Shown here: positions 1 through 64,000 of the stretch, one piece after another
How positions within the stretch are numbered: the stretch's first letter is position 1
Layout of the letters: every line of letters starts with the position of its first letter
Origin: Halopenitus persicus
GTDB lineage: Archaea; Halobacteriota; Halobacteria; Halobacteriales; Haloferacaceae
Direction of reading: 5' to 3'
Assembly (NCBI RefSeq): GCF_002355635.1
Contig: NZ_AP017558.1
Coordinates: forward strand, 1,798,001-1,862,000
DNA length: 64,000 nucleotides
Notes under the pieces: model-generated
Seen by the model: only the letters and a program-made list of their open reading frames with translations
Databases searched by the model: none
What the model was told of the DNA's origin: nothing
Made by a program: the position numbers and the translations under genes

Positions 1-80
1 CGGTCGATCCTCGACGATCCGTGACCCGGATCGGCGAACGTGACCCCATCCGCCGGTGATCGATGACCCGACGAACAACG

Positions 81-88
81 TTTTTTAC
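81..88 (+). promoter_or_regulatory. TATA-like box of first UspA gene
   Basis: A T-run (TTTTTTAC) sits 22-29 nt before the ATG at 110, the spacing expected for a leaderless haloarchaeal transcript. It supports the ATG at 110 over the in-frame ATG at 56. Bases 1-80 show no recognisable gene. Confidence 0.45.
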
Positions 89-109
89 ACGGGGCATCGA
101 CTGCCGAGT

Positions 110-484
110 ATGAAGGTCCTGCTCGGGATCGGCGGCAGCGACGACTCGCTTCGCGCGCTCGAACGGACGGTCGACCGCGCCGTGGCGGCCGGCGACGACC
201 TCGTGGTCGCCGTGCTCGAGAATCCCGACTCCGACCGCACCCCCGAGGAGGTCGCGGAGCACGTGGAATCCACACTCGCGGACCTCGAAGCCGACGTCGA
301 CGTCGAGGTCCGGCTCGTCGAGGGTGACCCCGGCAGCCGGCTCGTCGACATCGCCGAACGCGAGGGATTCGACCGGATCGTCCTCGGCGGCGGTCAGACG
401 AGCCCGATGGGGAAGATCACGCTGGGAAGCATCGCGGAGTTCGTCCTGTTGAACGCCAAGACGACCGTCACGCTCGTCCGATGA
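110..484 (+). CDS. UspA-family universal stress protein
   Basis: Small (124 aa) nucleotide-binding alpha/beta stress protein, probably cytosolic. The N-terminus MKVLLGIGGSDDSLRALE is the usual first strand and helix of the family. Near the C-terminus GGGQTSPMGKITLGSIAEFV matches the ATP-binding pattern G-2x-G-9x-G(S/T). An in-frame ATG at 56 would add 18 residues (MIDDPTNNVFYTGHRLPS) that do not look like the family, and a TATA-like box lies between the two starts, so 110 was chosen. The stop overlaps the next gene by 4 nt (ATGA), suggesting co-translation. Two more Usp genes follow within 1.6 kb. The specific stress role cannot be read from sequence. Confidence 0.88.
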   Translation: MKVLLGIGGSDDSLRALERTVDRAVAAGDDLVVAVLENPDSDRTPEEVAEHVESTLADLEADVDVEVRLVEGDPGSRLVDIAEREGFDRIVLGGGQTSPMGKITLGSIAEFVLLNAKTTVTLVR

Positions 485-1059
485 CGCCGAACCGCTTCCC
501 CGAGGAGGTCGCCGACGACTATCCGGAACCGCCGATCAGGTTCACCGACCGGACCGACCGCGCGATCGAGGTTCGCGCCTACGACGGGAGCGAGCGGGAA
601 CGCGACGCGCTCGCGTCGATGTACGAGGCGTTCGATCCGGCCGACCGCGCACAGGGTATCCCGCCGGGACACGCCGACGAGATCCGGAAGTGGCTCTCCA
701 CGATCCTCGATGCGGACTGTTACAACGTCCTCGCGTGGCACGGCGACGACGTCGCCGGCCACGCGACGCTCGTCCCGCCCCCCGACGACGACGGCGAGTA
801 CGAGCTCGCGATCTTCGTCCTGCAGGAGTATCAGGAGGCCGGCATCGGAACCCGCCTGATCGAGGCCCTGCTCGGATACGGCCAGGCGGACGGCGTCGAG
901 GCGGTCTGGCTCACCGTCGAGCGATGGAACCACGCCGCGGTCTCGCTGTACGAGAAGATCGGCTTCGAGACCTCGGACGCCGAGAGCTTCGAGATCGGGA
1001 TGTCGCTCCGGCTCAACCCGCCGGGCCGGGCGGCCGACGACGCTGACGCCGACGAGTAG
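481..1059 (+). CDS. GNAT-family N-acetyltransferase
   Basis: 192-aa acetyl-CoA-dependent acetyltransferase. The acetyl-CoA pyrophosphate-binding motif A is visible as QEAGIGTRL at about residues 119-127, followed by the typical ending strand and helix (AVSLYEKIGFE). The N-terminal 40 residues (PEPPIRFTDRTDRAIEVRAY) precede the GNAT fold. The gene overlaps the upstream UspA gene by 4 nt, so the two are probably one transcript; a stress-linked protein or small-molecule acetylase is plausible, but the substrate is unknown. The acidic C-terminal tail is typical for a halophile. Confidence 0.85.
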   Translation: MTPNRFPEEVADDYPEPPIRFTDRTDRAIEVRAYDGSERERDALASMYEAFDPADRAQGIPPGHADEIRKWLSTILDADCYNVLAWHGDDVAGHATLVPPPDDDGEYELAIFVLQEYQEAGIGTRLIEALLGYGQADGVEAVWLTVERWNHAAVSLYEKIGFETSDAESFEIGMSLRLNPPGRAADDADADE

Positions 1060-1509
1060 TTAGACCGACAGGACCGGCTGACTCGCGTACAACAGCACGT
1101 ACTCGGCCGCCTTCTCGAGCACCTCGCCCGGGTCCCCGGAGACCGGCTCCCGCGGGACCACGAGGAAGTCGGCGTCGACCTCCTCGGCGGTGTCGAGGAT
1201 GACGCTTCCCGGATGGGTCGTCTTCACCTTCGTCGAGAAGCCGTACGCGATGGAGGTCGTCACGGGGACGCCCGTTCCGTCTGCCCGGTCGAAGATCGCC
1301 TCGGTGAACGATTCCGTATCGGTCGCGACCGTCGATTCGTCGACGGCCCCGGTCTCGATCCCCCGAGCCACGTCCTCGCCGAGGACGTACACCGCGTGGA
1401 CGGTCGCGCCGTACTCCTCGGCGATCGCGATCGCGTACTCGACCGCCTGCTGTGACTCGTCGCTGCCGTCCACGGGGGCCAACACCAGGTCGATGTCGAG
1501 GGTCGCCAT
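1060..1509 (-). CDS. UspA-family protein with divergent ATP motif
   Basis: 149-aa protein starting MATLDIDLVLAPVDGSDESQ, the UspA first strand. The C-terminal half (FLVVPREPVSGDPGEVLEKA) lacks the canonical G-2x-G-9x-G(S/T) signature seen in both neighbouring Usp proteins, so it may not bind ATP in the usual way. It is convergent with the GNAT gene, with directly abutting ends (1059/1060), and divergent from the next Usp gene. A T-rich TATA-like element about 25-32 nt upstream (around 1534-1541, minus strand) fits a leaderless start. Confidence 0.82.
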   Translation of the reverse strand: MATLDIDLVLAPVDGSDESQQAVEYAIAIAEEYGATVHAVYVLGEDVARGIETGAVDESTVATDTESFTEAIFDRADGTGVPVTTSIAYGFSTKVKTTHPGSVILDTAEEVDADFLVVPREPVSGDPGEVLEKAAEYVLLYASQPVLSV

Positions 1510-1599
1510 GTTCTACCGGTTCGTCTCGCCCCTCAAAAACCCCCCTGTCCCGACTGGCCGAGCGGCCCTTTTAAGCACGGGGCGGCTGAACGGTCGCGT

Positions 1600-2028
1600 A
1601 TGTTCGAGACCATCGTCATCGCCACCGACGGCTCCGACAGCGTGCGCCGCGCCGTCGACGTCGCGCTCGATCTGGCCGACCGATTCGACGCGACGGTCCA
1701 CGCGCTGTACGTGATCGACAGCGGCGAGGTCGAATCCTCCCCCGACGAGGTCAGGGACGATCTCCGTGATGCGCTCGACTCCCGGGGTCGGGAGGCGATC
1801 GAGACGGTCGAACGCGACGCCGCCGTGCCGGTCGAAACCGCCGTTCGGGAGGGACGGCCGGCGGCCGAGATCTCGACGTACGCCCGCGACGTCGATGCGG
1901 ACGTCGTCGCGACCGGCACCCGTGGTCGACACGGCGAGAACCGATTCCTCATCGGCTCGGTCGCCGAGCGCGTCGTCCGGACCTGTCCCGTCCCGGTCCT
2001 CACCGTCAGACAGCTGTCCGGCGAGTGA
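1600..2028 (+). CDS. UspA-family universal stress protein
   Basis: 142-aa canonical UspA. It has the start MFETIVIATDGSDSVRRAVD and the nucleotide-binding motif GTRGRHGENRFLIGSVAERV before the last strand CPVPVLTV. A TATA-like box CTTTTAAG at 1568-1575 lies 25-32 nt upstream of the ATG and supports this start. Third Usp gene in the cluster; this one and the first carry an intact ATP-binding signature. Confidence 0.9.
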   Translation: MFETIVIATDGSDSVRRAVDVALDLADRFDATVHALYVIDSGEVESSPDEVRDDLRDALDSRGREAIETVERDAAVPVETAVREGRPAAEISTYARDVDADVVATGTRGRHGENRFLIGSVAERVVRTCPVPVLTVRQLSGE

Positions 2029-2139
2029 CGGGACGGTCCACGGTTCATTCGGTCGCGTCGGTCAGCCACGACCGGTCCGCCCGCCGAATCGATCGGCGCG
2101 GAACCGCGGAGTTTTCCACCTCCCGCCCGTCGCTCGCGT

Positions 2140-3405
2140 ATGGACGAGGAACTCATCGACGACGGCTCGATCCCGCTGTCCCGCCGGACCCGGCTCCCGG
2201 GCGCGGGCTTTTTTTATCCCGACTCGCTCGACGAGGAGCGTGCCGAGCGCCGCGCCGAGGAGACTCTCACGGGTGCCGAGGCGGTCGTGATCGCCGACGG
2301 CGACGCCGACGGGCTCGCTTGCGCCGCAATGGTGCGTGCGCAGTACGACGCCGCCCTCGACGTTGCCGACTTCGAGGCCGACATCGCGGACCGCATTGCG
2401 GACGAGTCGGACGCCGACGCAACCGGTGACGCCGAGACGGATGGGGACACCGACGCGGCCGAGGGCGCCGAACAGTCATCCGACGACGTCGAGGAACCCC
2501 ACGAGCGCTCGACGGTCGCGCTCCTCGCGGCCGGCCCCTACTCGATCGACGACTCCCTCGAGCGCGTCCTCGAGTACGCCGACCCGGGGATCGACCTGTT
2601 CGTCTGTGACCTGTGTCCCGACGACTTCGAGTGGATCGCCGACCCCCTCACGGGGCTCGTCGACCACGCCGCCTCGATCCGGTGGTTCGACCACCACCAG
2701 TGGGACGACGAGACCGCCGCGGCGGTCCGGTCGGCCGGCGTCGACCTCGTCGTCGGCGATTCCGAGGAGGAGTGCACCGCGGACGTCGCGCTCCGGTCGC
2801 TCCCCCACGAGTTCGACGACCGGTGGACCGAGCTGGCCGCCGTCACCCGCGATCACGACCTCTGGATCAAGGAGGACCCTCGCTCCGACGACCTCGCCGA
2901 TTACGCCTACTGGACCGGCGCGGAGGAGTACGTCACCGTGGTCGGCGCCTACGGCGCGGACCTCCCCGAGACGGTCGATCGATTCCTCGAGCATCGACGC
3001 GTGGAGAAACGCGAGCGGATCGAGGCCGCCGTCGACCGGGCGGTCGTCCACGAGGTCGGCGACTGGTCGGTCGCGGTCACCTACGGCCGCTGTTCACAGA
3101 ACGAGGTCGCCGAGACGCTCCGCGAGCAGGGTGCCGACGCGGCGGTGATCGTCAAACCCGCCGGCTCCGCGTCCATCCGCGGATCGGACGGCTTCGAGCG
3201 CGCCCACGAGGTCGCCGGCCGCGTCAACGGCGGCGGCCATCCCAAGGCCGCCGGCTGCAAGCCCGACATCTACGACGACATGCTCGATTACGCCAACCAC
3301 TGGACGACCGAGGGACAGGCCGCACGCAAGGTCATCCTCGGCGCCTTCGAGGCCGTCGCGGACGAGGCGGCCGAGAACGCGGCGACCGAGGCCGCGGCCG
3401 AGTAG
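2140..3405 (+). CDS. DHH-family (RecJ-like) phosphoesterase
   Basis: 421-aa DHH/DHHA1 phosphoesterase. DHH motifs are visible: VVIADGDADGLACAAM (motif I Asp residues), VCDLCPDDFEWI, and WFDHHQWDDE (the DHH signature). The C-terminal DHHA1 domain carries VNGGGHPKAAGC, the substrate-binding GGGH. An Asp/Glu/Thr-rich insertion (about residues 90-125) is a typical halophilic loop. Archaeal members act as single-strand nucleases (RecJ/GAN-like) or nucleotide phosphodiesterases; the exact substrate is not decidable here. The gene stands alone on the + strand, with the Usp cluster upstream and a convergent gene downstream. Confidence 0.87.
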   Translation: MDEELIDDGSIPLSRRTRLPGAGFFYPDSLDEERAERRAEETLTGAEAVVIADGDADGLACAAMVRAQYDAALDVADFEADIADRIADESDADATGDAETDGDTDAAEGAEQSSDDVEEPHERSTVALLAAGPYSIDDSLERVLEYADPGIDLFVCDLCPDDFEWIADPLTGLVDHAASIRWFDHHQWDDETAAAVRSAGVDLVVGDSEEECTADVALRSLPHEFDDRWTELAAVTRDHDLWIKEDPRSDDLADYAYWTGAEEYVTVVGAYGADLPETVDRFLEHRRVEKRERIEAAVDRAVVHEVGDWSVAVTYGRCSQNEVAETLREQGADAAVIVKPAGSASIRGSDGFERAHEVAGRVNGGGHPKAAGCKPDIYDDMLDYANHWTTEGQAARKVILGAFEAVADEAAENAATEAAAE

Positions 3406-3445
3406 CCCCGCCGGACGTCTCTCCGACACCGTCACTTCGCCGACG

Positions 3446-3895
3446 TTACTCGCGCTCGCCCACGAGCCACTTGTGTGAGAAACTCTCGCCGCATTCACAC
3501 TGCGCGTACGCGTGCACCACGTCGCCCTCGGCGTACAGCCCGCCGACCTCCTCGTTTTCGGCCTCTGCGAACGCGAAGATGAAGCTGATCGCGTGGCCCC
3601 CGTCGGAATCATTCGCCGACTCGCCGTCCGCGGCCGGGCAGGTCGCCCCGTCGAGCGTCCTGGCGATCGTTCCGTCGGTTCCCATCGCCTGCTTTGCGAA
3701 GCCCATCGCGTCCATCCCGGTCCCGGCCTGAAACGCCGAGCGGCCCCGCTCCCCGTCGACCACGAGGAGGACGCCGTGTTCCCGCTCCGTTCCGATCGAC
3801 CGGAGCCGGGAGTCGTCGTCGAGGAAGCCGTCGCTCACGAACAACACGACGTCCTCGAGCCGCTCGCCGGCCAGAAACTCGTCGAGTGCGCTCAT
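3446..3895 (-). CDS. conserved haloarchaeal protein (DUF5807-like)
   Basis: 149-aa soluble acidic protein with no catalytic motif I can identify. It starts MSALDEFLAGERLEDVVLFV. The C-terminus has a CxC pair (AQCECGESFSHKWLVG) that may bind metal together with His residues. I recognise it only as a family restricted to haloarchaea (probably DUF5807; assignment from memory). A TATA-like sequence (minus strand, about 3919-3926) lies 24-31 nt before the start. Function unknown. Confidence 0.7.
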   Translation of the reverse strand: MSALDEFLAGERLEDVVLFVSDGFLDDDSRLRSIGTEREHGVLLVVDGERGRSAFQAGTGMDAMGFAKQAMGTDGTIARTLDGATCPAADGESANDSDGGHAISFIFAFAEAENEEVGGLYAEGDVVHAYAQCECGESFSHKWLVGERE

Positions 3896-3988
3896 ACCCC
3901 TCCTGGGTCGTCCCGCCCTAAAAGCCGCCCGTCATCGATCCCGCGGCCGTTCGGACGGGGAGCCGATCGACCGACGGACGCGCCGAAG

Positions 3989-3996
3989 TTTATAAG
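3989..3996 (+). promoter_or_regulatory. orphan TATA box
   Basis: A strong TTTATAAG element is not positioned for either flanking gene: the minus-strand gene at 3895 has its own closer TATA-like element, and uvrC reads toward this site from the other side. A + strand transcript would start near 4016, just before the hairpin at 4033-4073. Confidence 0.4.
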
Positions 3997-4032
3997 CGAT
4001 CGCGACGCAGCCGCCCCATCACCTGACCGTCG

Positions 4033-4073
4033 CCGCGGAACGGGTCGCGGGTGCGCGGCGCGTCGTTCCGCGG
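4033..4073. other. 10-bp perfect stem hairpin in uvrC 3' region
   Basis: CCGCGGAACG (4033-4042) pairs perfectly with CGTTCCGCGG (4064-4073) around a 21-nt loop. It lies about 41 nt past the uvrC stop and about 17 nt after the predicted start of an orphan + strand transcript. It may be part of a small RNA or a 3'-end structure of uvrC; the sequence alone does not decide. Confidence 0.5.
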
Positions 4074-4113
4074 TTCGCCCAGCGCCGCCTGTTCGCCATT
4101 CCCGTTCCCGACT

Positions 4114-5910
4114 TCACAACCGGCTCCGGATCGTTTCGGCTGTTCCCTCTCCGACGCCCTCGACGTCGGTCAAATCCGCGAGCGATGCCGACCGGACGTT
4201 CTCGACCGATCCGAACCGTCTGAGGAGCCGCCGTCGGGTCTCGGGCCCGACGCCCGGTACCTCGTCGAGCACCGTCGACACGTCGTCCCGGAGCGACTGG
4301 TGGTACTGGACGGCGAACCGATGCGCCTCGTCGCGGACCCGCTGGAGCAGGTGCAGCTCCGGCGCGTCGGACGGCCAGTCCCGGGGGCCGTCCGGCGTGA
4401 TCACGATCTCCTCCGCCTTCGCCAGGCCGACCACAGGAACGTCCCAGCCTGTCGCCGAGAGGGCGTCCATCGCGGCGCCGAGCTGCCCCTCGCCGCCGTC
4501 GACCAGCAGCAGGTCCGGATCCGGCCGGTCGTCGCGACCCTCGACGGCGCGGGTCGCCCGCCACCGAACCAGCTCCCGGACGTTCTCGTAGTCGTCGTTT
4601 CGGTCGGGGAGCTTCTTGCGCCGGTAGGCTCCCGTCTCCGCCGACCCGTCGACGAAACAGACGTTCGACCCGACGACGTCCCGTCCGCCGGAGTGGCTCA
4701 CGTCGAACCCCTCGATCCGATCGGGGCGGTCGATGCCGAGACGTTCGCCGAGCGCCCTCAGCTCGTCGTCCCGGCCGCTTCGCTGCCGGGCGTTTTTCAG
4801 CGCCAGCTCGACGAGCCGTGCCTCGCGACCGGCGCTCGGCACACGCACCGAGATGCCCTGCGTCTCGAGCCATCCCACGACGTCGTCGTCCGTCGGTCGT
4901 TCCGCAAGGAGCACGACGTCGGGGAGATCGCGCTCGGCGTAGTACTGGGTGAGGAACGCCGAGAGCACGGCGGCCGGAGACGTGCCACCGACGCCGGCGT
5001 TCGAACCGATCGCCTCTCCATCGACTGCCCCGTCCCCAGCCTCCATCTCGACCGACGGGCGGTCGAGCCGGTGGCGGCTCCGGTCGACGAGCTGACCGTT
5101 CTCGCTGTGCAGTCGTGCCACTCGGGCGGCGTCTCCCTCGATGGCGGCCGCGAGCACGTCCGTCGTCCCGTCGGCGGACCGCGAGGAGACGGCCGCCTCG
5201 CCGTCCCCGTGGAACGCACGGACCGCCTCGAGCTTGTCGCGGAGGTTCGCCGCTCGCTCGAAGGCCGCTTCCTGTGCGGCCGCCTCCATCTCCCGCTCGA
5301 TCGGGTCGGCGAGGACGCCGGTTTCTCCCTCGAAGAACCGGCGGACTGACTCGACGTCCTCGAGGTAGTCCTCCGCGTCTATCTCGCCGGTACACGGCGC
5401 CGAACAGAGACCCATTTCGTAGTCCAGACACGGCCGCTCCCGTCCCTCGTACTTGTGGTCCGAGCAGCCGCGCAGTCCGTAGACCTCCCGAAGCGCCTTG
5501 ACGACGGTCTCGACGCGACCCTTGTCCGTGAAGGGACCGTACGCGATCGCACCCGCCTCGGGGTTCCGCGTCACGGCGATCCGCGGGACGTCGTGGTCCG
5601 TGAGCTGGACGAGCGGATAGGATTTGTCGTCGGTCAACCGGACGTTGTACCGTGGCTGCTGGCGCTTTATGAGGTTCGCCTCCAGCAGAAGCGCCTGCGT
5701 TTCGGTGTCGGTGACCGCGAAGTCGACCGTCTCCGCCCGGTCCACCATCCCGCGAATACGTGCCGATCGCGGATCGGCATACGACCGTACTCGGCTTCGG
5801 AGATCGACCGCCTTGCCGACGTACAGCGTCGTCTCCCCGGCCTGGAACTGATAGACTCCCGGTTCTCGCGGGAGGTCAGCTGCACGCATACGGACCTCCC
5901 TCGTTTCCAT
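4114..5910 (-). CDS. uvrC: UvrABC excinuclease subunit C
   Basis: 598-aa UvrC, which makes both incisions in nucleotide excision repair after UvrAB loads it on damaged DNA. Order: GIY-YIG nuclease (GVYQF...TLYVGKA, residues about 18-35) for the 3' cut; Cys-rich stretch ([17 protein letters not shown]); UVR UvrB-binding helices around residues 200-235; RNase H-like 5' nuclease with GFDVSHSGG near residue 400; C-terminal double helix-hairpin-helix ([11 protein letters not shown]...VEGVGEG). Length is normal for the family. An alternative start 7 codons in (5889) is equally possible. It stands alone, without uvrA or uvrB nearby. Confidence 0.95.
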
Positions 5911-6057
5911 CGGTTCGAGGTACGGGCCTCGTGGGTTTCAACTCCGCGGTCGTCCGGACAGGTCCGTCGTCGAGCGGCGGTGGTGTCGGTCTCTGACACG
6001 ACGTCGACGCCGACCGAGACAGACACAGTTATGCGGGACCCTCCGTTACGGCCGCCT

Positions 6058-6105
6058 ATGACTGACCATCACGCGGCCCACGCTGGGGGATCGGGATGCG
6101 AGTAG
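6058..6105 (+). CDS. 15-codon leader ORF overlapping lysC start
   Basis: ATG at 6058 opens MTDHHAAHAGGSGCE and stops at 6103-6105, ten nt inside lysC (ATG 6096). A weak TATA-like element (GTTATG, about 6028-6033) lies at leaderless distance from 6058, not from 6096. It could be a translated leader whose termination helps ribosomes reinitiate at lysC. No family match is claimed; it may be fortuitous. Confidence 0.3.
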   Translation: MTDHHAAHAGGSGCE

Positions 6106-7280
6106 TCGCGAAGTTCGGCGGCACGAGCCTCGGCAGCGGCGACCGGATCAACCGCGCGGCGGACTCGATCGCGACGGCGGTCGAGGAAGGCCACGAGATC
6201 GCCGTCGTCGCCAGCGCGATGGGGTCGACGACCGACGAGCTCCTCGACGAGATCACCTTCGAGGCGGACGAGGCGGACCGCGCCGAGATCGTCTCGATGG
6301 GCGAACGGACGAGCGTCCGGATGCTGAAGGCCGCCCTCGGGGCACGCGGCGTCGACGCGATCTTCCTCGAGCCCGGCAGCGACCGCTGGCCGGTGATCAC
6401 GAACGAGGTCGGGGAGCTCGACGTCGAAGCAACCCGTGAGCGGGCCCGACAGCTCGCGGCCGACCTCGACGGAGTCGTCCCCGTCATCACGGGTTTCCTG
6501 GCGCAGGACCACCTCGGCAACGTCACCACCCTCGGCCGCGGCGGGTCGGACACGACCGCCGTGATGCTCGGCAACTACATGGATGCCGACCAGGTCGTCA
6601 TCGTCACCGACGTCGAGGGCGTGATGACCGGCGACCCGCGCGTCGTCGAGGGCGCCCGGAACGTCGGTCGGATCACGGTCGACGAGCTCCGAAACCTCTC
6701 GTTCCGGGGTGCGGAGGTGGTCGCGCCGAGCGCGCTCTCGTACAAGGACGAGGACCTCGTCGTTCGCGTCGTCCATTACCAACACGGCGACCTCCTCGAG
6801 GGCGGCACGCGGATCGAGGGCCAGTTCGAGAACCTGATCGACATGCAGGAGCAGCCGCTCACCTGCGTCACCGTCGCCGGGCGGGCGATCCGCAACCGGC
6901 CGGGGATCCTGGCCGAGCTCTCCGACGCCCTTCGAAACGAGGAGATCAACGTGGACGCCGTGGCCTCCGGGATGGACTCTGTCACCTTCTACATCGACCG
7001 GGAGCGCTCCGAGGACGCGGAGGCGGTGCTTCACGAGCGGGTCGTCGAGGACGACACGCTCTCCTCGGTCACCGTTCACGATCCGATCGCCGTCATCCGG
7101 CTGACCGGCGGCGAGCTACCCAACCAGCCGGGGATCATCCAGGAGATCGTCGGACCGATCGCGTCCGCCGGGATCAACATCGTCGACCTCATCACGAGCG
7201 CCACGTCGGTCGCCCTCTTCGTGGCATGGGAGGACCGCGAGCGGGCGCTCGAGATCGTGCAGGACGAGTTCGACCAGTAA
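6096..7280 (+). CDS. lysC: aspartate kinase
   Basis: 394-aa aspartokinase, which phosphorylates L-aspartate as the first step to Lys, Met, Thr and Ile. N-terminal amino-acid kinase domain: KFGGTSLGSGDRI at residues about 6-18; TTLGRGGSDTTAVMLG binds the nucleotide and substrate. Two C-terminal ACT domains (around residues 250-390: IRNRPGILAELSDAL and LPNQPGIIQEIVGPI) are the usual feedback-inhibition modules. The start overlaps a short leader ORF. No other pathway gene is adjacent. Confidence 0.95.
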   Translation: MRVVAKFGGTSLGSGDRINRAADSIATAVEEGHEIAVVASAMGSTTDELLDEITFEADEADRAEIVSMGERTSVRMLKAALGARGVDAIFLEPGSDRWPVITNEVGELDVEATRERARQLAADLDGVVPVITGFLAQDHLGNVTTLGRGGSDTTAVMLGNYMDADQVVIVTDVEGVMTGDPRVVEGARNVGRITVDELRNLSFRGAEVVAPSALSYKDEDLVVRVVHYQHGDLLEGGTRIEGQFENLIDMQEQPLTCVTVAGRAIRNRPGILAELSDALRNEEINVDAVASGMDSVTFYIDRERSEDAEAVLHERVVEDDTLSSVTVHDPIAVIRLTGGELPNQPGIIQEIVGPIASAGINIVDLITSATSVALFVAWEDRERALEIVQDEFDQ

Positions 7281-7335
7281 CGGTCGGACTCGACTCGACC
7301 GTCGTTCGATCCGGTGCTGGACCGGGTCCGGCCGG

Positions 7336-7944
7336 TCAGGCCTCCGAGTCGGCGTCCGGCCCGTTATCCACGGCGACGGACACGCCGTCCTCGGCGACCG
7401 TGACGCCGGCCGCACAGACCGGGTGATCGAACGCCGCCGTGAGCACCTCGCCGGCGGCCTCGGCCGCCGTGTCGGCTTCGAGGGGATGCGCCTCCGGCGA
7501 GTCGACCTCGTAGGTGGCGACGATCGTGGGTTCGGTGACCGCCTCGATCAGCAGCGCGTCGCTGCGGACGGTGCCGATGGTTGCGGTCTCGGCGCCGATC
7601 ACGCCCGCGATGCGCGGAGTGTCGTAGTCGTCCTTCTCGTAATCGAGCGCGAGCAGCGGCTCCGCGAGCGCGTCCCGTTCCGGATATCCGAGCTCGAGTT
7701 TCTCCGCGATCGGATCGACGTGGGAGCCGTTTCCGATCGCGGCGAGCCGGTTGCCCGCGGGCGTGTCGACCGTCCGGACGCAGTTGTAGGAGATGTACGG
7801 GTTCTCCGTCGGCGGCGCGTCCGGGGTCGGCGAGACGGTCAGGGTGCCGTCCCGGTCGACGACCTGGCGGTTGGGAAACGATCGTGAGGAGACGCGGTAG
7901 GCACCGATCCCCGGAGCGACGACGACGAACCGTCCGACGTACAT
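7336..7944 (-). CDS. purO: archaeal IMP cyclohydrolase PurO
   Basis: 202-aa PurO, which closes FAICAR to IMP in the last purine step in archaea lacking the PurH cyclohydrolase. The family N-terminus [20 protein letters not shown], the motifs RSFPNRQVV and [16 protein letters not shown] and [17 protein letters not shown] are all recognisable. The start at 7944 matches the family start; longer in-frame starts upstream add low-complexity Arg-rich residues. It converges with lysC and has a halophilic acidic C-terminus. Confidence 0.92.
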
Positions 7945-8080
7945 ACCCGTCGCTGGTGACCGCTCCGGTATGTCGATGTCGGTTCCGGTCGCTCGGGATT
8001 GCCTTCGCCCTCGGGAGCGACCGATCGTCTCGCTTCGCAACACTCATAACCGTCGACGGGATACCCATTGGTGCCGACAC

Positions 8081-8153
8081 AGTCCATTGGGGTAGTGGCC
8101 AATCCTGTTGCCTTCTGGGGGCAACGACCCTGGTTCGAATCCAGGATGGACTA
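8081..8153 (+). tRNA. tRNA-Gln (anticodon CUG)
   Basis: 73-nt cloverleaf. Acceptor AGTCCAT (8081-8087) pairs with ATGGACT (8146-8152), discriminator A. Anticodon stem TTGCC/GGCAA holds the loop TTCTGGG with anticodon CTG; T-arm CCTGG-TTCGAAT-CCAGG. A TATA-like CATAACC at 8044-8050 lies at promoter distance. CCA is not encoded and no intron is present. The downstream flank (8154-11690) looks acquired. Confidence 0.95.
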
Positions 8154-8180
8154 CTGAATCTTTCTCCATCCCTCTTGGGT

Positions 8181-8233
8181 GAAGTACCTCGGGACAAGCC
8201 CCGAGCCACTCGCCTTGAGTATCTGTAGAGGAT
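8181..8233. mobile_element. possible IS200/IS605-type end relic
   Basis: GAAGTACCTCGGG followed by CCCCGAGCCACTCGCC forms a 6-bp hairpin (8188-8193 with 8200-8205, 6-nt loop). From memory this resembles the subterminal hairpin found beyond tnpB genes in haloarchaeal IS200/IS605 (IS1341-type) elements. No transposase remnant is present, so it would be a solo end. Tentative. Confidence 0.35.
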
Positions 8234-8304
8234 CGTTGAGTGCACCACCCGACGAACGATGTTCCCGATCAGCAAGCGAAGGATTCACCCGTCGCAGATC
8301 CCTA

Positions 8305-8327
8305 CCGTTAGGGGACTGGTTTAACGG
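8305..8327. promoter_or_regulatory. inverted repeat around TATA of APC permease
   Basis: CCGTTA (8305-8310) and TAACGG (8322-8327) are perfect inverted repeats enclosing the probable TATA element (GGTTTAAC), 13 nt before the ATG at 8340. The placement fits a repressor-binding site. Confidence 0.4.
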
Positions 8328-8339
8328 AGACCGACAGTT

Positions 8340-9695
8340 ATGAGTGACGGCCTCGGACTAACGGAAGGCGTCTCGATGGCACTCGGCGGCATGATCGGGG
8401 GCGGTATCTACGCCGTCCTCGGCGTGGTTGCGGGGATAACGATGTCCGCCATTTGGGTCGCATTTCTGGTCGCCGGTGTCGTCGCCATGTGTGCGGGCTA
8501 CTCGTACAACAAGCTCAACAGCCTCACGGACAACCGGGGCGGGTCGGTGACGTTCGTCCAGTGTTACCTCGGTAACTCCACCGTCGCCGGGATGGTCGGC
8601 TGGACGCTTCTGTTCGGCTACATCGGTTCCATGGCGATGTACGCGTTCGCCTTTGGCGAGTTCACGGCCGCATTCGACGTCGTCCCGACGAGCCTTGCCG
8701 GCGTCCCGATTCGACCGTTCGTCTCTGTCGTGGCAGTGGCTGGCTTCGTCGGCTTGAACCTGCTCGGGGCACGGACGACTGGTGCCGTCGAGAACGTCCT
8801 CGTCGCGCTGAAGGTCGGCATCCTCGTGATGTTCGGGATCATCGGCTTGGTGTATGCCTTCGGTTTCAGTGGAGCGCCGTTCGAATACGGCGGCAGCCAG
8901 CTCGGCGGGTTCGGACCCATCATGGCGGCAGCCATATCGTTCGTCGCCTTTCAGGGGTGGCAACTCCTGTATTACGACCAAGAGAGCGTCGAGAATCCCG
9001 TCGAGACCATCCGAAAGGCGGTGTACATCTCGATCCCGGTCGCCGTTGTCATCTATATCCTCGTGGGGATGGTAACGGTGAACCTCGTTCCCCAGGCGCT
9101 TGAGTCCCATCCACACGTCGCGCTCAAGGACGCCGCCTCGATGATGATGGAACCGTACGGACTGGCGCGCGTCGGGTCGGTCGTCCTCGCGCTGTCGGCG
9201 CTGTTCTCGACGGGGAGTGCGATCAACGCGACGCTGTTCTCGTCGGCACACTTCGCCAAGGGGATGCTCAGTGAGGACCTTCTCCCCGATCAGATCGGGG
9301 ACGCGGCCACTGATGGCATCCCTGAGCGAACGGTGGTTGTCCTCGGAGCCATCACCGCGATGTTCACGTGGTACGGGAGCCTCGGGGCCATCACGTCGTT
9401 CGCTTCGCTGTCGTTCATCCTCGTCTTCGGCTCGATGAGCTCTCTCGCGTTCCGCCAACGAGATCACGACGAGGTGAACCCCGTCGTCCCTGCAGTCGGC
9501 ACCGTCGGCGCGTTGGCGTTCTTTCCGTTGATGCTGTACAACCTCTACACTCGCGAGCCGAATACCTTCTATATGGTGCTCGGTATCGCCGCCGCCGTGC
9601 TCGCCGTCGAACTCCTCTACTTCGAGCGCGAGCTCCTCGAGCAAGAGGTCACGGAATTCGAGTCCGACGTCCGCGCTGTCTTTGAGGGTGACTGA
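8340..9695 (+). CDS. APC-superfamily amino acid/polyamine permease
   Basis: 451-aa integral membrane transporter with about 12 hydrophobic segments. The first segment contains ALGGMIGGGIYAVLG, the unwound substrate-binding TM1 typical of the APC superfamily. The family fold and length are right; no C-terminal UspA domain is present, unlike many haloarchaeal relatives. Substrate unknown. Codon use is visibly less GC-extreme than in flanking core genes and the gene lies just behind tRNA-Gln, consistent with horizontal acquisition. The next gene converges on it. Confidence 0.87.
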   Translation: MSDGLGLTEGVSMALGGMIGGGIYAVLGVVAGITMSAIWVAFLVAGVVAMCAGYSYNKLNSLTDNRGGSVTFVQCYLGNSTVAGMVGWTLLFGYIGSMAMYAFAFGEFTAAFDVVPTSLAGVPIRPFVSVVAVAGFVGLNLLGARTTGAVENVLVALKVGILVMFGIIGLVYAFGFSGAPFEYGGSQLGGFGPIMAAAISFVAFQGWQLLYYDQESVENPVETIRKAVYISIPVAVVIYILVGMVTVNLVPQALESHPHVALKDAASMMMEPYGLARVGSVVLALSALFSTGSAINATLFSSAHFAKGMLSEDLLPDQIGDAATDGIPERTVVVLGAITAMFTWYGSLGAITSFASLSFILVFGSMSSLAFRQRDHDEVNPVVPAVGTVGALAFFPLMLYNLYTREPNTFYMVLGIAAAVLAVELLYFERELLEQEVTEFESDVRAVFEGD

Positions 9696-9714
9696 TCCCG
9701 TCTGCCCGTTCTCG

Positions 9715-10101
9715 TCAGGTATCGCGGGTGAGCGCCTCGCGTCGCTGTTCATACTCCTCGTCGGTCAGTTCTCCGCGGGCGTAGGCGAGCCGGAGCTCTT
9801 CGAGTGCTTCGTCCGAGTCACTCGCATCCCCAGTAATCGCGCGATGGATGAGGTACCCACCACCGACGAGGGCGGCGAGGAACAGGAGCTGCATCACGAT
9901 GCTGACGATGAACATCCAGCCGGGCAGCGTCCCGTCGCCCCACATATGACCGCCCCACATATGACCGCCCCACATCCCGCCCATCATCGGTCCGAATCCC
10001 ATCATCCCGAATCCCATAAAGAACAACGGGAGAATGACGACGACCCCGATGATAACGAGGAGGAGCGTGACGAGTCGTGTATCGTCCATTTGTGTCGGCA
10101 T
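9715..10101 (-). CDS. Met/His-rich SHOCT-domain membrane protein
   Basis: 128 aa. Hydrophobic segment (residues about 9-27), then a Met/Gly/His/Trp stretch (MMGGMWGGHMWGGHMWG, near residues 39-55, with duplicated GGHMW), a second membrane segment (about 62-87) and a C-terminal SHOCT helix pair (LEELRLAYARGELTDEEYEQ). The loop chemistry suggests binding of a soft metal such as Cu(I) outside the membrane; that is inference. It lies between the APC permease and the YHS permease. A relative with the same design is at 32019-32414. Confidence 0.78.
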   Translation of the reverse strand: MPTQMDDTRLVTLLLVIIGVVVILPLFFMGFGMMGFGPMMGGMWGGHMWGGHMWGDGTLPGWMFIVSIVMQLLFLAALVGGGYLIHRAITGDASDSDEALEELRLAYARGELTDEEYEQRREALTRDT

Positions 10102-10132
10102 GGCGTGTTCCCTCCGTGAGTTTGGGTCTCAA

Positions 10133-10227
10133 GTACTACTACGTACCGACTATTCAATGCGGTTGTGCCTTCACCCGGAAATTTTTCCAGAAATTTTATT
10201 TTGAATCTAATTTCACAAGGGATTCAA
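10133..10227. promoter_or_regulatory. AT-rich divergent promoter region with inverted repeats
   Basis: The region between the SHOCT gene and the YHS permease is far more AT-rich than its surroundings. It holds GTAC-TACTAC-GTAC (10133-10146), GGAAA-TT-TTTCC (10178-10189), a TATA candidate TTTTATT (10194-10200), and TTGAATC (10201-10207) paired with GATTCAA (10221-10227). The last repeat spans the space from TATA to the predicted start site, the classic place for a repressor. Confidence 0.55.
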
Positions 10228-10280
10228 GGAGCATCATCTGAAGGAAAACTGCAAAAGATGATCCCTTTGAACTGATACCT

Positions 10281-11666
10281 ATGGTGGCGACGATGAGTAA
10301 TGGTCTCCTCGAAGCACTACGCATCGGTGTCGGCTTCCTGTGGACGGCGGCGTGGGCGATCATTATGGGACTCACGGTCACGAGCCTCGTCCAGGTCTAC
10401 GTCTCCAAGGACCGAATGGCTGAGGTCCTGGGCGACGGTGATCTTAGCGGGGTCACCAAAGCGACCGTTTTCGGAGCGGCGAGCAGCGGTTGCAGTTTCG
10501 GGGCCGTCGCAATCGGGAAGGGGCTGTTCAAGAAGGGGGCGCACGCGGTGAACTTTCTCGCGTTTATGTTCGCGTCGACGAACCTCATCGTCGAACTCGG
10601 GTTGATGATTCTGATCCTGCTGGGGTGGGAGTTTCTGCTTGCCGAACTGCTCGGCGGTCTGATCCTCATCGCTGTGATGGCCGTCATCGTCCACCTGACG
10701 CTTCCGGAGAACCTCTTCGACGAGGTACGAGAGACGCTCAACGAGCACGATCACGAGGCGGGCGTTACCGAGGACCCGACTTGTGGAATGGAAGGCACAG
10801 ACGAGTACACCCTCACGACTGACGGCGGCGAGACGCTGGAGTTCTGCTCTGCGGGGTGTATGGAGACGTACCTGCAGGAGTCATCCAGCCGGGGTGGCTG
10901 GCGCGACGAGTTGCTGTCGTGGGGTGGCTGGTACAAGGTCGGGAACCAGTACCGAAAGGAGTGGTCGATGATCTGGAAGGACGTCGTCGCCGGTTTCCTC
11001 ATCTCGGGATTCGTCATCGTCTTCGTCCCGCAGTGGGTCTGGAACACCCTGTTCATTCAGGGTGACGGCCTGCTCGTGACGGCCGAGAACGCCATTATGG
11101 GCGTCGCCATCGCCGTCATCAGCTTCGTTGGAAGTATGGGTAACGTCCCGTTCGCCGTCGCGCTCTGGGGCGGCGGCATCAGCTTCGCCGGCGTCATCGC
11201 GTTCGTCTACGCCGACCTCATCACCGTGCCCGTGTTGAACGTCTATCGGAAGTACTACGGCTGGAAGGTGATGCTGTACATCCTCGGCGTCTTCTTCGTG
11301 ACGATGGCCTTCACGGGCTTTCTTATGGAGCTCCTATTCGACGCCTTCGGAATCGTCCCGAATCTGGCTGGTGGCGAGACGGCGACCGAACGGGCGTACT
11401 TCAAACTCAACTACACGTTCTATCTCAACCTCATCGCGTTCGCGCTTTCCGGGTTCCTGCTGTACGTCTATCGTCGCGGCCTTGGCGCGCCCGGCCAGTA
11501 CCGCGATCCCGTCTGTGGCATGCGGACCGACGACGGCGAGCCGTCGGCGACGCACGACGGTGAGACGTATTATTTCTGCTCGCAGACCTGCAAACAGACC
11601 TTTGAGGAGGCCCCCGACGACTACGCCACTGGACATCCGATGGAGATGGCGAACCACGACCACTGA
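10281..11666 (+). CDS. PF03773-type permease with two YHS metal-binding domains
   Basis: 461 aa. Two blocks of membrane helices of the DUF318/ArsP-like permease type (GVTKATVFGAASSGCSFGAV in the first half; GNVPFAVALWGGGISFAG in the second) are separated by a YHS domain (DPTCGMEGTD...EFCSAGCMETY, residues about 166-195). A second YHS domain (DPVCGMRTDDG...YYFCSQTCKQTF) sits at the C-terminus before HPMEMANHDH. YHS/TRASH Cys pairs bind metals, so a heavy-metal (Cu, Ag, As or similar) efflux or handling role is likely; the ion is not known. ATG at 10293 is an alternative start. Confidence 0.85.
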   Translation: MVATMSNGLLEALRIGVGFLWTAAWAIIMGLTVTSLVQVYVSKDRMAEVLGDGDLSGVTKATVFGAASSGCSFGAVAIGKGLFKKGAHAVNFLAFMFASTNLIVELGLMILILLGWEFLLAELLGGLILIAVMAVIVHLTLPENLFDEVRETLNEHDHEAGVTEDPTCGMEGTDEYTLTTDGGETLEFCSAGCMETYLQESSSRGGWRDELLSWGGWYKVGNQYRKEWSMIWKDVVAGFLISGFVIVFVPQWVWNTLFIQGDGLLVTAENAIMGVAIAVISFVGSMGNVPFAVALWGGGISFAGVIAFVYADLITVPVLNVYRKYYGWKVMLYILGVFFVTMAFTGFLMELLFDAFGIVPNLAGGETATERAYFKLNYTFYLNLIAFALSGFLLYVYRRGLGAPGQYRDPVCGMRTDDGEPSATHDGETYYFCSQTCKQTFEEAPDDYATGHPMEMANHDH

Positions 11667-11722
11667 CGGACCCCACCGGCAGTCCATTCATCGGAAGCCG
11701 CACGCGTCCCACGGAACGGAAG

Positions 11723-11730
11723 GTATAACG
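11723..11730 (+). promoter_or_regulatory. TATA box of FAH-family gene
   Basis: GTATAACG lies 23-30 nt before the ATG at 11753, indicating a leaderless transcript and marking the return to core genome after the accessory segment. Confidence 0.5.
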
Positions 11731-11752
11731 GGAGACGCTTCCACGCGCCCGT

Positions 11753-12490
11753 ATGAAACGGATTCGATTCCGAGACCCGGCGGGCAGCACCCGCGTCGGC
11801 GAGTACGACGAGGACGGAACGATCGCGGCGGCCGGTCGGACGTACGACGTCGACGCGGTCGACGTCCTGCCGCCCTGCGAGCCGACCAAGATCGTCTGTA
11901 TCGGCCGCAACTACGCGGCACACGCCGAGGAGCTCGGCAATGACGTGCCGGACCGGCCGCTCCTGTTTTTGAAGCCGCCGAACGCGCTGGCCGGTCACGG
12001 CGACACGGTCACGCTCCCGGCCGGCACGGAGTCGATCGAGCACGAGGCCGAGCTGGGCGTCGTGATCGGCGAACAGTGCCGGAACGTCGATGCGGTCGAC
12101 GCCGCAGACGTGATCGCGGGGTACACCTGCGTGAACGACGTCTCGAACCGCGACGACCAGCGGCAGGAGCAGAACTGGGTCCGCGGGAAGGCCTTCGACA
12201 ACGCCGCCCCGATCGGCCCGGTCCTGGCGACCCCGGAGGAAGTCCCCGACGACGCCGCCGTCCGGTCGTTCGTCAACGACGAGCCCAGACAGGACGGCTC
12301 GCTCGATCTGATGATCTTCGAGATCCCGGAGCTGATCGCCGAGATCACCTCGTATCTCACGCTCGAACCGGGCGACGTCATCGCGACCGGGACGCCCGAG
12401 GGCGTCGGGCCCCTGACGGACGGCGACGAGGTCGCGATCGAGATCGAGGGCGTCGGGCGGCTCGAACATTCGGTCGTTCGACGCGACTAG
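11753..12490 (+). CDS. fumarylacetoacetate hydrolase (FAH) family protein
   Basis: 245-aa FAH-fold enzyme acting on C-C bonds of beta-keto or hydroxy-keto acids. Family motifs: CIGRNYAAHAEELG, the metal-binding acidic residues in SIEHEAELGVVIG, CVNDVSNRDDQ, RGKAFDNAAPIGP and the C-terminal GDVIATGTPEGVGPL. Members include acylpyruvases, oxaloacetate decarboxylases/tautomerases and homoprotocatechuate enzymes; the substrate cannot be fixed. It converges on the cgi121 gene with a 16-nt gap. Confidence 0.88.
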   Translation: MKRIRFRDPAGSTRVGEYDEDGTIAAAGRTYDVDAVDVLPPCEPTKIVCIGRNYAAHAEELGNDVPDRPLLFLKPPNALAGHGDTVTLPAGTESIEHEAELGVVIGEQCRNVDAVDAADVIAGYTCVNDVSNRDDQRQEQNWVRGKAFDNAAPIGPVLATPEEVPDDAAVRSFVNDEPRQDGSLDLMIFEIPELIAEITSYLTLEPGDVIATGTPEGVGPLTDGDEVAIEIEGVGRLEHSVVRRD

Positions 12491-12506
12491 TCGAGCCGGA
12501 ACCGCG

Positions 12507-13247
12507 TCATTTCTCGACGTCCAACAGCGCCACGCGTTCCTCGACCACGTCGGCGAGCGTACCCAGGGTCGCCTCGAGTTCGGCGTCCGTGACGTCGTGG
12601 AACGACCGAACGCGCTCCGGATCGGTCACCGCCGCGAGCCACGTCTCGAATCCCTGTCGGTCGTCGGGCGGATGAACCGTGGCGGCATCGAACCGCCGCT
12701 CGAGTCGGTCCAGGGCTTTCGAGACCCTCCTCGGCGCCGCGTTCGGCAAGTAGACGACCGCGATCGCGGTCGTCTCACCCTCGTCGACGCCCATCTCGAG
12801 CGCCTCGTCGATCTGTCGTCGGCCGGCCGCGTACAACAGGACCTCGACGGCGCGGTCGCTTGCGACCGCCTCGTCGCGATCGATGGCTCGCTCGGCGCGT
12901 GCGACCGCTCGGTCGAGGTGGGTTCGAGAGACGACGTATCGTGCGTCGACGACCTGGATCACGGCGCCCGTCTCCTCGCGAAGCGTCCGGACGGTCTCGA
13001 GGAACGCGTCCAGGTCCTCGATCACGAGATCGCCGGCGATCAGGTGTGGTACCGGACGGTCGTCGGCTGTCACCCCAGCCGGCCCGTCGTCCGGCACGGC
13101 TGCTTCGTCGTCATCCGGCACGGCCGCTTCGTCGTCGTCCGGCACGGCTGCTTCGTCGTCATCCGGCACGGCTGCTTCGTCGTCATCCGGCACGGCCGCT
13201 TCGTCGTCGTCCGCCGTGGTCGCCGGGTTCGATCGATCGTCGCTCAT
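12507..13247 (-). CDS. cgi121: KEOPS complex subunit Cgi121
   Basis: 246 aa. The C-terminal about 170 residues are Cgi121, the KEOPS subunit that binds the tRNA 3' end and regulates Bud32 during t6A37 synthesis: [50 protein letters not shown]. The N-terminus has five perfect copies of the octapeptide DDDEAAVP, an acidic disordered tail unlike the family. The start overlaps the hel308 stop by 4 nt, so the two are translationally coupled. A start after the repeats is possible only with a non-ATG codon. Confidence 0.88.
13093..13212. repeat. 24-bp tandem repeat (5 copies) in cgi121
   Basis: Five 24-bp units (starting 13093, 13117, 13141, 13165, 13189) differ at only a few third positions (GTC/ATC, GCT/GCC). 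The frame is kept (8 codons per unit). Confidence 0.95.
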
Positions 13248-15778
13248 CGGAAATCACCGAGATTCGACTGCCCGTCCTCTCCCTCGTCGCCCGCCTCACC
13301 CGCCGTCGCCGCGGCGGCGGCCGACGCGTCCGGGCGCACGTCGTCCATCGAGGGGTCCTCGCGGCCCGCGTTCTCGAGGATCGTCTCGGCGGTCCGTTCA
13401 CGGCCTCGAAGCGCGCCGAGAACGGTCGCCTTGTCGGCCTCTCGGAGGTCGTCCCGGGACTCGATCCCGGCCTCGTAGAGGCGACGTGCGCGTTTCCGGC
13501 CGACCTCGCGAACGCCGGCCAGTTCCAGCAGCTCCTCGCGAACCCCGTACTCGACGCGCTTTCGGGCGTCCCGGATCGACGTGACGGCCGCCTCCGGGAG
13601 CCCGATCTCGCGGGCCAGCGTTTCCGCGGCGCGCAACAGCCACTCCGCGGTGTCGACCTTCCCGCGGACGTCGCCCGGACCGACCTGGTACCGCTCGGCG
13701 ATCCGGTCCTCGTCGACCTCGCTCGCCCAGTCCTCCAGGAGGCGTGCCGTCTTCAGGGAGGCGAGCCAGTCCTCGAAGCGGACCTCCTCGTACTCCGCGG
13801 GGGCCGGCCCGAGCAGCTCGGATTCGCGTTCGTGGTACGTTTCCGTGTATCGCTGCTGGTCGCCGGACTTGAGGTACAGCTCGTACATGTCCGGCGTTCT
13901 GCTCACGAGGTGGTAGAGCCCCAGCGGCGTGATGTCGGTCCCGGCGTCATCCTCGTGATCGGCGTCCACACCTGCGTCTCCCGTACCGACGCCGTTTCGG
14001 CCGGCGTTGCTTCCGTCACCGCCGCTGCCGCCTCCCTGCCCGTCGCCGCCGACGCGGCCGTAGGTCACGAAGCCGTCCGCCTGCCCGTCCGGATCCTCGA
14101 TCGGGGCGTATCGGGCCCCGTCGTCGGAACGGTCGGCGTCGTCGCCCGCGGCGCTCCCGCTTCCGCCGGCCGCGATCCCGCCGCCGGCCGCGCGCAGGCC
14201 GTCGATCAGCTCGGCGGCGCTCATCGGGTCGAGATAGAGCCGCGAGACGGTGTGGCCGATCGACGTCGCCGCCAGCGCCTCCCGGCCGCCGTCGCGCTCG
14301 CGTTCGAGGAACTCGTTGGCGACGAGGTACTCGACGACGCCGTCGGTCACGCTGCGGAGGTGTTGGTCGTCGTCGGCCTGTTCAGCGTAGAGGGTGTTCG
14401 CGAGAAACTCAAAGAGTCCCTCCCGGGTCGACGCGAACCCGGTCGCGATGGTCGCGAGGACGTGGGTGCGAAGCGCCGGTTCGGCGGCGAGCTTCGACCG
14501 GACCGGTTCCGCGTCGGCCCAGACGTACCGGTCGAACAGCTCCTCGGACTGCTCGGCGTCGGTCGCGAGCAGCACGGCCTCGCCGTAGGGATCGAGTCCC
14601 GGCCGGCCGGCTCGACCGCACATCTGGTGGACCTCCAGGGCGTCGAGCGGCTTCATCCCGCCGAACTCCCCGTCGTACCGCCGCCAGTCGCGGACGATCA
14701 CCCGCCTGGCGGGCGTGTTTACCCCGGCGGCGAGCGTCGGCGTCGCGCAGATGCACTTGATCAGCCGGTCGCGGAACGCGTCCTCGACGAGCGCGCGCTG
14801 GTCCGACGTGAGGCCGGCGTGGTGAAACGCCGCGCCGGCCTCGACCACGTCCGCGAGCGACTCGCCGGTGTCGGTCTCCGCTCCCGACCGGATCTCCTCG
14901 GCGAGCGCGTCGAGTTCCTCCCGCTCCGACTCCTCGAGGTGCCGTCGCGTGACGCGGGCGAGGTTGCCGGCCGCCGACGCGGCGTTGCGGCGGGAGTTGA
15001 CGAAGACGAGCGAGGACCCGCCCCGACCGTCCTCGACGGTGTCGAGCGCGTCGTCGACGAGCGCCGCCGTCTGGTCGTCCGTCGGCGGATCGCCCACCGG
15101 AACGTCCGTCCGACTCCCGTCGTCGAAGTCGATCGCGCCGTTCGCGTGCACCCCGACCCGGAGGTCGATCGGTCGCCAGTCGGAGTCGACCAGGGCCGCG
15201 TCGAGCCAGTCGGCGATCTCCCGGGCGTTCCCGACCGTCGCCGAGAGCGCGACCGTCTGCAGCCCCTCGTTGATCCGGCGGAGCTTCGCGAGCGTCACCT
15301 CGAGGGTCGGCCCCCGTGAGCGGTCGTTGACCAGGTGGACCTCGTCGCTGACGACGCAGGAGAGGTCGCCGATCCACGGCGCGCCGTTGCGGATCAGCGA
15401 ATCCACCTTCTCGCTGGTGGCCACGATGACGTCCCGGGTGGCCAGCCACTCGCCGTCGGACTCGTAGTTGCCGGTCGAGACGCCGACGGTCACGCCGAAC
15501 TCCTCGAACCGTTCGAACTCGGCTCGCTTCTCAGAGGCCAACGCGCGCAGCGGGACGATATATAAGGCGGTCCCGCCGCGCTCGATCGCCGACAGCATCG
15601 CGAGTTCGGCGATCAGCGTCTTGCCGGAGGCCGTCGGCACCGCCGCAACGAGGTTCTCCCCGTCGAGCAGCCCCGCCTCGACGGCCTCGGCCTGCGGCGG
15701 ATACAGCTCCGCGACGCCCTCGGCTTCCAGCGCCTCCCCGACCCCCGACGGGAGTCCGGAGAGCGAAGTCGGTTCCAT
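13244..15778 (-). CDS. hel308: ATP-dependent DNA helicase Hel308
   Basis: 844-aa Ski2-type 3'-5' helicase that unwinds lagging strands at stalled forks. Walker A VPTASGKT (residues 47-54), motif II DEVH (145-148), motif III SATVGN, motif [10 protein letters not shown]. The C-terminus carries the helical ratchet and a helix-hairpin-helix end ([22 protein letters not shown]). A Gly/Asp/Ser-rich insertion at about residues 530-615 makes it longer than the usual 700-750 aa. TATA-like GTTTAAAC at 15804-15811 lies 26-33 nt upstream. First gene of a coupled pair with cgi121. Confidence 0.95.
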
Positions 15779-15841
15779 TGAACCACCCTTGGCGCCCGAT
15801 TCGGTTTAAACGCTCGGAGTGGACCGTTTTGCTCGGCGTCT

Positions 15842-16096
15842 TCAGACCGTCTCGTCGGGGTCGTGGTCGGCGGCCATTCGCTGCGCCTCGGCGGCGAATC
15901 GCTCCCGTTCCGCCGCCGCGGCCGCCTCGAGCGCGTCCTCATCGACCTCGGTCGCCGCGGTCACCCCGCCGCTCGCGTACAGCCGCTGTTCGGCCAGCTC
16001 CTTCGTGTACGTCCGTTCGCCGTCGGTCGTCGCATAGGTGAGCCTGACGAGTCCCTTCGAGTCGAATTCCCGGTCGACGAGCCAGAGCGTGGGCAT
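15842..16096 (-). CDS. small haloarchaeal protein
   Basis: 84 aa, starting MPTLWLVDREFDSKGLVRLT. The N-terminal beta-rich half reads as a compact domain (YATTDGERTYTKELAEQRLY); the C-terminal half is an acidic alpha-helix (DALEAAAAAERERFAAEAQR). No known function. An alternative start three codons upstream (16105) exists. A TATA-like element (minus strand, about 16119-16126) lies inside the 3' end of the upstream GIY-YIG gene. Sits 63 nt from the hel308 promoter side. Confidence 0.6.
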   Translation of the reverse strand: MPTLWLVDREFDSKGLVRLTYATTDGERTYTKELAEQRLYASGGVTAATEVDEDALEAAAAAERERFAAEAQRMAADHDPDETV

Positions 16097-16121
16097 AGCA
16101 GCCATTCCGGCGGGCAGTCGG

Positions 16122-16430
16122 TTAATCGATCGGATCCGCCTGCTTCGACGTCGGCGTCGACTCTCCGTCGTCAGCTCCTTTCCCCTCGAGGAGCCGGTCC
16201 TTCTCGGCGCGTGACAACTGTTTGATCGCGTACTCGCGGGACATCGCCGCCGACCGGGTGTCGAACGACTCCACGTGACGGAGATCGACCGGCGTCCGGC
16301 CGCGAGTGTATTTGGCACCCTCGCCGGCCTCGTGCTCGGCGACGCGCCGGTCGACGTCGGTCGTGTAACCGGTATACAGGGTGCCGTCCGCACACTCGAG
16401 CACGTACACGTGGTGGTCGTCGTCGCTCAT
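16122..16430 (-). CDS. GIY-YIG nuclease-family protein (URI type)
   Basis: 102-aa single-domain GIY-YIG protein: VYVLECADGTLYTGYTTDVDRRV, then YTRGRTPVDLRHVESF and SREYAIKQLSR, the usual URI arrangement. These small proteins resemble the UvrC N-terminal nuclease; cellular role not established. Start ATG at 16430 overlaps the larB stop by 4 nt, so it is probably co-translated with larB. A longer in-frame reading upstream is Arg-rich and belongs to the larB shadow. Confidence 0.85.
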   Translation of the reverse strand: MSDDDHHVYVLECADGTLYTGYTTDVDRRVAEHEAGEGAKYTRGRTPVDLRHVESFDTRSAAMSREYAIKQLSRAEKDRLLEGKGADDGESTPTSKQADPID

Positions 16431-17326
16431 CGGCCCGCGGCGCTTCCGTCTCCGGTTTCGGTCTCGTTCGCGGCGCTTCCGTCTCCGGGTTCCGTTTCGT
16501 CCCCGGCGTCTCCGTCGGGCGACCCGCGTGCCGCCGCGACGCCGCGCGCGATGAGGCCGGCCTGGGCGCCGGCGACGAATCCGGCGTCGACGTTCACCGC
16601 GGTGACGACCGTACACGACTGGAGCGCGCCGTGAAGCGCGGCCTCGCCCTCGCCGCCGACGCCGTAGCCCGTCGAGACGGGCAACGCGATCACGGGCGCG
16701 TCGACCAGGCCGGCGACCACCGTCGGCAGTGCGCCCTCCCGACCCGCGGCGACGATGGCGACGTCTGCGTCGCGAACCCGGTCGATCTGGTCGACGATCC
16801 GGACGAGGCTGGCGACGCCCACGTCCTCGATCAGCTCGACGTCGGCGCCGATCTCGCGGGCGATGATCGCGGCCTCACCCGCCACCGGGGCGTCGCTCGT
16901 CCCGCCCGTGATGACGCTCACCCGAGCATCCAACGCCGGCGGCTCGAACTCCGGCGCCCGCGCGACCAGCGTTCGCGTTCGCTCGTCGTGGTCGATCTCG
17001 GCGCCGGGGACCGCCTCGGTCACCGTCGCCGCGACCGACTCGGCGACGGCCGCGTCGATCCGTGTCACGATCGCCCGTCCCGCGGTCTCGACGGCGGTCC
17101 GTGCGAGCTCGCCCGTCTCGGCCGCCGTCTTCCCATCCGCCAGGATCGCCTCGGGGATCCCGCGGCGCGTCTCGCGGGCCGCGTCGAATCGCCCGGCGTC
17201 GGTCGTCGCGTACCCGGCCAGCCGCGATTCGGCCTCCCGGACGCCGATCTCCCCGGCCGCCAGCGCGTCGAGTACCTCGCGCATACCCGCCGTTGGGGCC
17301 CGGATCGGTTCGTAGTTGTCGGTCAC
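16427..17326 (-). CDS. larB: nickel-pincer cofactor biosynthesis protein LarB
   Basis: 299-aa AIR-carboxylase-like enzyme. LarB carboxylates and hydrolyses nicotinate adenine dinucleotide to start the nickel-pincer cofactor of lactate racemase-type enzymes. The family core is clear: VSVITGGTSDAPVAGEAAII, VIALPVSTGYGVGGEGEAAL, TVVTAVNVDAGFVAGAQAGL. The N-terminal helices (MREVLDALAAGEIGVREAE) match. The C-terminus adds an acidic repeated tail (two 33-bp units). No larC, larE or larA is visible in the window. ATG at 17284 (MREVL) is an alternative start. Confidence 0.9.
   Translation of the reverse strand: MTDNYEPIRAPTAGMREVLDALAAGEIGVREAESRLAGYATTDAGRFDAARETRRGIPEAILADGKTAAETGELARTAVETAGRAIVTRIDAAVAESVAATVTEAVPGAEIDHDERTRTLVARAPEFEPPALDARVSVITGGTSDAPVAGEAAIIAREIGADVELIEDVGVASLVRIVDQIDRVRDADVAIVAAGREGALPTVVAGLVDAPVIALPVSTGYGVGGEGEAALHGALQSCTVVTAVNVDAGFVAGAQAGLIARGVAAARGSPDGDAGDETEPGDGSAANETETGDGSAAGR
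16441..16506. repeat. 33-bp direct repeat in larB 3' end
   Basis: Two in-frame 33-bp units (16441-16473 and 16474-16506) encode the repeated tail segments around ETEPGDGSA and ETETGDGSA. They are slightly diverged. Confidence 0.75.
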
Positions 17327-17493
17327 GATCGCAGCGAGACGCGCCGTTCGGAGGCCGTCCCGTCCCGTCAGCGGACGGCGGCGGACCGCGACGCGACCCG
17401 TCCGCTCGGATCGATCCGCGACCGTGTGTATTCCGGAGGCTCTTGAATCCTGTGAACGGCCCTTACGCGGCCCGTATCGGGCGAATTCAGGAA

Positions 17494-17501
17494 CGCTTAT
17501 T
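17494..17501 (+). promoter_or_regulatory. TATA box of histone-fold gene
   Basis: TTATTAAG ends 26 nt before the ATG at 17528, giving a leaderless transcript. This supports 17528 rather than the upstream in-frame ATG at 17510. Confidence 0.55.
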
Positions 17502-17527
17502 AAGTACCGATGGATAACTCCGATCGC

Positions 17528-17695
17528 ATGGCAGACCTCATTGTCAAAGCAGCGGTCAAGGACGCGCTGGACGAGAAGAACGTCGCCTCCGACTTCTACG
17601 AGGCGCTCGACGAGGAAGTCGACGAGCTGCTCGCCGACGCCGCACGACGTGCGGAAGCCAACGACCGGAAGACGGTCCAGCCGCGCGACCTCTAA
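17528..17695 (+). CDS. small histone-fold (DUF1931/NF-YB-like) protein
   Basis: 55-aa protein MADLIVKAAVKDALDEKNVA... ending RKTVQPRDL. The pattern of helix, central long helix and a terminal RKTVQPRDL resembles the end of archaeal histones and NF-YB/HAP3 (RKTV-x-x-xD), so it reads as a single minimal histone fold. It is very acidic, which argues against tight nonspecific DNA wrapping at low ionic strength but is normal for a haloarchaeon. A role as transcription factor or chromatin protein is inference. An upstream ATG (17510) would add six residues. Confidence 0.72.
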   Translation: MADLIVKAAVKDALDEKNVASDFYEALDEEVDELLADAARRAEANDRKTVQPRDL

Positions 17696-17761
17696 TCTCG
17701 GTCCCCCCTTCTTTCAGTTATTTTCCACGCGGACGTCCGCGAGCGACCGCGACGCCGAATC

Positions 17762-17893
17762 GGTCGAACCGGAATCGGCCGAACCGAAATTGGTCGAACC
17801 GGAATCGGCCGAACCGAAATTGGTCGAACCGGAATCGGCCGAACCGAAATTGGTCGAACCGGAATCGGCCGAACCGAAATTGGTCGAACCGGA
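17762..17893. repeat. 30-bp tandem array downstream of rpiA
   Basis: Four near-identical 30-bp units start at 17762, 17792, 17822 and 17852, with a 12-bp partial fifth. Each has two GAACCG half-units (GTCGAACCGGAATCGGCC then GAACCGAAATT). The array ends 18 nt past the rpiA stop (minus strand). The minus frame is open (alternating RFDQF and RFGRF) but lacks any sign of being a gene. Confidence 0.95.
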
Positions 17894-17911
17894 CCGTGAC
17901 GCCGCCCTGCG

Positions 17912-18667
17912 TCACACCGATCGGACCGTCACGCCGTCGTCGGTCCCGACGTGGATCTCGTCCGCCAGGTCGACGAAGAGGCCGTGCTCGAGCACGCCGG
18001 GGATGGCCGAGAGCGTTTCAGCCAACCGGTCCGGATCCGCGATCCGGCCGAACGAACAGTCGAGGACGAGGTTCCCGTTGTCGGTGACGACCGGTCCGTC
18101 CTTGCGCTCGGCGCGCCGCAGCGTCGGCTCCCCGCCGGCATCGCGGATCGCCGCGGCGGCGGTCGTCCGCGCCTCCGGAAGCACCTCGACCGGCACGTCG
18201 GCGTCGAGAGCCTCGGTTCGCTTCGCGGGGTCGACGACCACGAGGAACCGGTCCGCGGCGGCGTCGACGACCTTCTCACGGGCGTGTGCGGCGCCGCCGC
18301 CCTTGATGAGCGTCCCGGTCGCTTCCGCGCCGCTTTCGCCACCGGTGCCGTCCGTGTCGATCGTCTCCGGAAGCACGACCTGGTCGGCACCGTCGATCGC
18401 GATGTCGATCCCCGGCCCATCCGGGCCGCAGGTCGCGTCCAACTCGATGAGCGGAATCCCGTGTTCGCGCGCGAGCGCCCGCGAATCGAAGGAGGTCGAA
18501 ACGCCACGGACGTCCAGCCCGGAATCGACCGCCCGACCGATCGCCCGGATCGCGTACGCCGCCGTCGAGCCCGTCCCGAGCCCGACGACGTTCCCGTCCT
18601 CGACCGCCGCCGCCGCCGACTCGCCGGCGCGTCGCTTCTGTGCGTCCGTGCCCCCGGTCGTCTTCAT
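17912..18667 (-). CDS. rpiA: ribose-5-phosphate isomerase A
   Basis: 251-aa RpiA interconverting ribose-5-P and ribulose-5-P. Motifs: VVGLGTGSTAAYAIRAIG (phosphate loop), IDIAIDGADQV (catalytic Asp pair), LIKGGGAAHAREKVV, VVVDPAKRTEAL. Length is a little above the usual 220-230 aa because of acidic insertions (ETIDTDGTGGESGAEATG). The start at 18667 fits the family; a TATA-like element (minus strand, about 18690-18697) supports it. In haloarchaea this enzyme supplies pentoses for nucleotide synthesis. Confidence 0.93.
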   Translation of the reverse strand: MKTTGGTDAQKRRAGESAAAAVEDGNVVGLGTGSTAAYAIRAIGRAVDSGLDVRGVSTSFDSRALAREHGIPLIELDATCGPDGPGIDIAIDGADQVVLPETIDTDGTGGESGAEATGTLIKGGGAAHAREKVVDAAADRFLVVVDPAKRTEALDADVPVEVLPEARTTAAAAIRDAGGEPTLRRAERKDGPVVTDNGNLVLDCSFGRIADPDRLAETLSAIPGVLEHGLFVDLADEIHVGTDDGVTVRSV

Positions 18668-18725
18668 ACGCGTGCTCTCGACCCCCGCGTAGAAAAGCGT
18701 CGTCACTCCACCCGATCGCGAAGCG

Positions 18726-19850
18726 TCAGTCCAGCCGGTCGAGGACCGCCTCGGCGTCGTACGCCAGCGAGAGGGTTCGCGACCGGCCGCGTCCCTCGAC
18801 GCCCGCGTACTCGGCCTCGATGACGCCGAGCTGGTCGAGCTTGTTGATGATCTCCGAATAGCGGGTGTAGCCGAGTCCCGTCTCGGCCTCGAAGGCTTCG
18901 TAGACCGCGCCGGCCCGCTCGCCCTCGTGGTCGACGAGCACCTCGACGAGCGCGCGCTCGGAGGCGGAGAGGCCTCGCAGCGACCGCGAGAGGTGGACGA
19001 ACTTCGACTTCTCGTAGGCGCTCTCGACGTCCTCGGCGGCGATCGTCTTCGAGGCACGCATCTCGGCGTTGAGTCCGGCCCGCCGGAGGAGGTCGATCCC
19101 GACCCGGAGGTCGCCGTTCTCGGCGGTCAGCTCCGCGACCTGTTCGAGCTCCGGCCGGTCGAGGACGCCGTCGTGGAACCCGCGGGCCGCCCGCTCGCCG
19201 AGGATGTCGGCGATCTCGGTCACGTCGTAGACGGGGAAGTAGACCTCCTCCGGGCGGAACACCGACTGAACGCGCGCGTCGAGCTCGTCGATCACGTCGA
19301 GCCCGAGGTCCGAGGAGACCACGATCACGCCGATCTTCGCGCCCGAGTGGGTCTCGTGGGCCCGCAGCATCGAGTAGAGCGTGTCCGAGGCCTCGTTCTC
19401 GTAGAACAGGTAGTTCACGTCGTCGAGCGCCACGACCAGCACCTCGTCCTCGTCGATCAGCCGGTCAGTTATCTGCCCGAACAGCTTCTTGAAGGAGATC
19501 CCCGAGGAGGGCGGCTCGTACTCGAAGAGGTGCTCGAAGAGCCGCGAGAAGACCGCATACCGGGTCGAGTCGACCTGGCAGTTGACGTGTGCGGTCCGGA
19601 CGTCGGTCCGGGCGGCGAGCTCGCCGAACAGCTTCTGGATCGCGGTCGTCTTCCCCGTGCCGGGCGGGCCGCGAACCATCGTGTTCAGCGGCCGGGATCC
19701 GCGGGCGGCCGGCCGGAGCGCGTACTTCAGGCTCTCGACCTGGCTCTCGCGGTGGTTGAACGTCTCCGGGACGTAATCGATCTCGAAGACGTGCTCGTCG
19801 CGGAAGACGGACTCGTCCCACGAGAGCATTCCGTCGGGGTCCCCGGTCAT
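18726..19850 (-). CDS. orc: Orc1/Cdc6-family replication initiator
   Basis: 374-aa AAA+ origin-binding protein. Walker A GPPGTGKTTA (residues 61-70), Walker B VLVVALDDVNYLF, sensor motifs in VVSSDLGLDVIDELDARV, and a C-terminal winged helix (ALVEVLVDHEGERAGAVYEAF). The N-terminus MLSWDESVFRDEHVFEIDYV is the usual Orc start; the ATG at 19829 is an alternative. TATA-like ACTTAATC at 19875-19882 gives a leaderless transcript. The 5' region holds a 17-bp tandem array (19964-20031). Whether an active origin lies here is not shown. Confidence 0.95.
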   Translation of the reverse strand: MTGDPDGMLSWDESVFRDEHVFEIDYVPETFNHRESQVESLKYALRPAARGSRPLNTMVRGPPGTGKTTAIQKLFGELAARTDVRTAHVNCQVDSTRYAVFSRLFEHLFEYEPPSSGISFKKLFGQITDRLIDEDEVLVVALDDVNYLFYENEASDTLYSMLRAHETHSGAKIGVIVVSSDLGLDVIDELDARVQSVFRPEEVYFPVYDVTEIADILGERAARGFHDGVLDRPELEQVAELTAENGDLRVGIDLLRRAGLNAEMRASKTIAAEDVESAYEKSKFVHLSRSLRGLSASERALVEVLVDHEGERAGAVYEAFEAETGLGYTRYSEIINKLDQLGVIEAEYAGVEGRGRSRTLSLAYDAEAVLDRLD

Positions 19851-19963
19851 CGTCTACACGACGTGACCCAGCGCACTTAATCGTTCCCCGGATCGCCGGT
19901 GAAAGTGAAACGCCCCCGTAATCGACCCGATCCGCCCGTAATCCCGGCGTGGAGTTTCACTAC

Positions 19964-20031
19964 CGGGACGCTTTCACTGCCGGAACGCTTTCACTGCCGG
20001 AACGCTTTCACTGCCGGGACGCTTTCACTGT
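19964..20031. repeat. 17-bp tandem array between orc and trmG10
   Basis: Four 17-bp units (starting 19964, 19981, 19998, 20015) contain ACGCTTTCACTGC with small variations, preceded by a degenerate copy (GGAGTTTCACTACC). It ends 8 nt past the methyltransferase stop and lies about 110-180 nt upstream of orc. Confidence 0.93.
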
Positions 20032-20039
20032 CGAGATAC

Positions 20040-21239
20040 TCACTTCGTCGGATCGTTAGGCGACCGGTCAGGCGCGTTCAGGTCCGTCGAGTCGCCCTTC
20101 GCGTTGGTCGAGGTCCCCACGTGGGTCACGCCCTGCGAGTCGGTCACGCCCTGCGAGTCGGTCACGCCCTGCGAGTCGGTTATGTCTCTCGAGCCGGTCA
20201 ACACGAGCACGTGCCGCGTCAACGACCGGTGAACGCGCCGCCGGAACCCGGCCGCGACGCGCCACCCGGCGTCGGTTGCGGCTGCGCGCCAGTCGCGGTC
20301 GGCGATCAGCACCGCCCGGTCGCTCGTCCGGTTCGCCTCCGCGAGCGCATCGGCAACCAGATCGGCCAGATCGTGGCGCTCGATCTTCGACTGGCGGCCG
20401 TACGGGGCATCGAAGACGACGCAGTCGACCGCCCCGTCGGCGACCGGCGACCGCGTCGCGTCCCCCCGAAGGACGTTCCAGTCGGGCTCCGCGGCGTCCT
20501 CCCTGCCCGCTCCTCCCGAGTCGCCCAGCAGCGCGGCGAGGTTCCGGCGCGTTCCCTCCACCATCTTCGGCTGTGCGTCCGCCGCCACGACGCGGGCGCC
20601 GACGAGCCCGGTCTCGATCGGGATCCCGCCGGTGCCACACATCGGGTCGAGCAGCGTCCGTCCCGGCCCGGCCCGGGCGAGGTTCACGTACGCGCGAGCG
20701 TCGGCCGGGGCCATGCTCCCCGGTTGGAAGAACGGCCGGTCGGTCGGCTTGGGAGCGAAGTCCCGGTCCGCGACGACCGTCCGCCAGCCCAGGGCACAGA
20801 CCGCCGCTGACTCCCCGTCGGCGCCCGAAACCGACCGGTGGTCGGCGCGGTCCCCGGCCGCAAACAGCGCGCGCAGGACGTGGTCGGGGTCGTCGAGGTC
20901 GACGGTGAACCCGCGGTCGACCAGTACCTGCCCGAGTTCACGCTCCGCACGCTCGGTCGAGACGTCTGCCGTGCCGCGCACGTCGCGCGCCCGAACGGCG
21001 ACGCTGCCGGTCCGATCGAGGCTCGCGGCACGCAACGCGGCGACAGCCCCCTCGACGGTCGCGTCGCTTCGACCGATCGCCCGGTGGGCGGCCCGCGTGT
21101 ACGCGAGCCGCCTGACTTCCGCGCCGACCCGGCCGGCGCGAGCGACCCCGGGCGCGAGGAGTTCGACGCCCGGCGTCAGACAGTCGGCCTCGTAGGTCGC
21201 GAACGCGTCCTCCTCCCCGGCGAGTTCGAGCCAGTACAC
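20040..21239 (-). CDS. tRNA (guanine(10)-N2)-methyltransferase TrmG10
   Basis: About 399 aa: N-terminal THUMP region and C-terminal Rossmann methyltransferase that makes m2G/m2,2G10 in tRNA. Motifs: LLDPMCGTGGIPIETGLVGA (SAM binding) and VVFDAPYGRQSKIE (the DPPY-like catalytic motif, here DAPYG). No ATG fits the family N-terminus; GTG at 21239 (reading VYWLELAGEEDAF) does, and is proposed. After the fold ends at HVLVLTG the protein continues with three TDSQGV copies and a Ser/Thr/Asp-rich tail. Start confidence is moderate. Confidence 0.85.
   Translation of the reverse strand: MYWLELAGEEDAFATYEADCLTPGVELLAPGVARAGRVGAEVRRLAYTRAAHRAIGRSDATVEGAVAALRAASLDRTGSVAVRARDVRGTADVSTERAERELGQVLVDRGFTVDLDDPDHVLRALFAAGDRADHRSVSGADGESAAVCALGWRTVVADRDFAPKPTDRPFFQPGSMAPADARAYVNLARAGPGRTLLDPMCGTGGIPIETGLVGARVVAADAQPKMVEGTRRNLAALLGDSGGAGREDAAEPDWNVLRGDATRSPVADGAVDCVVFDAPYGRQSKIERHDLADLVADALAEANRTSDRAVLIADRDWRAAATDAGWRVAAGFRRRVHRSLTRHVLVLTGSRDITDSQGVTDSQGVTDSQGVTHVGTSTNAKGDSTDLNAPDRSPNDPTK
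20125..20178. repeat. 18-bp tandem repeat in trmG10 3' end
   Basis: Three identical 18-bp units (starting 20125, 20143, 20161) containing ACGCCCTGCGAGTCG encode the repeated hexapeptide TDSQGV outside the catalytic domain. Confidence 0.93.
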
Positions 21240-21572
21240 GCGCTCGGATCCGCCCGCGCACACAATGAGGGTAGCGGTCTTCCCGGGACGATGGTCGACC
21301 GGTGCTGGATGGTCGCGATGCGCCCCGCCGATGCGGCTCTCCCGGTTGGCGCCCGTGCCTTCGGATGGGTGCCGTCTCGCGCCGTCCGGAATCCGTGACC
21401 GGTCGTTCGATTCCAGCGCGTTCGATGGATTCGTTGGAAGAAGACGGGCGCGAATCAGTGAACGTTCGTTCGATATCTGCCGTTTCCCCGCTCCCGTGGT
21501 TAACACTCTGTCCGCAATACGGGATATAGTTACCAAAGTTATTTATTCGGGCATCCGGAATAGGCGTTCAGA
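21240..21572. other. 333-bp divergent intergenic region
   Basis: No gene is seen. The right end carries the livJ promoter: ATTTATT at 21541-21547 lies 26-32 nt before the livJ ATG, and GATATAGTTACC at 21523-21534 is a second AT-rich element. The remainder is GC-rich and partly reads as an N-terminal extension of trmG10 with no family resemblance. Confidence 0.5.
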
Positions 21573-22883
21573 ATGTCACGATCTAACAGGCGACAAGTGC
21601 TGCGACGACTCGGCGGGGCCGCGACCGCGGCCGGAACGTTCGGATTCGCCGGGTGTATGGGCAATGGAAACGGCGGCGGGAACGGAAACGGCAACGGCGG
21701 CGGGAACGGAAACGGTGGCAACGGTGCGACGTCGGGGGGAACGGGCGACACGCTCGAGATCACGATCGGCTGTCCGACGGCCCTGAGCGGCGCGTTCGCG
21801 CCCAACGGCGAGGCCGAGCGGGACGGCGGGCAACTGGCGATCCGTCACCTCGAGGAGGAGCTCGACGTCTCGATCGACCTCGTCACCGCGGACACAGAGG
21901 TCGACCCGTCGGTCGCCGTGTCGCGCCTCGAGGGGATGGTCGTCGAGGACGGCGTCCACGCCGCCTACGGCGGCGTCTCCTCCGCGGTCGGGATCGCGAT
22001 GGGGTCGTGGGGATCGAGCAACCGCGTTCCGTTCTGTCCCCACGGTGCCTCCGACGACATCACCGGGGCGGAGTGTTCGGAGTACATGTTCGCGACCTAC
22101 TCCGGGAACTCGATGCAGGCCTCCGTTGCGGCGCCGCAGATGGCCGAACAGGCCGACGACTGGTACATTCTCTACTCCGATTACACCTGGGGACAGACCG
22201 CCGAAACCGCCTTCACGGAGATCCTCGAGGAGAACGGCTCGAACGTGATCGGCTCCTCGGCGGTCCCGTTCCCGGCGGACGACTACACGTCCTACCTCAA
22301 TACGGCCGACGAGGCCAACCCGGACGGGATCGCGCTGCTGGTCGCCGGACTCGACCAGCGCACCTCGATGAACCAGCTGCTCAGCGTCGGGCTCGAGCAG
22401 GACTACACGATCGCGATGCACCAGCTCGAGGACGTGAACCTCTGGGGCGTCAGCCAGGAGGCCGCCGCTGCGATCGACGTCGCCAGCCAGGGTTGGCTTC
22501 CCTCCCTCGACGTTCCGCAGGACTGGATCGACGAGATCCGTGAGATCTCCGAGCACGAGCCGTACGTCCGGCACTACATGGGCTACACGTCCGTCGACCA
22601 GCTCGTGCGCGCCGCCGTTCGGGCCGATTCGACCGACGGCGAGGCGATCAAGAACGAGCTGGAGGGTCACGAGGTCGAAAGCGAGCGCGTACAGGCGCTC
22701 CAGCCCTCCGAGGAGCCGCTCTACTGGCGCGCCGCGGACCACCAGCTCGTCCAGCCGGTCTACGCCAGCGCAGGGCGGGCGGTCGAGGACATGGAGTCCG
22801 ATCCCAACCGTTGGTTCGAGGTCATCGACCGGATGCCCGGCGAGGAGGCGGCCGGGGAACCGAGCGCGGAGTGCGATCTGTAG
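21573..22883 (+). CDS. livJ: ABC transporter substrate-binding lipoprotein (branched-chain amino acid type)
   Basis: 436-aa periplasmic-binding-type I protein. Tat signal NRRQVLRRLGGAATAAG followed by lipobox FAGC gives a lipid-anchored Cys, then a Gly/Asn-rich linker with repeated GNGGG. The mature domain (ITIGCPTALSGAFAPNGEAE...) is the Leu/Ile/Val or urea/amide binding fold. First gene of a five-gene transporter with 6 nt to the next gene. Ligand could be branched-chain amino acids, amides, urea or aromatic acids; the neighbouring beta-oxidation operon hints at carboxylates but proves nothing. Confidence 0.92.
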   Translation: MSRSNRRQVLRRLGGAATAAGTFGFAGCMGNGNGGGNGNGNGGGNGNGGNGATSGGTGDTLEITIGCPTALSGAFAPNGEAERDGGQLAIRHLEEELDVSIDLVTADTEVDPSVAVSRLEGMVVEDGVHAAYGGVSSAVGIAMGSWGSSNRVPFCPHGASDDITGAECSEYMFATYSGNSMQASVAAPQMAEQADDWYILYSDYTWGQTAETAFTEILEENGSNVIGSSAVPFPADDYTSYLNTADEANPDGIALLVAGLDQRTSMNQLLSVGLEQDYTIAMHQLEDVNLWGVSQEAAAAIDVASQGWLPSLDVPQDWIDEIREISEHEPYVRHYMGYTSVDQLVRAAVRADSTDGEAIKNELEGHEVESERVQALQPSEEPLYWRAADHQLVQPVYASAGRAVEDMESDPNRWFEVIDRMPGEEAAGEPSAECDL

Positions 22884-22889
22884 GGTTCG

Positions 22890-23912
22890 ATGTCGGCCGC
22901 TACACTCGCGTCGACGCCGGACGAGCTCCCCTCCATCCGCTGGATACTTGCGGGGCTCGCGCTCCTCGCGGTGGTGATCGTCACCCTCGCCGTACGCCCG
23001 GGGTTGTTCATCAGCAACCTCGTCGGCGGGCTCGTCTACGGGATGATCCTGATGATGATCGCGCTGGGACTCTCGCTGATATTGGGGCTGCTCGGCGTCG
23101 TCAACTTCGCGCACGGCGCGCTCTTCATGCTCGGCGCCTACGGGGCCTATCAGGTCGTCGCGCTGCTCGAGATGCCCTTCTGGCTCGCGCTGATCGCCGT
23201 TCCGATCGGCGTCGGACTGGTCGGCGTGCTGATGGAGGTGCTGGTCCTCCGCCGGCTCTACGGTGAGGATCCGCTCATCGGCCTGCTTGCCACCTTCGGG
23301 GTCGCGTTGATGCTCGAGGAGGCGACCCGTGCTCAGTGGGGCGGCACGCCGCTTAGCTTCGATCCGCCGACAGCGCTGCGGGCGTCCGTCGGTATGGGGT
23401 TCCTCGAGATCGCGACGACGCGATTGTTCACCGCCGCCGTCGGCGCGGTCGTCGTCGTGAGTCTCTATCTGCTGATGTACCGAACCGACTTCGGCCTCTC
23501 GATCCGGGCCGGACTCCAGGACCAGCAGATGGCCGAGTTCCTCGGCATCGACATCCCGAAGCGGTTCACGATCGTCTTCTTTCTCGGGACGGCAGTCGCC
23601 GGACTCAGCGGCGTGCTCCGGGGGGCCGAGGTCGGGATGGACCTCGGAATGGGGATGGATTTCGTCATCCTCGCGTTCGTCGTCATCGTCGTCGGCGGGC
23701 TCGGTAGCATCTTCGGAAGCGTCGTGAGCGCGCTGTTGATCGGCGTTGCGGTCTTCGTGACGCCCGTGATGCTTCGGGCGATCACGACCGTGACCGGTCT
23801 CGAATGGCTGTACGTTTCCGGAATCGGCGGGCTGATGCCGTTCCTCGTGATGATCGGCGTTCTGCTCGTCCGACCCCGCGGCCTCTTCGGAGAGGAGGGG
23901 TTACTCGAATGA
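22890..23912 (+). CDS. livH: branched-chain amino acid-type ABC permease LivH
   Basis: 340-aa integral membrane permease. It has the LivH-type segments NLVGGLVYGMILMMIALGLS, GLLGVVNFAHGALFMLGAYG and ILAFVVIVVGGLGSIFGSVV; the last is the EAA-like coupling region. About eight membrane spans. It pairs with LivM, which it overlaps by 4 nt. Confidence 0.93.
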   Translation: MSAATLASTPDELPSIRWILAGLALLAVVIVTLAVRPGLFISNLVGGLVYGMILMMIALGLSLILGLLGVVNFAHGALFMLGAYGAYQVVALLEMPFWLALIAVPIGVGLVGVLMEVLVLRRLYGEDPLIGLLATFGVALMLEEATRAQWGGTPLSFDPPTALRASVGMGFLEIATTRLFTAAVGAVVVVSLYLLMYRTDFGLSIRAGLQDQQMAEFLGIDIPKRFTIVFFLGTAVAGLSGVLRGAEVGMDLGMGMDFVILAFVVIVVGGLGSIFGSVVSALLIGVAVFVTPVMLRAITTVTGLEWLYVSGIGGLMPFLVMIGVLLVRPRGLFGEEGLLE

Positions 23913-25003
23913 GCGACGCGAGCGAACCGGCCGCCGGTCGCGATCGGCTGCTCGCGGCCATCACCCGGTACCGCGTTCCGATCGGGATCCTGCTGCTGGT
24001 GGTCCTGTTGCGGCCGGTCATCGGTCTCGAGGCCCTGTTGGGGAGCAGCTACATCGCCTCGGCGATGCTGATCTGGATGCTGTTTGCGGCCGCGTTCAAC
24101 CTTCTGTACGGCTACAGCGGGCTGCTCTCGTTCGGCCACGCGATCTTCCTCGGGACCGGGATTTACGGGGTCGCGATCGGGCTGCGGCACTTCGATCTCC
24201 CGTATCTCGTCGCCGCACCGATCGGCGTGATCGTGGCCGGACTGATCGCCTACGGGATCGCCCGGCTCATCGTCGGCTACGGGGAGATCTACTTCGCGAT
24301 GCTGACGCTCGCGTTCGCGGAAGCGATCCACTTCGTCGTCAACGCGGATCCGTTCGGGCTGACCGGCGGGGCGGACGGGCTCCGCTCCGGCACGACGCCG
24401 GCCTGGATCGAGAGCTTCCGCGGCCGCAGCGTCGTCCAGATCGGCGGCGGCGAGTTCGAGCTCTACTACTTCGTCGCGCTCGTGTTCGTCCTCGCGATGC
24501 TCGCGCTCTGGCAGATCGTCCGGTCCCCGTTCGGCCGGACGCTCGTCGCCATCCGTGACAACGAGGAGCTCGCGCGGGCGATGGGGATATCGACCGCTCG
24601 GTACCAGGTCTGGGCGTTCACACTCTCCGGGGTCTTCTCCGCGGTCGCCGGCACGCTGCTGGTGATCCGAAACTCCGGAGCGTCCCTCGAGAACTTCGGG
24701 ATGATGACCGGGGCGGAGGTCATCCTGATGTCGATCTTCGGCGGGATAAGCTACTTCTTCGGGCCGATCGCCGGCGCGTTCTCCTGGTTCTTCGCGCGGG
24801 AATACCTCACGAACCTCGAGATGGTGGCGGTTCCCCTCCTCGGAACGGTGGACGTTGGCCCGATCCTTGGCTACTGGCGGTTCTTCTTCGGGTTCCTGTT
24901 CGTGGTCGTGATCGTGCTCTCGCCCCAGAAGGGGCTGTGGGGGTTCGTCCGGTCCGCCGCCGACCGCCTCCGAACCCGACTCGTCGAGGTGATCCGTGAA
25001 TGA
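23909..25003 (+). CDS. livM: branched-chain amino acid-type ABC permease LivM
   Basis: 364-aa second permease. Characteristic FNLLYGYSGLLSFGHAIFLG and MLTLAFAEAIHFVV segments. The ATG at 23909 overlaps the livH stop by 4 nt and fits the family; longer readings upstream are in the livH shadow. Overlaps livG by 4 nt. Confidence 0.93.
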   Translation: MSDASEPAAGRDRLLAAITRYRVPIGILLLVVLLRPVIGLEALLGSSYIASAMLIWMLFAAAFNLLYGYSGLLSFGHAIFLGTGIYGVAIGLRHFDLPYLVAAPIGVIVAGLIAYGIARLIVGYGEIYFAMLTLAFAEAIHFVVNADPFGLTGGADGLRSGTTPAWIESFRGRSVVQIGGGEFELYYFVALVFVLAMLALWQIVRSPFGRTLVAIRDNEELARAMGISTARYQVWAFTLSGVFSAVAGTLLVIRNSGASLENFGMMTGAEVILMSIFGGISYFFGPIAGAFSWFFAREYLTNLEMVAVPLLGTVDVGPILGYWRFFFGFLFVVVIVLSPQKGLWGFVRSAADRLRTRLVEVIRE

Positions 25004-25830
25004 CTGATTCAGCGACGACCGACCCGGACGCATCGGGGACCGACCACGAATCGATCGATCCGGCCGCGGCCGCTCTCGGCGCGCGCGGGCTCACGAAGCG
25101 GTTCGGCGAGCTCACCGCGGTCGGCGGGGTCGACCTCGCCGTTCCGGAGGGCGAACTCCGGGCCATCATCGGTCCGAACGGCGCGGGCAAGACCACGTTC
25201 TTCAACGTCCTGACGAACGCGCTGGAGCCGACCGCGGGATCCGTCTACCTCCACGGCGAGGAGATCACCGAGATGCCCCAGCACGCCCGGCCACACGACG
25301 GGCTCGTCCGGTCGTTCCAGTCGAACCAGCTGTTCACCGAACAGACGGTCCACGAGAACGTCCGGATCGTCGCCCAGACCGCCGAACAGGGGGCCTTCTC
25401 GCTGGACCTCCTCGGACGGGGTCGCGACGTCGCGACCGAACGTGCTCACGAGGTGCTCGAGTTGACCGAGCTCGAGCACCTCGCCGACGAGACCGCCAAG
25501 AACCTCTCGCACGGCGACCAACGCCGGCTGGGGATCGCGATGGCGCTGGCGACCGACCCGAGCGTGCTCCTGCTCGACGAGCCCACGAGCGGGCTCGGGG
25601 CGGTGGAGACCGAGACCACGGCCGACCTCATCGAGGACATTCAGTCCGAACTCGGGCTCACGCTGCTGCTGATCGAACACGACATGAACATCGTCCTCTC
25701 ACGAAGCGACCGGATCACGGTCCTCCACCGTGGCGAGGTACTGACGACCGGCACGCCGGCCGAGATTCGCAACGACGACGAGGTTCAGGAGGCGTACCTC
25801 GGGGAGCGCGACGAGGAGGGATCGCTGTGA
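25000..25830 (+). CDS. livG: ABC transporter ATP-binding protein LivG
   Basis: 276-aa cytoplasmic ATPase. Walker A GPNGAGKTTF, the LivG-type Q-loop region RSFQSNQLFTEQTV, signature LSHGDQRRLGIAMAL, Walker B VLLLDEPTSGLG, switch His in LLIEHDMNIVL. The N-terminal acidic 20 residues (MTDSATTDPDASG) are dispensable-looking. Overlaps both neighbours by 4 nt. Confidence 0.93.
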   Translation: MTDSATTDPDASGTDHESIDPAAAALGARGLTKRFGELTAVGGVDLAVPEGELRAIIGPNGAGKTTFFNVLTNALEPTAGSVYLHGEEITEMPQHARPHDGLVRSFQSNQLFTEQTVHENVRIVAQTAEQGAFSLDLLGRGRDVATERAHEVLELTELEHLADETAKNLSHGDQRRLGIAMALATDPSVLLLDEPTSGLGAVETETTADLIEDIQSELGLTLLLIEHDMNIVLSRSDRITVLHRGEVLTTGTPAEIRNDDEVQEAYLGERDEEGSL

Positions 25831-26534
25831 GCCTCCTCGAAGTGTCGGATCTCGAGGCCGGCTACGAGACCGGCCAGATCCTCTTCGGCGTCGACTTCGC
25901 GATCGAGGAGGGCGAGGCGGTCGGACTCCTCGGCCGCAACGGGGCGGGCAAGACGACCACGATGCGGGCGATCATGGGTGCAGACCTGCCCCGGATCATC
26001 GGCGGGTCGATCCGCTATCGCGACGTCGAACTCCTCGAGGCCGCCAGCTACGACCGGGCGGGTATGGGGATCAGCTTCGTCCCCGAGGAGCGACAGCTGT
26101 TCCCCAGACTGACCGTGGCCGAGAACGTCCACATCGCCGCATCGTCCGCCGAGGATCCGCTTCCGGCCGAGGAGATGTTCGATCTGTTCCCCGAGCTCGA
26201 CGCGATGCGCGACCGGCACGCGAAGAACATGAGCGGCGGCGAACAGCAGATGCTCGCGATCGCCCGCGCGCTCGTGTCGAACCCGGAGCTGATGCTGCTG
26301 GATGAACCCTGCGAGGGGCTCGCCCCGCAGATCGTCGAACGGCTCGAGGACGTCGTCGCTCGCATCAACGAGGAACGCGGCGTGACGGTCCTGATCGTCG
26401 AGCAGAACGTCGCGACCGCGATGTCGGTCGCGGACCGTCACTACATCCTGGACGAGGGGCGGCTCGTCGAGGAGGTCACGACCGATCGGCTCCGCGAGGA
26501 CGACGAGCTCCGGCAGAAGCACCTCGGCGTGTGA
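25827..26534 (+). CDS. livF: ABC transporter ATP-binding protein LivF
   Basis: 235-aa second ATPase. Walker A GRNGAGKTTT, signature MSGGEQQMLAIARAL, Walker B LMLLDEPCEGLAP, switch region LIVEQNVATAM (Gln-Asn in place of His-Asp, usual for LivF). It starts with GTG at 25827, overlapping livG by 4 nt. Last gene of the operon; an 18-bp tandem array begins 6 nt past its stop. Confidence 0.93.
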   Translation: MSLLEVSDLEAGYETGQILFGVDFAIEEGEAVGLLGRNGAGKTTTMRAIMGADLPRIIGGSIRYRDVELLEAASYDRAGMGISFVPEERQLFPRLTVAENVHIAASSAEDPLPAEEMFDLFPELDAMRDRHAKNMSGGEQQMLAIARALVSNPELMLLDEPCEGLAPQIVERLEDVVARINEERGVTVLIVEQNVATAMSVADRHYILDEGRLVEEVTTDRLREDDELRQKHLGV

Positions 26535-26539
26535 GGGCG

Positions 26540-26611
26540 TTCGGCGCGACCGATCCGTTCGGTGCGACCGGCTCGTTCGGCGCGACCGATCCGTTCGATC
26601 TGACTGATCCG
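26540..26611. repeat. 18-bp tandem array downstream of livF
   Basis: Four 18-bp units (starting 26540, 26558, 26576, 26594) around TTCGGCGCGACCGATCCG, the last one diverged. It starts 5 bases after the livF stop codon. Confidence 0.9.
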
Positions 26612-26720
26612 GTTGCCCCAGCCGAGCCCGGTCGCGTCGGTTTTTCGCGTCGCGGTTGTTCGCGTCGGTTCGTCGCGCCGAAGCACCGACCGATAGCAGC
26701 CGGTCACCCACTCTAGGTTA

Positions 26721-26758
26721 ACAGTATATCTGGGAAACGTACCTATAGTTCATACTGT
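26721..26758. promoter_or_regulatory. long-spaced inverted repeat upstream of beta-oxidation operon
   Basis: ACAGTAT (26721-26727) and ATACTGT (26752-26758) are perfect inverted repeats separated by 24 nt, ending directly before the TATA box. The centre-to-centre spacing of 31 bp is about three DNA turns, suitable for a dimeric or tetrameric regulator. Confidence 0.5.
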
Positions 26759-26759
26759 G

Positions 26760-26767
26760 TATTTTAA
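26760..26767 (+). promoter_or_regulatory. TATA box of HAD/ECH operon
   Basis: TATTTTAA lies 36-43 nt before ATG 26803, placing the start site near 26787 and leaving a short leader of about 16 nt. It rules out the in-frame TTG at 26776 as a likely start. Confidence 0.55.
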
Positions 26768-26802
26768 CCACAAGTTTGAAGGCGTGTGTTAACGAAGTAC
26801 GG

Positions 26803-28746
26803 ATGATGACCGTCGAGACTATCGACCGCGTCGCGGTGTTGGGCGCGGGCAGTATGGGACACGGTATCGCCGAGGTCGCGGCGATCGGCGGCTACGACGT
26901 CGTCGTCCGCGACCTGGAGGACGAGCTCGTGGAGGACGGGCTCGAACAGATCGAGTGGAGCCTCGGGAAGCTCGCGGAGAAGGGACGGATCGACGGGTCC
27001 GCCGAGGACGTCTTCGCGCGCGTCGAGGGGACCACCGACCTCGAGGCGGCCGTCGAGGACGCCGACCTCGTGATCGAGGCCGTCCCCGAACGGATGTCGA
27101 TCAAGAAGGACACCTTCAGCGAGGTCGACGAGTACGCGCCCGATCACGCCATCCTCGCGAGCAACACCTCGGGACTCTCCATCACCGAGATGGCGACCGC
27201 GACCGACCGGCCCGAGCAGGTCGTCGGGACGCACTACTTCAACCCGCCCATCCGGATGGACCTCATCGAGGTCGTCCACGGCGAGGAGACCAGCGAGGAG
27301 ACGATCGAGACGATGCACGCCTACGCCGACTCGGTCGGCAAGACCGCCATCGACGTGAAAAAGGACGTCCACGGCTTCGTCGTCAACAACGTCCTCGTCC
27401 CGTTCATGGAGGAGCCGGCCTGGATGCTCGAGGAGGGGTTGACCACGATCGAGACGGCCGACGCGGCGATGGTCTACCAGCGCGGCTATCCGATGGGCCC
27501 CTTCGAGCTCTCCGACTACAGCGGGATCGACATCGGCTATCACTTCCGTGAGGACTCGCGGTACGAGGCCCCGCCGCCGATCGCGCGCAAGGTCGAGAAC
27601 GAGGAGCTCGGCCGCAAGACCGGCACCGGCTTCTACGAGTACGAGGACGGCGAGGGGACGACCTACGACTTTCACGACCGCGAGGGCTTCGACACCCTCC
27701 GCGTCGAGGCGCGGATGATAAACGAGGCCGCCAGGCTCATCGGCGAGGGCGTCGCCACCGCCGAGGACGTCGACCTCGGCATTCGGCTCGGCGGCCGGTT
27801 CCCGATCGGCGTCTGCCGGCTCGCCGACCAGATCGGCATCGACGTCGTTCTCGAGAAGCTCCGGTCGCTCCACGAGGAGTACGGCGAGGAGCGGTATGAA
27901 CCGGCCGACCACCTCGTGGCGCTCGTGGAGGCGGGCAAAACCGGCGAGGACGCCGGCATCGGCTTCTACGACTACCACGGCCAGTGGCCCTACCAGTTCC
28001 TCAACGTCGACCTCGACGACCGCGGCGTGCTCTCCATCGAGTTCGACCGTCCCGAGCGGCTGAACGCCTTCTCCGAGGAGATGTTCGCCGAGGTCCAACG
28101 TGCCCTCGAGGACGCGCCCGTCGAGGACGTCTCCTGCGTCGTCTTCTCGGGGGCCGGCGACCAGTTCTCCGCCGGCGCCGACATCACCGGCTTCCTCACG
28201 AACGCGCCCACCGAGATCATGGACGTCGAGGAGTCGATCGAGGCCGTCCACGAGTTCCCCCGACCGACGATCGCGAAGATCGACGGCTTCTGTCTGGGCG
28301 GCGGGCTCGAGCTCTCGCTTGCGTGTGACCTCCGGATCGCCTCCGAACGCTCCACGCTCGGGAGCCCCGAGATCGACCTCGGGCTGATCCCTGGCGGCGG
28401 CGGCACCCAGCGACTCACCCGGATCGTCGGCGAGACGCGCGCGAAGGAGCTCGTCTTCCGCGGCAACCACATCTCCGCCGAGCGGGCGGCCGACTGGGGC
28501 ATCCTCAACCGCGCCGTCCCCGGCGACGAGTTCGAGGAGACGGTCGGCGAGTTCGTCGACGACATCGCCACCGGACCCAAGACGGCGCTGAAGGTCGCCA
28601 AGAAGGTGATCAACGAGGGCCAAAACGCCAGTCTCGAGGCCGGACTCGCGATGGAGAGTCAGGGCTTCGGTCTGCTGACGACGACCGACGACGTGATCGA
28701 GGGCGTGGACGCCTTCCGCAACGACCGCGAACCGGAGTTCCAGTGA
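26803..28746 (+). CDS. 3-hydroxyacyl-CoA dehydrogenase / enoyl-CoA hydratase fusion
   Basis: 647-aa bifunctional beta-oxidation enzyme in the reverse domain order to bacterial FadB. First the NAD-binding HAD domain (RVAVLGAGSMGHGIAEVA) and its C-terminal domains (VVGTHYFNPPIRMDLIEVVH; KDVHGFVVNNVL); then a crotonase domain from about residue 400 (GAGDQFSAGADITGF oxyanion hole, FCLGGGLELSLACDLRIASE, SPEIDLGLIPGGGGTQRL with the catalytic Glu). It hydrates enoyl-CoA and oxidises 3-hydroxyacyl-CoA. ATG 26806 is an alternative start. Operon with thiolase and DUF35. Confidence 0.93.
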   Translation: MMTVETIDRVAVLGAGSMGHGIAEVAAIGGYDVVVRDLEDELVEDGLEQIEWSLGKLAEKGRIDGSAEDVFARVEGTTDLEAAVEDADLVIEAVPERMSIKKDTFSEVDEYAPDHAILASNTSGLSITEMATATDRPEQVVGTHYFNPPIRMDLIEVVHGEETSEETIETMHAYADSVGKTAIDVKKDVHGFVVNNVLVPFMEEPAWMLEEGLTTIETADAAMVYQRGYPMGPFELSDYSGIDIGYHFREDSRYEAPPPIARKVENEELGRKTGTGFYEYEDGEGTTYDFHDREGFDTLRVEARMINEAARLIGEGVATAEDVDLGIRLGGRFPIGVCRLADQIGIDVVLEKLRSLHEEYGEERYEPADHLVALVEAGKTGEDAGIGFYDYHGQWPYQFLNVDLDDRGVLSIEFDRPERLNAFSEEMFAEVQRALEDAPVEDVSCVVFSGAGDQFSAGADITGFLTNAPTEIMDVEESIEAVHEFPRPTIAKIDGFCLGGGLELSLACDLRIASERSTLGSPEIDLGLIPGGGGTQRLTRIVGETRAKELVFRGNHISAERAADWGILNRAVPGDEFEETVGEFVDDIATGPKTALKVAKKVINEGQNASLEAGLAMESQGFGLLTTTDDVIEGVDAFRNDREPEFQ

Positions 28747-28748
28747 CG

Positions 28749-29939
28749 ATGTCCCGAAACGCAGCGATCGTCGGCGGCGGCCTGACCGAGTGGGGCGAAC
28801 GGGAGGCGACCTGGAAGGACCTCGCCCAGGAGGCCGGCAAGGCGACCTTCGACGACGTCGACGGCATCGACCAGTCGGACGTCGAGGGGCTGTTCGTCGG
28901 CGCCGTCCAGCCCGAACGCTTCGCCTTCCAGAGCCACGTCGCCCCGCTGGTTGCGGAGCTGCTGGGAATCGACGCGGAGATGATCTCGCGGACGGAACTC
29001 GCGTGTGCGAGCGGGCAGGCGGCGCTCCGGTACGCGTGGCTGGCGATCGCCGCCGGCCAGATCGACGTCGCGCTGGTGATCGGCGTCGAGAAGATGAACC
29101 TCGGCAAGGAGTACATGCCCGAGATGCAGTCGACGATGACGAACGTGCTCGACCGCGAGTTCGACGGCGTCAACGGGCTCAACGGCCCCTCCCACTTCGC
29201 GCAGTTCGCCCAGCGACACATGCACGAACACGGGACCACCCGCGAGCAGCTCGCGATGGTGAGCGCGAAGAACAAGAGCCACGCCGCCGCTACCGACTTC
29301 GCACAGTACCGCGAGGCGGTCTCGGTCGACGACGTGCTCGATTCCTACCCGATCGCGCCGCCGTTGAACCTGCTCGACTGCAGCGGCATCACGGACGGCG
29401 CCGCCGGCGTCCTGCTCGTCAGCGAGGAGAAGGCGCGGGAGGTGACCGACACCCCGGCCTACATCACCGGCAGCGGCCAGTCCTGTCTCTCGAGCAACTC
29501 GATCAACAATCTGCCGTCGATGACGACCTGGCCGCAGGCGCGGGAGGCCTCCGAGAAGGCCTACGATCAGGCCGGCATCGAGGACCCGCTCGCCGAGATC
29601 GACGTCGCGGAGGTTCACGACTGCTTCTCGATCAGCGAGGTGATCGAGTACGAACAGCTCGGCTTCGCCGACGAGGGCGAGGGCGGCGCCTTCATCGAGG
29701 AGGGCCGCAGCGAGCTCGACGGCGACGTCGCGGTCAACCCCCGCGGGGGGCTGCTCGGCTGCGGCCATCCGCTCGGCGCCACCGGGGTCTGTCAGGCGCT
29801 GGAGATCTACCGACAGTTCACCGGCGACGTGCCCGCCGAGCGCGCGGTCGCGGGCGATCCCGAGACCGGCCTGATCCACAACCTGAGCGGCAGCGGGTCA
29901 GTTCACAGCGTGATGACCCTCGGGAGGGATCCACAATGA
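28749..29939 (+). CDS. thiolase-family acyl-CoA acetyltransferase
   Basis: 396-aa thiolase of the archaeal/SCPx-like subgroup. Nucleophile Cys86 in ELACASGQAAL; His in VHDCFSISEVIEYE; C-terminal GCGHPLGATGVCQALEIY and NLSGSGSVHSVMTL. It cleaves 3-ketoacyl-CoA, or condenses acetyl-CoA, next to the HAD/ECH fusion. The ATG at 28749 lies 2 nt after the previous stop; a GTG at 28743 is an alternative. Overlaps the DUF35 gene by 4 nt, the usual partner of this thiolase group. Confidence 0.92.
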   Translation: MSRNAAIVGGGLTEWGEREATWKDLAQEAGKATFDDVDGIDQSDVEGLFVGAVQPERFAFQSHVAPLVAELLGIDAEMISRTELACASGQAALRYAWLAIAAGQIDVALVIGVEKMNLGKEYMPEMQSTMTNVLDREFDGVNGLNGPSHFAQFAQRHMHEHGTTREQLAMVSAKNKSHAAATDFAQYREAVSVDDVLDSYPIAPPLNLLDCSGITDGAAGVLLVSEEKAREVTDTPAYITGSGQSCLSSNSINNLPSMTTWPQAREASEKAYDQAGIEDPLAEIDVAEVHDCFSISEVIEYEQLGFADEGEGGAFIEEGRSELDGDVAVNPRGGLLGCGHPLGATGVCQALEIYRQFTGDVPAERAVAGDPETGLIHNLSGSGSVHSVMTLGRDPQ

Positions 29940-30460
29940 CGCGCGACGACCGGTCCAACGACGGGTCCGCCGGCGATGAAGCGTCCAGCGAGGAACCGCC
30001 CCGCGAGACGGTCTCGATCCCGAACGAGGTCGATCTCCCCCGGCTGCTCGACTTCTACGACCTGCAGGACGCCGAACACACCGGGATCCACGAGTTCTAC
30101 GACAACCTCCGGGACGGCGACTTCACCACCACGCGGTGTGACGCCTGCGGGGCGGTTCACTTCCCGCCCCGGATCGTCTGTCCCGAGTGTCTGAGCGACG
30201 ACCTCTCGTACACGTCGCTTCCCCACGAGGGAACGCTCCACTCGTTCACCGAGGTCCGCGGCACCGCGGCGATCGGGATGACCGACGACACGCCGTTCGT
30301 CGCCGGCGTCGTCGATCTGGGCGACGTGCGGCTGTCGGCGCGGATCGACGACGCGAGCTACGAGGATCTCGAGATCGGCGATCCGGTCCGGCTGAAGATC
30401 GTCGACATCGACGGCCCGACCGACCAGGACCGGGTCTTCTACCGGTTCGTGCCGGCCTGA
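29936..30460 (+). CDS. Zn-ribbon/OB-fold (DUF35) thiolase partner
   Basis: 174 aa. N-terminal acidic tail, then the rubredoxin-like zinc ribbon (TTRCDACGAVHFPPRIVCPEC, two CxxC pairs) and an OB fold (LHSFTEVRGTAAIGMTDDTP...). In archaea DUF35 proteins bind thiolases and can bridge thiolase to HMG-CoA synthase, channelling acyl-CoA. The last 12 codons and stop form the first unit of a 37-bp tandem array continuing downstream. Confidence 0.92.
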   Translation: MTRDDRSNDGSAGDEASSEEPPRETVSIPNEVDLPRLLDFYDLQDAEHTGIHEFYDNLRDGDFTTTRCDACGAVHFPPRIVCPECLSDDLSYTSLPHEGTLHSFTEVRGTAAIGMTDDTPFVAGVVDLGDVRLSARIDDASYEDLEIGDPVRLKIVDIDGPTDQDRVFYRFVPA

Positions 30461-30605
30461 CCGGCACCGCATCTGCCACCCGTCGTGTCGGCCTGACCGG
30501 CATCGCGTCTGCTATCGGTTCATCCCGATCTGACCGGCACCGCGTCTTCTACCGGTTCGCGCCGGTCCGACCGGCACCGCGTCTTCCACCGGTTCGTTCC
30601 GATCC
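30422..30605. repeat. 37-bp tandem array seeded in DUF35 gene 3' end
   Basis: Units start at 30422 (coding: the last 12 codons plus the T of the stop), 30459 (36 bp), 30495, 30532 and 30569. Each begins GACCGG or GACCAGG and shares GTCTTCTACCGGTTCG-like middles. Later units are slightly diverged and carry the same stop context. Confidence 0.9.
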
Positions 30606-30685
30606 GGTCGGAATCGGCTCGTCGCCGTCGAGTCCCGTTCTCGATCCACGATCACGGCCCTTCCTTCTTCCAAAAACGGTGCCGC

Positions 30686-30961
30686 TCAGGGGTTCGGAGC
30701 GTAGAGAGCGTACAGGATGGACAACATTCCGGCTGCGGTGACGAGTGCCGCGACGAATCCGGCTTCGAAGATCGACACCCGGAGGACTTCGAAGAGCGCG
30801 CCCTCGAGGAGGCCGCCGAGTCCGACGAGCGCGAAGCCGGCGGCAACGTACAGGAGCAACTGCGTGTGATGCCGTTGGTAGCCACGATAGGCCTGGTACG
30901 CGATGACCAGCGCTAATGCGGTGGTGAACAGTTTGCCGATGACGAATAGGGTGTGTTCCAT
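30686..30961 (-). CDS. small membrane protein (DUF7521-like)
   Basis: 91 aa with three hydrophobic segments (about 5-22, 35-55, 63-86): LFVIGKLFTTALALVIAYQA, QLLLYVAAGFALVGLGGLLE, GFVAALVTAAGMLSILYALY. In haloarchaea such proteins commonly sit next to a winged-helix regulator, as here (3-nt gap to the gene at 30965-31315). Function unknown; probably a membrane partner or target of that regulator. Family name from memory. Confidence 0.7.
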   Translation of the reverse strand: MEHTLFVIGKLFTTALALVIAYQAYRGYQRHHTQLLLYVAAGFALVGLGGLLEGALFEVLRVSIFEAGFVAALVTAAGMLSILYALYAPNP

Positions 30962-30964
30962 GAG

Positions 30965-31315
30965 TCAGTCCCCCCGCATCTCCTCGAAGATGGACGTGAT
31001 CCGGTCGGCGGGGTCGGGCCGGACGTCGATCCGAACGTCGAAGCCCTCCGCATTGAGGAGCACTTCGACGCGTTCGAGGCGCGCCTCGTACTCGCTGTAA
31101 TGTCGTCCCCCGGGATCGACGTGCGTGTATTCCTCGAGGAGACCCTGCTCGAGGAGTCGGTTCACGCGCCGGGAGACGGTCGGGCGCGACATGTCGCACT
31201 CCTCGCTGAGTTCCTTCGCGGACAGCCGGTCGGCCTTCGTCGCCACGAGGATGTCCCGGGCGTACTCGTCGTCGAGGGTGGCGAAGACAGCCGGCGGATC
31301 GGGCTCCTCGGTCAC
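30965..31315 (-). CDS. winged-helix (ArsR-like) transcriptional regulator
   Basis: 116 aa. The N-terminal wHTH is clear: VFATLDDEYARDILVATKAD then SAKELSEECDMSRPTVSRRVNRL as the recognition helix. The C-terminal half (YSEYEARLERVEVLLNAEGF) probably dimerises. No obvious metal Cys pair. It is transcribed divergently from doxX with a shared palindrome between the two TATA boxes and forms a two-gene operon with the DUF7521-like protein. Confidence 0.85.
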   Translation of the reverse strand: MTEEPDPPAVFATLDDEYARDILVATKADRLSAKELSEECDMSRPTVSRRVNRLLEQGLLEEYTHVDPGGRHYSEYEARLERVEVLLNAEGFDVRIDVRPDPADRITSIFEEMRGD

Positions 31316-31338
31316 GAGTCCCTACTCGCTGGAGGAGG

Positions 31339-31390
31339 GTAATATAGCCCGTCGGTTTTCCGACTCGGAACGCCGGCTCGCTATTATATA
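31339..31390. promoter_or_regulatory. divergent promoters flanking a palindromic operator
   Basis: Minus-strand TATA (CTATATTA, complement of about 31340-31347) is 25-32 nt from the regulator start at 31315. Plus-strand TATA ATTATATA at 31383-31390 serves doxX (ATG 31430). Between them lies the perfect palindrome GTCGG-TTTT-CCGAC (31351-31364). Confidence 0.6.
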
Positions 31391-31429
31391 GCCTCTTCCG
31401 TCCTACTGATAATTGAAGGTGCAATAATT

Positions 31430-31990
31430 ATGTCCACACTCGACTCCGGTATGAACCAGCTCGAGAGCAGGATCGGCGGCCTGACCGTCGGCGGGAAAGT
31501 GCACAGCCTCAGCGCGTGGTTCGTGCTCGCGCTCCGTCTGATGATGGGCTATGCGTTCGCATACTCCGGATTCACGAAGATCATCGGCGAGTTCTCCGCC
31601 GGCGGCTACCTCACGAACGTCGCCGCGACGAACGGCAATCCGCTTGCCGGGATGTTCGCGTGGATGGGGTCGACGCCGTGGTTCGTCGAGTTCGCGAACG
31701 TGGCCGTCCCGTGGGGCGAGCTGCTCATCGGCCTCGGCCTCCTCGTGGGCGCGCTCGTTCGCCTCGCGGCGTTCTTCGGCGCGCTGATGATGCTCATGTT
31801 CTACTTCGGGAACTGGGACATCTCTCACGGGTTCATCAACGGGGACTTCGCGTACATGCTCGTGTTCCTCGCGGTCGCCGCGTTCGCCGCGGGCCGCATC
31901 CTGGGACTCGACCGGTACATCGAGCAGTACGAGGTCGGCGGCGTGGCGCTCGTCGAGCGCTACCCCGCCCTCGAATACATCCTCGGCTAA
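31430..31990 (+). CDS. DoxX-family membrane protein
   Basis: 186-aa DoxX-like protein with four membrane segments: WFVLALRLMMGYAFAYSGFT, FANVAVPWGELLIGLGLLVG, LVRLAAFFGALMMLMFYFGN, FAYMLVFLAVAAFAAGRILG. Family members are tied to thiosulfate:quinone oxidation or to redox and thiol stress. The ATG at 31451 is an alternative start. The SHOCT gene follows 28 nt later, probably in the same transcript. Confidence 0.87.
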   Translation: MSTLDSGMNQLESRIGGLTVGGKVHSLSAWFVLALRLMMGYAFAYSGFTKIIGEFSAGGYLTNVAATNGNPLAGMFAWMGSTPWFVEFANVAVPWGELLIGLGLLVGALVRLAAFFGALMMLMFYFGNWDISHGFINGDFAYMLVFLAVAAFAAGRILGLDRYIEQYEVGGVALVERYPALEYILG

Positions 31991-32018
31991 CCACGCCGAG
32001 CTTCTTTGGAGTACAACT

Positions 32019-32414
32019 ATGCAAAATCCAATTCAAGCACGCGGGACTCATTCGCTGGGACTCATCGTCATCGGAGCACTGTCGCTGGCCGTCGTCGGCG
32101 GAATGGCGCTGACGCACGCGACCGTCCCGGATGGAATGACGTGGGGCTGGCACGGCGGTATGTGGAACGGCGGCCACATGGCCGGCTGGAGTGGATGGGG
32201 CTGGGGGATGATGCTGGTCGGTCTGCTGTGGATGGCCCTCCTCGTCGCCCTGCCCGTCTCCATCGTCTACTGGTTGGCGACACGGTCACGATCGAACGAT
32301 TCCACTGAGACTGGCGCACTCGCCGTCCTCCAGGAGCGGTACGCTCGCGGCGAGATCGATGACGAGGAGTTCGACCGTCGCCGCGAGCGGCTCACGCGTG
32401 ACGACGACCGCTAG
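32019..32414 (+). CDS. Met/His/Trp-rich SHOCT-domain membrane protein
   Basis: 131 aa. One membrane segment (LGLIVIGALSLAVVGGMALT), then an aromatic/Met/His loop (MTWGWHGGMWNGGHMAGWSG), a second segment (MLVGLLWMALLVALPVSIVY) and the SHOCT domain (LAVLQERYARGEIDDEEFDR). Same architecture as 9715-10101 and the same GGHM motif. Likely metal-sensing or chaperoning membrane protein by inference. Follows doxX by 28 nt. Confidence 0.78.
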   Translation: MQNPIQARGTHSLGLIVIGALSLAVVGGMALTHATVPDGMTWGWHGGMWNGGHMAGWSGWGWGMMLVGLLWMALLVALPVSIVYWLATRSRSNDSTETGALAVLQERYARGEIDDEEFDRRRERLTRDDDR

Positions 32415-32598
32415 GACCGGTTTTCGGTGCTTCCCGTCTCCGGCACTCTTCGTCACTCTCCATTTTCGTCACTCTCCGCCCGGTATCGTCGTCCTCCCGA
32501 TGGTGGATCCCGAAATCGATCCTCGAACCATAATCGATCCGCGACCCAGCCACGCTGACCGCGGCGTCGCAACGCAAGACGCCGGTGGTGTGGCCGCG

Positions 32599-34206
32599 TC
32601 ACCCGACGTTCTTCTCCTCGTCGTCCCAGAACTCCTCGCGGAGCTCGTACTTCTGGATCTTGCCGGTCGAGGTCTGCGGGAGGGCGTCGCGGAACTCGAC
32701 GCTGGTCGGACACTTGTAGTGAGCAAGCCGCTCGCGGGTGAACTCGATCAGCTCGTCCTCGGTGAGGTCGGAGTCCTCGGCGGTCACGACCAGTGCCTTC
32801 GGCGTCTCGCCCCACTTCTCGTGGGGGACGCCGATGACCGCGGCGACCTGCACGTCGGGGTGTTCGTAGATGACGTCCTGGACCTCGATCGTCGAGATGT
32901 TTTCCCCGCCGGAGATGATGACGTCCTTCTTCCGGTCGACGATCGTGAGCATCCGGTCGTCGTCCCAGGTGGCGATGTCGCCCGTGTGGAACCAGCCGTC
33001 GCGCCGGTCGTGGAACGCCCGGTGGGTCTCGTCGGGCTTGTTCCAGTAGCGGTCGAGCACCTGGTTGCCGCGAACGATCACCTCGCCCTGGGTCTCGTCG
33101 TCGGTCGGAACCGGCTCGCCGTGCTGGTCGACGACGAGGATCTCCGTGTTGAGCGTGGCGAAGCCGGGTTTGTTGATGATGTCGTACTTATCGCCCTGCT
33201 GGATCTTCCGTCGGGAGTTGCTGGTCGTGACGATCGGTCCGGTCTCGGTGGCGCCGTAGGCGTGGATGATCCGCCAGCCGAGCTCGTCCTCGACCTCCCG
33301 GATCGTGCTCTTCGGCGGCGGGCTCGCGGCCGTCTCGACGCGCACCGGCTTCTCGCCGGTCGCGGGCACGTCGGCGTCCTCGTAATAGTCCAACAGCATG
33401 TTCAACACCGTCGGCGCACCGCCGAGGTAGCTCACGTCGTGGTTGGCGATGTGCTCGAAGACGGTCTCGGGATCGAACTGTTCGAGGATGACGTGGGTGC
33501 CGCCGATCCCGGTGAGGCCGTAGATGTGTCCCCACCCGTTGATGTGGAACATCGGCGAGGTCCACAACAGCGTGTCGTCGTCCTCGAACTCGACGTGATG
33601 GGAGTGGATCAGCGCGTGGTAATGCTGGATCCGATGGGTGTGGACGACTCCCTTCGGGTCGCCGGTGGTGCCGCTGGTGTAGAGGATGGTCGCGTCGTCC
33701 TCCTCCGAGAGGTCCGGCCGGTCCGGCTGATCCGGGGAGTGCTCGGCGAGCACGTCCTCGTAGCCGTGCCAGCCCTCCCCGGCGGCGTCCCCGTCGTAGG
33801 CGACCCACTGCTCGACCGAGGTGCCCGCCTCGACGTCGGTCCCCCGGAGATGGTCGACCTTCTCGGTGAACCCCGTATGGGAGATCAGCACCGAGGGCGA
33901 GCTGTCGTCGACGAGGTAATCGTACTCGGTCGGCTGCAGCCGGAAGTTGAGCGGGACGAACAGCGCGCCGATCTGCATCGTCGCGTACAGCGTCTCGATG
34001 AACCGGTGGGAGTTCGGCGACAACAGCGCCACGCGGTCGCCCTTCTCGATGCCCCACTCCAACAGCGCGTTCGAGAGCCGGTTGATGCGGTCGTTCAGCT
34101 CGTTGTAGGTGAACTCTGTTCCGTCCGCGGCGATGACGCCGACGTCGTCGCCGAAGAGCGTGACTGCCCTGTCGAGGAAGTCCGTCGTGAGTAGTGGTCG
34201 TTTCAT
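32599..34206 (-). CDS. AMP-forming acyl-CoA synthetase
   Basis: 535-aa ANL-superfamily ligase (fatty or aromatic acid to acyl-CoA). Motifs: ATP loop ILYTSGTTGDPKGVVHTH, WTSPMFHINGWGHIYG, IIHAYGATETGPI, DGWFHTGDIATWDDD, DRKKDVIISGGENIS, C-terminal catalytic Lys in TSTGKIQKYELR. The start at 34206 matches the family. The frame stays open to an ATG at 34371, adding 55 residues with three TTLTQPR-type repeats that look non-native. Its likely partners are the beta-oxidation operon and the adjacent VOC epimerase. Confidence 0.9.
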   Translation of the reverse strand: MKRPLLTTDFLDRAVTLFGDDVGVIAADGTEFTYNELNDRINRLSNALLEWGIEKGDRVALLSPNSHRFIETLYATMQIGALFVPLNFRLQPTEYDYLVDDSSPSVLISHTGFTEKVDHLRGTDVEAGTSVEQWVAYDGDAAGEGWHGYEDVLAEHSPDQPDRPDLSEEDDATILYTSGTTGDPKGVVHTHRIQHYHALIHSHHVEFEDDDTLLWTSPMFHINGWGHIYGLTGIGGTHVILEQFDPETVFEHIANHDVSYLGGAPTVLNMLLDYYEDADVPATGEKPVRVETAASPPPKSTIREVEDELGWRIIHAYGATETGPIVTTSNSRRKIQQGDKYDIINKPGFATLNTEILVVDQHGEPVPTDDETQGEVIVRGNQVLDRYWNKPDETHRAFHDRRDGWFHTGDIATWDDDRMLTIVDRKKDVIISGGENISTIEVQDVIYEHPDVQVAAVIGVPHEKWGETPKALVVTAEDSDLTEDELIEFTRERLAHYKCPTSVEFRDALPQTSTGKIQKYELREEFWDDEEKNVG

Positions 34207-34520
34207 GGGTGATCTTTCGGATGTGGATTCGTCGGTGTGAGCGGGTTCGTCGGTGTTCGTCGATGTGGTTCGTGGCTGCGTCAGCGTGGTTCGTGGCTGC
34301 GTCAGCGTGGTTCGTGGCTGCGTCGGCGCGGCGTAACCTGCGACCGCCCCGGTCGCCATCTCCCGCGGCACGATGGCGTCCCCTCGTGCCGACGGTCGGC
34401 ACGTGAGTGTGAGTGTCTGACGATGATCGTCGCCAACGGGACATCATATTTTACATAGTAATTTAAACTTTCGGGAATTCTTTCCAATCAATACGCCCAG
34501 GCCGGATCTCGGCACCCCGT
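34207..34520. other. 314-bp region upstream of acyl-CoA synthetase
   Basis: It contains three 21-bp repeats (34265-34327), a perfect 8-bp inverted repeat CGTGCCGA-CGG-TCGGCACG (34385-34403) and an AT-rich block (34441-34475) with the only TATA candidates (minus strand, around 34455-34468). If used, the synthetase mRNA would have a leader of about 220 nt containing the hairpin. Confidence 0.5.
34265..34327. repeat. 21-bp tandem repeat (3 copies)
   Basis: Units start at 34265, 34286 and 34307 and contain GTGGTTCGTGGCTGCGTC; one substitution in the last copy. In the 5' leader of the acyl-CoA synthetase. Confidence 0.93.
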
Positions 34521-34997
34521 TCACTCCCGAGAGAGGCGGTCGTCGCCGACGAACAGGTCCGTTGGTGCGTACTCCCGGTTCTCGGGATAGGCCGCGGTGT
34601 ACTCCATCAGCTGGAACAGCGTTCCGGTCGGGTTCCGCGGGGACACGAACGCCTCGGTCCACTCGGCGTACTCCTCGCGGTCGACGACCTGGAAGCCCGT
34701 GGCCTCCAGCGTTGCGGTCATCGCGTCGATGTCGGCGACCTCGATCGTCACGTGATGGAGGCCGGGGCCGTGCCGGTCGAGGTACTCGGTCAGGAACGAC
34801 TCCTCGGCGACCGGCTCGATGAGCTCGATCCGCGATCCGTCGCCCAGCTCGTAGTAGACCCACCGGAACCGGTCGTCGACGACGTCGTCTATCAGTCGGT
34901 CACAGCCGAGCGCGGCCAACAGCGGCTCGGCCGACTCGACGTCCTCGACGGCGATGCCGACGTGATCGACCCTCGCGGGTGGTCCGCCATCGTTCAT
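34521..34997 (-). CDS. VOC-family protein, methylmalonyl-CoA epimerase-like
   Basis: 158-aa vicinal-oxygen-chelate fold with two repeats: VDHVGIAVEDVESAEPLLAA (first metal His) and GPGLHHVTIEVADIDAMTAT (second metal His), Glu ligands in RIELIEP and LFQLMEY. Length and motifs fit methylmalonyl-CoA epimerase or glyoxalase I-like enzymes. Epimerase fits the acyl-CoA context (odd-chain or branched-chain degradation), but no mutase is present here. A minus-strand TATA-like element (around 35023-35032) gives a leaderless start. Confidence 0.8.
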   Translation of the reverse strand: MNDGGPPARVDHVGIAVEDVESAEPLLAALGCDRLIDDVVDDRFRWVYYELGDGSRIELIEPVAEESFLTEYLDRHGPGLHHVTIEVADIDAMTATLEATGFQVVDREEYAEWTEAFVSPRNPTGTLFQLMEYTAAYPENREYAPTDLFVGDDRLSRE

Positions 34998-35146
34998 ACC
35001 TGCCCATCGACGTACACATTGTTAATTATTGCCGTCGATCCGATACCTCGCGACGGCACGCGACGGGGGTGGACTCCACGGCTCGACCACCCATTACCGC
35101 AGCGCCCGGACAACGGGAAATTATTTACCACCCTCAACGTATTTTA

Positions 35147-35161
35147 TGGTATGTATTACCA
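35147..35161. promoter_or_regulatory. palindrome TGGTA-N5-TACCA by TATA of regulator gene
   Basis: TGGTATGTATTACCA overlaps the 3' edge of the TATA-like ATTTTAT (35141-35147), about 46 nt before the regulator ATG at 35207. Extra TTACCA and CGGTATT half-sites flank it. Probable autoregulatory site. Confidence 0.5.
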
Positions 35162-35206
35162 ATCGGTATTTCATCGCGGCGCGGTCGGCGGGACGGTGAT
35201 CGGCCG

Positions 35207-35893
35207 ATGACCGCCGACGACGAGGCTTCGGACGCCGCCGAGGGGACTCCCGTCAACCGTGATCGGGACGAGAACGCGGCGTCGGCCGCCGGAAGCGGCT
35301 CCGAATCGGCCGTGCCGGACGAGGATCCGACCGAAAGCTTCTCGACCTCCCGGCCTCGCCACTCCCTACGTGAGATGACCGACACCGAACCGGAGTGGGA
35401 CTTCAAGGAGCGCGACGTGATGATCCTCCGCGAGCTGGCCCGGGACCCCCAGCTGTCGGCTCGGGAGCTGACCGACGTCCTCGAGGCGGAACACGGGATC
35501 GACGTCTCACACGTCACCGTGAGCAAGTCGATACGAAACATGCGCGACGCGAACGTCTTCCGGGAGGCGATCCTCCCGAACGAGGCGTACTTCAGCTTCT
35601 CGCTGTTCGAGTTCCAGTTCAACCCCGAACACTTCGAGGACGGCTGGCGCGACGCGATGGAACACATCCGCGAGGACAAGAGCACCCTGTTTTACTTCCT
35701 GTGTGACGGGGCCTACCAGTGGCGCGCAGTGATGATGTTCCCCAGCAGCGAGGCCGAGTCCAAGTGGATCCACGAGTTCTACAAGGAGCACGGCAAGGTG
35801 ATCAACAATCTCCGCAACCACGCGTTGACGAACGTGCTCAAGTTCGGAACCGATCCCGAGCTGTTCGAGAACATCACCGACGGCCGGGAGTGA
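35207..35893 (+). CDS. Lrp-like winged-helix transcriptional regulator
   Basis: 228 aa. A disordered acidic N-terminus (about 60 residues) is followed by a wHTH: DFKERDVMILRELARDPQLS, ELTDVLEAEHGIDVSHVTVS, KSIRNMRDANVFREAILPN. The C-terminal domain (YFSFSLFEFQFNPEHFED...FYFLCDGAYQWRAVMMFPS) looks like a sensory or dimer domain, not a classical RAM domain. ATG at 35374 (MTDTEPEWDF) would give a compact 172-aa protein and is a real alternative. It is divergent from the VOC epimerase, so it may control the acyl-CoA genes next door. Confidence 0.82.
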   Translation: MTADDEASDAAEGTPVNRDRDENAASAAGSGSESAVPDEDPTESFSTSRPRHSLREMTDTEPEWDFKERDVMILRELARDPQLSARELTDVLEAEHGIDVSHVTVSKSIRNMRDANVFREAILPNEAYFSFSLFEFQFNPEHFEDGWRDAMEHIREDKSTLFYFLCDGAYQWRAVMMFPSSEAESKWIHEFYKEHGKVINNLRNHALTNVLKFGTDPELFENITDGRE

Positions 35894-35983
35894 GGCAGCG
35901 GTTCGAGGGGAAGAAGCGGGACGGCGGTCCGACTCCCACGAGCAGCCGTCCTCACCGGTTCGGATCTGATCCGCGGAAGAAAA

Positions 35984-36065
35984 CGCCGGGAGAGGGATTT
36001 GAACCCTCGATCCCGTGAGGGAACACGCTTTCCAGGCGTGCGCCTTGCCACTCGGCCATCCCGGC
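35984..36065 (-). tRNA. tRNA-Ser (anticodon GGA)
   Basis: 82-nt class II tRNA on the minus strand: acceptor GCCGGGA/TCCCGGC, discriminator G, anticodon stem CACGC/GCGTG with loop CTGGAAA (anticodon GGA), long variable arm around TTCCCTCACGGGATC, T-loop TTCAAAT. A TATA-like element (minus strand, complement of TGTTAAAC at 36091-36098) lies 26-33 nt upstream. No intron, CCA not encoded. Confidence 0.95.
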
Positions 36066-36092
36066 TCGATTCGTCCTACTGCCGTCCGACTG

Positions 36093-36341
36093 TTAAACCC
36101 TTCTTTTCGCCCGCAGGCGGTGCTCGAGTGCGTAGGCGATCCCGGCCACGACCGCGGCGACCGCGACCGCGATGAGCACCGTGCCGCCGATCCCGACCGG
36201 GAGCGCTCCGGCGCTGACCAGCCGGTAGCCCTGTATCGCGACCAGAAACGAGAACCCGCCGACGATCCCCCACAGCGCCGCCGACTTCGCGCGGGCGGCG
36301 GGCGTGGCCGGCGTTCCGGGAACGGGGTCGTCGTCGGTCAC
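36093..36341 (-). CDS. small two-TM membrane protein
   Basis: 82 aa: acidic N-terminus (MTDDDPVPGTPATPAARAKS), membrane segments ALWGIVGGFSFLVAIQGYRL and GTVLIAVAVAAVVAGIAYAL, basic C-terminus. It looks like a haloarchaeal conserved hypothetical; no function assigned. Its 3' end overlaps the tRNA-Ser promoter. Confidence 0.6.
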   Translation of the reverse strand: MTDDDPVPGTPATPAARAKSAALWGIVGGFSFLVAIQGYRLVSAGALPVGIGGTVLIAVAVAAVVAGIAYALEHRLRAKRRV

Positions 36342-36391
36342 ACGCGCCGTTCGTCCGGTCGCGCCTTCAACGTCCCGGATCGCGTCGTATC

Positions 36392-36501
36392 ACCGTCGCG
36401 CCACCGCCGCATTACCGCCGCATCACCGCCGCATTACCGCCGCATTACCGCCGCATCACCGCCGCATCACCGCCGCATTACCGTCGCGCCACCGCCGTGT
36501 C
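36392..36501. repeat. 11-bp tandem array downstream of ilvA
   Basis: Ten contiguous 11-bp units, mostly ACCGCCGCATT or ACCGCCGCATC, with diverged first (ACCGTCGCGCC), ninth and tenth units. The array begins about 20 nt past the ilvA stop (minus strand). Confidence 0.93.
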
Positions 36502-36521
36502 CCGTCGGTCGTGTCGGGTCC

Positions 36522-37733
36522 TCACGCGAGGATCTCGACCTCGTAGCCGTCCGCCTCCAGGCTCGCGACGATCGCCGCGGCGTGTTCGGCGTCGTGGGTC
36601 TCCATCTCCACCTCGAGGTCCGCGGCGTTGACCGCGACGTCCCGGGAGGTCCGGTCGTGGTGGACCGCGTAGACGTTGGCCCCGTGGTCCGAGACGATGC
36701 TTGCCACGCGCTCCAGCTCCCCCGGCCGGTCCTTCAGCGCCATCTTCACCTTCAAATATCGACCCATCTCGATGAGTCCGCGCATGATGACGGTCGTCAG
36801 GCGGTTCATGTCGATGTTCCCGCCACACAGCGCGGCCACGATCGTCTCGTCGTCCTCGTATGCGAACGCCTCCGCGAGGACGGCCGCCAGCGGCACCGCG
36901 CCCGCCCCCTCGACGAGGACCTTCGAGCGCTCCAATAGCAGCGTGAGCGCGTGGGCGATCTCCGTGTCCGAGACGGTCACGACCTCGTCGACGCGCTCCC
37001 GGATGACCTCGAAGGGGATCTCGCCGACCGACCGCGTCGCGATCCCGTCGGCGATCGTGTCGACGCTGTCGATCGTCTCGACCCGGCCGGACGCCAGCGA
37101 CTGGGCGGCCGAGGCGGCGCCCTCCGCCTGGACGCCGACGACCCGCACGTCGTCGAGCTCCTCGGTGACCGCCGTGGCGATCCCCGCGATGAGCCCGCCG
37201 CCGCCGATCGGAACGACGACGGTGTCGGCCTGCGGGCAGTCCTCGGCGATCTCCAGGCCGATCGTCCCCTGACCGGCCATCACCGCCTCGTCGTTGAACG
37301 CGTGGACGTACGTCCGGTCCTCCGCGGCCTCGATCTCGTGGGCCCGCGCCTGCGCCTCCTGGTAGTCGATCCCGTGGAGCACGACCTCCCCGCCGTACCC
37401 GCGCGTGGCCTTCACCTTCGAGACCGGCGCGTGCTCGGGCATCACGATCGTCGACTCGACGTCAGCGCGCGCGGCCGCGAGCGCGACGCCCTGCGCGTGG
37501 TTGCCCGCGCTCGCGGTCACCACGCCCGCCTCGCGCTCGGCCGGCGAGAGGGTGGCGATCCGGTTCGTCGCCCCGCGGATCTTGAACGCGCCGGTTCGCT
37601 GAAACGTCTCCAACTTGAGGTGGACGTCCGCGCCCGTCAGCTCCGAGAAGGTGCGGGACCGCTCGAGGGGAGTCCGCCGGGCGACCTCCTCGACCCGCTC
37701 GCGGGCGGCGCGGACGTCATCGATCGACAGCAT
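36522..37733 (-). CDS. ilvA: threonine ammonia-lyase
   Basis: 403-aa PLP enzyme converting threonine to 2-oxobutanoate (isoleucine route or catabolism). Schiff-base Lys51 in FQRTGAFKIRGA; VTASAGNHAQGVALAA; PIGGGGLIAGIATAV phosphate loop; C-terminal ACT domain from about residue 330 (MALKDRPGELERVASIVSDH). Start at 37733 fits the family; a TATA-like element (about 37760-37767, minus strand) gives a leaderless transcript. Longer readings to 37856 look non-native. Confidence 0.92.
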   Translation of the reverse strand: MLSIDDVRAARERVEEVARRTPLERSRTFSELTGADVHLKLETFQRTGAFKIRGATNRIATLSPAEREAGVVTASAGNHAQGVALAAARADVESTIVMPEHAPVSKVKATRGYGGEVVLHGIDYQEAQARAHEIEAAEDRTYVHAFNDEAVMAGQGTIGLEIAEDCPQADTVVVPIGGGGLIAGIATAVTEELDDVRVVGVQAEGAASAAQSLASGRVETIDSVDTIADGIATRSVGEIPFEVIRERVDEVVTVSDTEIAHALTLLLERSKVLVEGAGAVPLAAVLAEAFAYEDDETIVAALCGGNIDMNRLTTVIMRGLIEMGRYLKVKMALKDRPGELERVASIVSDHGANVYAVHHDRTSRDVAVNAADLEVEMETHDAEHAAAIVASLEADGYEVEILA

Positions 37734-38091
37734 CGTCCCCACCTGGACGCCGCGACCGCTAATGGTTTCGGGTCCGATCGCCGGCGGACGACGCGTCGCT
37801 GGATCGGCGTGCGACGGACCACGGGACGCGCCGGGTCGAGTAGGACGATGAACCACGGGACGCGCCGCTGGACGGAAGCGATGTGGGGAAAGGGGGAATG
37901 CACGCGTGTGACGTGCATCTGTAGGGTACGGCTCCGATTATAAAAAGGTCCGGCTGGCACAGTGAAAGTATAACCGTGGGAGGGCGGTGACCCGGATCGG
38001 ACGTCGGACGGCCGTCGTCGCGTCGTCGTTCGGGCTGACTCGTCCGCCACCGGCGTTCCCTTTTAAGTATCCCCTCGCCGTTCGCCCCGAT
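37734..38091. other. 358-bp divergent gap with orphan promoter and palindrome
   Basis: No gene is assigned. Contents: a 16-bp direct repeat ACCACGGGACGCGCCG (37818-37833 and 37852-37867); a perfect inverted repeat ATGCACG-N7-CGTGCAT (37898-37918); a strong TATA-like GATTATAAAAAGG (37936-37948); a second AGTATAACC (37967-37975); and CTTTTAAG (38060-38067), which serves the gene at 38092. Confidence 0.5.
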
Positions 38092-39642
38092 ATGGACCTG
38101 TCAGCCGCCCTGACGAACGCCGTCGCCGCCTACCGGCGACGCCCCACGGACCTCCTGCCCTTCTACGTGCTCGGGACGGCGATCCCGGTCATCACGCGCG
38201 CGGTCACGGCCGTCGGATTCGTGGCCGCCTACGCGTATCTCGAGATGACCGGCCGGGTCGGGCGCGTCCGAGCCGCGCTCGCTGAGGGGGACCTCGGATC
38301 GATGCCCGACCCGGAGACCGACCCGGCCGCGTTCCAGCGGTGGACCGACTCCCTGAGCACCGTTCTCGAGCCGCTCGCCGATCCCGTCGTCCTCGGCGTG
38401 ATCGCCGCGACGCTGGCGGCGACGATCGCGCTCTCGGTCGTCCTCTCGGCGGGCGTCTCGGCCGGCCAGTACGCCGCCTGTCTCGCCCGGCTGCGGGACG
38501 ACCGGGGCACGCTGGCCGGGATCGGCGGCGTTCGTGCCTACTGGCCCTCGATCCTCGGGGCGTACCTGCTCGAGGTCGCGATCTGGATCGCCGCCACCCT
38601 CGGCGCCGCGATCGCCGTCACGGTCGCCTCGGTGGTCCACCCGGTGCTCGGCGTGCTTGCGGCCCTCGCGGCGCTCCTCGGCTGGACGGTCATCGTGCTC
38701 TGTACCAGAGCCGTCTTCGCGTTCGCGCCCGTCGCGATCGTCGTCGACGACGTCGGCGTTCTCGGCGGGATCGACGCCGGACTCGGGTACGTCAGGGCGA
38801 ACCCGGCCGACGCGCTCGGCTACTACGCCCTGACGACCGCCGCGCTGTTCGTCGTGGCTTCAGCGGGCGGCGCCCTCGCGTTGGTGGAGGCCCCGAGCCT
38901 CGTCGGTCTCGCGAGCCTGCTCGTGGTGGCACCGGGACTCGATCTCGTCAAGACCGGCCTGTTCGGCCGGTGGCGCGAGGCGGTCGACTCCGTCGACCCG
39001 CCGGACGATCCCCTCCGCGAGTCGGTCCGTGCCGGCATCGGTCGCGGTTGGTCGGAGATGACCGAGTTCGTCCGAGCCACCCTCCCGACGCACGCGTTGG
39101 TCGTCGCGGTCGCGGTCGCGAGCTTCGCGCTCGGGTGGGTCGCTGCCGGTCCGTTCGAGGACGTGGTCACCGCCTCGATCGCGGCCCGCCTCGAGGGGCA
39201 TCTCCCACCCGCCGCGGCGGTCGAGTTCTTCGCGAACAACTGGACGGTCACGCTCGGAACCGCCTTCGCCGGCGTCGTCCTCGCGGTCCCGACCGTCGTC
39301 GCCCTCTGGTTCAACGGCTTCGTCTTCGGGATCGCCTTCCGGCTGGAGACGGACCTCCTGGAGCTCGTGGCGTTCGTGATCCCGCACGGACTCCTCGAGA
39401 TCCCGGCGCTGTTCGTCGCCGGCGCGGTCGGCCTGCAGCTCGGCCGGTCGGGCTGGCGGACCTGGCGCGGGAGCGACTCCCGCGTCGCCCTCGCGGACGA
39501 CCTCGAGCGCGCCTTCCGGGTGCTCGTCGGGGTGGGGATCCTCCTGCTGCTGGCGGGAGTGATCGAGGGCTTCGTGAGCCCGTACTACTTCCGGTTCGTT
39601 CGACCCTTCGTGCCGCCGTCGGTCGCCGAGGCGCTCGCCTGA
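38092..39642 (+). CDS. SpoIIM-family multi-spanning membrane protein
   Basis: 516 aa with about ten hydrophobic segments. The N-terminal about 290 residues resemble haloarchaeal permease-like membrane domains (DLLPFYVLGTAIPVITRAVT...); the C-terminal about 190 form the SpoIIM (PF01944) fold: FFANNWTVTLGTAFAGVVLA, LWFNGFVFGIAF, PHGLLEIPALFVAGAVGLQL. Function in archaea unknown. The TATA at 38060-38067 supports ATG 38092; a GTG at 37987 would extend it by 35 residues. Its last 58 bp overlap the convergent FAD-dehydrogenase gene. Confidence 0.8.
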   Translation: MDLSAALTNAVAAYRRRPTDLLPFYVLGTAIPVITRAVTAVGFVAAYAYLEMTGRVGRVRAALAEGDLGSMPDPETDPAAFQRWTDSLSTVLEPLADPVVLGVIAATLAATIALSVVLSAGVSAGQYAACLARLRDDRGTLAGIGGVRAYWPSILGAYLLEVAIWIAATLGAAIAVTVASVVHPVLGVLAALAALLGWTVIVLCTRAVFAFAPVAIVVDDVGVLGGIDAGLGYVRANPADALGYYALTTAALFVVASAGGALALVEAPSLVGLASLLVVAPGLDLVKTGLFGRWREAVDSVDPPDDPLRESVRAGIGRGWSEMTEFVRATLPTHALVVAVAVASFALGWVAAGPFEDVVTASIAARLEGHLPPAAAVEFFANNWTVTLGTAFAGVVLAVPTVVALWFNGFVFGIAFRLETDLLELVAFVIPHGLLEIPALFVAGAVGLQLGRSGWRTWRGSDSRVALADDLERAFRVLVGVGILLLLAGVIEGFVSPYYFRFVRPFVPPSVAEALA

Positions 39643-41027
39643 CCGTCCGCGTCCGGCAGCACCTTCCCCGGGTTCAGGATTCCGTTCGGGTCGAGCGTTT
39701 CCTTGACCGCGCGCATCGTCTCCACGCCCGCCGCCCCGTGCTCCCGCTCGAGGAACTTCCGCTTCCCGACGCCGATCCCGTGCTCGCCGGTGGCCGTCCC
39801 GCCGAGCTCGATCGCCCGGTCGACGATCTCGGCGTGGGCAGCCCGCGCTCGCTCGACCTCTTCCGGGTCGCCGTGGTCCGCGAACACGCCGTAATGGAGG
39901 TTCCCGTCCCCGGCGTGACCGAAGCAGGGGATGAACAGGTCGTACGACTCGGCCACCGACTGGACCGCCGCGATCATCTCCGGGTAGCGTCCGATCGGAA
40001 CCGTCACGTCGCCGGATCCCTCCATCTCGCGGTCGGGGTCGTACTCCTCGCTCGCGTAGGCGATCTCCTCGCGGGCGCGCCAGAGCTCGGCCATCTCGTC
40101 GCCGCTCGCGATCGCGAACTCGGCGACGTCGTGCGCCTCGACGATCGCCCGGTAGAAGTCGATCTCCTCGTCGATCCCGTGGTTGGCGTGGAACTCGACG
40201 AACGTCATCGGCCGTTCCGGCAGCTCGACGTCGGCGTAGGCGTTGACCATCCGCGCGGTTCGCTCGTCGATCAGCTCGAGCTTGGCGACGTCGACCCCCG
40301 AGGTGATCACGTCCGAGATCGCCTCGGTCGCGTCCTCGAGGGTCGGGAAGACTGCGCGACCACCCTTGATCTGCTCGGGACGGCCGGCAAGCTGGAGCGT
40401 CGCCCGCGTGACGACCCCGAGCGTTCCCTCGCTGCCGATCACGAGGTTCAGCAGGTTGTACCCGCTCGAGGTCTTGGCCGCCTTGCTGCCGACCGTCAGG
40501 ACCGTTCCGTCGGCACGAACGACCTCGAGCTCGAGCACCCAGTCGGCGACCTCGCCGTACTTCACCGTCTGCTGGCCCGAGGCGTCGGTGGCGATCATCC
40601 CGCCGATCGTCGAGATCGATCCCGAGGACGGTAGCGGCGGGAAGAAGAGCCCGCGCCCGGCCACCGCCTCGTTGACGGCCTCGCCGATGACGCCCGGCTC
40701 GACGTCGATCTGCAGGTCGTCGGGACGGATCTCGAGGATCGCATCCATCCGAGTCATGTCGAGGCTGATCCCGCCCTGGACGGGCGTCGCGTTCGCCTCC
40801 AGTCCGGTTCCGGCCGCGTACGGCGTCACCGGGACGCCGCGCTCGTTGGCCGCCGCCAGGATGGCCGAGACGTCGGCGGTCGATTCGGGAAACGCCACCG
40901 CGTCGGGTTCGACCGCCTGCCCCTTCCGGGTGCCGAAGTCGCTCGCGTGGTTCCGCCGGTCGGAGCTGCCGCGCGAAACCGACCCCTCGAGGTCGAGACC
41001 GTCGAGGAACGAACAGTCGTGGTGCAT
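39585..41027 (-). CDS. FAD-linked D-lactate/glycolate dehydrogenase
   Basis: 480-aa GlcD/DLD-type oxidoreductase. FAD_binding_4 domain: VTPYAAGTGLEANATPVQGG, FFPPLPSSGSISTIGGMIAT, SSGYNLLNLVIGSEGTLGVV; C-terminal FAD-oxidase domain with FIPCFGHAGDGNLHYGVFAD, GTATGEHGIGVGKRKFLERE and the ending DPNGILNPGKVL. Substrate is a 2-hydroxy acid (D-lactate most likely). The 25-residue C-terminal tail after GKVL runs into the SpoIIM gene on the other strand. TATA-like GCTTAAAC complement at 41051-41058. Confidence 0.9.
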   Translation of the reverse strand: MHHDCSFLDGLDLEGSVSRGSSDRRNHASDFGTRKGQAVEPDAVAFPESTADVSAILAAANERGVPVTPYAAGTGLEANATPVQGGISLDMTRMDAILEIRPDDLQIDVEPGVIGEAVNEAVAGRGLFFPPLPSSGSISTIGGMIATDASGQQTVKYGEVADWVLELEVVRADGTVLTVGSKAAKTSSGYNLLNLVIGSEGTLGVVTRATLQLAGRPEQIKGGRAVFPTLEDATEAISDVITSGVDVAKLELIDERTARMVNAYADVELPERPMTFVEFHANHGIDEEIDFYRAIVEAHDVAEFAIASGDEMAELWRAREEIAYASEEYDPDREMEGSGDVTVPIGRYPEMIAAVQSVAESYDLFIPCFGHAGDGNLHYGVFADHGDPEEVERARAAHAEIVDRAIELGGTATGEHGIGVGKRKFLEREHGAAGVETMRAVKETLDPNGILNPGKVLPDADGQASASATDGGTKGRTNRK

Positions 41028-41138
41028 ACGGTAGCAGGAGTGGGTGACGGGCTTAAACCCACCGCGGCGCTTCGCTTTCGGTCGGCGTTCGGATTCCGGT
41101 CGGCGTTCGGGTACCTGGGGTGATCGAGCCGGGGTTCG

Positions 41139-42287
41139 TCACCGCTCGTCGATCGGGACGAACTCGACGTCCTTCCGCCCGGTGTACCGGGCTCGCGGGC
41201 GGATCAGCCGGTTGTCGGTCTGGTACTCGAGGACGTGGGCGATCCAGCCGCCGGCCCGCGCCATCGCGAAGATGGGCGTGTACATGTCCGTCGGGATCCC
41301 CAGGTGGTCGTAGACGGAGCCGGAGTAGAAGTCGACGTTGGGCGCGATCCCCTCCTCGAGGAGCCCCTGGTCGGCGAGATACTCCTCGATGGCCGTCGTG
41401 TAGTCGAGCCACTTCGTGTCGTCGTTCGACGCCGAGAGGTCACGAAGCCGCTGCTCGAGGATCTCGGCTCGCGGATCCTTCACCCGGTAGACGCGGTGGC
41501 CGTACCCCGGGATGCGCCGTCCATCCTCGCGGGCGGCCGTCGCCCACTCGACGGGGTCGGTCCCGCTCGCGTCGATCTCCTCGAGCATCTCCATGACGTC
41601 CTCGTTGGCGCCGCCGTGGAGCGGTCCCGAGAGGGCACCGATCCCGCCGATGACCGACGAGTAGATGTCGGCCATCGTCGAGGCGATGACCATCGAAGCG
41701 AACGTCGAGGCGTTGAGCCCGTGGTCGGCGTGCAGCGTCAACGCCATGTCGAAGGTCTCCTCGGCGACGTCGTCCGGCCGCGCGCCGGTCAGCATGTACA
41801 GGAAGTTTCCGGCGTAGCCGAGCTCGTCGTCCGGGTCGAGCGGCTCCTCGCCCCGCCGGACGCGGTCGAAGGCGGCGAGGATCGTCGGGATCTTCGCGGT
41901 GATGCGCCGGCCCTGGCGCCGGGTGGCCGCGAGGTCCTCGGCATCGGCGTCCGCCTCGGGGTCGTAGGTCGGAAGCATCGAGACCGCCGTTCGCAGCGCG
42001 TCCATGGGATCGGCGCCGGACCGGGCGAGGTCCCCGACCGCAGCGAGCACGTCGTCGTCGACGGAGCGCTCCGCGGCGAGGTTCCCGGCGAACGTCTCCA
42101 GCTCGGCGCGCGTCGGTAGCTCGCCGTGCCACAGGAGATACAGCACCTCCTCGTAGCTGGCCTGCGTCGCCAGGTCCTCGATGGCGTAGCCGCGGTATCC
42201 GAGCTTGCCGACGTCCCCGTCGATGTAGCTCAGCTCGGATTCGGCGACGAGAACGCCCTCCAAACCACGCTTCAGCTCGTTTGACAT
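41139..42287 (-). CDS. citZ: citrate synthase
   Basis: 382-aa citrate synthase, condensing acetyl-CoA and oxaloacetate. Catalytic residues in GPLHGGANEDVMEML (His), RIPGYGHRVYRVKDPRA (His) and IAPNVDFYSGSVYDHLG (Asp). N-terminal KRGLEGVLVAESELSYIDGD is typical for archaeal and Gram-positive enzymes. A 2-methylcitrate synthase activity cannot be excluded. A TATA-like T-run (around 42312-42320) precedes the start. Confidence 0.93.
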   Translation of the reverse strand: MSNELKRGLEGVLVAESELSYIDGDVGKLGYRGYAIEDLATQASYEEVLYLLWHGELPTRAELETFAGNLAAERSVDDDVLAAVGDLARSGADPMDALRTAVSMLPTYDPEADADAEDLAATRRQGRRITAKIPTILAAFDRVRRGEEPLDPDDELGYAGNFLYMLTGARPDDVAEETFDMALTLHADHGLNASTFASMVIASTMADIYSSVIGGIGALSGPLHGGANEDVMEMLEEIDASGTDPVEWATAAREDGRRIPGYGHRVYRVKDPRAEILEQRLRDLSASNDDTKWLDYTTAIEEYLADQGLLEEGIAPNVDFYSGSVYDHLGIPTDMYTPIFAMARAGGWIAHVLEYQTDNRLIRPRARYTGRKDVEFVPIDER

Positions 42288-42458
42288 ATGCGGACCCTTC
42301 CCGTTAGCCGGAAAAAAGCGTTGCCGTTTCGGAGACGTTCGTGACGTCGATCGTCGAACGTCCTCACGACGTCCCCGCGCCGTCCGGGGACGACACCGAG
42401 CGACCGAACGGTTCGTTCAGCCCGATGAGAACGCTTCCATCCGGCGAGGACGCTCGGA

Positions 42459-44363
42459 TCAGCCCCGTGCGGGGACGACCGAGATCGTGCGCTTTCGGTC
42501 GATCGCGTCCTCGAGCTCCTCGGCGATCGCCGAACCCCGAGAGACCTGGATCTCGCCGCCTCGTCCGACGGTTGCGGTGAAGAGGTACTCGTCCTCCGCG
42601 CGCACCTCCACCGTCTCGCCGACGTCCTCCTCGACGGGGATCACGACGTGCCGTGAGGTGATCTCCGGCTGGACGACCGCGCCCCGGTCGCCGCCCATCG
42701 CCCCGGCCCCGCCCGCGCCGGTAGCCGTCCCCGATCCGGTTCCGGACCCGCCGGCACCGTCGCCGGTCGGGGTCGGCCGTTCGTCGTGGGTCCGGACGTC
42801 GATGTCGATGCCGAGGCGGTTCTCGATGTCGGAGATCCGGCCGCCGCCCTTCCCGATCACGTAGGAGATGTCGTCCTCCTCGACGTAGACGATCGCGGTG
42901 TCGCGTCCCTGCAGCTCCACGTCGACGTGGCCCCGGGCGACCGACCGTATCTCGCGTTCGATCTCCTGTTTGGCGATCCGCGAGACGCCGCTTTCGGCCC
43001 CGTCCTCGCCCTCGGCCCCGATCGGCACCGTGACCACCTGGCGGTTGAACGTGTAGATCTCGTAGTCGGCGCGGCCGGTCTCGAAGTCCCGAACCCGGAT
43101 GACCGGACGCGCGAGGTCCTCCGCGGTGAGTCCCTCGGGAACCTTCACCTCGGTGTCGACGTCGTAGACCGTGTGCACTCTTCCGGCCTCGATGTAGACG
43201 ACGGTATCGACGATCTGGGGGATCATCCCGAGTTCGACGCGCCCGACGAGCCGCTGGAGCGCGTCGATGGCGCGGGAGGCGTGGACGACGCCGACCATCC
43301 CGACGCCGGCCATCCGCATGTCCGAGAAGACCTCGAAGTCGGCGGTCTTCCGGACCTCGTCGTAGATCGTGTAGTCGGGTCGGACGAGCAGCAGCGAGTC
43401 CGCGGTGTTCGCCATATCGCCGCCGAGAGCGCCGTACTGGGTGATCTCCGGACCGACCTGGAGGTCCCGCGGCTTCTCCATCGTCTTGACCGCGTAGTCG
43501 CTGTCGTTGAGGAACTCCGCGACCGCCTGTGCGAACGTCGACTTCCCGGCACCCGGCGAGCCGGAGATGAGAACCCCTCGTTTCGACTCGAGGAAGCGCT
43601 CGCGAAGCTCGTCGGCGAACTCGTAATCGTCGAGCTCGGTCTTGGCGATCGGCCGGACCGCGGTGATCTCGATGCCGTCCGCGAAGGGCGGCCGGGCGAC
43701 GGCGATCCGGTAGTTCCGGTACTGGACGATGTCCATTCCCTCCTCGGAGAGCTCGACGAAGCCGTCGTTCGACCCCCGTGCGAGGTTGACGATCGCGGTC
43801 GCCCACTCGCCCATCCGATCCTCGCTCGTGGGCTCCTCCTCGATGACCTCGTAGCGCATCTCCCCGAGGGTTCCGCGTTTGGCCTTCGGCCTGGTGCCGG
43901 CCTTCAGGTGGACCGACATCGTCTCCTCGGTGAAGTAGTCGGCTATCGGCAGCTCCTCGACGGAGCCCCGGGTGACCGGCTCGACGTACTCCACGTCGAT
44001 CCCCTTCGCCCGCGCGACCTCGGCCTGGACGACGTCGCTGGTCAGCAGCGTCCCGTCGTGGTCCTCCGCGACGTCCCGGATGATCGCGTCGACGTCGCCC
44101 TCGCTGGCGGCCCGCGTCTCGGTGGCGCTCGGGCGTCGGCCGACGTACGACAGCGAGACCGTCCCCTCGTCGGCGAGCTCGGCGAGTCGCTGGAGCTCGG
44201 AGAGACCGTCCCAGCCGGGCTCGTGGCCGTCGTTCGCCTGCGACTCCAGCTCGCCGACCACGGCCTCCGGGACGACGACGGTCGCCCCCTCGTAGGTCCC
44301 GTCCGCGACGCGTTCGGACACGCGGCCGTCGATGACCGCACTGGTGTCCGGTACAACGTTCAT
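42459..44363 (-). CDS. pina: PINA-type PIN/AAA ATPase with KH domain
   Basis: 634 aa. N-terminal PIN domain (VVPDTSAVIDGRVSERVADG; LLTSDVVQAEVA) with conserved acidic residues; central hexameric secretion-type ATPase (Walker A ISGSPGAGKSTFA, residues about 264-276; Walker B-like SLLLVRPDYTIYDEVRKTAD); C-terminal KH-type domain (YVIGKGGGRISDIENRLGI) and a Gly/Ala-rich linker. In Sulfolobus, PINA promotes Holliday junction branch migration and cooperates with Hel308/Hjm and Hjc. TATA-like GGTATAAG complement at 44385-44392. Confidence 0.9.
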   Translation of the reverse strand: MNVVPDTSAVIDGRVSERVADGTYEGATVVVPEAVVGELESQANDGHEPGWDGLSELQRLAELADEGTVSLSYVGRRPSATETRAASEGDVDAIIRDVAEDHDGTLLTSDVVQAEVARAKGIDVEYVEPVTRGSVEELPIADYFTEETMSVHLKAGTRPKAKRGTLGEMRYEVIEEEPTSEDRMGEWATAIVNLARGSNDGFVELSEEGMDIVQYRNYRIAVARPPFADGIEITAVRPIAKTELDDYEFADELRERFLESKRGVLISGSPGAGKSTFAQAVAEFLNDSDYAVKTMEKPRDLQVGPEITQYGALGGDMANTADSLLLVRPDYTIYDEVRKTADFEVFSDMRMAGVGMVGVVHASRAIDALQRLVGRVELGMIPQIVDTVVYIEAGRVHTVYDVDTEVKVPEGLTAEDLARPVIRVRDFETGRADYEIYTFNRQVVTVPIGAEGEDGAESGVSRIAKQEIEREIRSVARGHVDVELQGRDTAIVYVEEDDISYVIGKGGGRISDIENRLGIDIDVRTHDERPTPTGDGAGGSGTGSGTATGAGGAGAMGGDRGAVVQPEITSRHVVIPVEEDVGETVEVRAEDEYLFTATVGRGGEIQVSRGSAIAEELEDAIDRKRTISVVPARG

Positions 44364-44541
44364 ACCGGACCTGCGGGCGGGATCGGTATAAGCGTGTTCG
44401 ACTGGCGGCTCGCGGTTCGAGGCGGTCGCCCGCGGCTAACCCACCGGCGCGTCGATCTCGCTCCGCCGGTACTGAACGTGGTTCAGCGATCCGATCCCAC
44501 TTTGGACGGTCCTTCAGGTCCACAATCTTGATTACCGGCTG

Positions 44542-46248
44542 GTGTCACCACCACCTAGAGTCACCGTGATCCCCTTGACGGTCCTGAAGGCCGCGTTGAT
44601 CTGCACGGTCGTGATCGGGATGACGGGGGGACTGATCGCCTGGCGCGAGCGACCGACCCCGGGGTCGGTCCCCCTAGCCGTCCTGCTTGCCGGCCAGTGC
44701 TGGTGGTCGGTTACCCTGTTGTTTCGGATCGACGCGACCGGGATCGTCGCGAAGGCCTTCTGGGTGGACGTCTCCTGGATCGGGGTCGCGATCATCCCCG
44801 TCGCGTGGCTGTTCTTTTCGCTCGAGTACTCGGGCCACCACGAGTACGTCCAGCCGCGGTACGTCGCGGTCGCCTCGATCGTGCCGCTGTGTGTCGCGGT
44901 CATCGGGGCGACCAACGTCGCCCACGAGCTGATGTACGTCCGCTCCGCGCTGGTCGAGATCAACGGCGTGACGATGCTCGAGCGGACCCCGGGGCCGTGG
45001 TTCTGGATCGCCGCGGGCTACACCTACCTCCTCGGGCTGCTCGGAACGCTTCCGCTCCTCGAACTGATCACCAGCGACGTCCTCGCGTTCCGCGCCCAGA
45101 GCGTCGCGCTCATCGTCGGGCTCGTCGTGCCGTGGCTGACGAACGCCCTCTATCTCCTCGACGCCTTGCCGACCTACGGCGTCGACCCGACGCCGATCGG
45201 CTTCGCCGTCTCCGGCGTCGCCTACCTCGGCGCACTCACCCGGTTCCGCCTGTTCGGCACCAACCCCGCGCCGATCCGGTACGCGCGGCAGCTGGCCTTT
45301 GATCGGATGGAGGAGGGCGCGATCGTTCTCGATTCGAACGGCTACGTCGTGGAGCTGAACGACCGTGCCGCGGCGTTCCTCCGGGCGGATCCGAACGACG
45401 TCCTCGGACGGGCGTTCCCCGACGCCTTCCCCCAGGTCGCCGCGGTCGTCGACGAGCCCGAACCGACCGACCGAATGATGCTCCGCGCGGACGATTGCAC
45501 GCGCGCCTACGACGTCTCGGAGTGTTCGATCGTCGATTACACCGGACGCACGATCGGTCGGTCGATCACCCTTCACGACGTCAGCGCCCATCTACGGCGC
45601 CAACGGCGGCTCACCGTACTCAACCGGGTGTTCAGGCACGACGTCCGCACGACCACGCAGCTCATCCTCGGGCACGCCGAGGAGATCGACGACGACGGCG
45701 GCCGGATCGCCGACCGGATCGCCGACCGTGCGATGGAGATCGAGGAGCTCAGCGAGAAGGTCCGCCGCGCCATCGACCTCTTCGACCGTGATCGAACGAG
45801 CCGGCGGCCGCTCTCGTTGGACTCGATCCTGCGCGATGCGATCACGTCGGCCCGAGAGGCTCGACCGGACGTCACGGTCGACTACGACGGTGCCCCGTCC
45901 GACGTCTACGTCGACGAGCTGTTGACCGTCGTCTTCGAGGACCTGATCGAGAACGCAGTCGAACACAACGACGATCCGGACCCGCGCGTCCGGATCGACG
46001 CTCGAACCGGGACGGACGACGATGACGTGCACGTCGTCGTCGCCGACAACGGACCCGGAATCGACGACGAGGAACTCTCGATTCTCGAGGAGGGGGACGA
46101 AACGCCGCTCCGTCACGGAAGCGGGCTCGGCCTCTCGTTGATCACGTGGGGCGTCGACATCGTCGGCGGCCGGATCGAGTTCGCCGACGCCGACCCCACG
46201 GGAACGGTCGTCACCGTTCGCGTTCCGATCCGAGCCCGCCCGTCCTGA
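44542..46248 (+). CDS. membrane sensor histidine kinase (7TM-PAS-HK)
   Basis: 568 aa. Seven hydrophobic helices (residues about 10-235, histidine-kinase N-terminal 7TM type), a PAS-like domain (EEGAIVLDSNGYVVELNDRA), phosphoacceptor His near residue 366 in VFRHDVRTTTQLILGHAEEI, and an ATPase domain with DLIENAVEHND, VVADNGPGIDD and GSGLGLSLITWGVDIVGG. Start GTG 44542 or GTG 44566. No cognate receiver is adjacent; signal unknown. Confidence 0.9.
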   Translation: MSPPPRVTVIPLTVLKAALICTVVIGMTGGLIAWRERPTPGSVPLAVLLAGQCWWSVTLLFRIDATGIVAKAFWVDVSWIGVAIIPVAWLFFSLEYSGHHEYVQPRYVAVASIVPLCVAVIGATNVAHELMYVRSALVEINGVTMLERTPGPWFWIAAGYTYLLGLLGTLPLLELITSDVLAFRAQSVALIVGLVVPWLTNALYLLDALPTYGVDPTPIGFAVSGVAYLGALTRFRLFGTNPAPIRYARQLAFDRMEEGAIVLDSNGYVVELNDRAAAFLRADPNDVLGRAFPDAFPQVAAVVDEPEPTDRMMLRADDCTRAYDVSECSIVDYTGRTIGRSITLHDVSAHLRRQRRLTVLNRVFRHDVRTTTQLILGHAEEIDDDGGRIADRIADRAMEIEELSEKVRRAIDLFDRDRTSRRPLSLDSILRDAITSAREARPDVTVDYDGAPSDVYVDELLTVVFEDLIENAVEHNDDPDPRVRIDARTGTDDDDVHVVVADNGPGIDDEELSILEEGDETPLRHGSGLGLSLITWGVDIVGGRIEFADADPTGTVVTVRVPIRARPS

Positions 46249-46335
46249 TCGATCCTCGCCGGCGTCATTCAGGTACCCGTCGATCCGGGCTTCCGTGCAC
46301 GAACCCGTCCGGAACCCGAGAGGTTACCCGTGTCG

Positions 46336-46364
46336 TTAATATCAATTGGTCGATATTTGCGACC
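46336..46364. promoter_or_regulatory. TATA and palindrome upstream of UbiA-family gene
   Basis: TTAATATC (46336-46343) is 25-32 nt before ATG 46368. GGTCG-ATATTTG-CGACC (46348-46364) is a perfect inverted repeat filling the space between TATA and the start, the position of a repressor site. Confidence 0.5.
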
Positions 46365-46367
46365 GGT

Positions 46368-47309
46368 ATGGCACCCGAACCATCCACCCAGTCACGGTCG
46401 ACTGGACAGACCGCGCTTCGGAACCGTTCGACCGTCGCTCGAGCCCGGACCGTGCTCGAGCGCCTTCGAAACGCCCTGTTGTACAGCTCGACGTATCTCG
46501 CGCTGGTCGCGGCCGCCGAGGTCGCGCTCGTGATGATCGTCCTGTCGCTCCCGGTGAACCTCTCGCCGCTCGTCGTCGGACTCGTCACCTTCGCGGTGTA
46601 CGTCAACGATCGGCTCGCCGACCTCGAGACGGACGCGGCGGTCGCGCCGCACCGAACCGCCTTCGTCCGTCGCCATCAGCGCGTCCTCTACGTCGCCGGC
46701 GCGCTCGCCTACGGCGTCGCCGTCGCGCTCGCGGTGACCGGCGGCCCCCTCGCGTTCGGGTTGACGCTGCTGCCCGGCGCGTTCTGGGTACTGTACGCGC
46801 TCGACTACTTCGCCGCTCTCGGCAGCCGGATCCGGCGGCTCAAGGAGATCCTGATCGTCAACTCCGCCGTCGTCGCCCTCGCCTGGTCGGTCACGATCGT
46901 CGGAATGCCGATGGCGTTCACGAACGCTCCGGTCACCCCGACGGCCGGCGTCCTGTTCGGCTACCTGTTCCTCGCGACGTTCGTCAACGCCGAGATCCCG
47001 AACGTCCCCGACGTCGAAAGCGACGCGGCCGCCGGCGTCGCGACGCTCCCGGTCGTTTTCGGCGTGCGGCGAACGCGGCAGTCGCTGTACGGCGTCACGC
47101 TGCTCACGCTGGGACTGCTCGCGTACGCCTTCCTGCAGGGGCTCCTCTCCGCGACCACGACGTTCGCGCTCGTCGTCGGGCTCGCCTGTCTGGTGTCCAC
47201 CGTCGCGTTCCTCGGTCGCAGCGATGCTGAACGACGGATCGCGCTTTCGGCGGAGCTTTCCCGAGTCCCGGCCTTTGGAGTGCTCGTGTTCATCACCCTC
47301 GGAATCTGA
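46368..47309 (+). CDS. UbiA-family prenyltransferase
   Basis: 313-aa membrane prenyltransferase. The first Asp-rich motif is diverged: VYVNDRLADLETD (NDRLxD); the second is NAEIPNVPDVESDAAAG (the usual DxxxD). About eight membrane helices. UbiA enzymes attach prenyl chains to quinone, heme, glycerol-phosphate or carotenoid acceptors; the acceptor here is not clear, and carotenoid/bacterioruberin, menaquinone and archaeal lipid paths all use relatives. Start 46368 is supported by TATA spacing. Confidence 0.83.
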   Translation: MAPEPSTQSRSTGQTALRNRSTVARARTVLERLRNALLYSSTYLALVAAAEVALVMIVLSLPVNLSPLVVGLVTFAVYVNDRLADLETDAAVAPHRTAFVRRHQRVLYVAGALAYGVAVALAVTGGPLAFGLTLLPGAFWVLYALDYFAALGSRIRRLKEILIVNSAVVALAWSVTIVGMPMAFTNAPVTPTAGVLFGYLFLATFVNAEIPNVPDVESDAAAGVATLPVVFGVRRTRQSLYGVTLLTLGLLAYAFLQGLLSATTTFALVVGLACLVSTVAFLGRSDAERRIALSAELSRVPAFGVLVFITLGI

Positions 47310-47361
47310 TCGGCCACGGTTCCGCCTCCATTTTTAAGCGCTCGCCGACCGACTCACGTCC

Positions 47362-48579
47362 ATGAGCGAATGCGACGGCGAGCTCCGCGATCTCACGCGC
47401 CGGCTGGTTTCGATACCCAGCCACGAGGACGAGACCGCCGCGGGCGACGCGGTCGAATCGTGGCTCCGGTCGGAGACGGACGCGACCGTCGAGCGGGACC
47501 CGGACGGCAACGTCATCGCACGGCGGAACCCCGACGCGCCGACGAGCCTCGCGCTCGTCGGCCATCACGACGTCGTCCCCCCGGCGGATCGGCAGCTCGA
47601 GGACGAGGGATACGTCATCGCGGAGCGCGAGGGACGGCTCCACGGTCGGGGCACGGCGGACATGAAGGGCGCCCTCGCCGCCTGTCTTCTGGCGTTCCGC
47701 GACGCGGCTCCACCCGCCGACCGGGAGATCGCGTTCGCCTCCTTCGTCGGCGAGGAGGACGGCGGCGTCGGGGCACGGGCGGCGATCGACCGCGGATTTG
47801 CCCCCGATTTCGCGGTGGTCGCGGAGGGATCGACCGGCTACTCGGCGCCGCCGGACCGCCCCGCCGAGGTCGTCACCGACGTCGCGGTGGCCCACAAGGG
47901 TCGGCGCGGGTCGACGTTGGTCGCCGCCGGCGAGGCGGCACACGCCTCCGAGACCGCCGCCGGCGAGAACGCGGTCTATCGCGCCTGCGACGCGGTCGAC
48001 GTCGTTCGGAACCTCCATGCGCCCGAAACGACGGTGTTCGGCGAGCACGTCGCCGGATCGATCGCGGTCACCGGGATCGAGGGCGGCACGGCGATGAACG
48101 TGATCCCCGACCGGTGTACGGTCACCGTCGACGAGCGAACGGTGCCCGGCGAGCGTGCACCCCTGGAGCGAGTCGAGACGGTCGAGGGAATCGAGTGGAC
48201 CGTCGACGGGGATCTCCCGCCGATGGCGTGCTCTCACGCGGGCTTTGCCGACGTCGTCCTCGAGGTCGCCCGGGCGGCCCATCGGGCCGACGCCGGAGTC
48301 GAGGACGAGCACGACTTCGGTGCTGAGTCGTCGGAAGAGACCGACTTCGGTGCCACGTCGACGGACGAGGCCGACATCGTCCTCCCCGAGCACGTCGTGA
48401 AACCGCACGCGACCGACGCGGGCTGGCTCGCGGACGCCGGCACCGCCTGCGTCGTCTGTGGCCCCGCCGAGCCCGGCGAGGCCCACACGGAAACCGAGAG
48501 CGTCTCGCTCGACGTGCTCCGCCGGTGTCGGCGGATCTACCGCGGGATCGCCGAGCGAGAGATCCCCGACCGCGAGTAG
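47362..48579 (+). CDS. M20-family metallopeptidase (ArgE/DapE-like)
   Basis: 405-aa di-zinc hydrolase. Metal ligands: LVGHHDVVPP (His), GRGTADMKGALAACL (Asp), FVGEEDGGVGAR (Glu-Glu), VVAEGS, and a C-terminal His in EPGEAHTETESVSL. The insertion near residues 310-345 is acidic and internally repetitive (HDFGAESSEETDFGATSTDE). It could be a succinyl-diaminopimelate desuccinylase, acetylornithine deacetylase or carboxypeptidase. TATA TTTTTAAG at about 47330-47337. Confidence 0.87.
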   Translation: MSECDGELRDLTRRLVSIPSHEDETAAGDAVESWLRSETDATVERDPDGNVIARRNPDAPTSLALVGHHDVVPPADRQLEDEGYVIAEREGRLHGRGTADMKGALAACLLAFRDAAPPADREIAFASFVGEEDGGVGARAAIDRGFAPDFAVVAEGSTGYSAPPDRPAEVVTDVAVAHKGRRGSTLVAAGEAAHASETAAGENAVYRACDAVDVVRNLHAPETTVFGEHVAGSIAVTGIEGGTAMNVIPDRCTVTVDERTVPGERAPLERVETVEGIEWTVDGDLPPMACSHAGFADVVLEVARAAHRADAGVEDEHDFGAESSEETDFGATSTDEADIVLPEHVVKPHATDAGWLADAGTACVVCGPAEPGEAHTETESVSLDVLRRCRRIYRGIAEREIPDRE

Positions 48580-48616
48580 CTCGATCGATCGACGATCCGG
48601 CGACGCACTCTTCGTT

Positions 48617-48654
48617 GGAGACGCGACGTTCGTTTCCTCGGAGACGCGACGTTC
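48617..48654. repeat. 15-bp direct repeat downstream of M20 gene
   Basis: GGAGACGCGACGTTC occurs at 48617-48631 and 48640-48654 (period 23). The second copy abuts the TATA element of the next gene (CTTTTATC, about 48654-48661). Confidence 0.85.
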
Positions 48655-48682
48655 TTTTATCGTGACGCCGTACCACTCCTCG

Positions 48683-50248
48683 ATGAGCGACTCCGCCGAT
48701 ACGACCGACGCGTCGGGATCCGCCGACTCCGCGGACGCCCCCGACGCCTACGAGGCTCTCCTGGATCGTGCCCGTCGCTGGAACGCCGTCTCGAGCGCCT
48801 CTGGCGTGCTCTCGTGGGACCAACAGGTGATGATGCCCGAGGGCGGGACGCCCGCACGGTCGAAGCAGCTCTCGGTCCTGTCCTCGCTGCAGCACGACCT
48901 CCTCACCGCCCCGGAAACCGGCGAGCTCCTCGCCGAGCTCGCGGACGCCGATCCGACGGCCGATCAGTCCGCCGCCGTCCGTGAGGTCCGCCGCCAGCAC
49001 GAGCGCGCGGACGCGGTCCCGCGGGACCTCGTCGAGCGGATCTCCGAGGCGTCCACGGAGGCGCTCGGCGCCTGGGAGCGCGCGAAGGCAGCGGACGACT
49101 TCGAGGCGTTCGCGCCCCACCTCGAGCGCAACGTGGAGCTCAAACGCGAGTACGCAGCCCACATCGATCCCGATCGGGATCCCTACGCCGTCCTCTTCGA
49201 GGAGTACGAGCCGTGTCTCCCGCTCGAGCGCGCGGAGACGATCCTCGAGGAACTGCGCGAGACGCTCGTTCCGCTGCTCGATGCGATCCGCGCCTCGGAC
49301 GCCGACCTCGCGGGCGACACCTTCGTGGGCTCGTTCGCGACGGAGACCCAGGAGGAGCTGGCGCGGGAGGCGCTCGACCGGCTCGGGTACGACTTCGACC
49401 GCGGCCGGCTCGACGTCTCCTCGCATCCGTTCACCTCGGGCAACCAGTTCGACTGCCGGATCACGACGCGGTTCGACGAGGCCGATCCCCTCTCCGCGCT
49501 CGGGTCCACGATCCACGAGTTCGGCCACGCGCTGTACACCCTCGGACTCCCGGATGACTGGTTCGGAACCCCGCTCGGCGAGCCGCGCGACCTCTCGGTC
49601 CACGAGTCCCAGTCGCGGCTCTGGGAGAACCACGTCGGCCGGAGCCGGGCGTTCTGGGACCACTTCCTGCCGACGTTCCAGGACCACTTCCCGAGCACCG
49701 CGGACGCCTCCGTCGCGGACGCCTACGAGGCGGTCAATCAGGTCCATCCGGACAACCTGATCCGCGTCGAGGCCGACGAGCTCACCTACCACCTGCACGT
49801 CCTGGTTCGGTTCGAGATCGAACGCGACCTGGTCCGCGGGGACCTCGACGTGGCCGACGTCCCCGAGACGTGGAACGACCTGTACGAGCGGTACCTCGGC
49901 GTCCGCCCCGAGACCGACGCCGAGGGCTGCCTGCAGGACATCCACTGGAGCCACGGCAACTTCGGGTACTTCCCGACCTACTCGCTCGGGTCGGCGATGG
50001 CCGCCCAGCTGTACGCGGCCGCCGAGGCCGACGTCACGGAGATGGACGGTCCGAGCCTCGACGAGCGGATCGCGGCCGGGGAGTTCGACGCCCTCCACGA
50101 CTGGCTGGCCGAGAACGTCCACCGCCACGGGTCGCGCTACGAGACGAACGAGCTCGTGAAGCGGGCGACCGGCGAGGACTTCTCGGCGGCAGCGTTCACC
50201 GACTACGTCGAGTCGAAGTACGGCGAGCTGTACGACGTCTCGGTCTGA
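48683..50248 (+). CDS. carboxypeptidase Taq-type M32 metallopeptidase
   Basis: 521-aa M32 carboxypeptidase. Zinc motif HEFGH at residues 278-282 (STIHEFGHALYTLGLP), DDWFGTPLGEP, and HESQSRLWENHVGRS with the third ligand Glu. It trims C-terminal residues from peptides in the cytosol. The acidic Ser/Asp-rich N-terminal 20 residues precede the fold (YEALLDRARRWNAVSSASGV). A CTTTTATC TATA about 22-29 nt upstream supports ATG 48683. Confidence 0.94.
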   Translation: MSDSADTTDASGSADSADAPDAYEALLDRARRWNAVSSASGVLSWDQQVMMPEGGTPARSKQLSVLSSLQHDLLTAPETGELLAELADADPTADQSAAVREVRRQHERADAVPRDLVERISEASTEALGAWERAKAADDFEAFAPHLERNVELKREYAAHIDPDRDPYAVLFEEYEPCLPLERAETILEELRETLVPLLDAIRASDADLAGDTFVGSFATETQEELAREALDRLGYDFDRGRLDVSSHPFTSGNQFDCRITTRFDEADPLSALGSTIHEFGHALYTLGLPDDWFGTPLGEPRDLSVHESQSRLWENHVGRSRAFWDHFLPTFQDHFPSTADASVADAYEAVNQVHPDNLIRVEADELTYHLHVLVRFEIERDLVRGDLDVADVPETWNDLYERYLGVRPETDAEGCLQDIHWSHGNFGYFPTYSLGSAMAAQLYAAAEADVTEMDGPSLDERIAAGEFDALHDWLAENVHRHGSRYETNELVKRATGEDFSAAAFTDYVESKYGELYDVSV

Positions 50249-50266
50249 GGCGGTCTTCGTGGCTGA

Positions 50267-50755
50267 TTACCCCTCGGTCGCCGGTTTTTCGCGTTCCGGG
50301 GTCTCGGCCGTGTCCGTCCGGTCCGCCGCGTCCTCCAGCGTCTCCGTCTCCAGGAGCCGCTCCAGCTTCCGCTCGAACTGCTCGTCGGTCAGTTCGCCGC
50401 GTGCGTATCGCTCCCGGAGGGTCTCGAGGGCGTCATCCGTGCCGCCGCGGTTCCCCTCGCGGCGGTTTTCAGTCCTCTCGCCTTTCGATCGCTTCGACGC
50501 GGTCGCCGTTTCCGCCGCGTCCTCGTCGTCCCACCACTCCGCGACGTCGGACTCGTCGCCGAACAGCAGGGCGACCAGCGGGACGACCACGACGTAGCCG
50601 AGGAGGAGGGCTCCGAGCCACCAGCCCTGGTTGGTAACCAACGCGACCAGCCAGATGCCGGTCACGAGGACGGAGACGATCCCCGTGAGGTTCTCCCTCG
50701 CCCGTTCGATCGGACCGTCGGTCGCGTTTCCGGCTCGCGTCGGGTCGGCTGTCAT
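50267..50755 (-). CDS. SHOCT-domain membrane protein
   Basis: 162 aa: two membrane helices (GIVSVLVTGIWLVALVTNQG, WLGALLLGYVVVVPLVALLF), a charged linker and a SHOCT domain (LETLRERYARGELTDEQFER), then an acidic tail. Unlike the other two SHOCT proteins in the window it lacks the Met/His loop. Function unknown. Confidence 0.75.
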   Translation of the reverse strand: MTADPTRAGNATDGPIERARENLTGIVSVLVTGIWLVALVTNQGWWLGALLLGYVVVVPLVALLFGDESDVAEWWDDEDAAETATASKRSKGERTENRREGNRGGTDDALETLRERYARGELTDEQFERKLERLLETETLEDAADRTDTAETPEREKPATEG

Positions 50756-50845
50756 CCTCCTTCCGGTGATCGATCCCCCGGCATCGGTTAAAAAGTCGAT
50801 CCCCGAGCGGCGGGCACGCGTCTCGTCTCTCGGGGCGAGTCCCGC

Positions 50846-51388
50846 TCACCACGGCTCGTTCTTGACGCCGATCGCGAACCCGATCACGTTGGTCACGACG
50901 TGGAGGACCGGCGTGACGACGACCACGACCGCGATCGCCGGCAGCGTGAACCACGCGCCGAACCAGCTCGGTGCGAGGAGCCACGCGAACGCCAGCGCGC
51001 CGACGACGAAGTCCAACTGGTCGAGTCCGGGGAACGCGGCGCCTCGCTCGCGGCCCGACCGGCGCTTGAGGAACGAGGCCGCGACGTCGCCGACCATCGC
51101 CCCGAACGCGAGCCCGACGGCGGCACGAAGCGGGAACGTCGGGAGGTCGACCCCGAGCGTGGTCGAGGCGGGATCGACGACCGCGTTCAGCGCCAGCGCC
51201 AGCAGGACGCCCGCCATCGTTCCGGCCGCGGTCCCGCGCCACGTCTTCCCGTCGCCGAGCACGCGCGCGCCGTTCCACGTCCGGCCGCCGTCGATCGGCC
51301 GGCCGCCGCCGGCCAGCACCGCGGCGTTGTTGGGAACGTACGCCGGCAGCATCGCCCAGAGGGCGCTCGCGAGCAGTGACCCGACCAT
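50846..51388 (-). CDS. carS: CDP-archaeol synthase
   Basis: 180-aa integral membrane enzyme that activates 2,3-bis-geranylgeranylglycerol phosphate with CTP to CDP-archaeol, the branch point of archaeal polar lipids. The DUF46/CarS signature is visible: MLPAYVPNNAAVLAGGGRPI, RVLGDGKTWRGTAAGTMAG, LLKRR-like FLKRRSGRERGAAFPGLDQL. Start 51388 fits the family length. Confidence 0.93.
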   Translation of the reverse strand: MVGSLLASALWAMLPAYVPNNAAVLAGGGRPIDGGRTWNGARVLGDGKTWRGTAAGTMAGVLLALALNAVVDPASTTLGVDLPTFPLRAAVGLAFGAMVGDVAASFLKRRSGRERGAAFPGLDQLDFVVGALAFAWLLAPSWFGAWFTLPAIAVVVVVTPVLHVVTNVIGFAIGVKNEPW

Positions 51389-51448
51389 ACGCGCTCCGAG
51401 ACGGGGGCCGATGTTAGCTCCTGTGGTGTTGGGCGAACGAACTTCCAG

Positions 51449-51535
51449 CCACGACAACGCTGCTTCCCGTCCCGGGGCCACGACAACGCTGCTTCCCGTC
51501 CCGGAACCACGACAACGCTGATTACCGTCCCGCGG
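51449..51535. repeat. 29-bp tandem array between carS and proline dehydrogenase
   Basis: Three 29-bp units (starting 51449, 51478, 51507) share CCACGACAACGCTG and end near CCCGTCCCGG. In the third, GCTTCC has changed to GATTAC, giving the only TATA-like stretch ahead of the next gene. Confidence 0.93.
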
Positions 51536-51548
51536 GAAGGATCGCGAT

Positions 51549-52388
51549 ATGCTCCCGCCGATCGCGAGCCGGTTCGTCGCCGGCGAAACCGCGGCCGCCG
51601 CGTTCGACCACGCTCGATCGATGAACGACGACGGGATCGGGGTCCTGTTGAACCTGCTCGGGGAGCACTACGACGACCCCGAGGACGTCGAAACCGACGT
51701 CGCGGCCTACCACACGCTCATCGAGGACGTCGCGTCGACCGATCTCGACGCGTCCGTCTCGATCAAGCCGTCCCAGATCGGTCTCGACGTCTCCGATGAC
51801 CTGTTCGCGGAGCACTACCGCTCGATCGTCTCCCACGCCAACGCCCACGACGTCTTCGTCTGGTGTGACATGGAGGACGCCGACACGACCGATGCCACCC
51901 TCGATACCTTCGTCGACGTCGCGCGGGACCATCCCTGGACCGTGGGTCAGTGTCTCCAGTCGAACCTCAAGCGCACGCGCGAGGACCTCGAACGCGTCGC
52001 CGACGTCCCGGGCGCGATCCGGATCGTCAAGGGCGCCTACGACGAGCCCGAATCGATCGCCTACACCGAGAAGTCGCGGGTCAACGAGGCGTATCGCGAC
52101 GACATCACGTTCCTCTTCGAGCATCGGGATCGCGGCGTCGCCGTCGGCAGCCACGACCCCGAGATGGTGTCGATCGCCCGCCGACTCGGCGAGGAGCACG
52201 GGACCGACTACGAGATCCAGATGCTGATGGGTGTTCGCGAGGACGCCCAACGGGACCTCGCCGTTCAGGGCGTCGACGTCCAGCAGTACGCTCCCTACGG
52301 CCGGAAGTGGCTCTCGTATTTCTACCGGCGCGTCCGGGAGCGAAAGGGGAACGCGCTGTTCGCGCTCCGAGCGATCCTCGGGCGGTGA
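51549..52388 (+). CDS. proline dehydrogenase
   Basis: 279-aa FAD-dependent PRODH oxidising proline to pyrroline-5-carboxylate. It has the barrel signature VSIKPSQIGLDVSDDL, DMEDADTTDATLDTF, GQCLQSNLKRTREDLE, RIVKGAYDEPE, and the C-terminal substrate motif YGRKWLSYFYRRVRER. Monofunctional size; the partner P5C dehydrogenase is not in the window. Confidence 0.92.
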   Translation: MLPPIASRFVAGETAAAAFDHARSMNDDGIGVLLNLLGEHYDDPEDVETDVAAYHTLIEDVASTDLDASVSIKPSQIGLDVSDDLFAEHYRSIVSHANAHDVFVWCDMEDADTTDATLDTFVDVARDHPWTVGQCLQSNLKRTREDLERVADVPGAIRIVKGAYDEPESIAYTEKSRVNEAYRDDITFLFEHRDRGVAVGSHDPEMVSIARRLGEEHGTDYEIQMLMGVREDAQRDLAVQGVDVQQYAPYGRKWLSYFYRRVRERKGNALFALRAILGR

Positions 52389-52454
52389 GTGCCGGCGATC
52401 AGCGGTCGTTTCGCCGACCGTCACCCGACTCGGTTCAGAAGGGCTGATAAGGCC

Positions 52455-52472
52455 CGCCGACGCATATCGGCG
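52455..52472. promoter_or_regulatory. palindrome before DUF502 gene
   Basis: CGCCGA-CGCATA-TCGGCG is a perfect inverted repeat 8 nt before the ATG at 52480 and right after a TATA-like TGATAAGG (52445-52452). It spans the expected transcription start. Confidence 0.4.
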
Positions 52473-52479
52473 TAACTGA

Positions 52480-53238
52480 ATGTCCACGTGGAAACGCGAC
52501 TTCGGGAGCGGGCTCATCGTGCTGGTGCCGCTCATCGTCCTCCTGCTCGTCATCGGCTGGATCTACCAGCACATCGCGTCGATACCGCTCATCAGCACGC
52601 TGGAGCCCGACTGGCTCCTCGAGCCGATCCTCCCGCTGTACCGCGTGGTCATCGCCCTGGTCGTCTTCACGACCCTCGTGCTCGCGGTCGGCTACTTCAT
52701 GCGAACGACCCTCGGCCGGATCGTCGAGGCCCGGATCGACGACTCGATCAACCACATTCCCGCCCTTCGAGTGGTTTACAACGCGTCCAAGCTGGCCGTC
52801 GAGACCGCGCTCTCGGGAACCGAGGACCTTCAGAACCCCGTCCACCTCGAAACGTGGCAGGGCATCCGGATGACCGCGTTCAAGACGGGCAAGAAGACCC
52901 GTGACGGGAAGCTCGTCCTCTTCATGCCGACCGCCCCGAACATCACCTCCGGATACGTCATCGAGGTCGAACCGGAGCGCGTCACCGACACCGGTGAATC
53001 GGTCGAGGAGGCGATGACACGGATCCTCTCGGCCGGCTTCGCCGAGTCGACCCACCAGGTGTCCGTCGACGGAGATCACCTCGACGCTCCGACCGAAGAC
53101 GGGAGCACCGGGTCGCCCGATCGCGGTCCAACCGTCGACGAGCCGGTCGAAGACGGCCACGACGGATCCGCCGATCACCGCGATGTCCAGGACTCCTCCC
53201 ACCCCGGCGGCCGCGGCGATCCCGACGCGGGCGCCTGA
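52480..53238 (+). CDS. DUF502-family membrane protein
   Basis: 252 aa. Two N-terminal membrane helices (GLIVLVPLIVLLLVIGWIYQ; YRVVIALVVFTTLVLAVGYF) followed by a soluble domain (IPALRVVYNASKLAVETALS, LVLFMPTAPNITSGYVIEVE). The C-terminal about 70 residues are acidic and low-complexity. Family present in bacteria, plants and haloarchaea; function unknown. Converges with the MinD-like gene. Confidence 0.85.
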   Translation: MSTWKRDFGSGLIVLVPLIVLLLVIGWIYQHIASIPLISTLEPDWLLEPILPLYRVVIALVVFTTLVLAVGYFMRTTLGRIVEARIDDSINHIPALRVVYNASKLAVETALSGTEDLQNPVHLETWQGIRMTAFKTGKKTRDGKLVLFMPTAPNITSGYVIEVEPERVTDTGESVEEAMTRILSAGFAESTHQVSVDGDHLDAPTEDGSTGSPDRGPTVDEPVEDGHDGSADHRDVQDSSHPGGRGDPDAGA

Positions 53239-53247
53239 TCCCCGGGA

Positions 53248-54513
<1,266 letters not shown>

Positions 54514-54534
54514 GTCTCGTTGGACCGACAGCGA

Positions 54535-54548
54535 GTACTTAAAAGTAC
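54535..54548. promoter_or_regulatory. palindromic TATA region of minD-like gene
   Basis: GTACTTAAAAGTAC has 6-bp arms around AA and lies 22-35 nt upstream of the minD-like start (54513). The TATA is nearly symmetrical and could also fire toward the ATPase operon. Confidence 0.45.
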
Positions 54549-54628
54549 GCGAGTGTGGCTTCCGGCCACACGCTCGTGGTCGAGCCGGCGGTCCGCAGGA
54601 GGGGACCGTCGATGGCTTTCGCAAACAC

Positions 54629-54636
54629 CTTATACG
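54629..54636 (+). promoter_or_regulatory. atpH: TATA box of A-ATPase operon
   Basis: CTTATACG sits 32-39 nt before the ATG at 54668 (26-33 nt before a GTG at 54662). Confidence 0.5.
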
Positions 54637-54667
54637 TCGCTCCTGGACTTTCTGACGATTAGTGAGT

Positions 54668-55000
54668 ATGCCGAGACCAGAGGTGCTCGAACGAGTGACG
54701 GAGGCCGAACGCGAGGCGGACGACATCGTCGCCGAGGCGGAATCCGACGCCGAGGAGATCCTCGCCGAGGCCCGCGAGCGGGCGGAGGAGATCCGCTCGA
54801 CGGCCGAGGAGGAGGCGTCCGCGGAGGCCGACGAGCGGCTCGAAACCGCTCGCGAAGAGATCGAGTCCCGGCGTGAGGAGATCCTCGAGGAGGGGCGCGC
54901 CGACCGGAAGGCGCTCGAATCGGACGCACGGGACCGCGTCGACGAGGTGGTCGAGTACGCCATCGACCGGTTCGAGGAGGCGGTGAATGCTCAGGCCTGA
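54668..55000 (+). CDS. atpH: A-type ATP synthase subunit H
   Basis: 110-aa coiled-coil stator subunit that pairs with subunit E to form the peripheral stalk. It is almost wholly charged heptad sequence (LERVTEAEREADDIVAEAES). In-frame GTG at 54662 is an alternative start. First gene of the operon; overlaps atpI by 14 nt. Confidence 0.88.
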   Translation: MPRPEVLERVTEAEREADDIVAEAESDAEEILAEARERAEEIRSTAEEEASAEADERLETAREEIESRREEILEEGRADRKALESDARDRVDEVVEYAIDRFEEAVNAQA

Positions 55001-57146
55001 GCGGATGAGCAAGGTGTCGGTGACGGGCTCGAAGCGCGTCATCGACGACGTCATCGAGACGACCTACGAGCATCACTCGCTGCACGTCACGGACTACGAC
55101 GGCTCCCACGATGGGTTCGTGCCGGGCGAGTCGCTCGAGGGCGCCGAGGAGGTCAACGACCGGCTCGTCACCGTCCGATCCCTCGAGAGCATCCTCGAGG
55201 TCGACGACGAGGACGCCGGCCCGACCGGCGTGCTCGACGACGAGGAGCTCGAGGCGGAGCTCACCGACGTCCGCGAACGGGTCAACGAGCTCACCGACCG
55301 GCGGGACGAGCTTCGCGACCGCGTCCGCGACCTCCAGGAGGAGATCGACCGGATGGAGCCGTTCGCGGCCCTCGGGATCGACCTCGATCTGCTCCGCGGA
55401 TACGACTCCCTCGAGGTCGTGGTCGGCGAGGCGAAGGCCGACCCCGTCGAGGACGCGCTCGCCGCGGCCGACGGGATCCGCGCCTTCGAGGTCTTCGCCG
55501 GCAACGGCGTCGTCGCGGCCTTCGCGTATCCCGCCGAGGGAGCCGACGACGACGTCCTGCAGGACGCGCTGGTCGGCGTGGACATCGCCCTGCTCGAGGT
55601 GCCCGAGGCCGAGACGAGCCCGACCGAGTACGTCGACGAGCTCGCGGCCGAACAGCGCGATCTCGAGGCCGACCTCGAGGACGTCGAGGCCGACCTCGAG
55701 GACGTCAAAGAGGAGGCAGCCAGTTTCCTCCTGCGCGCCGAGGAACAGCTCACGATCGAGGCCGAACAGAAGCAGGCCCCGCTTTCGTTCGCGACGACCG
55801 AGAACGCCTTCATCGCCGAGGGCTGGATCCCGACCGCGACGGTCGACGAGTTCGTCGCCGCCATCGACGACGCGGTCGCCGACCACGCCGACGTCGAGGA
55901 GATCGAGCGGGCCGAGTTCACCCCGGACGGCGACCATCACACCGAGGCCGTTCACGACGACCAGGGGCGGGAGGCCGCCACCGACGGCGGTCACGAGACC
56001 GGCGAGGAGACGCCGCCGGTCGTCCAGAACAACGGCGACATCGCCGGCCCGTTCGAGCTGCTCGTGAAGAGCTTCGGTCGACCGCAGTACTCCGAGTTCG
56101 ACCCGACGCTGCTGGTCTTCCTCACCTTCCCGCTCATGTTCGGCTTCATGATCGGGGACCTCGGCTACGGCGTCCTGTACGCCGGCATCGGCGTGTACCT
56201 GTACAAGTCCTTCGAGGGAACGCTCCGCGAGATGGGCGCGATCGCCATCTGGGCCGGCCTGTTCACGATGCTGTTCGGCGTCTACTACGGGTTCGACATC
56301 TTCGGGTACCACGCCTACCCCCACTTCGGATTCGAACACTGGGCGATCTCCAAGGGTCTGGGCCCGGGCGCGACCGAATGGGCGCTGAGTTGGCTCGTGC
56401 TGAGCGTGCTGTTCGGCATCCTGCACCTGAACGTCGGGTTCGTCCTGTCGTTCCTGAAGAACTACCGGATCCACGACCTCGAGCACGCGCTCTATGAGGG
56501 CGGCTCCTGGCTGCTGTTGCTCAACGGCGCGTGGCTCTGGATCTTCAGCCAGCACGTCGCCGGGCCGAAGCCGGCGTTCCTCTTCGACTCGATCTCCGTG
56601 CTCACCCTGGGCGCGATCGAGTTCTCCGGCTTCCCGGTCGTCGTCGGCTACCTCGGGCTGGCGCTTGCGGGCGTCGGCGCCCTGCTGTTGGCCATCGGCG
56701 AACCAGCCGAACTCGTCGAGGTGCTCTCGCCGATCGTCAACGTCGTCTCCTACGCCCGGATCATGGCCGTGCTGCTCGCGAAGGGCGGGATGGCGCTGGC
56801 CGTGAACCTGCTGGCGTTCGGCGCGTACATCGGTGAGGGCGGCGAGGGAAGCTTCCACTTCATCTTCACGCCGAGCCACCTCGAGTACGTGCAGAGTCAT
56901 CCCGACTCCTACGAGCTCGTCTTCGCGGGGCTGACCACCGCGCCCGATATGCCGATCGTCGGGCTCGTCATCGGCGTGCTCGTCGCGATCGTCGGGCACA
57001 TCGTCGTGCTTCTGCTCGGAATCACGTCCGCGGGCATTCAGGGCGTGCGTCTCGAGTACGTCGAGTTCTTCGGGAAGTTCTACGAGGGCGGCGGCGAAGC
57101 GTACTCCCCGTTCGGCTACGAACGGGAGTACACCGCGAACGAGTAG
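54987..57146 (+). CDS. atpI: A-type ATP synthase subunit I (a subunit)
   Basis: 719-aa proton-channel subunit. N-terminal about 400 residues are cytoplasmic with a long coiled coil (about residues 80-125 and 215-240); C-terminal half has about seven membrane helices (TLLVFLTFPLMFGFMIGDLG; VVSYARIMAVLLAKGGMALA with the essential channel Arg). Start ATG 54987 overlaps atpH and matches MLRPERMSKVS of relatives. An AT-poor repeat-bearing gap of 322 bp separates it from atpK. Confidence 0.94.
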   Translation: MLRPERMSKVSVTGSKRVIDDVIETTYEHHSLHVTDYDGSHDGFVPGESLEGAEEVNDRLVTVRSLESILEVDDEDAGPTGVLDDEELEAELTDVRERVNELTDRRDELRDRVRDLQEEIDRMEPFAALGIDLDLLRGYDSLEVVVGEAKADPVEDALAAADGIRAFEVFAGNGVVAAFAYPAEGADDDVLQDALVGVDIALLEVPEAETSPTEYVDELAAEQRDLEADLEDVEADLEDVKEEAASFLLRAEEQLTIEAEQKQAPLSFATTENAFIAEGWIPTATVDEFVAAIDDAVADHADVEEIERAEFTPDGDHHTEAVHDDQGREAATDGGHETGEETPPVVQNNGDIAGPFELLVKSFGRPQYSEFDPTLLVFLTFPLMFGFMIGDLGYGVLYAGIGVYLYKSFEGTLREMGAIAIWAGLFTMLFGVYYGFDIFGYHAYPHFGFEHWAISKGLGPGATEWALSWLVLSVLFGILHLNVGFVLSFLKNYRIHDLEHALYEGGSWLLLLNGAWLWIFSQHVAGPKPAFLFDSISVLTLGAIEFSGFPVVVGYLGLALAGVGALLLAIGEPAELVEVLSPIVNVVSYARIMAVLLAKGGMALAVNLLAFGAYIGEGGEGSFHFIFTPSHLEYVQSHPDSYELVFAGLTTAPDMPIVGLVIGVLVAIVGHIVVLLLGITSAGIQGVRLEYVEFFGKFYEGGGEAYSPFGYEREYTANE

Positions 57147-57468
57147 CCGATCGTCGCACGCCATTCGGTCGGCGCTGCGCCGCGTCCGTTCCGACGCTTT
57201 CCCGTCCGTTCGCTTCGGGCAGTCGTCGGTCCGTTCGCTTCGGTCCGTCACTGCCCGTTCGCTTCGGTCCGTCACTGCCCGTTCGCTTCGGGGTCGGTCC
57301 CGGAACCGGTCCGAACGATGGGTGTGTGTACTCCTCACAAGTGTACTTCTCACAACCGTCGCTTTGAGGGGTTCTCGCGGTCGTTTTCCTCGTTCGTTTT
57401 GGGAAGTTTTATGTCTCCAGTAGGGGGAATACGAACTGTTCGGAGACGAGCAACCGCAACTACTACCA
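57147..57468. other. 322-bp gap inside the ATPase operon
   Basis: It carries a 24-bp tandem array (57206-57291) and, near its right end, a TATA-like AGTTTTATG (57405-57412) about 57 nt before atpK, implying a start near 57434 and a leader of about 35 nt. atpK may therefore have its own promoter, useful because the c-ring needs many copies of K. Confidence 0.5.
57206..57291. repeat. 24-bp tandem array downstream of atpI
   Basis: Units start at 57231 and 57255 with a partial third at 57279 and a diverged copy from 57206; shared core CCGTTCGCTTCGGTCCGTCA. Confidence 0.88.
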
Positions 57469-57723
57469 ATGTTTGAAGCTACCAGCGAACTCGGGAACGT
57501 CGTACTGCAGGAAGGTCAAGGCACGCTCACGAACCCGTCGGCTGCCGCCGCGCTCGCGGTCGGTCTCGCGGCGCTCGGCGCGGGCTATGCGGAACGAGGC
57601 ATCGGATCCGCCGCCGTCGGCGCGATGGCCGAGGATGAGGGGCTGTTCGTCAACGGCCTCATCCTGACGGTGCTGCCCGAAACGCTCGTTATCCTCGCGC
57701 TGGTCGTCGTCTTCCTGGTCTAA
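57469..57723 (+). CDS. atpK: A-type ATP synthase proteolipid subunit K
   Basis: 84-aa c-ring hairpin. Two membrane helices (AAAALAVGLAALGAGYAERG; GLFVNGLILTVLPETLVILA) with the ion-binding Glu71 in LPET. The N-terminal about 20 residues (MFEATSELGNVVLQEGQGTL) precede the first helix. A separate TATA suggests independent or boosted expression. Confidence 0.94.
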   Translation: MFEATSELGNVVLQEGQGTLTNPSAAAALAVGLAALGAGYAERGIGSAAVGAMAEDEGLFVNGLILTVLPETLVILALVVVFLV

Positions 57724-57744
57724 CCAGCCCCCTCTTTCCAACCA

Positions 57745-58323
57745 ATGAGTTTGGACACCGTCGTTGAGGACATACGAGAAGAGGCCCGCGCGCGTGCGGA
57801 GGAGATCCGCGAGGAGGCCGACGCGGAGGCCGACGACATCGTCGCCGAGGCCGAGGACGACGCCGACCGGATCCGCGAGCAGAAGCTCGCGGAGGTCGAG
57901 CGGCAGATCGAGCGGGAGCGCGAACAGACGCTCTCGTCGGCCAAGCTCGAGGCCAAACAGGAGCGACTCGGCGCCCGCCGCGACGTCCTCGAGGACGTTC
58001 GGGAGGACGTCGAGACGGCGATCGGCGACCTCGATGACGACCGTCGCCGCGACCTCACGGAGACGCTTCTCGAGGCGACCCTCTCGGAGTTCGACGACGA
58101 CGCGGACGTCGTCGTCGCCACCCGTGAGGCTGATCTCGACCTCCTCGAGGATCTCCTCGAGGGTCGCGACGCCGAGGTCGGCGACCCCGTCGACTGTCTC
58201 GGCGGCGTCGTCGGCGAGAGCGACACCTCCCGCGTTCGCGTGAACAACACCTTCGACTCCGTCCTGGAGGACGTCTGGGACGACGAGCTCAAGAACCTCT
58301 CGGAGCGACTGTTCGACCAATGA
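57745..58323 (+). CDS. atpE: A-type ATP synthase subunit E
   Basis: 192-aa peripheral stalk subunit: N-terminal coiled coil (VEDIREEARARAEEIREEAD) that pairs with H, and C-terminal globular domain (DCLGGVVGESDTSRVRVNNT, the E-subunit motif). Overlaps atpC by 4 nt. Confidence 0.93.
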   Translation: MSLDTVVEDIREEARARAEEIREEADAEADDIVAEAEDDADRIREQKLAEVERQIEREREQTLSSAKLEAKQERLGARRDVLEDVREDVETAIGDLDDDRRRDLTETLLEATLSEFDDDADVVVATREADLDLLEDLLEGRDAEVGDPVDCLGGVVGESDTSRVRVNNTFDSVLEDVWDDELKNLSERLFDQ

Positions 58324-59366
58324 GTGCCGTCGGCAGCTCGAACCCGGAGTACGTCGTGGCGAGGGTTCGCGCCCGCCGCGGCATGCTGTACAGCGACGAG
58401 GAGTATCGCAAGCTCACCCGGATGGGTCCGTCCGAGATCGCCCGCTTCATGGAGGAGTCGACCTACGAGACCGAGATCAACGCGCTCGGCAGCCGACACG
58501 GCGGCGTCGACCTGATCGAGTACGCGCTCAACCGCAACCTCGCCAAGCAGTTCGAGGGGATCCTCGACTGGAGCGAGGGGCGCCTCTACGACCTGATCGC
58601 CCGGTACCTCCGGAAGTTCGACGCGAGAAACGTCAAGACCGTCATTCGCGGGGTCTACGTCGAGGCGTCGACCGAGGAGATCGAGGTCGACCTCATCCGT
58701 GCCGGCGAGTTCGACGACCGGCGCATCCGGCGCCTCCTCGAGGCGGAGTCGATCGAGGGCGTCATCGAGGTTCTCGAGGACACCATCTACGGTCCGGCCC
58801 TCGAGGACGCCTACGCCGACTTCGAGGAGTCAGGCATTCTCGTGCCGCTCGAGAACGCGGTCGACCGGACGTTCTACGACCACCTGCTTTCGGGACTCGG
58901 CCGCGACGAGCCGACCCGCCAGTACGAGTCGTTCCTGACGGCCGAGATCGACTTCCGGAACGCACGGAACGCGCTTCGGCTCGCCCGGTCCGGCGCCGAC
59001 ATCGACCCTGCCGAGTACTTCATCGAGGGTGGCGACCTCTTCACCCGTGACACGCTCGCTCGGCTCGCCCGGAACCTCGACGAGCTCGTCGAGTACATCG
59101 CCGAGAGCCAATACGCCGACGATCTCGGGCCCGCGCTCCGCGATCTCGAGGAGGCCGACAGCCTGATCGCCTTCGAGCACGCGACCGACGCGGCGCTTTT
59201 GGCCTATGGCGACCAGCTCGGCACGATCCACCCCGTGTCGGTGACCCCGGTCATCTCCTACATCCTCGCCAAGGAGCGTGAGGTACAGAACATTCGGGCG
59301 ATCGCCCGCGGGAAGGAGGCCGGTCTGAACGACGCCGAAATCGAGGAGGAGCTGGTGATACTATGA
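58320..59366 (+). CDS. atpC: A-type ATP synthase subunit C
   Basis: 348-aa central-stalk socket linking the rotor shaft to the c-ring. Family pattern of repeated helical units (YEYVVARVRARRGMLYSDEE-like N-terminus; LIRYLRKFDARNVKTVIRG; ISYILAKEREVQNIRAIARG near the end). Overlaps both neighbours by 4 nt. Confidence 0.94.
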   Translation: MSAVGSSNPEYVVARVRARRGMLYSDEEYRKLTRMGPSEIARFMEESTYETEINALGSRHGGVDLIEYALNRNLAKQFEGILDWSEGRLYDLIARYLRKFDARNVKTVIRGVYVEASTEEIEVDLIRAGEFDDRRIRRLLEAESIEGVIEVLEDTIYGPALEDAYADFEESGILVPLENAVDRTFYDHLLSGLGRDEPTRQYESFLTAEIDFRNARNALRLARSGADIDPAEYFIEGGDLFTRDTLARLARNLDELVEYIAESQYADDLGPALRDLEEADSLIAFEHATDAALLAYGDQLGTIHPVSVTPVISYILAKEREVQNIRAIARGKEAGLNDAEIEEELVIL

Positions 59367-59692
59367 GCCAGGAGATCGCCGTCATCGGCAGTCCCGAGTT
59401 CACGACGGGATTCCGTCTGGCCGGCGTCCGTGCCTTCGAGAACGTGCCGGACGACCGGAAGGACGAGGAGCTCGACGACGCGGTCGAGCGAACGCTCGAG
59501 GACGAGGGGGTCGGCATCATCGTGATGCACGAGGAGGACCTCTCGCACCTCTCACGCGGCGTTCGCGAGCGAGTCGAGGGAAGCATCGAGCCCGTTCTGG
59601 TCACGCTCGGCGCCTCGGGCGCCGGCGGGGGCGGGCTGCGCGACCAGATCAAGCGAGCCATCGGGATCGACCTGATGGAGGAGGACGACTAA
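59363..59692 (+). CDS. atpF: A-type ATP synthase subunit F
   Basis: 109-aa central-stalk subunit: [20 protein letters not shown] is the conserved first strand and helix; C-terminal [13 protein letters not shown] contacts subunit B/D. Overlaps atpC; 1 nt before atpA. Confidence 0.94.
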
Positions 59693-59693
59693 T

Positions 59694-61466
59694 ATGAGCA
59701 AAGCAGAATCCACGGAGACCACCGACAACGGTGTCATCCAGAGCGTGAGCGGTCCGGTCGTGAGCGCCCGCGACCTCGACGCCCGCATGAACGACGTCGT
59801 CTACGTCGGCGACGAAGGACTCATGGGGGAAGTGATCGAGATCGAGGGCAACACCACGACCATTCAGGTGTACGAAGAGACCTCCGGGGTCGGCCCCGGC
59901 GAACCCGTTGAAAACACGGGCGAGCCGCTGTCGGTCGACCTGGGTCCGGGAATGCTCGACGCCATCTACGACGGCGTCCAGCGTCCCCTGGACGTACTGG
60001 AGGGGAAGATGGACAGTCCCTACCTCGACCGCGGGGTCGACGCCCCCGGCATCGACCTCGAGGACGAGTGGGAGTTCGAGCCGACCGTCGAGGCGGGCGA
60101 CGAGGTCGCCCGGGGCGACGTCGTCGGCGTCGTCGAGGAGACGGTCACCATCGACCACAAGGTGATGGTGCCGCCGGACGCCCTCGAGGAGGGCGAAACC
60201 GCCGAGGTCGTCGCGGTCGAGTCCGGCTCCTTCGACGTGACCGAGACCGTCGCCGAGCTGTCGAACGGCGTCGAGGTCACGATGCGGCAGGAGTGGCCCG
60301 TCCGCGAGGCGCGGCCCACGGTCGAGAAGCGCACGCCCCGACAGCCGCTCGTCTCGGGGCAGCGCATTCTCGACGGCCTCTTCCCGATCGCGAAGGGCGG
60401 GACGGCCGCGATTCCGGGTCCGTTCGGGTCCGGAAAGACGGTCACCCAGCACCAGCTCGCCAAGTACGCGGACGCGGACATCATCGTCTACGTCGGTTGC
60501 GGCGAGCGGGGCAACGAGATGACCGAGGTCATCGAGGACTTCCCCGAGCTGGAGGACCCGGCCAACGGCAACCCGCTGATGGCCCGGACCTCGCTCATCG
60601 CCAACACGTCGAACATGCCGGTCGCGGCGCGTGAGTCCTGCATCTACACGGGAATCACGATCGCGGAGTACTACCGCGATATGGGCTACGACGTCGCGCT
60701 GATGGCCGACTCCACCTCGCGGTGGGCGGAGGCGATGCGCGAGATCTCCTCCCGGCTCGAGGAGATGCCCGGCGAGGAGGGGTATCCCGCGTACCTCGCC
60801 GCGCGGCTCGCGCAGTTCTACGAGCGCGCCGGCTACTTCGAGAACATCAACGGGACGGAGGGGTCCGTCTCCGCGATCGGCGCGGTCAGCCCCCCCGGCG
60901 GCGACTTCTCCGAGCCGGTCACACAGAACACGCTGCGCATCGTGAAGACGTTCTGGGCGCTCGATGCGGACCTGGCCGAGCGCCGGCACTTCCCGTCGAT
61001 CAACTGGAACGAGTCCTACTCGCTGTACAAGGACCAGCTCGACCCCTGGTTCCAGGAGGAGGTCGCCGAGGACTGGCCCGACAAGCGCCAGTGGGCGGTC
61101 GACGTCCTCGACGAGGAGACCGAGCTGCAGGAGATCGTCCAGCTCGTCGGCAAGGACGCGCTCCCGGAGGACCAGCAGCTGACCCTCGAGGTCGCGCGCT
61201 ACCTCCGCGAGGCGTACCTCCAGCAGAACGCCTTCCACCCGGTCGACACCTACTGTCCGCCGGAGAAGACGTACCTCATGTTGACGACGATCGAGACGTT
61301 CAACGACGAGGCGTTCGCGGCGCTTGAAGCGGGCGTTCCGGTCGAGGAGATCATCGACACCGACGCCGCTCCGAAGATCAACCGGATCGGCGTCCAGGAG
61401 GACTACGAGGAGTACATCGAGGACCTCAAAGCCGAGATCACTGAGGAACTCCGGAGTCTCTACTAA
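59694..61466 (+). CDS. atpA: A-type ATP synthase catalytic subunit A
   Basis: 590-aa catalytic subunit. Walker A GPFGSGKT (residues 242-249), non-homologous insertion (about residues 115-190), Walker B region [20 protein letters not shown]. No intein: the P-loop is uninterrupted. Drives ATP synthesis from the proton or sodium gradient. Confidence 0.96.
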
Positions 61467-61468
61467 CA

Positions 61469-62890
61469 ATGAAAGAGTACCAAACCATCACCGAGATCAG
61501 CGGCCCGCTGGTGTACGCCGAGGTCGACGAGGCGATCGGGTACGACGAGATCGTCGAGATCGAGACGGCCCAGGGCGACACCCTGCGCGGCCAGGTGCTC
61601 GAATCCTCGGAGGGCCTCGTGGCCATCCAGGTGTTCGAGGGCACGAGCGGCATCGACCAGAACGCGTCGGTTCGGTTCCTCGGCGAGACGATGAAGATGC
61701 CCGTCACCGAGGACCTCCTCGGGCGCGTGCTCGACGGGTCGGGCCGGCCGATCGACGGCGGCCCGGAGATCGTCCCCGACGAACGACAGGACATCGTCGG
61801 CGCGGCGATCAACCCCTACTCCCGGGAGTACCCCGAGGAGTTCATCGAGACGGGCGTTTCCGCCATCGACGGGATGAACACGCTCGTCCGCGGCCAGAAG
61901 CTGCCGATCTTCTCCAGCTCCGGCCAGCCGCACAGCGAGCTGGCGATGCAGATCGCCCGACAGGCCAGCGTGCCCGAGGACGAGAGCGCCGAGGAGGAGG
62001 AGAGCTCCGAGTTCGCCGTCATCTTCGGCGCGATGGGGATCACCCAGGAGGAGGCCAACGAGTTCATGCAGGACTTCGAGCGCACCGGCGCGCTCGAGCG
62101 GTCGGTCGTCTTCATGAACCTCGCGGACGACCCCGCCGTCGAGCGGACGGTCACCCCGCGGATGGTCCTGACGACCGCCGAGTACCTCGCCTTCGAGAAG
62201 GACTACCACGTCCTCGTCATCCTGACGGACATGACCAACTACTGCGAGGCGCTCCGCGAGATCGGCGCGGCTCGTGAGGAGGTTCCGGGCCGGCGTGGCT
62301 ATCCCGGATACATGTACACCGACCTGGCGCAGCTCTACGAGCGTGCCGGCCGGATCGAGGGCCGTGAGGGGTCGGTCACGCAGATCCCGATCCTCACGAT
62401 GCCGGGCGACGACGACACGCACCCGATCCCGGACCTGACCGGCTACATCACGGAGGGTCAGATCTACGTCGACCCCGACCTCAACAGCCAGGGACTCGAG
62501 CCCCCGGTGAACGTCCTGCCCAGCCTCTCGCGGCTGATGGACGACGGCATCGGCGAGGGGCTCACCCGCGAGGACCACGGCGACGTCTCCGACCAGATGT
62601 ACGCCGCCTACGCGGAGGGCGAGGACCTCCGCGATCTGGTGAACATCGTCGGTCGCGAGGCGCTCTCCGAGCGCGACAACAAGTACCTCGACTTCGCGGA
62701 CGCCTTCGAGACGGAGTTCGTCGACCAGGGCTTCGACCAGAACCGCGATCTCGAGGAGACGCTGGAGATCGGCTGGGACCTCCTCTCGATGCTGCCGAAG
62801 GAGGAGCTCAACCGCGTCGACGAGGAGTTCATCGAGACGTACTACCGCGAGGACGACTCCGAGCGGCAGGTCGTCGAAGCCGCGGATTGA
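61469..62890 (+). CDS. atpB: A-type ATP synthase subunit B
   Basis: 473-aa regulatory nucleotide-binding subunit, with a degenerate P-loop region ([20 protein letters not shown]) as in the family, and [20 protein letters not shown]. Follows atpA by 2 nt; a strong hairpin lies about 90 nt after its stop. Confidence 0.96.
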
Positions 62891-62976
62891 GGCTGCGGTC
62901 GGACGCTGTGTTTTCCCGGGGTCCCGATCTCGATTCAGTCGAGCGCCCAGCGGCGCGAGACGTCCCGTTCGGTCCC

Positions 62977-63000
62977 CCGACACGCGCTTTCGCGTGTCGG
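62977..63000. terminator. strong hairpin between atpB and atpD
   Basis: CCGACACGCG (62977-62986), loop CTTT, CGCGTGTCGG (62991-63000): a perfect 10-bp stem with a 4-nt loop. A second 6-bp hairpin CGACGC-N6-GCGTCG follows at 63002-63019. No T-run follows, so this may be an RNA-processing or stability element, not a terminator proper. Confidence 0.55.
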
Positions 63001-63055
63001 TCGACGCCTCCTCGCGTCGGCGTTCGATCCGTGCCGCTACGGCCCGAACAGACAA

Positions 63056-63063
63056 CTATTAAC
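63056..63063 (+). promoter_or_regulatory. atpD: TATA-like box of atpD
   Basis: CTATTAAC lies 30-37 nt before the ATG at 63093, after the atpB-atpD hairpins, indicating a separate start for atpD. Confidence 0.5.
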
Positions 63064-63092
63064 CTCCTCCGGGAGCTACGATCCGCCAACAG

Positions 63093-63770
63093 ATGGCCAA
63101 GGACGTCAAACCCACTCGGAAGAACCTGATGGCGATCGAGGATCGCATCGAGCTCTCCGAGCGGGGTCACGACACCCTCGAACAGAAGCGGGACGGCCTC
63201 ATCATGGAGTTCATGGACATCCTCGACCAGGCGCAGGACGTCCGCTCCGATCTGAGCGACGACTACGAGACTGCCCAGCGAAAGATCGATATGGCTCGTG
63301 CCATGGAGGGCGACGTGGCGGTCCGCGGCGCGGCGGCGGCGCTGAAGGAACACCCCGAGATCACGACCCAGTCGAAGAACATCATGGGCGTCGTGGTGCC
63401 CCAGATCGAGTCCTCGAAGGTCCAGAAGTCGCTCGACGAGCGGGGCTACGGCCTGCTGGGCTCCTCCGCCCGGATCGACGAGGCGGCAGACGCCTACGAG
63501 GAGCTGCTCGAGACGATCATCCTCGCCGCCGAGGTCGAGACGGCGATGAAGAAGATGCTCGAGGAGATCGAGACGACCAAGCGCCGCGTCAACGCCCTCG
63601 AGTTCACCCTGCTCCCGCAGCTCTACGAGAACCAGGAGTACATCGAGCAGAAGCTCGAGGAGCAGGAGCGCGAGGAGATATTCCGCCTGAAGAAGATCAA
63701 GGCGAAAAAGGAGGACGAGGAGGCCGACGCCGAGGCCGCGGCGGAAGCCGAGGCCGTTTCCGCGGACTGA
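63093..63770 (+). CDS. atpD: A-type ATP synthase subunit D
   Basis: 225-aa central rotor shaft, a long antiparallel coiled coil. N-terminal [20 protein letters not shown] and C-terminal [20 protein letters not shown] are the family ends; an acidic/Ala tail ([17 protein letters not shown]) is halophilic. It completes the H-I-K-E-C-F-A-B-D set; it is separated from atpB by 202 bp with a hairpin and TATA. Confidence 0.95.
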
Positions 63771-63861
63771 GTCGTCGAATTTCGCTCCTGGTCGCGTCCA
63801 TCCGTTGTCTTCGCGTCCGCGTTCGATCCCTTTTATCCCCGCTCACGGCCACCGATCTCCC

Positions 63862-64000
63862 ATGTCCTGTCCCGATTGTGGAGGTGACCTCGTCGGGCTG
63901 CGCGTTCCCGCCGACCTGCGTGATCACGCCGGGTCGGAGACGATCGCGGTCTGTCGCGACTGTCTTCGGGTGCATCCGCTCGCGGTCGATGCTGCCGAAG
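63862..64000 (+). CDS. zinc-ribbon protein, truncated by window edge (DUF6276-like)
   Basis: First 46 codons only. MSCPDCGGDLVGLRVPADLR... and a second CxxC in VCRDCLRVHPLAV form a zinc ribbon. It resembles a haloarchaeal conserved family (DUF6276, from memory). TATA-like CTTTTATC at about 63829-63836 gives a leaderless start. The rest lies outside the window. Confidence 0.6.
   Translation, partial: MSCPDCGGDLVGLRVPADLRDHAGSETIAVCRDCLRVHPLAVDAAE

Follow-up and report, generated by a model that had tools for sequence, protein, structure and literature searches.

The nearest described counterparts of the haloarchaeal permease considered here are the SO_0444 family, whose Shewanella oneidensis member the cells require to grow with ZnSO4 or CuCl2 (according to the part of PMC3219624 drawn on here) and whose Nitratiruptor member is induced by cadmium and copper (likewise a part of PMC10092412), and the methylarsenite permease ArsP of Campylobacter jejuni, an efflux protein for a thiophilic substrate (PMC6205960, in part); PF03773, the Pfam family of our permease, carries the name ‘ArsP_1’. 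As Campylobacter ArsP exports trivalent organoarsenicals, the substrate of a given member is not readable from the PF03773 family.

The second ingredient is the YHS domain, which has been described as a copper module in the adenylyl cyclase of M. phlei; the sections of that paper drawn on here (PMC4626032) propose an Asp-Cys-Cys-Cys set of metal ligands by analogy with the cadmium site of ribosomal protein L24e, name toluene-4-hydroxylase as holding a YHS domain that is metal-free in its crystal, and state that, as of 2015, copper binding by the YHS/TRASH domains of transporters was undemonstrated. A haloarchaeal permease-YHS/TRASH fusion, Halovivax ruber AGB15007.1, already stands as a printed alignment row in the same work (Fig 1B legend), the available portion of which does not discuss it as a transport system; the related Halovivax asiaticus (locus L088) has the two-YHS form described below. 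Heavy-metal P-type ATPases with N-terminal YHS domains, such as those of Rhizobium (two domains in L046), also place this module on a metal transporter, and the Rhizobium ATPase matches listed are 51–59% identical to the C-terminal YHS of our permease; L046, though, is an ATP-driven P-type pump, whereas the permease yields no E1-E2 ATPase domain in a Pfam scan at E <= 1. Within the open-licence PMC literature, the haloarchaeal two-YHS permease was not found in the titles or abstract openings listed, and we found no article joining ArsP, ‘YHS domain’ and permease, or ‘YHS domain’ and haloarchaea; the term ‘YHS’ is absent from the text of a review of haloarchaeal metal resistance (PMC3600143).

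Our window, meaning the whole stretch of DNA that was analysed, covers 64,000 nucleotides of Halopenitus persicus (contig NZ_AP017558.1, positions 1,798,001 to 1,862,000), and the features that matter here are as follows, in window coordinates.

8081–8154, plus strand: tRNA-Gln (anticodon ctg), which bounds the insert on its left
8156–11690, no strand assigned: insert of ~3.5 kb (amino acid permease, SHOCT protein, two-YHS permease), missing at the collinear site of sister genome G060; right edge accurate to +/- ~15 bases
8340–9695, plus strand: amino acid permease (PF13520) inside the insert, with no evident metal tie
9715–10101, minus strand: divergent SHOCT protein, 128 aa, with two hydrophobic segments (by eye) around a Met/His-rich stretch (ORF list, Pfam)
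10102–10280, no strand assigned: intergenic region common to the divergent SHOCT and permease genes
10245–10264, plus strand: AAAACTGCAAAAGATGATCC, a short stretch ahead of the permease start codon, alike in many orthologous loci (likeness judged by eye in an alignment)
10281–11666, plus strand: two-YHS permease coding sequence, ATG start, 461 aa (ORF list, Pfam)
10308–11330, plus strand: PF03773 ArsP_1 permease domain, residues 10–350, split by the internal YHS (Pfam, structure model)
10767–10880, plus strand: internal YHS, residues ~163–200, with D165, C168, C189 and C193 (sub-cut-off Pfam match, ligand pattern)
11499–11630, plus strand: C-terminal YHS, residues ~407–450, with D409, C412, C433 and C437 (Pfam, ligand pattern, structural match)
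11631–11663, plus strand: His/Met-containing C-terminal tail with three His (ORF translation)

The first-pass annotation had described a permease with one YHS domain between its membrane halves, another at its C-terminus and a His-containing end, and this description holds. The PF03773 match spans almost the full model (profile positions 3–293 of 294; E 7.6e-57, 193.1 bits, cut-off 32.3), the C-terminal YHS scanned alone scores well above the PF04945 cut-off of 30.3 (E 1.5e-12, 47.7 bits), and the protein ends in GHPMEMANHDH. The internal YHS scanned alone falls below that same cut-off (E 0.0017, 18.8 bits), and in the full-length protein PF04945 finds two stretches at a permissive threshold of E 1 and one at E 0.01; the D-x2-C...C-x3-C pattern is nonetheless kept in both domains. 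A chance match for the internal copy is unlikely, because both patterns are found in 26/26 relatives at least 80% identical in the 78-row alignment, and in 30/30 loci kept from a class-wide genome search, window locus included. As the ‘two-YHS’ label is itself defined by the ligand pattern, the 26/26 and 30/30 counts serve as the label-independent check; the alignment samples no relatives between 45 and 80% identity.

Conservation among the two-YHS rows is highest in the membrane core (0.94), followed by the internal YHS (0.90), the C-terminal YHS (0.81) and the His tail (0.51), and all 78 aligned rows keep Cys71, part of an SSxCS motif located where a helix is predicted to break. Comparison with the paralogue in the same genome gives dN 0.042 and dS 0.505 (ratio 0.08), by which computation the gene is under purifying selection. 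We rejected a one-off fusion or sequencing artefact, given that ratio and the class-wide matches listed, each of them no less than 81% identical over 446 or more of the 461 residues; a stop codon lies in one of these listed matches.

Against the characterised metal families the protein lies far under the membership cut-offs and hence is not a member: the SO_0444 family Cu/Zn efflux model NF033936 is homologous over residues 22–381 (E 1.2e-19, 70.7 bits, equivalog cut-off 300), in a match that, unlike our two-YHS permease, has no YHS part, and the SaoE efflux transporter model NF040736 gives 54.5 bits against a cut-off of 325. ArsP, compared by description rather than by sequence, differs in gene context as sampled. 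The protein is a variant, in its domain architecture, of an established permease family.

Permease matches at E <= 1e-20 occur in 219 of 391 genomes of the class Halobacteria, own genome included (the 391 being an even draw from a larger group), although for many of the 219 even the best match is a weaker, unclassified one (about E 1e-80 or weaker); the class-wide matches listed, the window itself aside, are 81–93% identical to the permease. A search of 72,556 plasmid records returned 174 matches, 57 of them at least 60% identical, and H. persicus itself carries two copies, the second (92% identical) at 41392–42774 of a 138-kb contig, where it too has a divergent SHOCT neighbour. By these computations the two-YHS permease has spread horizontally among haloarchaea, often on plasmids.

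In the window, the gene sits in a tract of lower GC (0.52–0.63 across ~8.0–11.7 kb, against 0.68–0.73 around it), and sister genome G060 is collinear on both flanks but lacks window positions 8156 to ~11690, while carrying a SHOCT-permease pair elsewhere (permease 91%, SHOCT 86% identical). The empty site is known from this one sister genome: G097 was set aside as a second witness, as what it has that best matches the right-hand neighbour gene is a paralogue (72%) placed in a different setting. The choice between a gain here and a loss in G060 depends on the lowered GC, on relatives being carried by plasmids and on the edge falling at a tRNA. The insert behind tRNA-Gln could be a small mobile element or its remnant; a 10-base match to the 5' edge of the tRNA (GCAGTCCATT) lies at its right edge (BLAST E 0.058, possibly chance).

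Relatives were also sampled beyond the haloarchaea. The species-genome scan gave at least 596 stretches, 579 of them encoding relatives, and the 80 best, which represent 79 distinct loci, were retained; 78 proteins including that of the window were aligned, L107 (no frame) and L086 (a 192-aa frame) being omitted. By ligand pattern, 27 rows have the internal and C-terminal YHS together, eight the internal one only, six a single and two a tandem C-terminal YHS, and 35 none, with one of the last group (L055) counted as internal-YHS in the locus tallies below because its three internal cysteines are kept; Pfam itself sees a YHS in 44/78 proteins at E <= 0.01. As sampled, the layouts occur as follows: internal plus C-terminal in haloarchaea, internal only mainly in haloarchaea, and C-terminal, single or tandem, in actinobacteria and one Dormiibacterota MAG. 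The tandem pairs are found at L059:5953-7368 (actinobacterial) and L123:5953-7443 (the Dormiibacterota MAG). Separately, a permease of the internal-YHS layout at L047:1993-3201 shares 63% identity with the haloarchaeal (Haladaptatus) type; its contig is assigned to a Bradymonadaceae MAG, which reflects either transfer to a bacterium or a binning error.

The two-YHS rows form one haloarchaeal clade (SH-aLRT 100 in a quick tree without bootstrap). That tree also hinted that two lineages of haloarchaea had gained the internal YHS separately, an idea we dropped since the AU test does not reject a single clade (p 0.46); nor does it reject a clade uniting every carrier of a C-terminal YHS (p 0.257). 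The first-pass annotation had reckoned that a widespread architecture with a known non-metal substrate would speak against a metal role: the arrangement is indeed widespread in haloarchaea, being found in 27 of the 78 rows as one clade, but it is not known to have a non-metal substrate.

The genomic company of the permease is informative. We tallied 26 named two-YHS loci, window excluded, over up to 6 kb per side (some shorter), and found a P-type ATPase at 18 of them, where ~0.03 would be expected per 13 kb from the seven E1-E2 ATPase genes of the 3.1-Mb own genome (from eight matches, a pair of which share a frame). One or more of five metal markers stand at 19/26 loci and none at 7/26, with no P-type ATPase at 8/26; HMA proteins are at 12, DUF302 at six, plastocyanin at four (counted at a stricter cut of 1e-20, because its tail cross-matches SHOCT proteins) and TRASH-AsnC at three. 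Four ATPase-bearing loci (L057, L058, L060 and L061) are close copies of one island, so the number of independent counts is smaller. Loci of other layouts have an ATPase in 8/34 (YHS-less), 2/9 (internal only) and 1/8 (C-terminal only) cases, figures obtained with haloarchaeal queries throughout, such that bacterial neighbours may be under-counted.

A family census of the neighbours (192 ORFs, 23 loci), which omits the three near copies of L061 and ORFs shorter than 115 aa or not within 4.5 kb, gave E1-E2 ATPase (15, with the HAD hydrolase part) and SHOCT (14) as the commonest families, and also HMA (5) and two each of multicopper oxidase, plastocyanin, DUF302 and TRASH_HVO_1752_C. A generic ArsR-fold HTH model matches two of the ORFs, and no arsenic-specific transporter or enzyme family is among the 25 commonest of each census half (of 72 and 77 families). 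In three of five annotated plasmid islands the permease has P-type ATPases, HMA proteins and an integrase close by, and in two it does not; at one of the 26 loci (L079) and at a plasmid locus (L036) its neighbours are instead an MBL-fold gene and an MFS gene, and L037 has neither. Some islands further hold an amidohydrolase/deaminase-like gene between a regulator gene and the permease (L035:6206-7672, L061:4200-5663), 99–100% identical across several genera.

Among the membrane motifs seen in the ATPases next to the permease are CPH, CPC and CPG, of which CPC and CPH mark copper-type pumps. Three of these ATPases were scored against NCBIfam subfamily models, and all pass both the copper and the cadmium cut-offs: those with CPH and CPC score higher with the copper-translocating model (618.6 and 545.3, cut-off 397), and that with CPG scores higher with the cadmium family (506.3, cut-off 313.5) than with the copper model (410.9). 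CPG ATPases account for nine of 36 motif matches, not mutually independent, and stand together with a separate small HMA protein at L034:3897-5816, L038:13288-15204 and seven other loci. Elsewhere, the surroundings of five hand-picked YHS-less bacterial relatives borne on plasmids hold genes for CusA/CzcA RND, P-type ATPase, PCu(A)C, SCO, DUF411 or DUF305 proteins, and among the plasmid matches listed that cover the C-terminal YHS alone (H85–H100), 13/16 lie in genes annotated as heavy-metal P-type ATPases. Taken from gene content, the neighbourhood of the two-YHS loci points to copper-type metals.

A recurrent partner is the SHOCT protein, with its C-terminal SHOCT domain (E 6.9e-07) and 12 Met and three His, of which eight Met and two His fall in residues 25–62. 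A SHOCT-like protein is encoded at 21/26 named two-YHS loci, within 500 bp upstream of the permease at 13/26 (10 divergent, three on the same strand). It had been proposed that this protein and the permease form a compact metal-resistance system distinct from P-type ATPases; the pairing indeed recurs at those 21 loci, but the separation from ATPases is not supported as put, given the pumps at 18 of the 26 and, in H. persicus itself, a paralogue (L038) whose island also encodes a P-type ATPase and an HMA protein. The phrase is true of the permease protein and not of its genomic company. The window insert itself contains no P-type ATPase; the nearest such domain found is beyond the insert, ~11.4 kb from the permease on its upstream side, and its frame carries a CPC motif. 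As to the shared upstream region, AAAACTGCAAAAGATGATCC recurs (by eye) in many orthologous loci even where other upstream DNA diverges, and is a possible promoter or operator element.

An AF2 model of the permease (pLDDT 85.0, pTM 0.80) shows, on reading its predicted secondary structure by eye, two half-helix hairpins and two broken helices, which suggests a core of two inverted halves linked by the loop that carries the internal YHS; the helix order, also read by eye, predicts both YHS domains on a single side of the membrane. With loop limits set by hand from the model of the window permease, the Lys + Arg fraction is 0.21 on the YHS side against 0.04 opposite, and is higher on that side in 78/78 rows; since Lys/Arg-rich loops mark the cytoplasmic side under the ‘positive-inside’ rule, both YHS domains are probably cytoplasmic.

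In VIA-align comparisons of the membrane core the top 33 rows are all DASS, TRAP, AbgT or CNT transporters (VcINDY, NaCT, SiaQM, YdaH and MtrF among them) at 5–11% identity, the best being NaCT (8uvb; Z 13.6, 295 aligned, rmsd 4.3) and VcINDY (5uld; Z 13.4, 275 aligned, rmsd 4.3), although, as the tool warns, helical models can reach Z values of this size through arrangement alone, and Foldseek finds no match of the model in the PDB at E <= 0.001. The resemblance to ‘elevator-type’ transporters is therefore suggestive only; the known substrates of these families are not metals. The C-terminal YHS aligns with a region of toluene/o-xylene monooxygenase hydroxylases (Z 5.6 to 6.4). By sequence, the permease alone matches one solved structure (E 0.81, a WW-type stretch of a splicing factor), the 78-row profile matches none, and the C-terminal YHS alone has 18 weak matches, with phenol hydroxylase at E 0.07 and many of the others being short Tyr-Tyr-containing stretches of splicing and elongation factors.

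Synthesising these observations, we lean, on balance though not strongly, towards a secondary (non-ATPase) efflux permease for a soft transition metal, with Cu(I) the likeliest candidate and Ag(I) a further possibility, whose YHS domains would capture the metal in the cytosol. On this proposal the gene arrived via mobile haloarchaeal DNA; its two cytosolic YHS domains would bind metal near the inner mouth of the permease, raising the local supply to the core of two inverted halves; and the Met/His-rich stretch of the SHOCT membrane protein would face outward, where it may accept or buffer the exported metal. We infer the metal, the direction of transport and the YHS hand-off, as well as what the SHOCT protein does, how it sits in the membrane and which ion is coupled to transport. 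More tentatively, and with doubt outweighing conviction, we speculate that YHS/TRASH could here play an HMA-like role, as cytosolic ‘traps’ built into an elevator-type permease (one in the loop joining the halves), in series with an outward Met/His SHOCT protein and alongside P-type ATPases on mobile islands.

Direct hand-off from the YHS domains to the transport path, as the first-pass annotation had it, is compatible with the predicted topology, which gating by the same domains would fit equally. That the YHS domains are sensors gating or inhibiting the same metal exporter, and not carriers that hand metal on, is a reading we think unlikely. In its favour, the biochemically studied YHS is a Cu2+-dependent switch of an adenylyl cyclase (the part of PMC4626032 cited above), and the permease core stands without YHS in 34/77 sampled relatives. 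Those YHS-less relatives, however, often have His- or Met-rich tails (by eye), which suits capture somewhat better than sensing.

There is a smaller chance that the exporter serves some other soft, thiophilic substrate, be it trivalent organoarsenicals, as with Campylobacter ArsP, which exports methylarsenite and trivalent roxarsone (PMC6205960, in part), or Zn, Cd or Hg, an option supported by the requirement for SO_0444 under zinc as well as copper (PMC3219624, in part) and by islands whose CPG-motif ATPase exceeds the cadmium-family cut-off; yet the copper-type partners are commoner, and the census of commonest families is free of arsenic-specific transporters and enzymes. We give little credence to transport of something else altogether (a sulfur compound, for instance, or a substrate that is taken up), the YHS domains being structural. 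At some loci MBL-fold, MFS or TauE genes do accompany the permease, and TauE and rhodanese genes accompany a relative in Streptomyces, but such loci are few beside the 19/26 two-YHS loci with at least one metal marker.

Finally, to return to export of a copper-type metal as our preferred reading, the two-YHS permease provides a testable case of YHS metal handling within a transporter, and its AF2 model a structural hypothesis for a permease group for which the 78-member profile finds no solved structure by sequence. If our reading is true, proteins that plasmid records mostly annotate merely as ‘permease’ would constitute a non-ATPase route for copper/silver export, with built-in cytosolic metal traps, that is widespread in haloarchaea.
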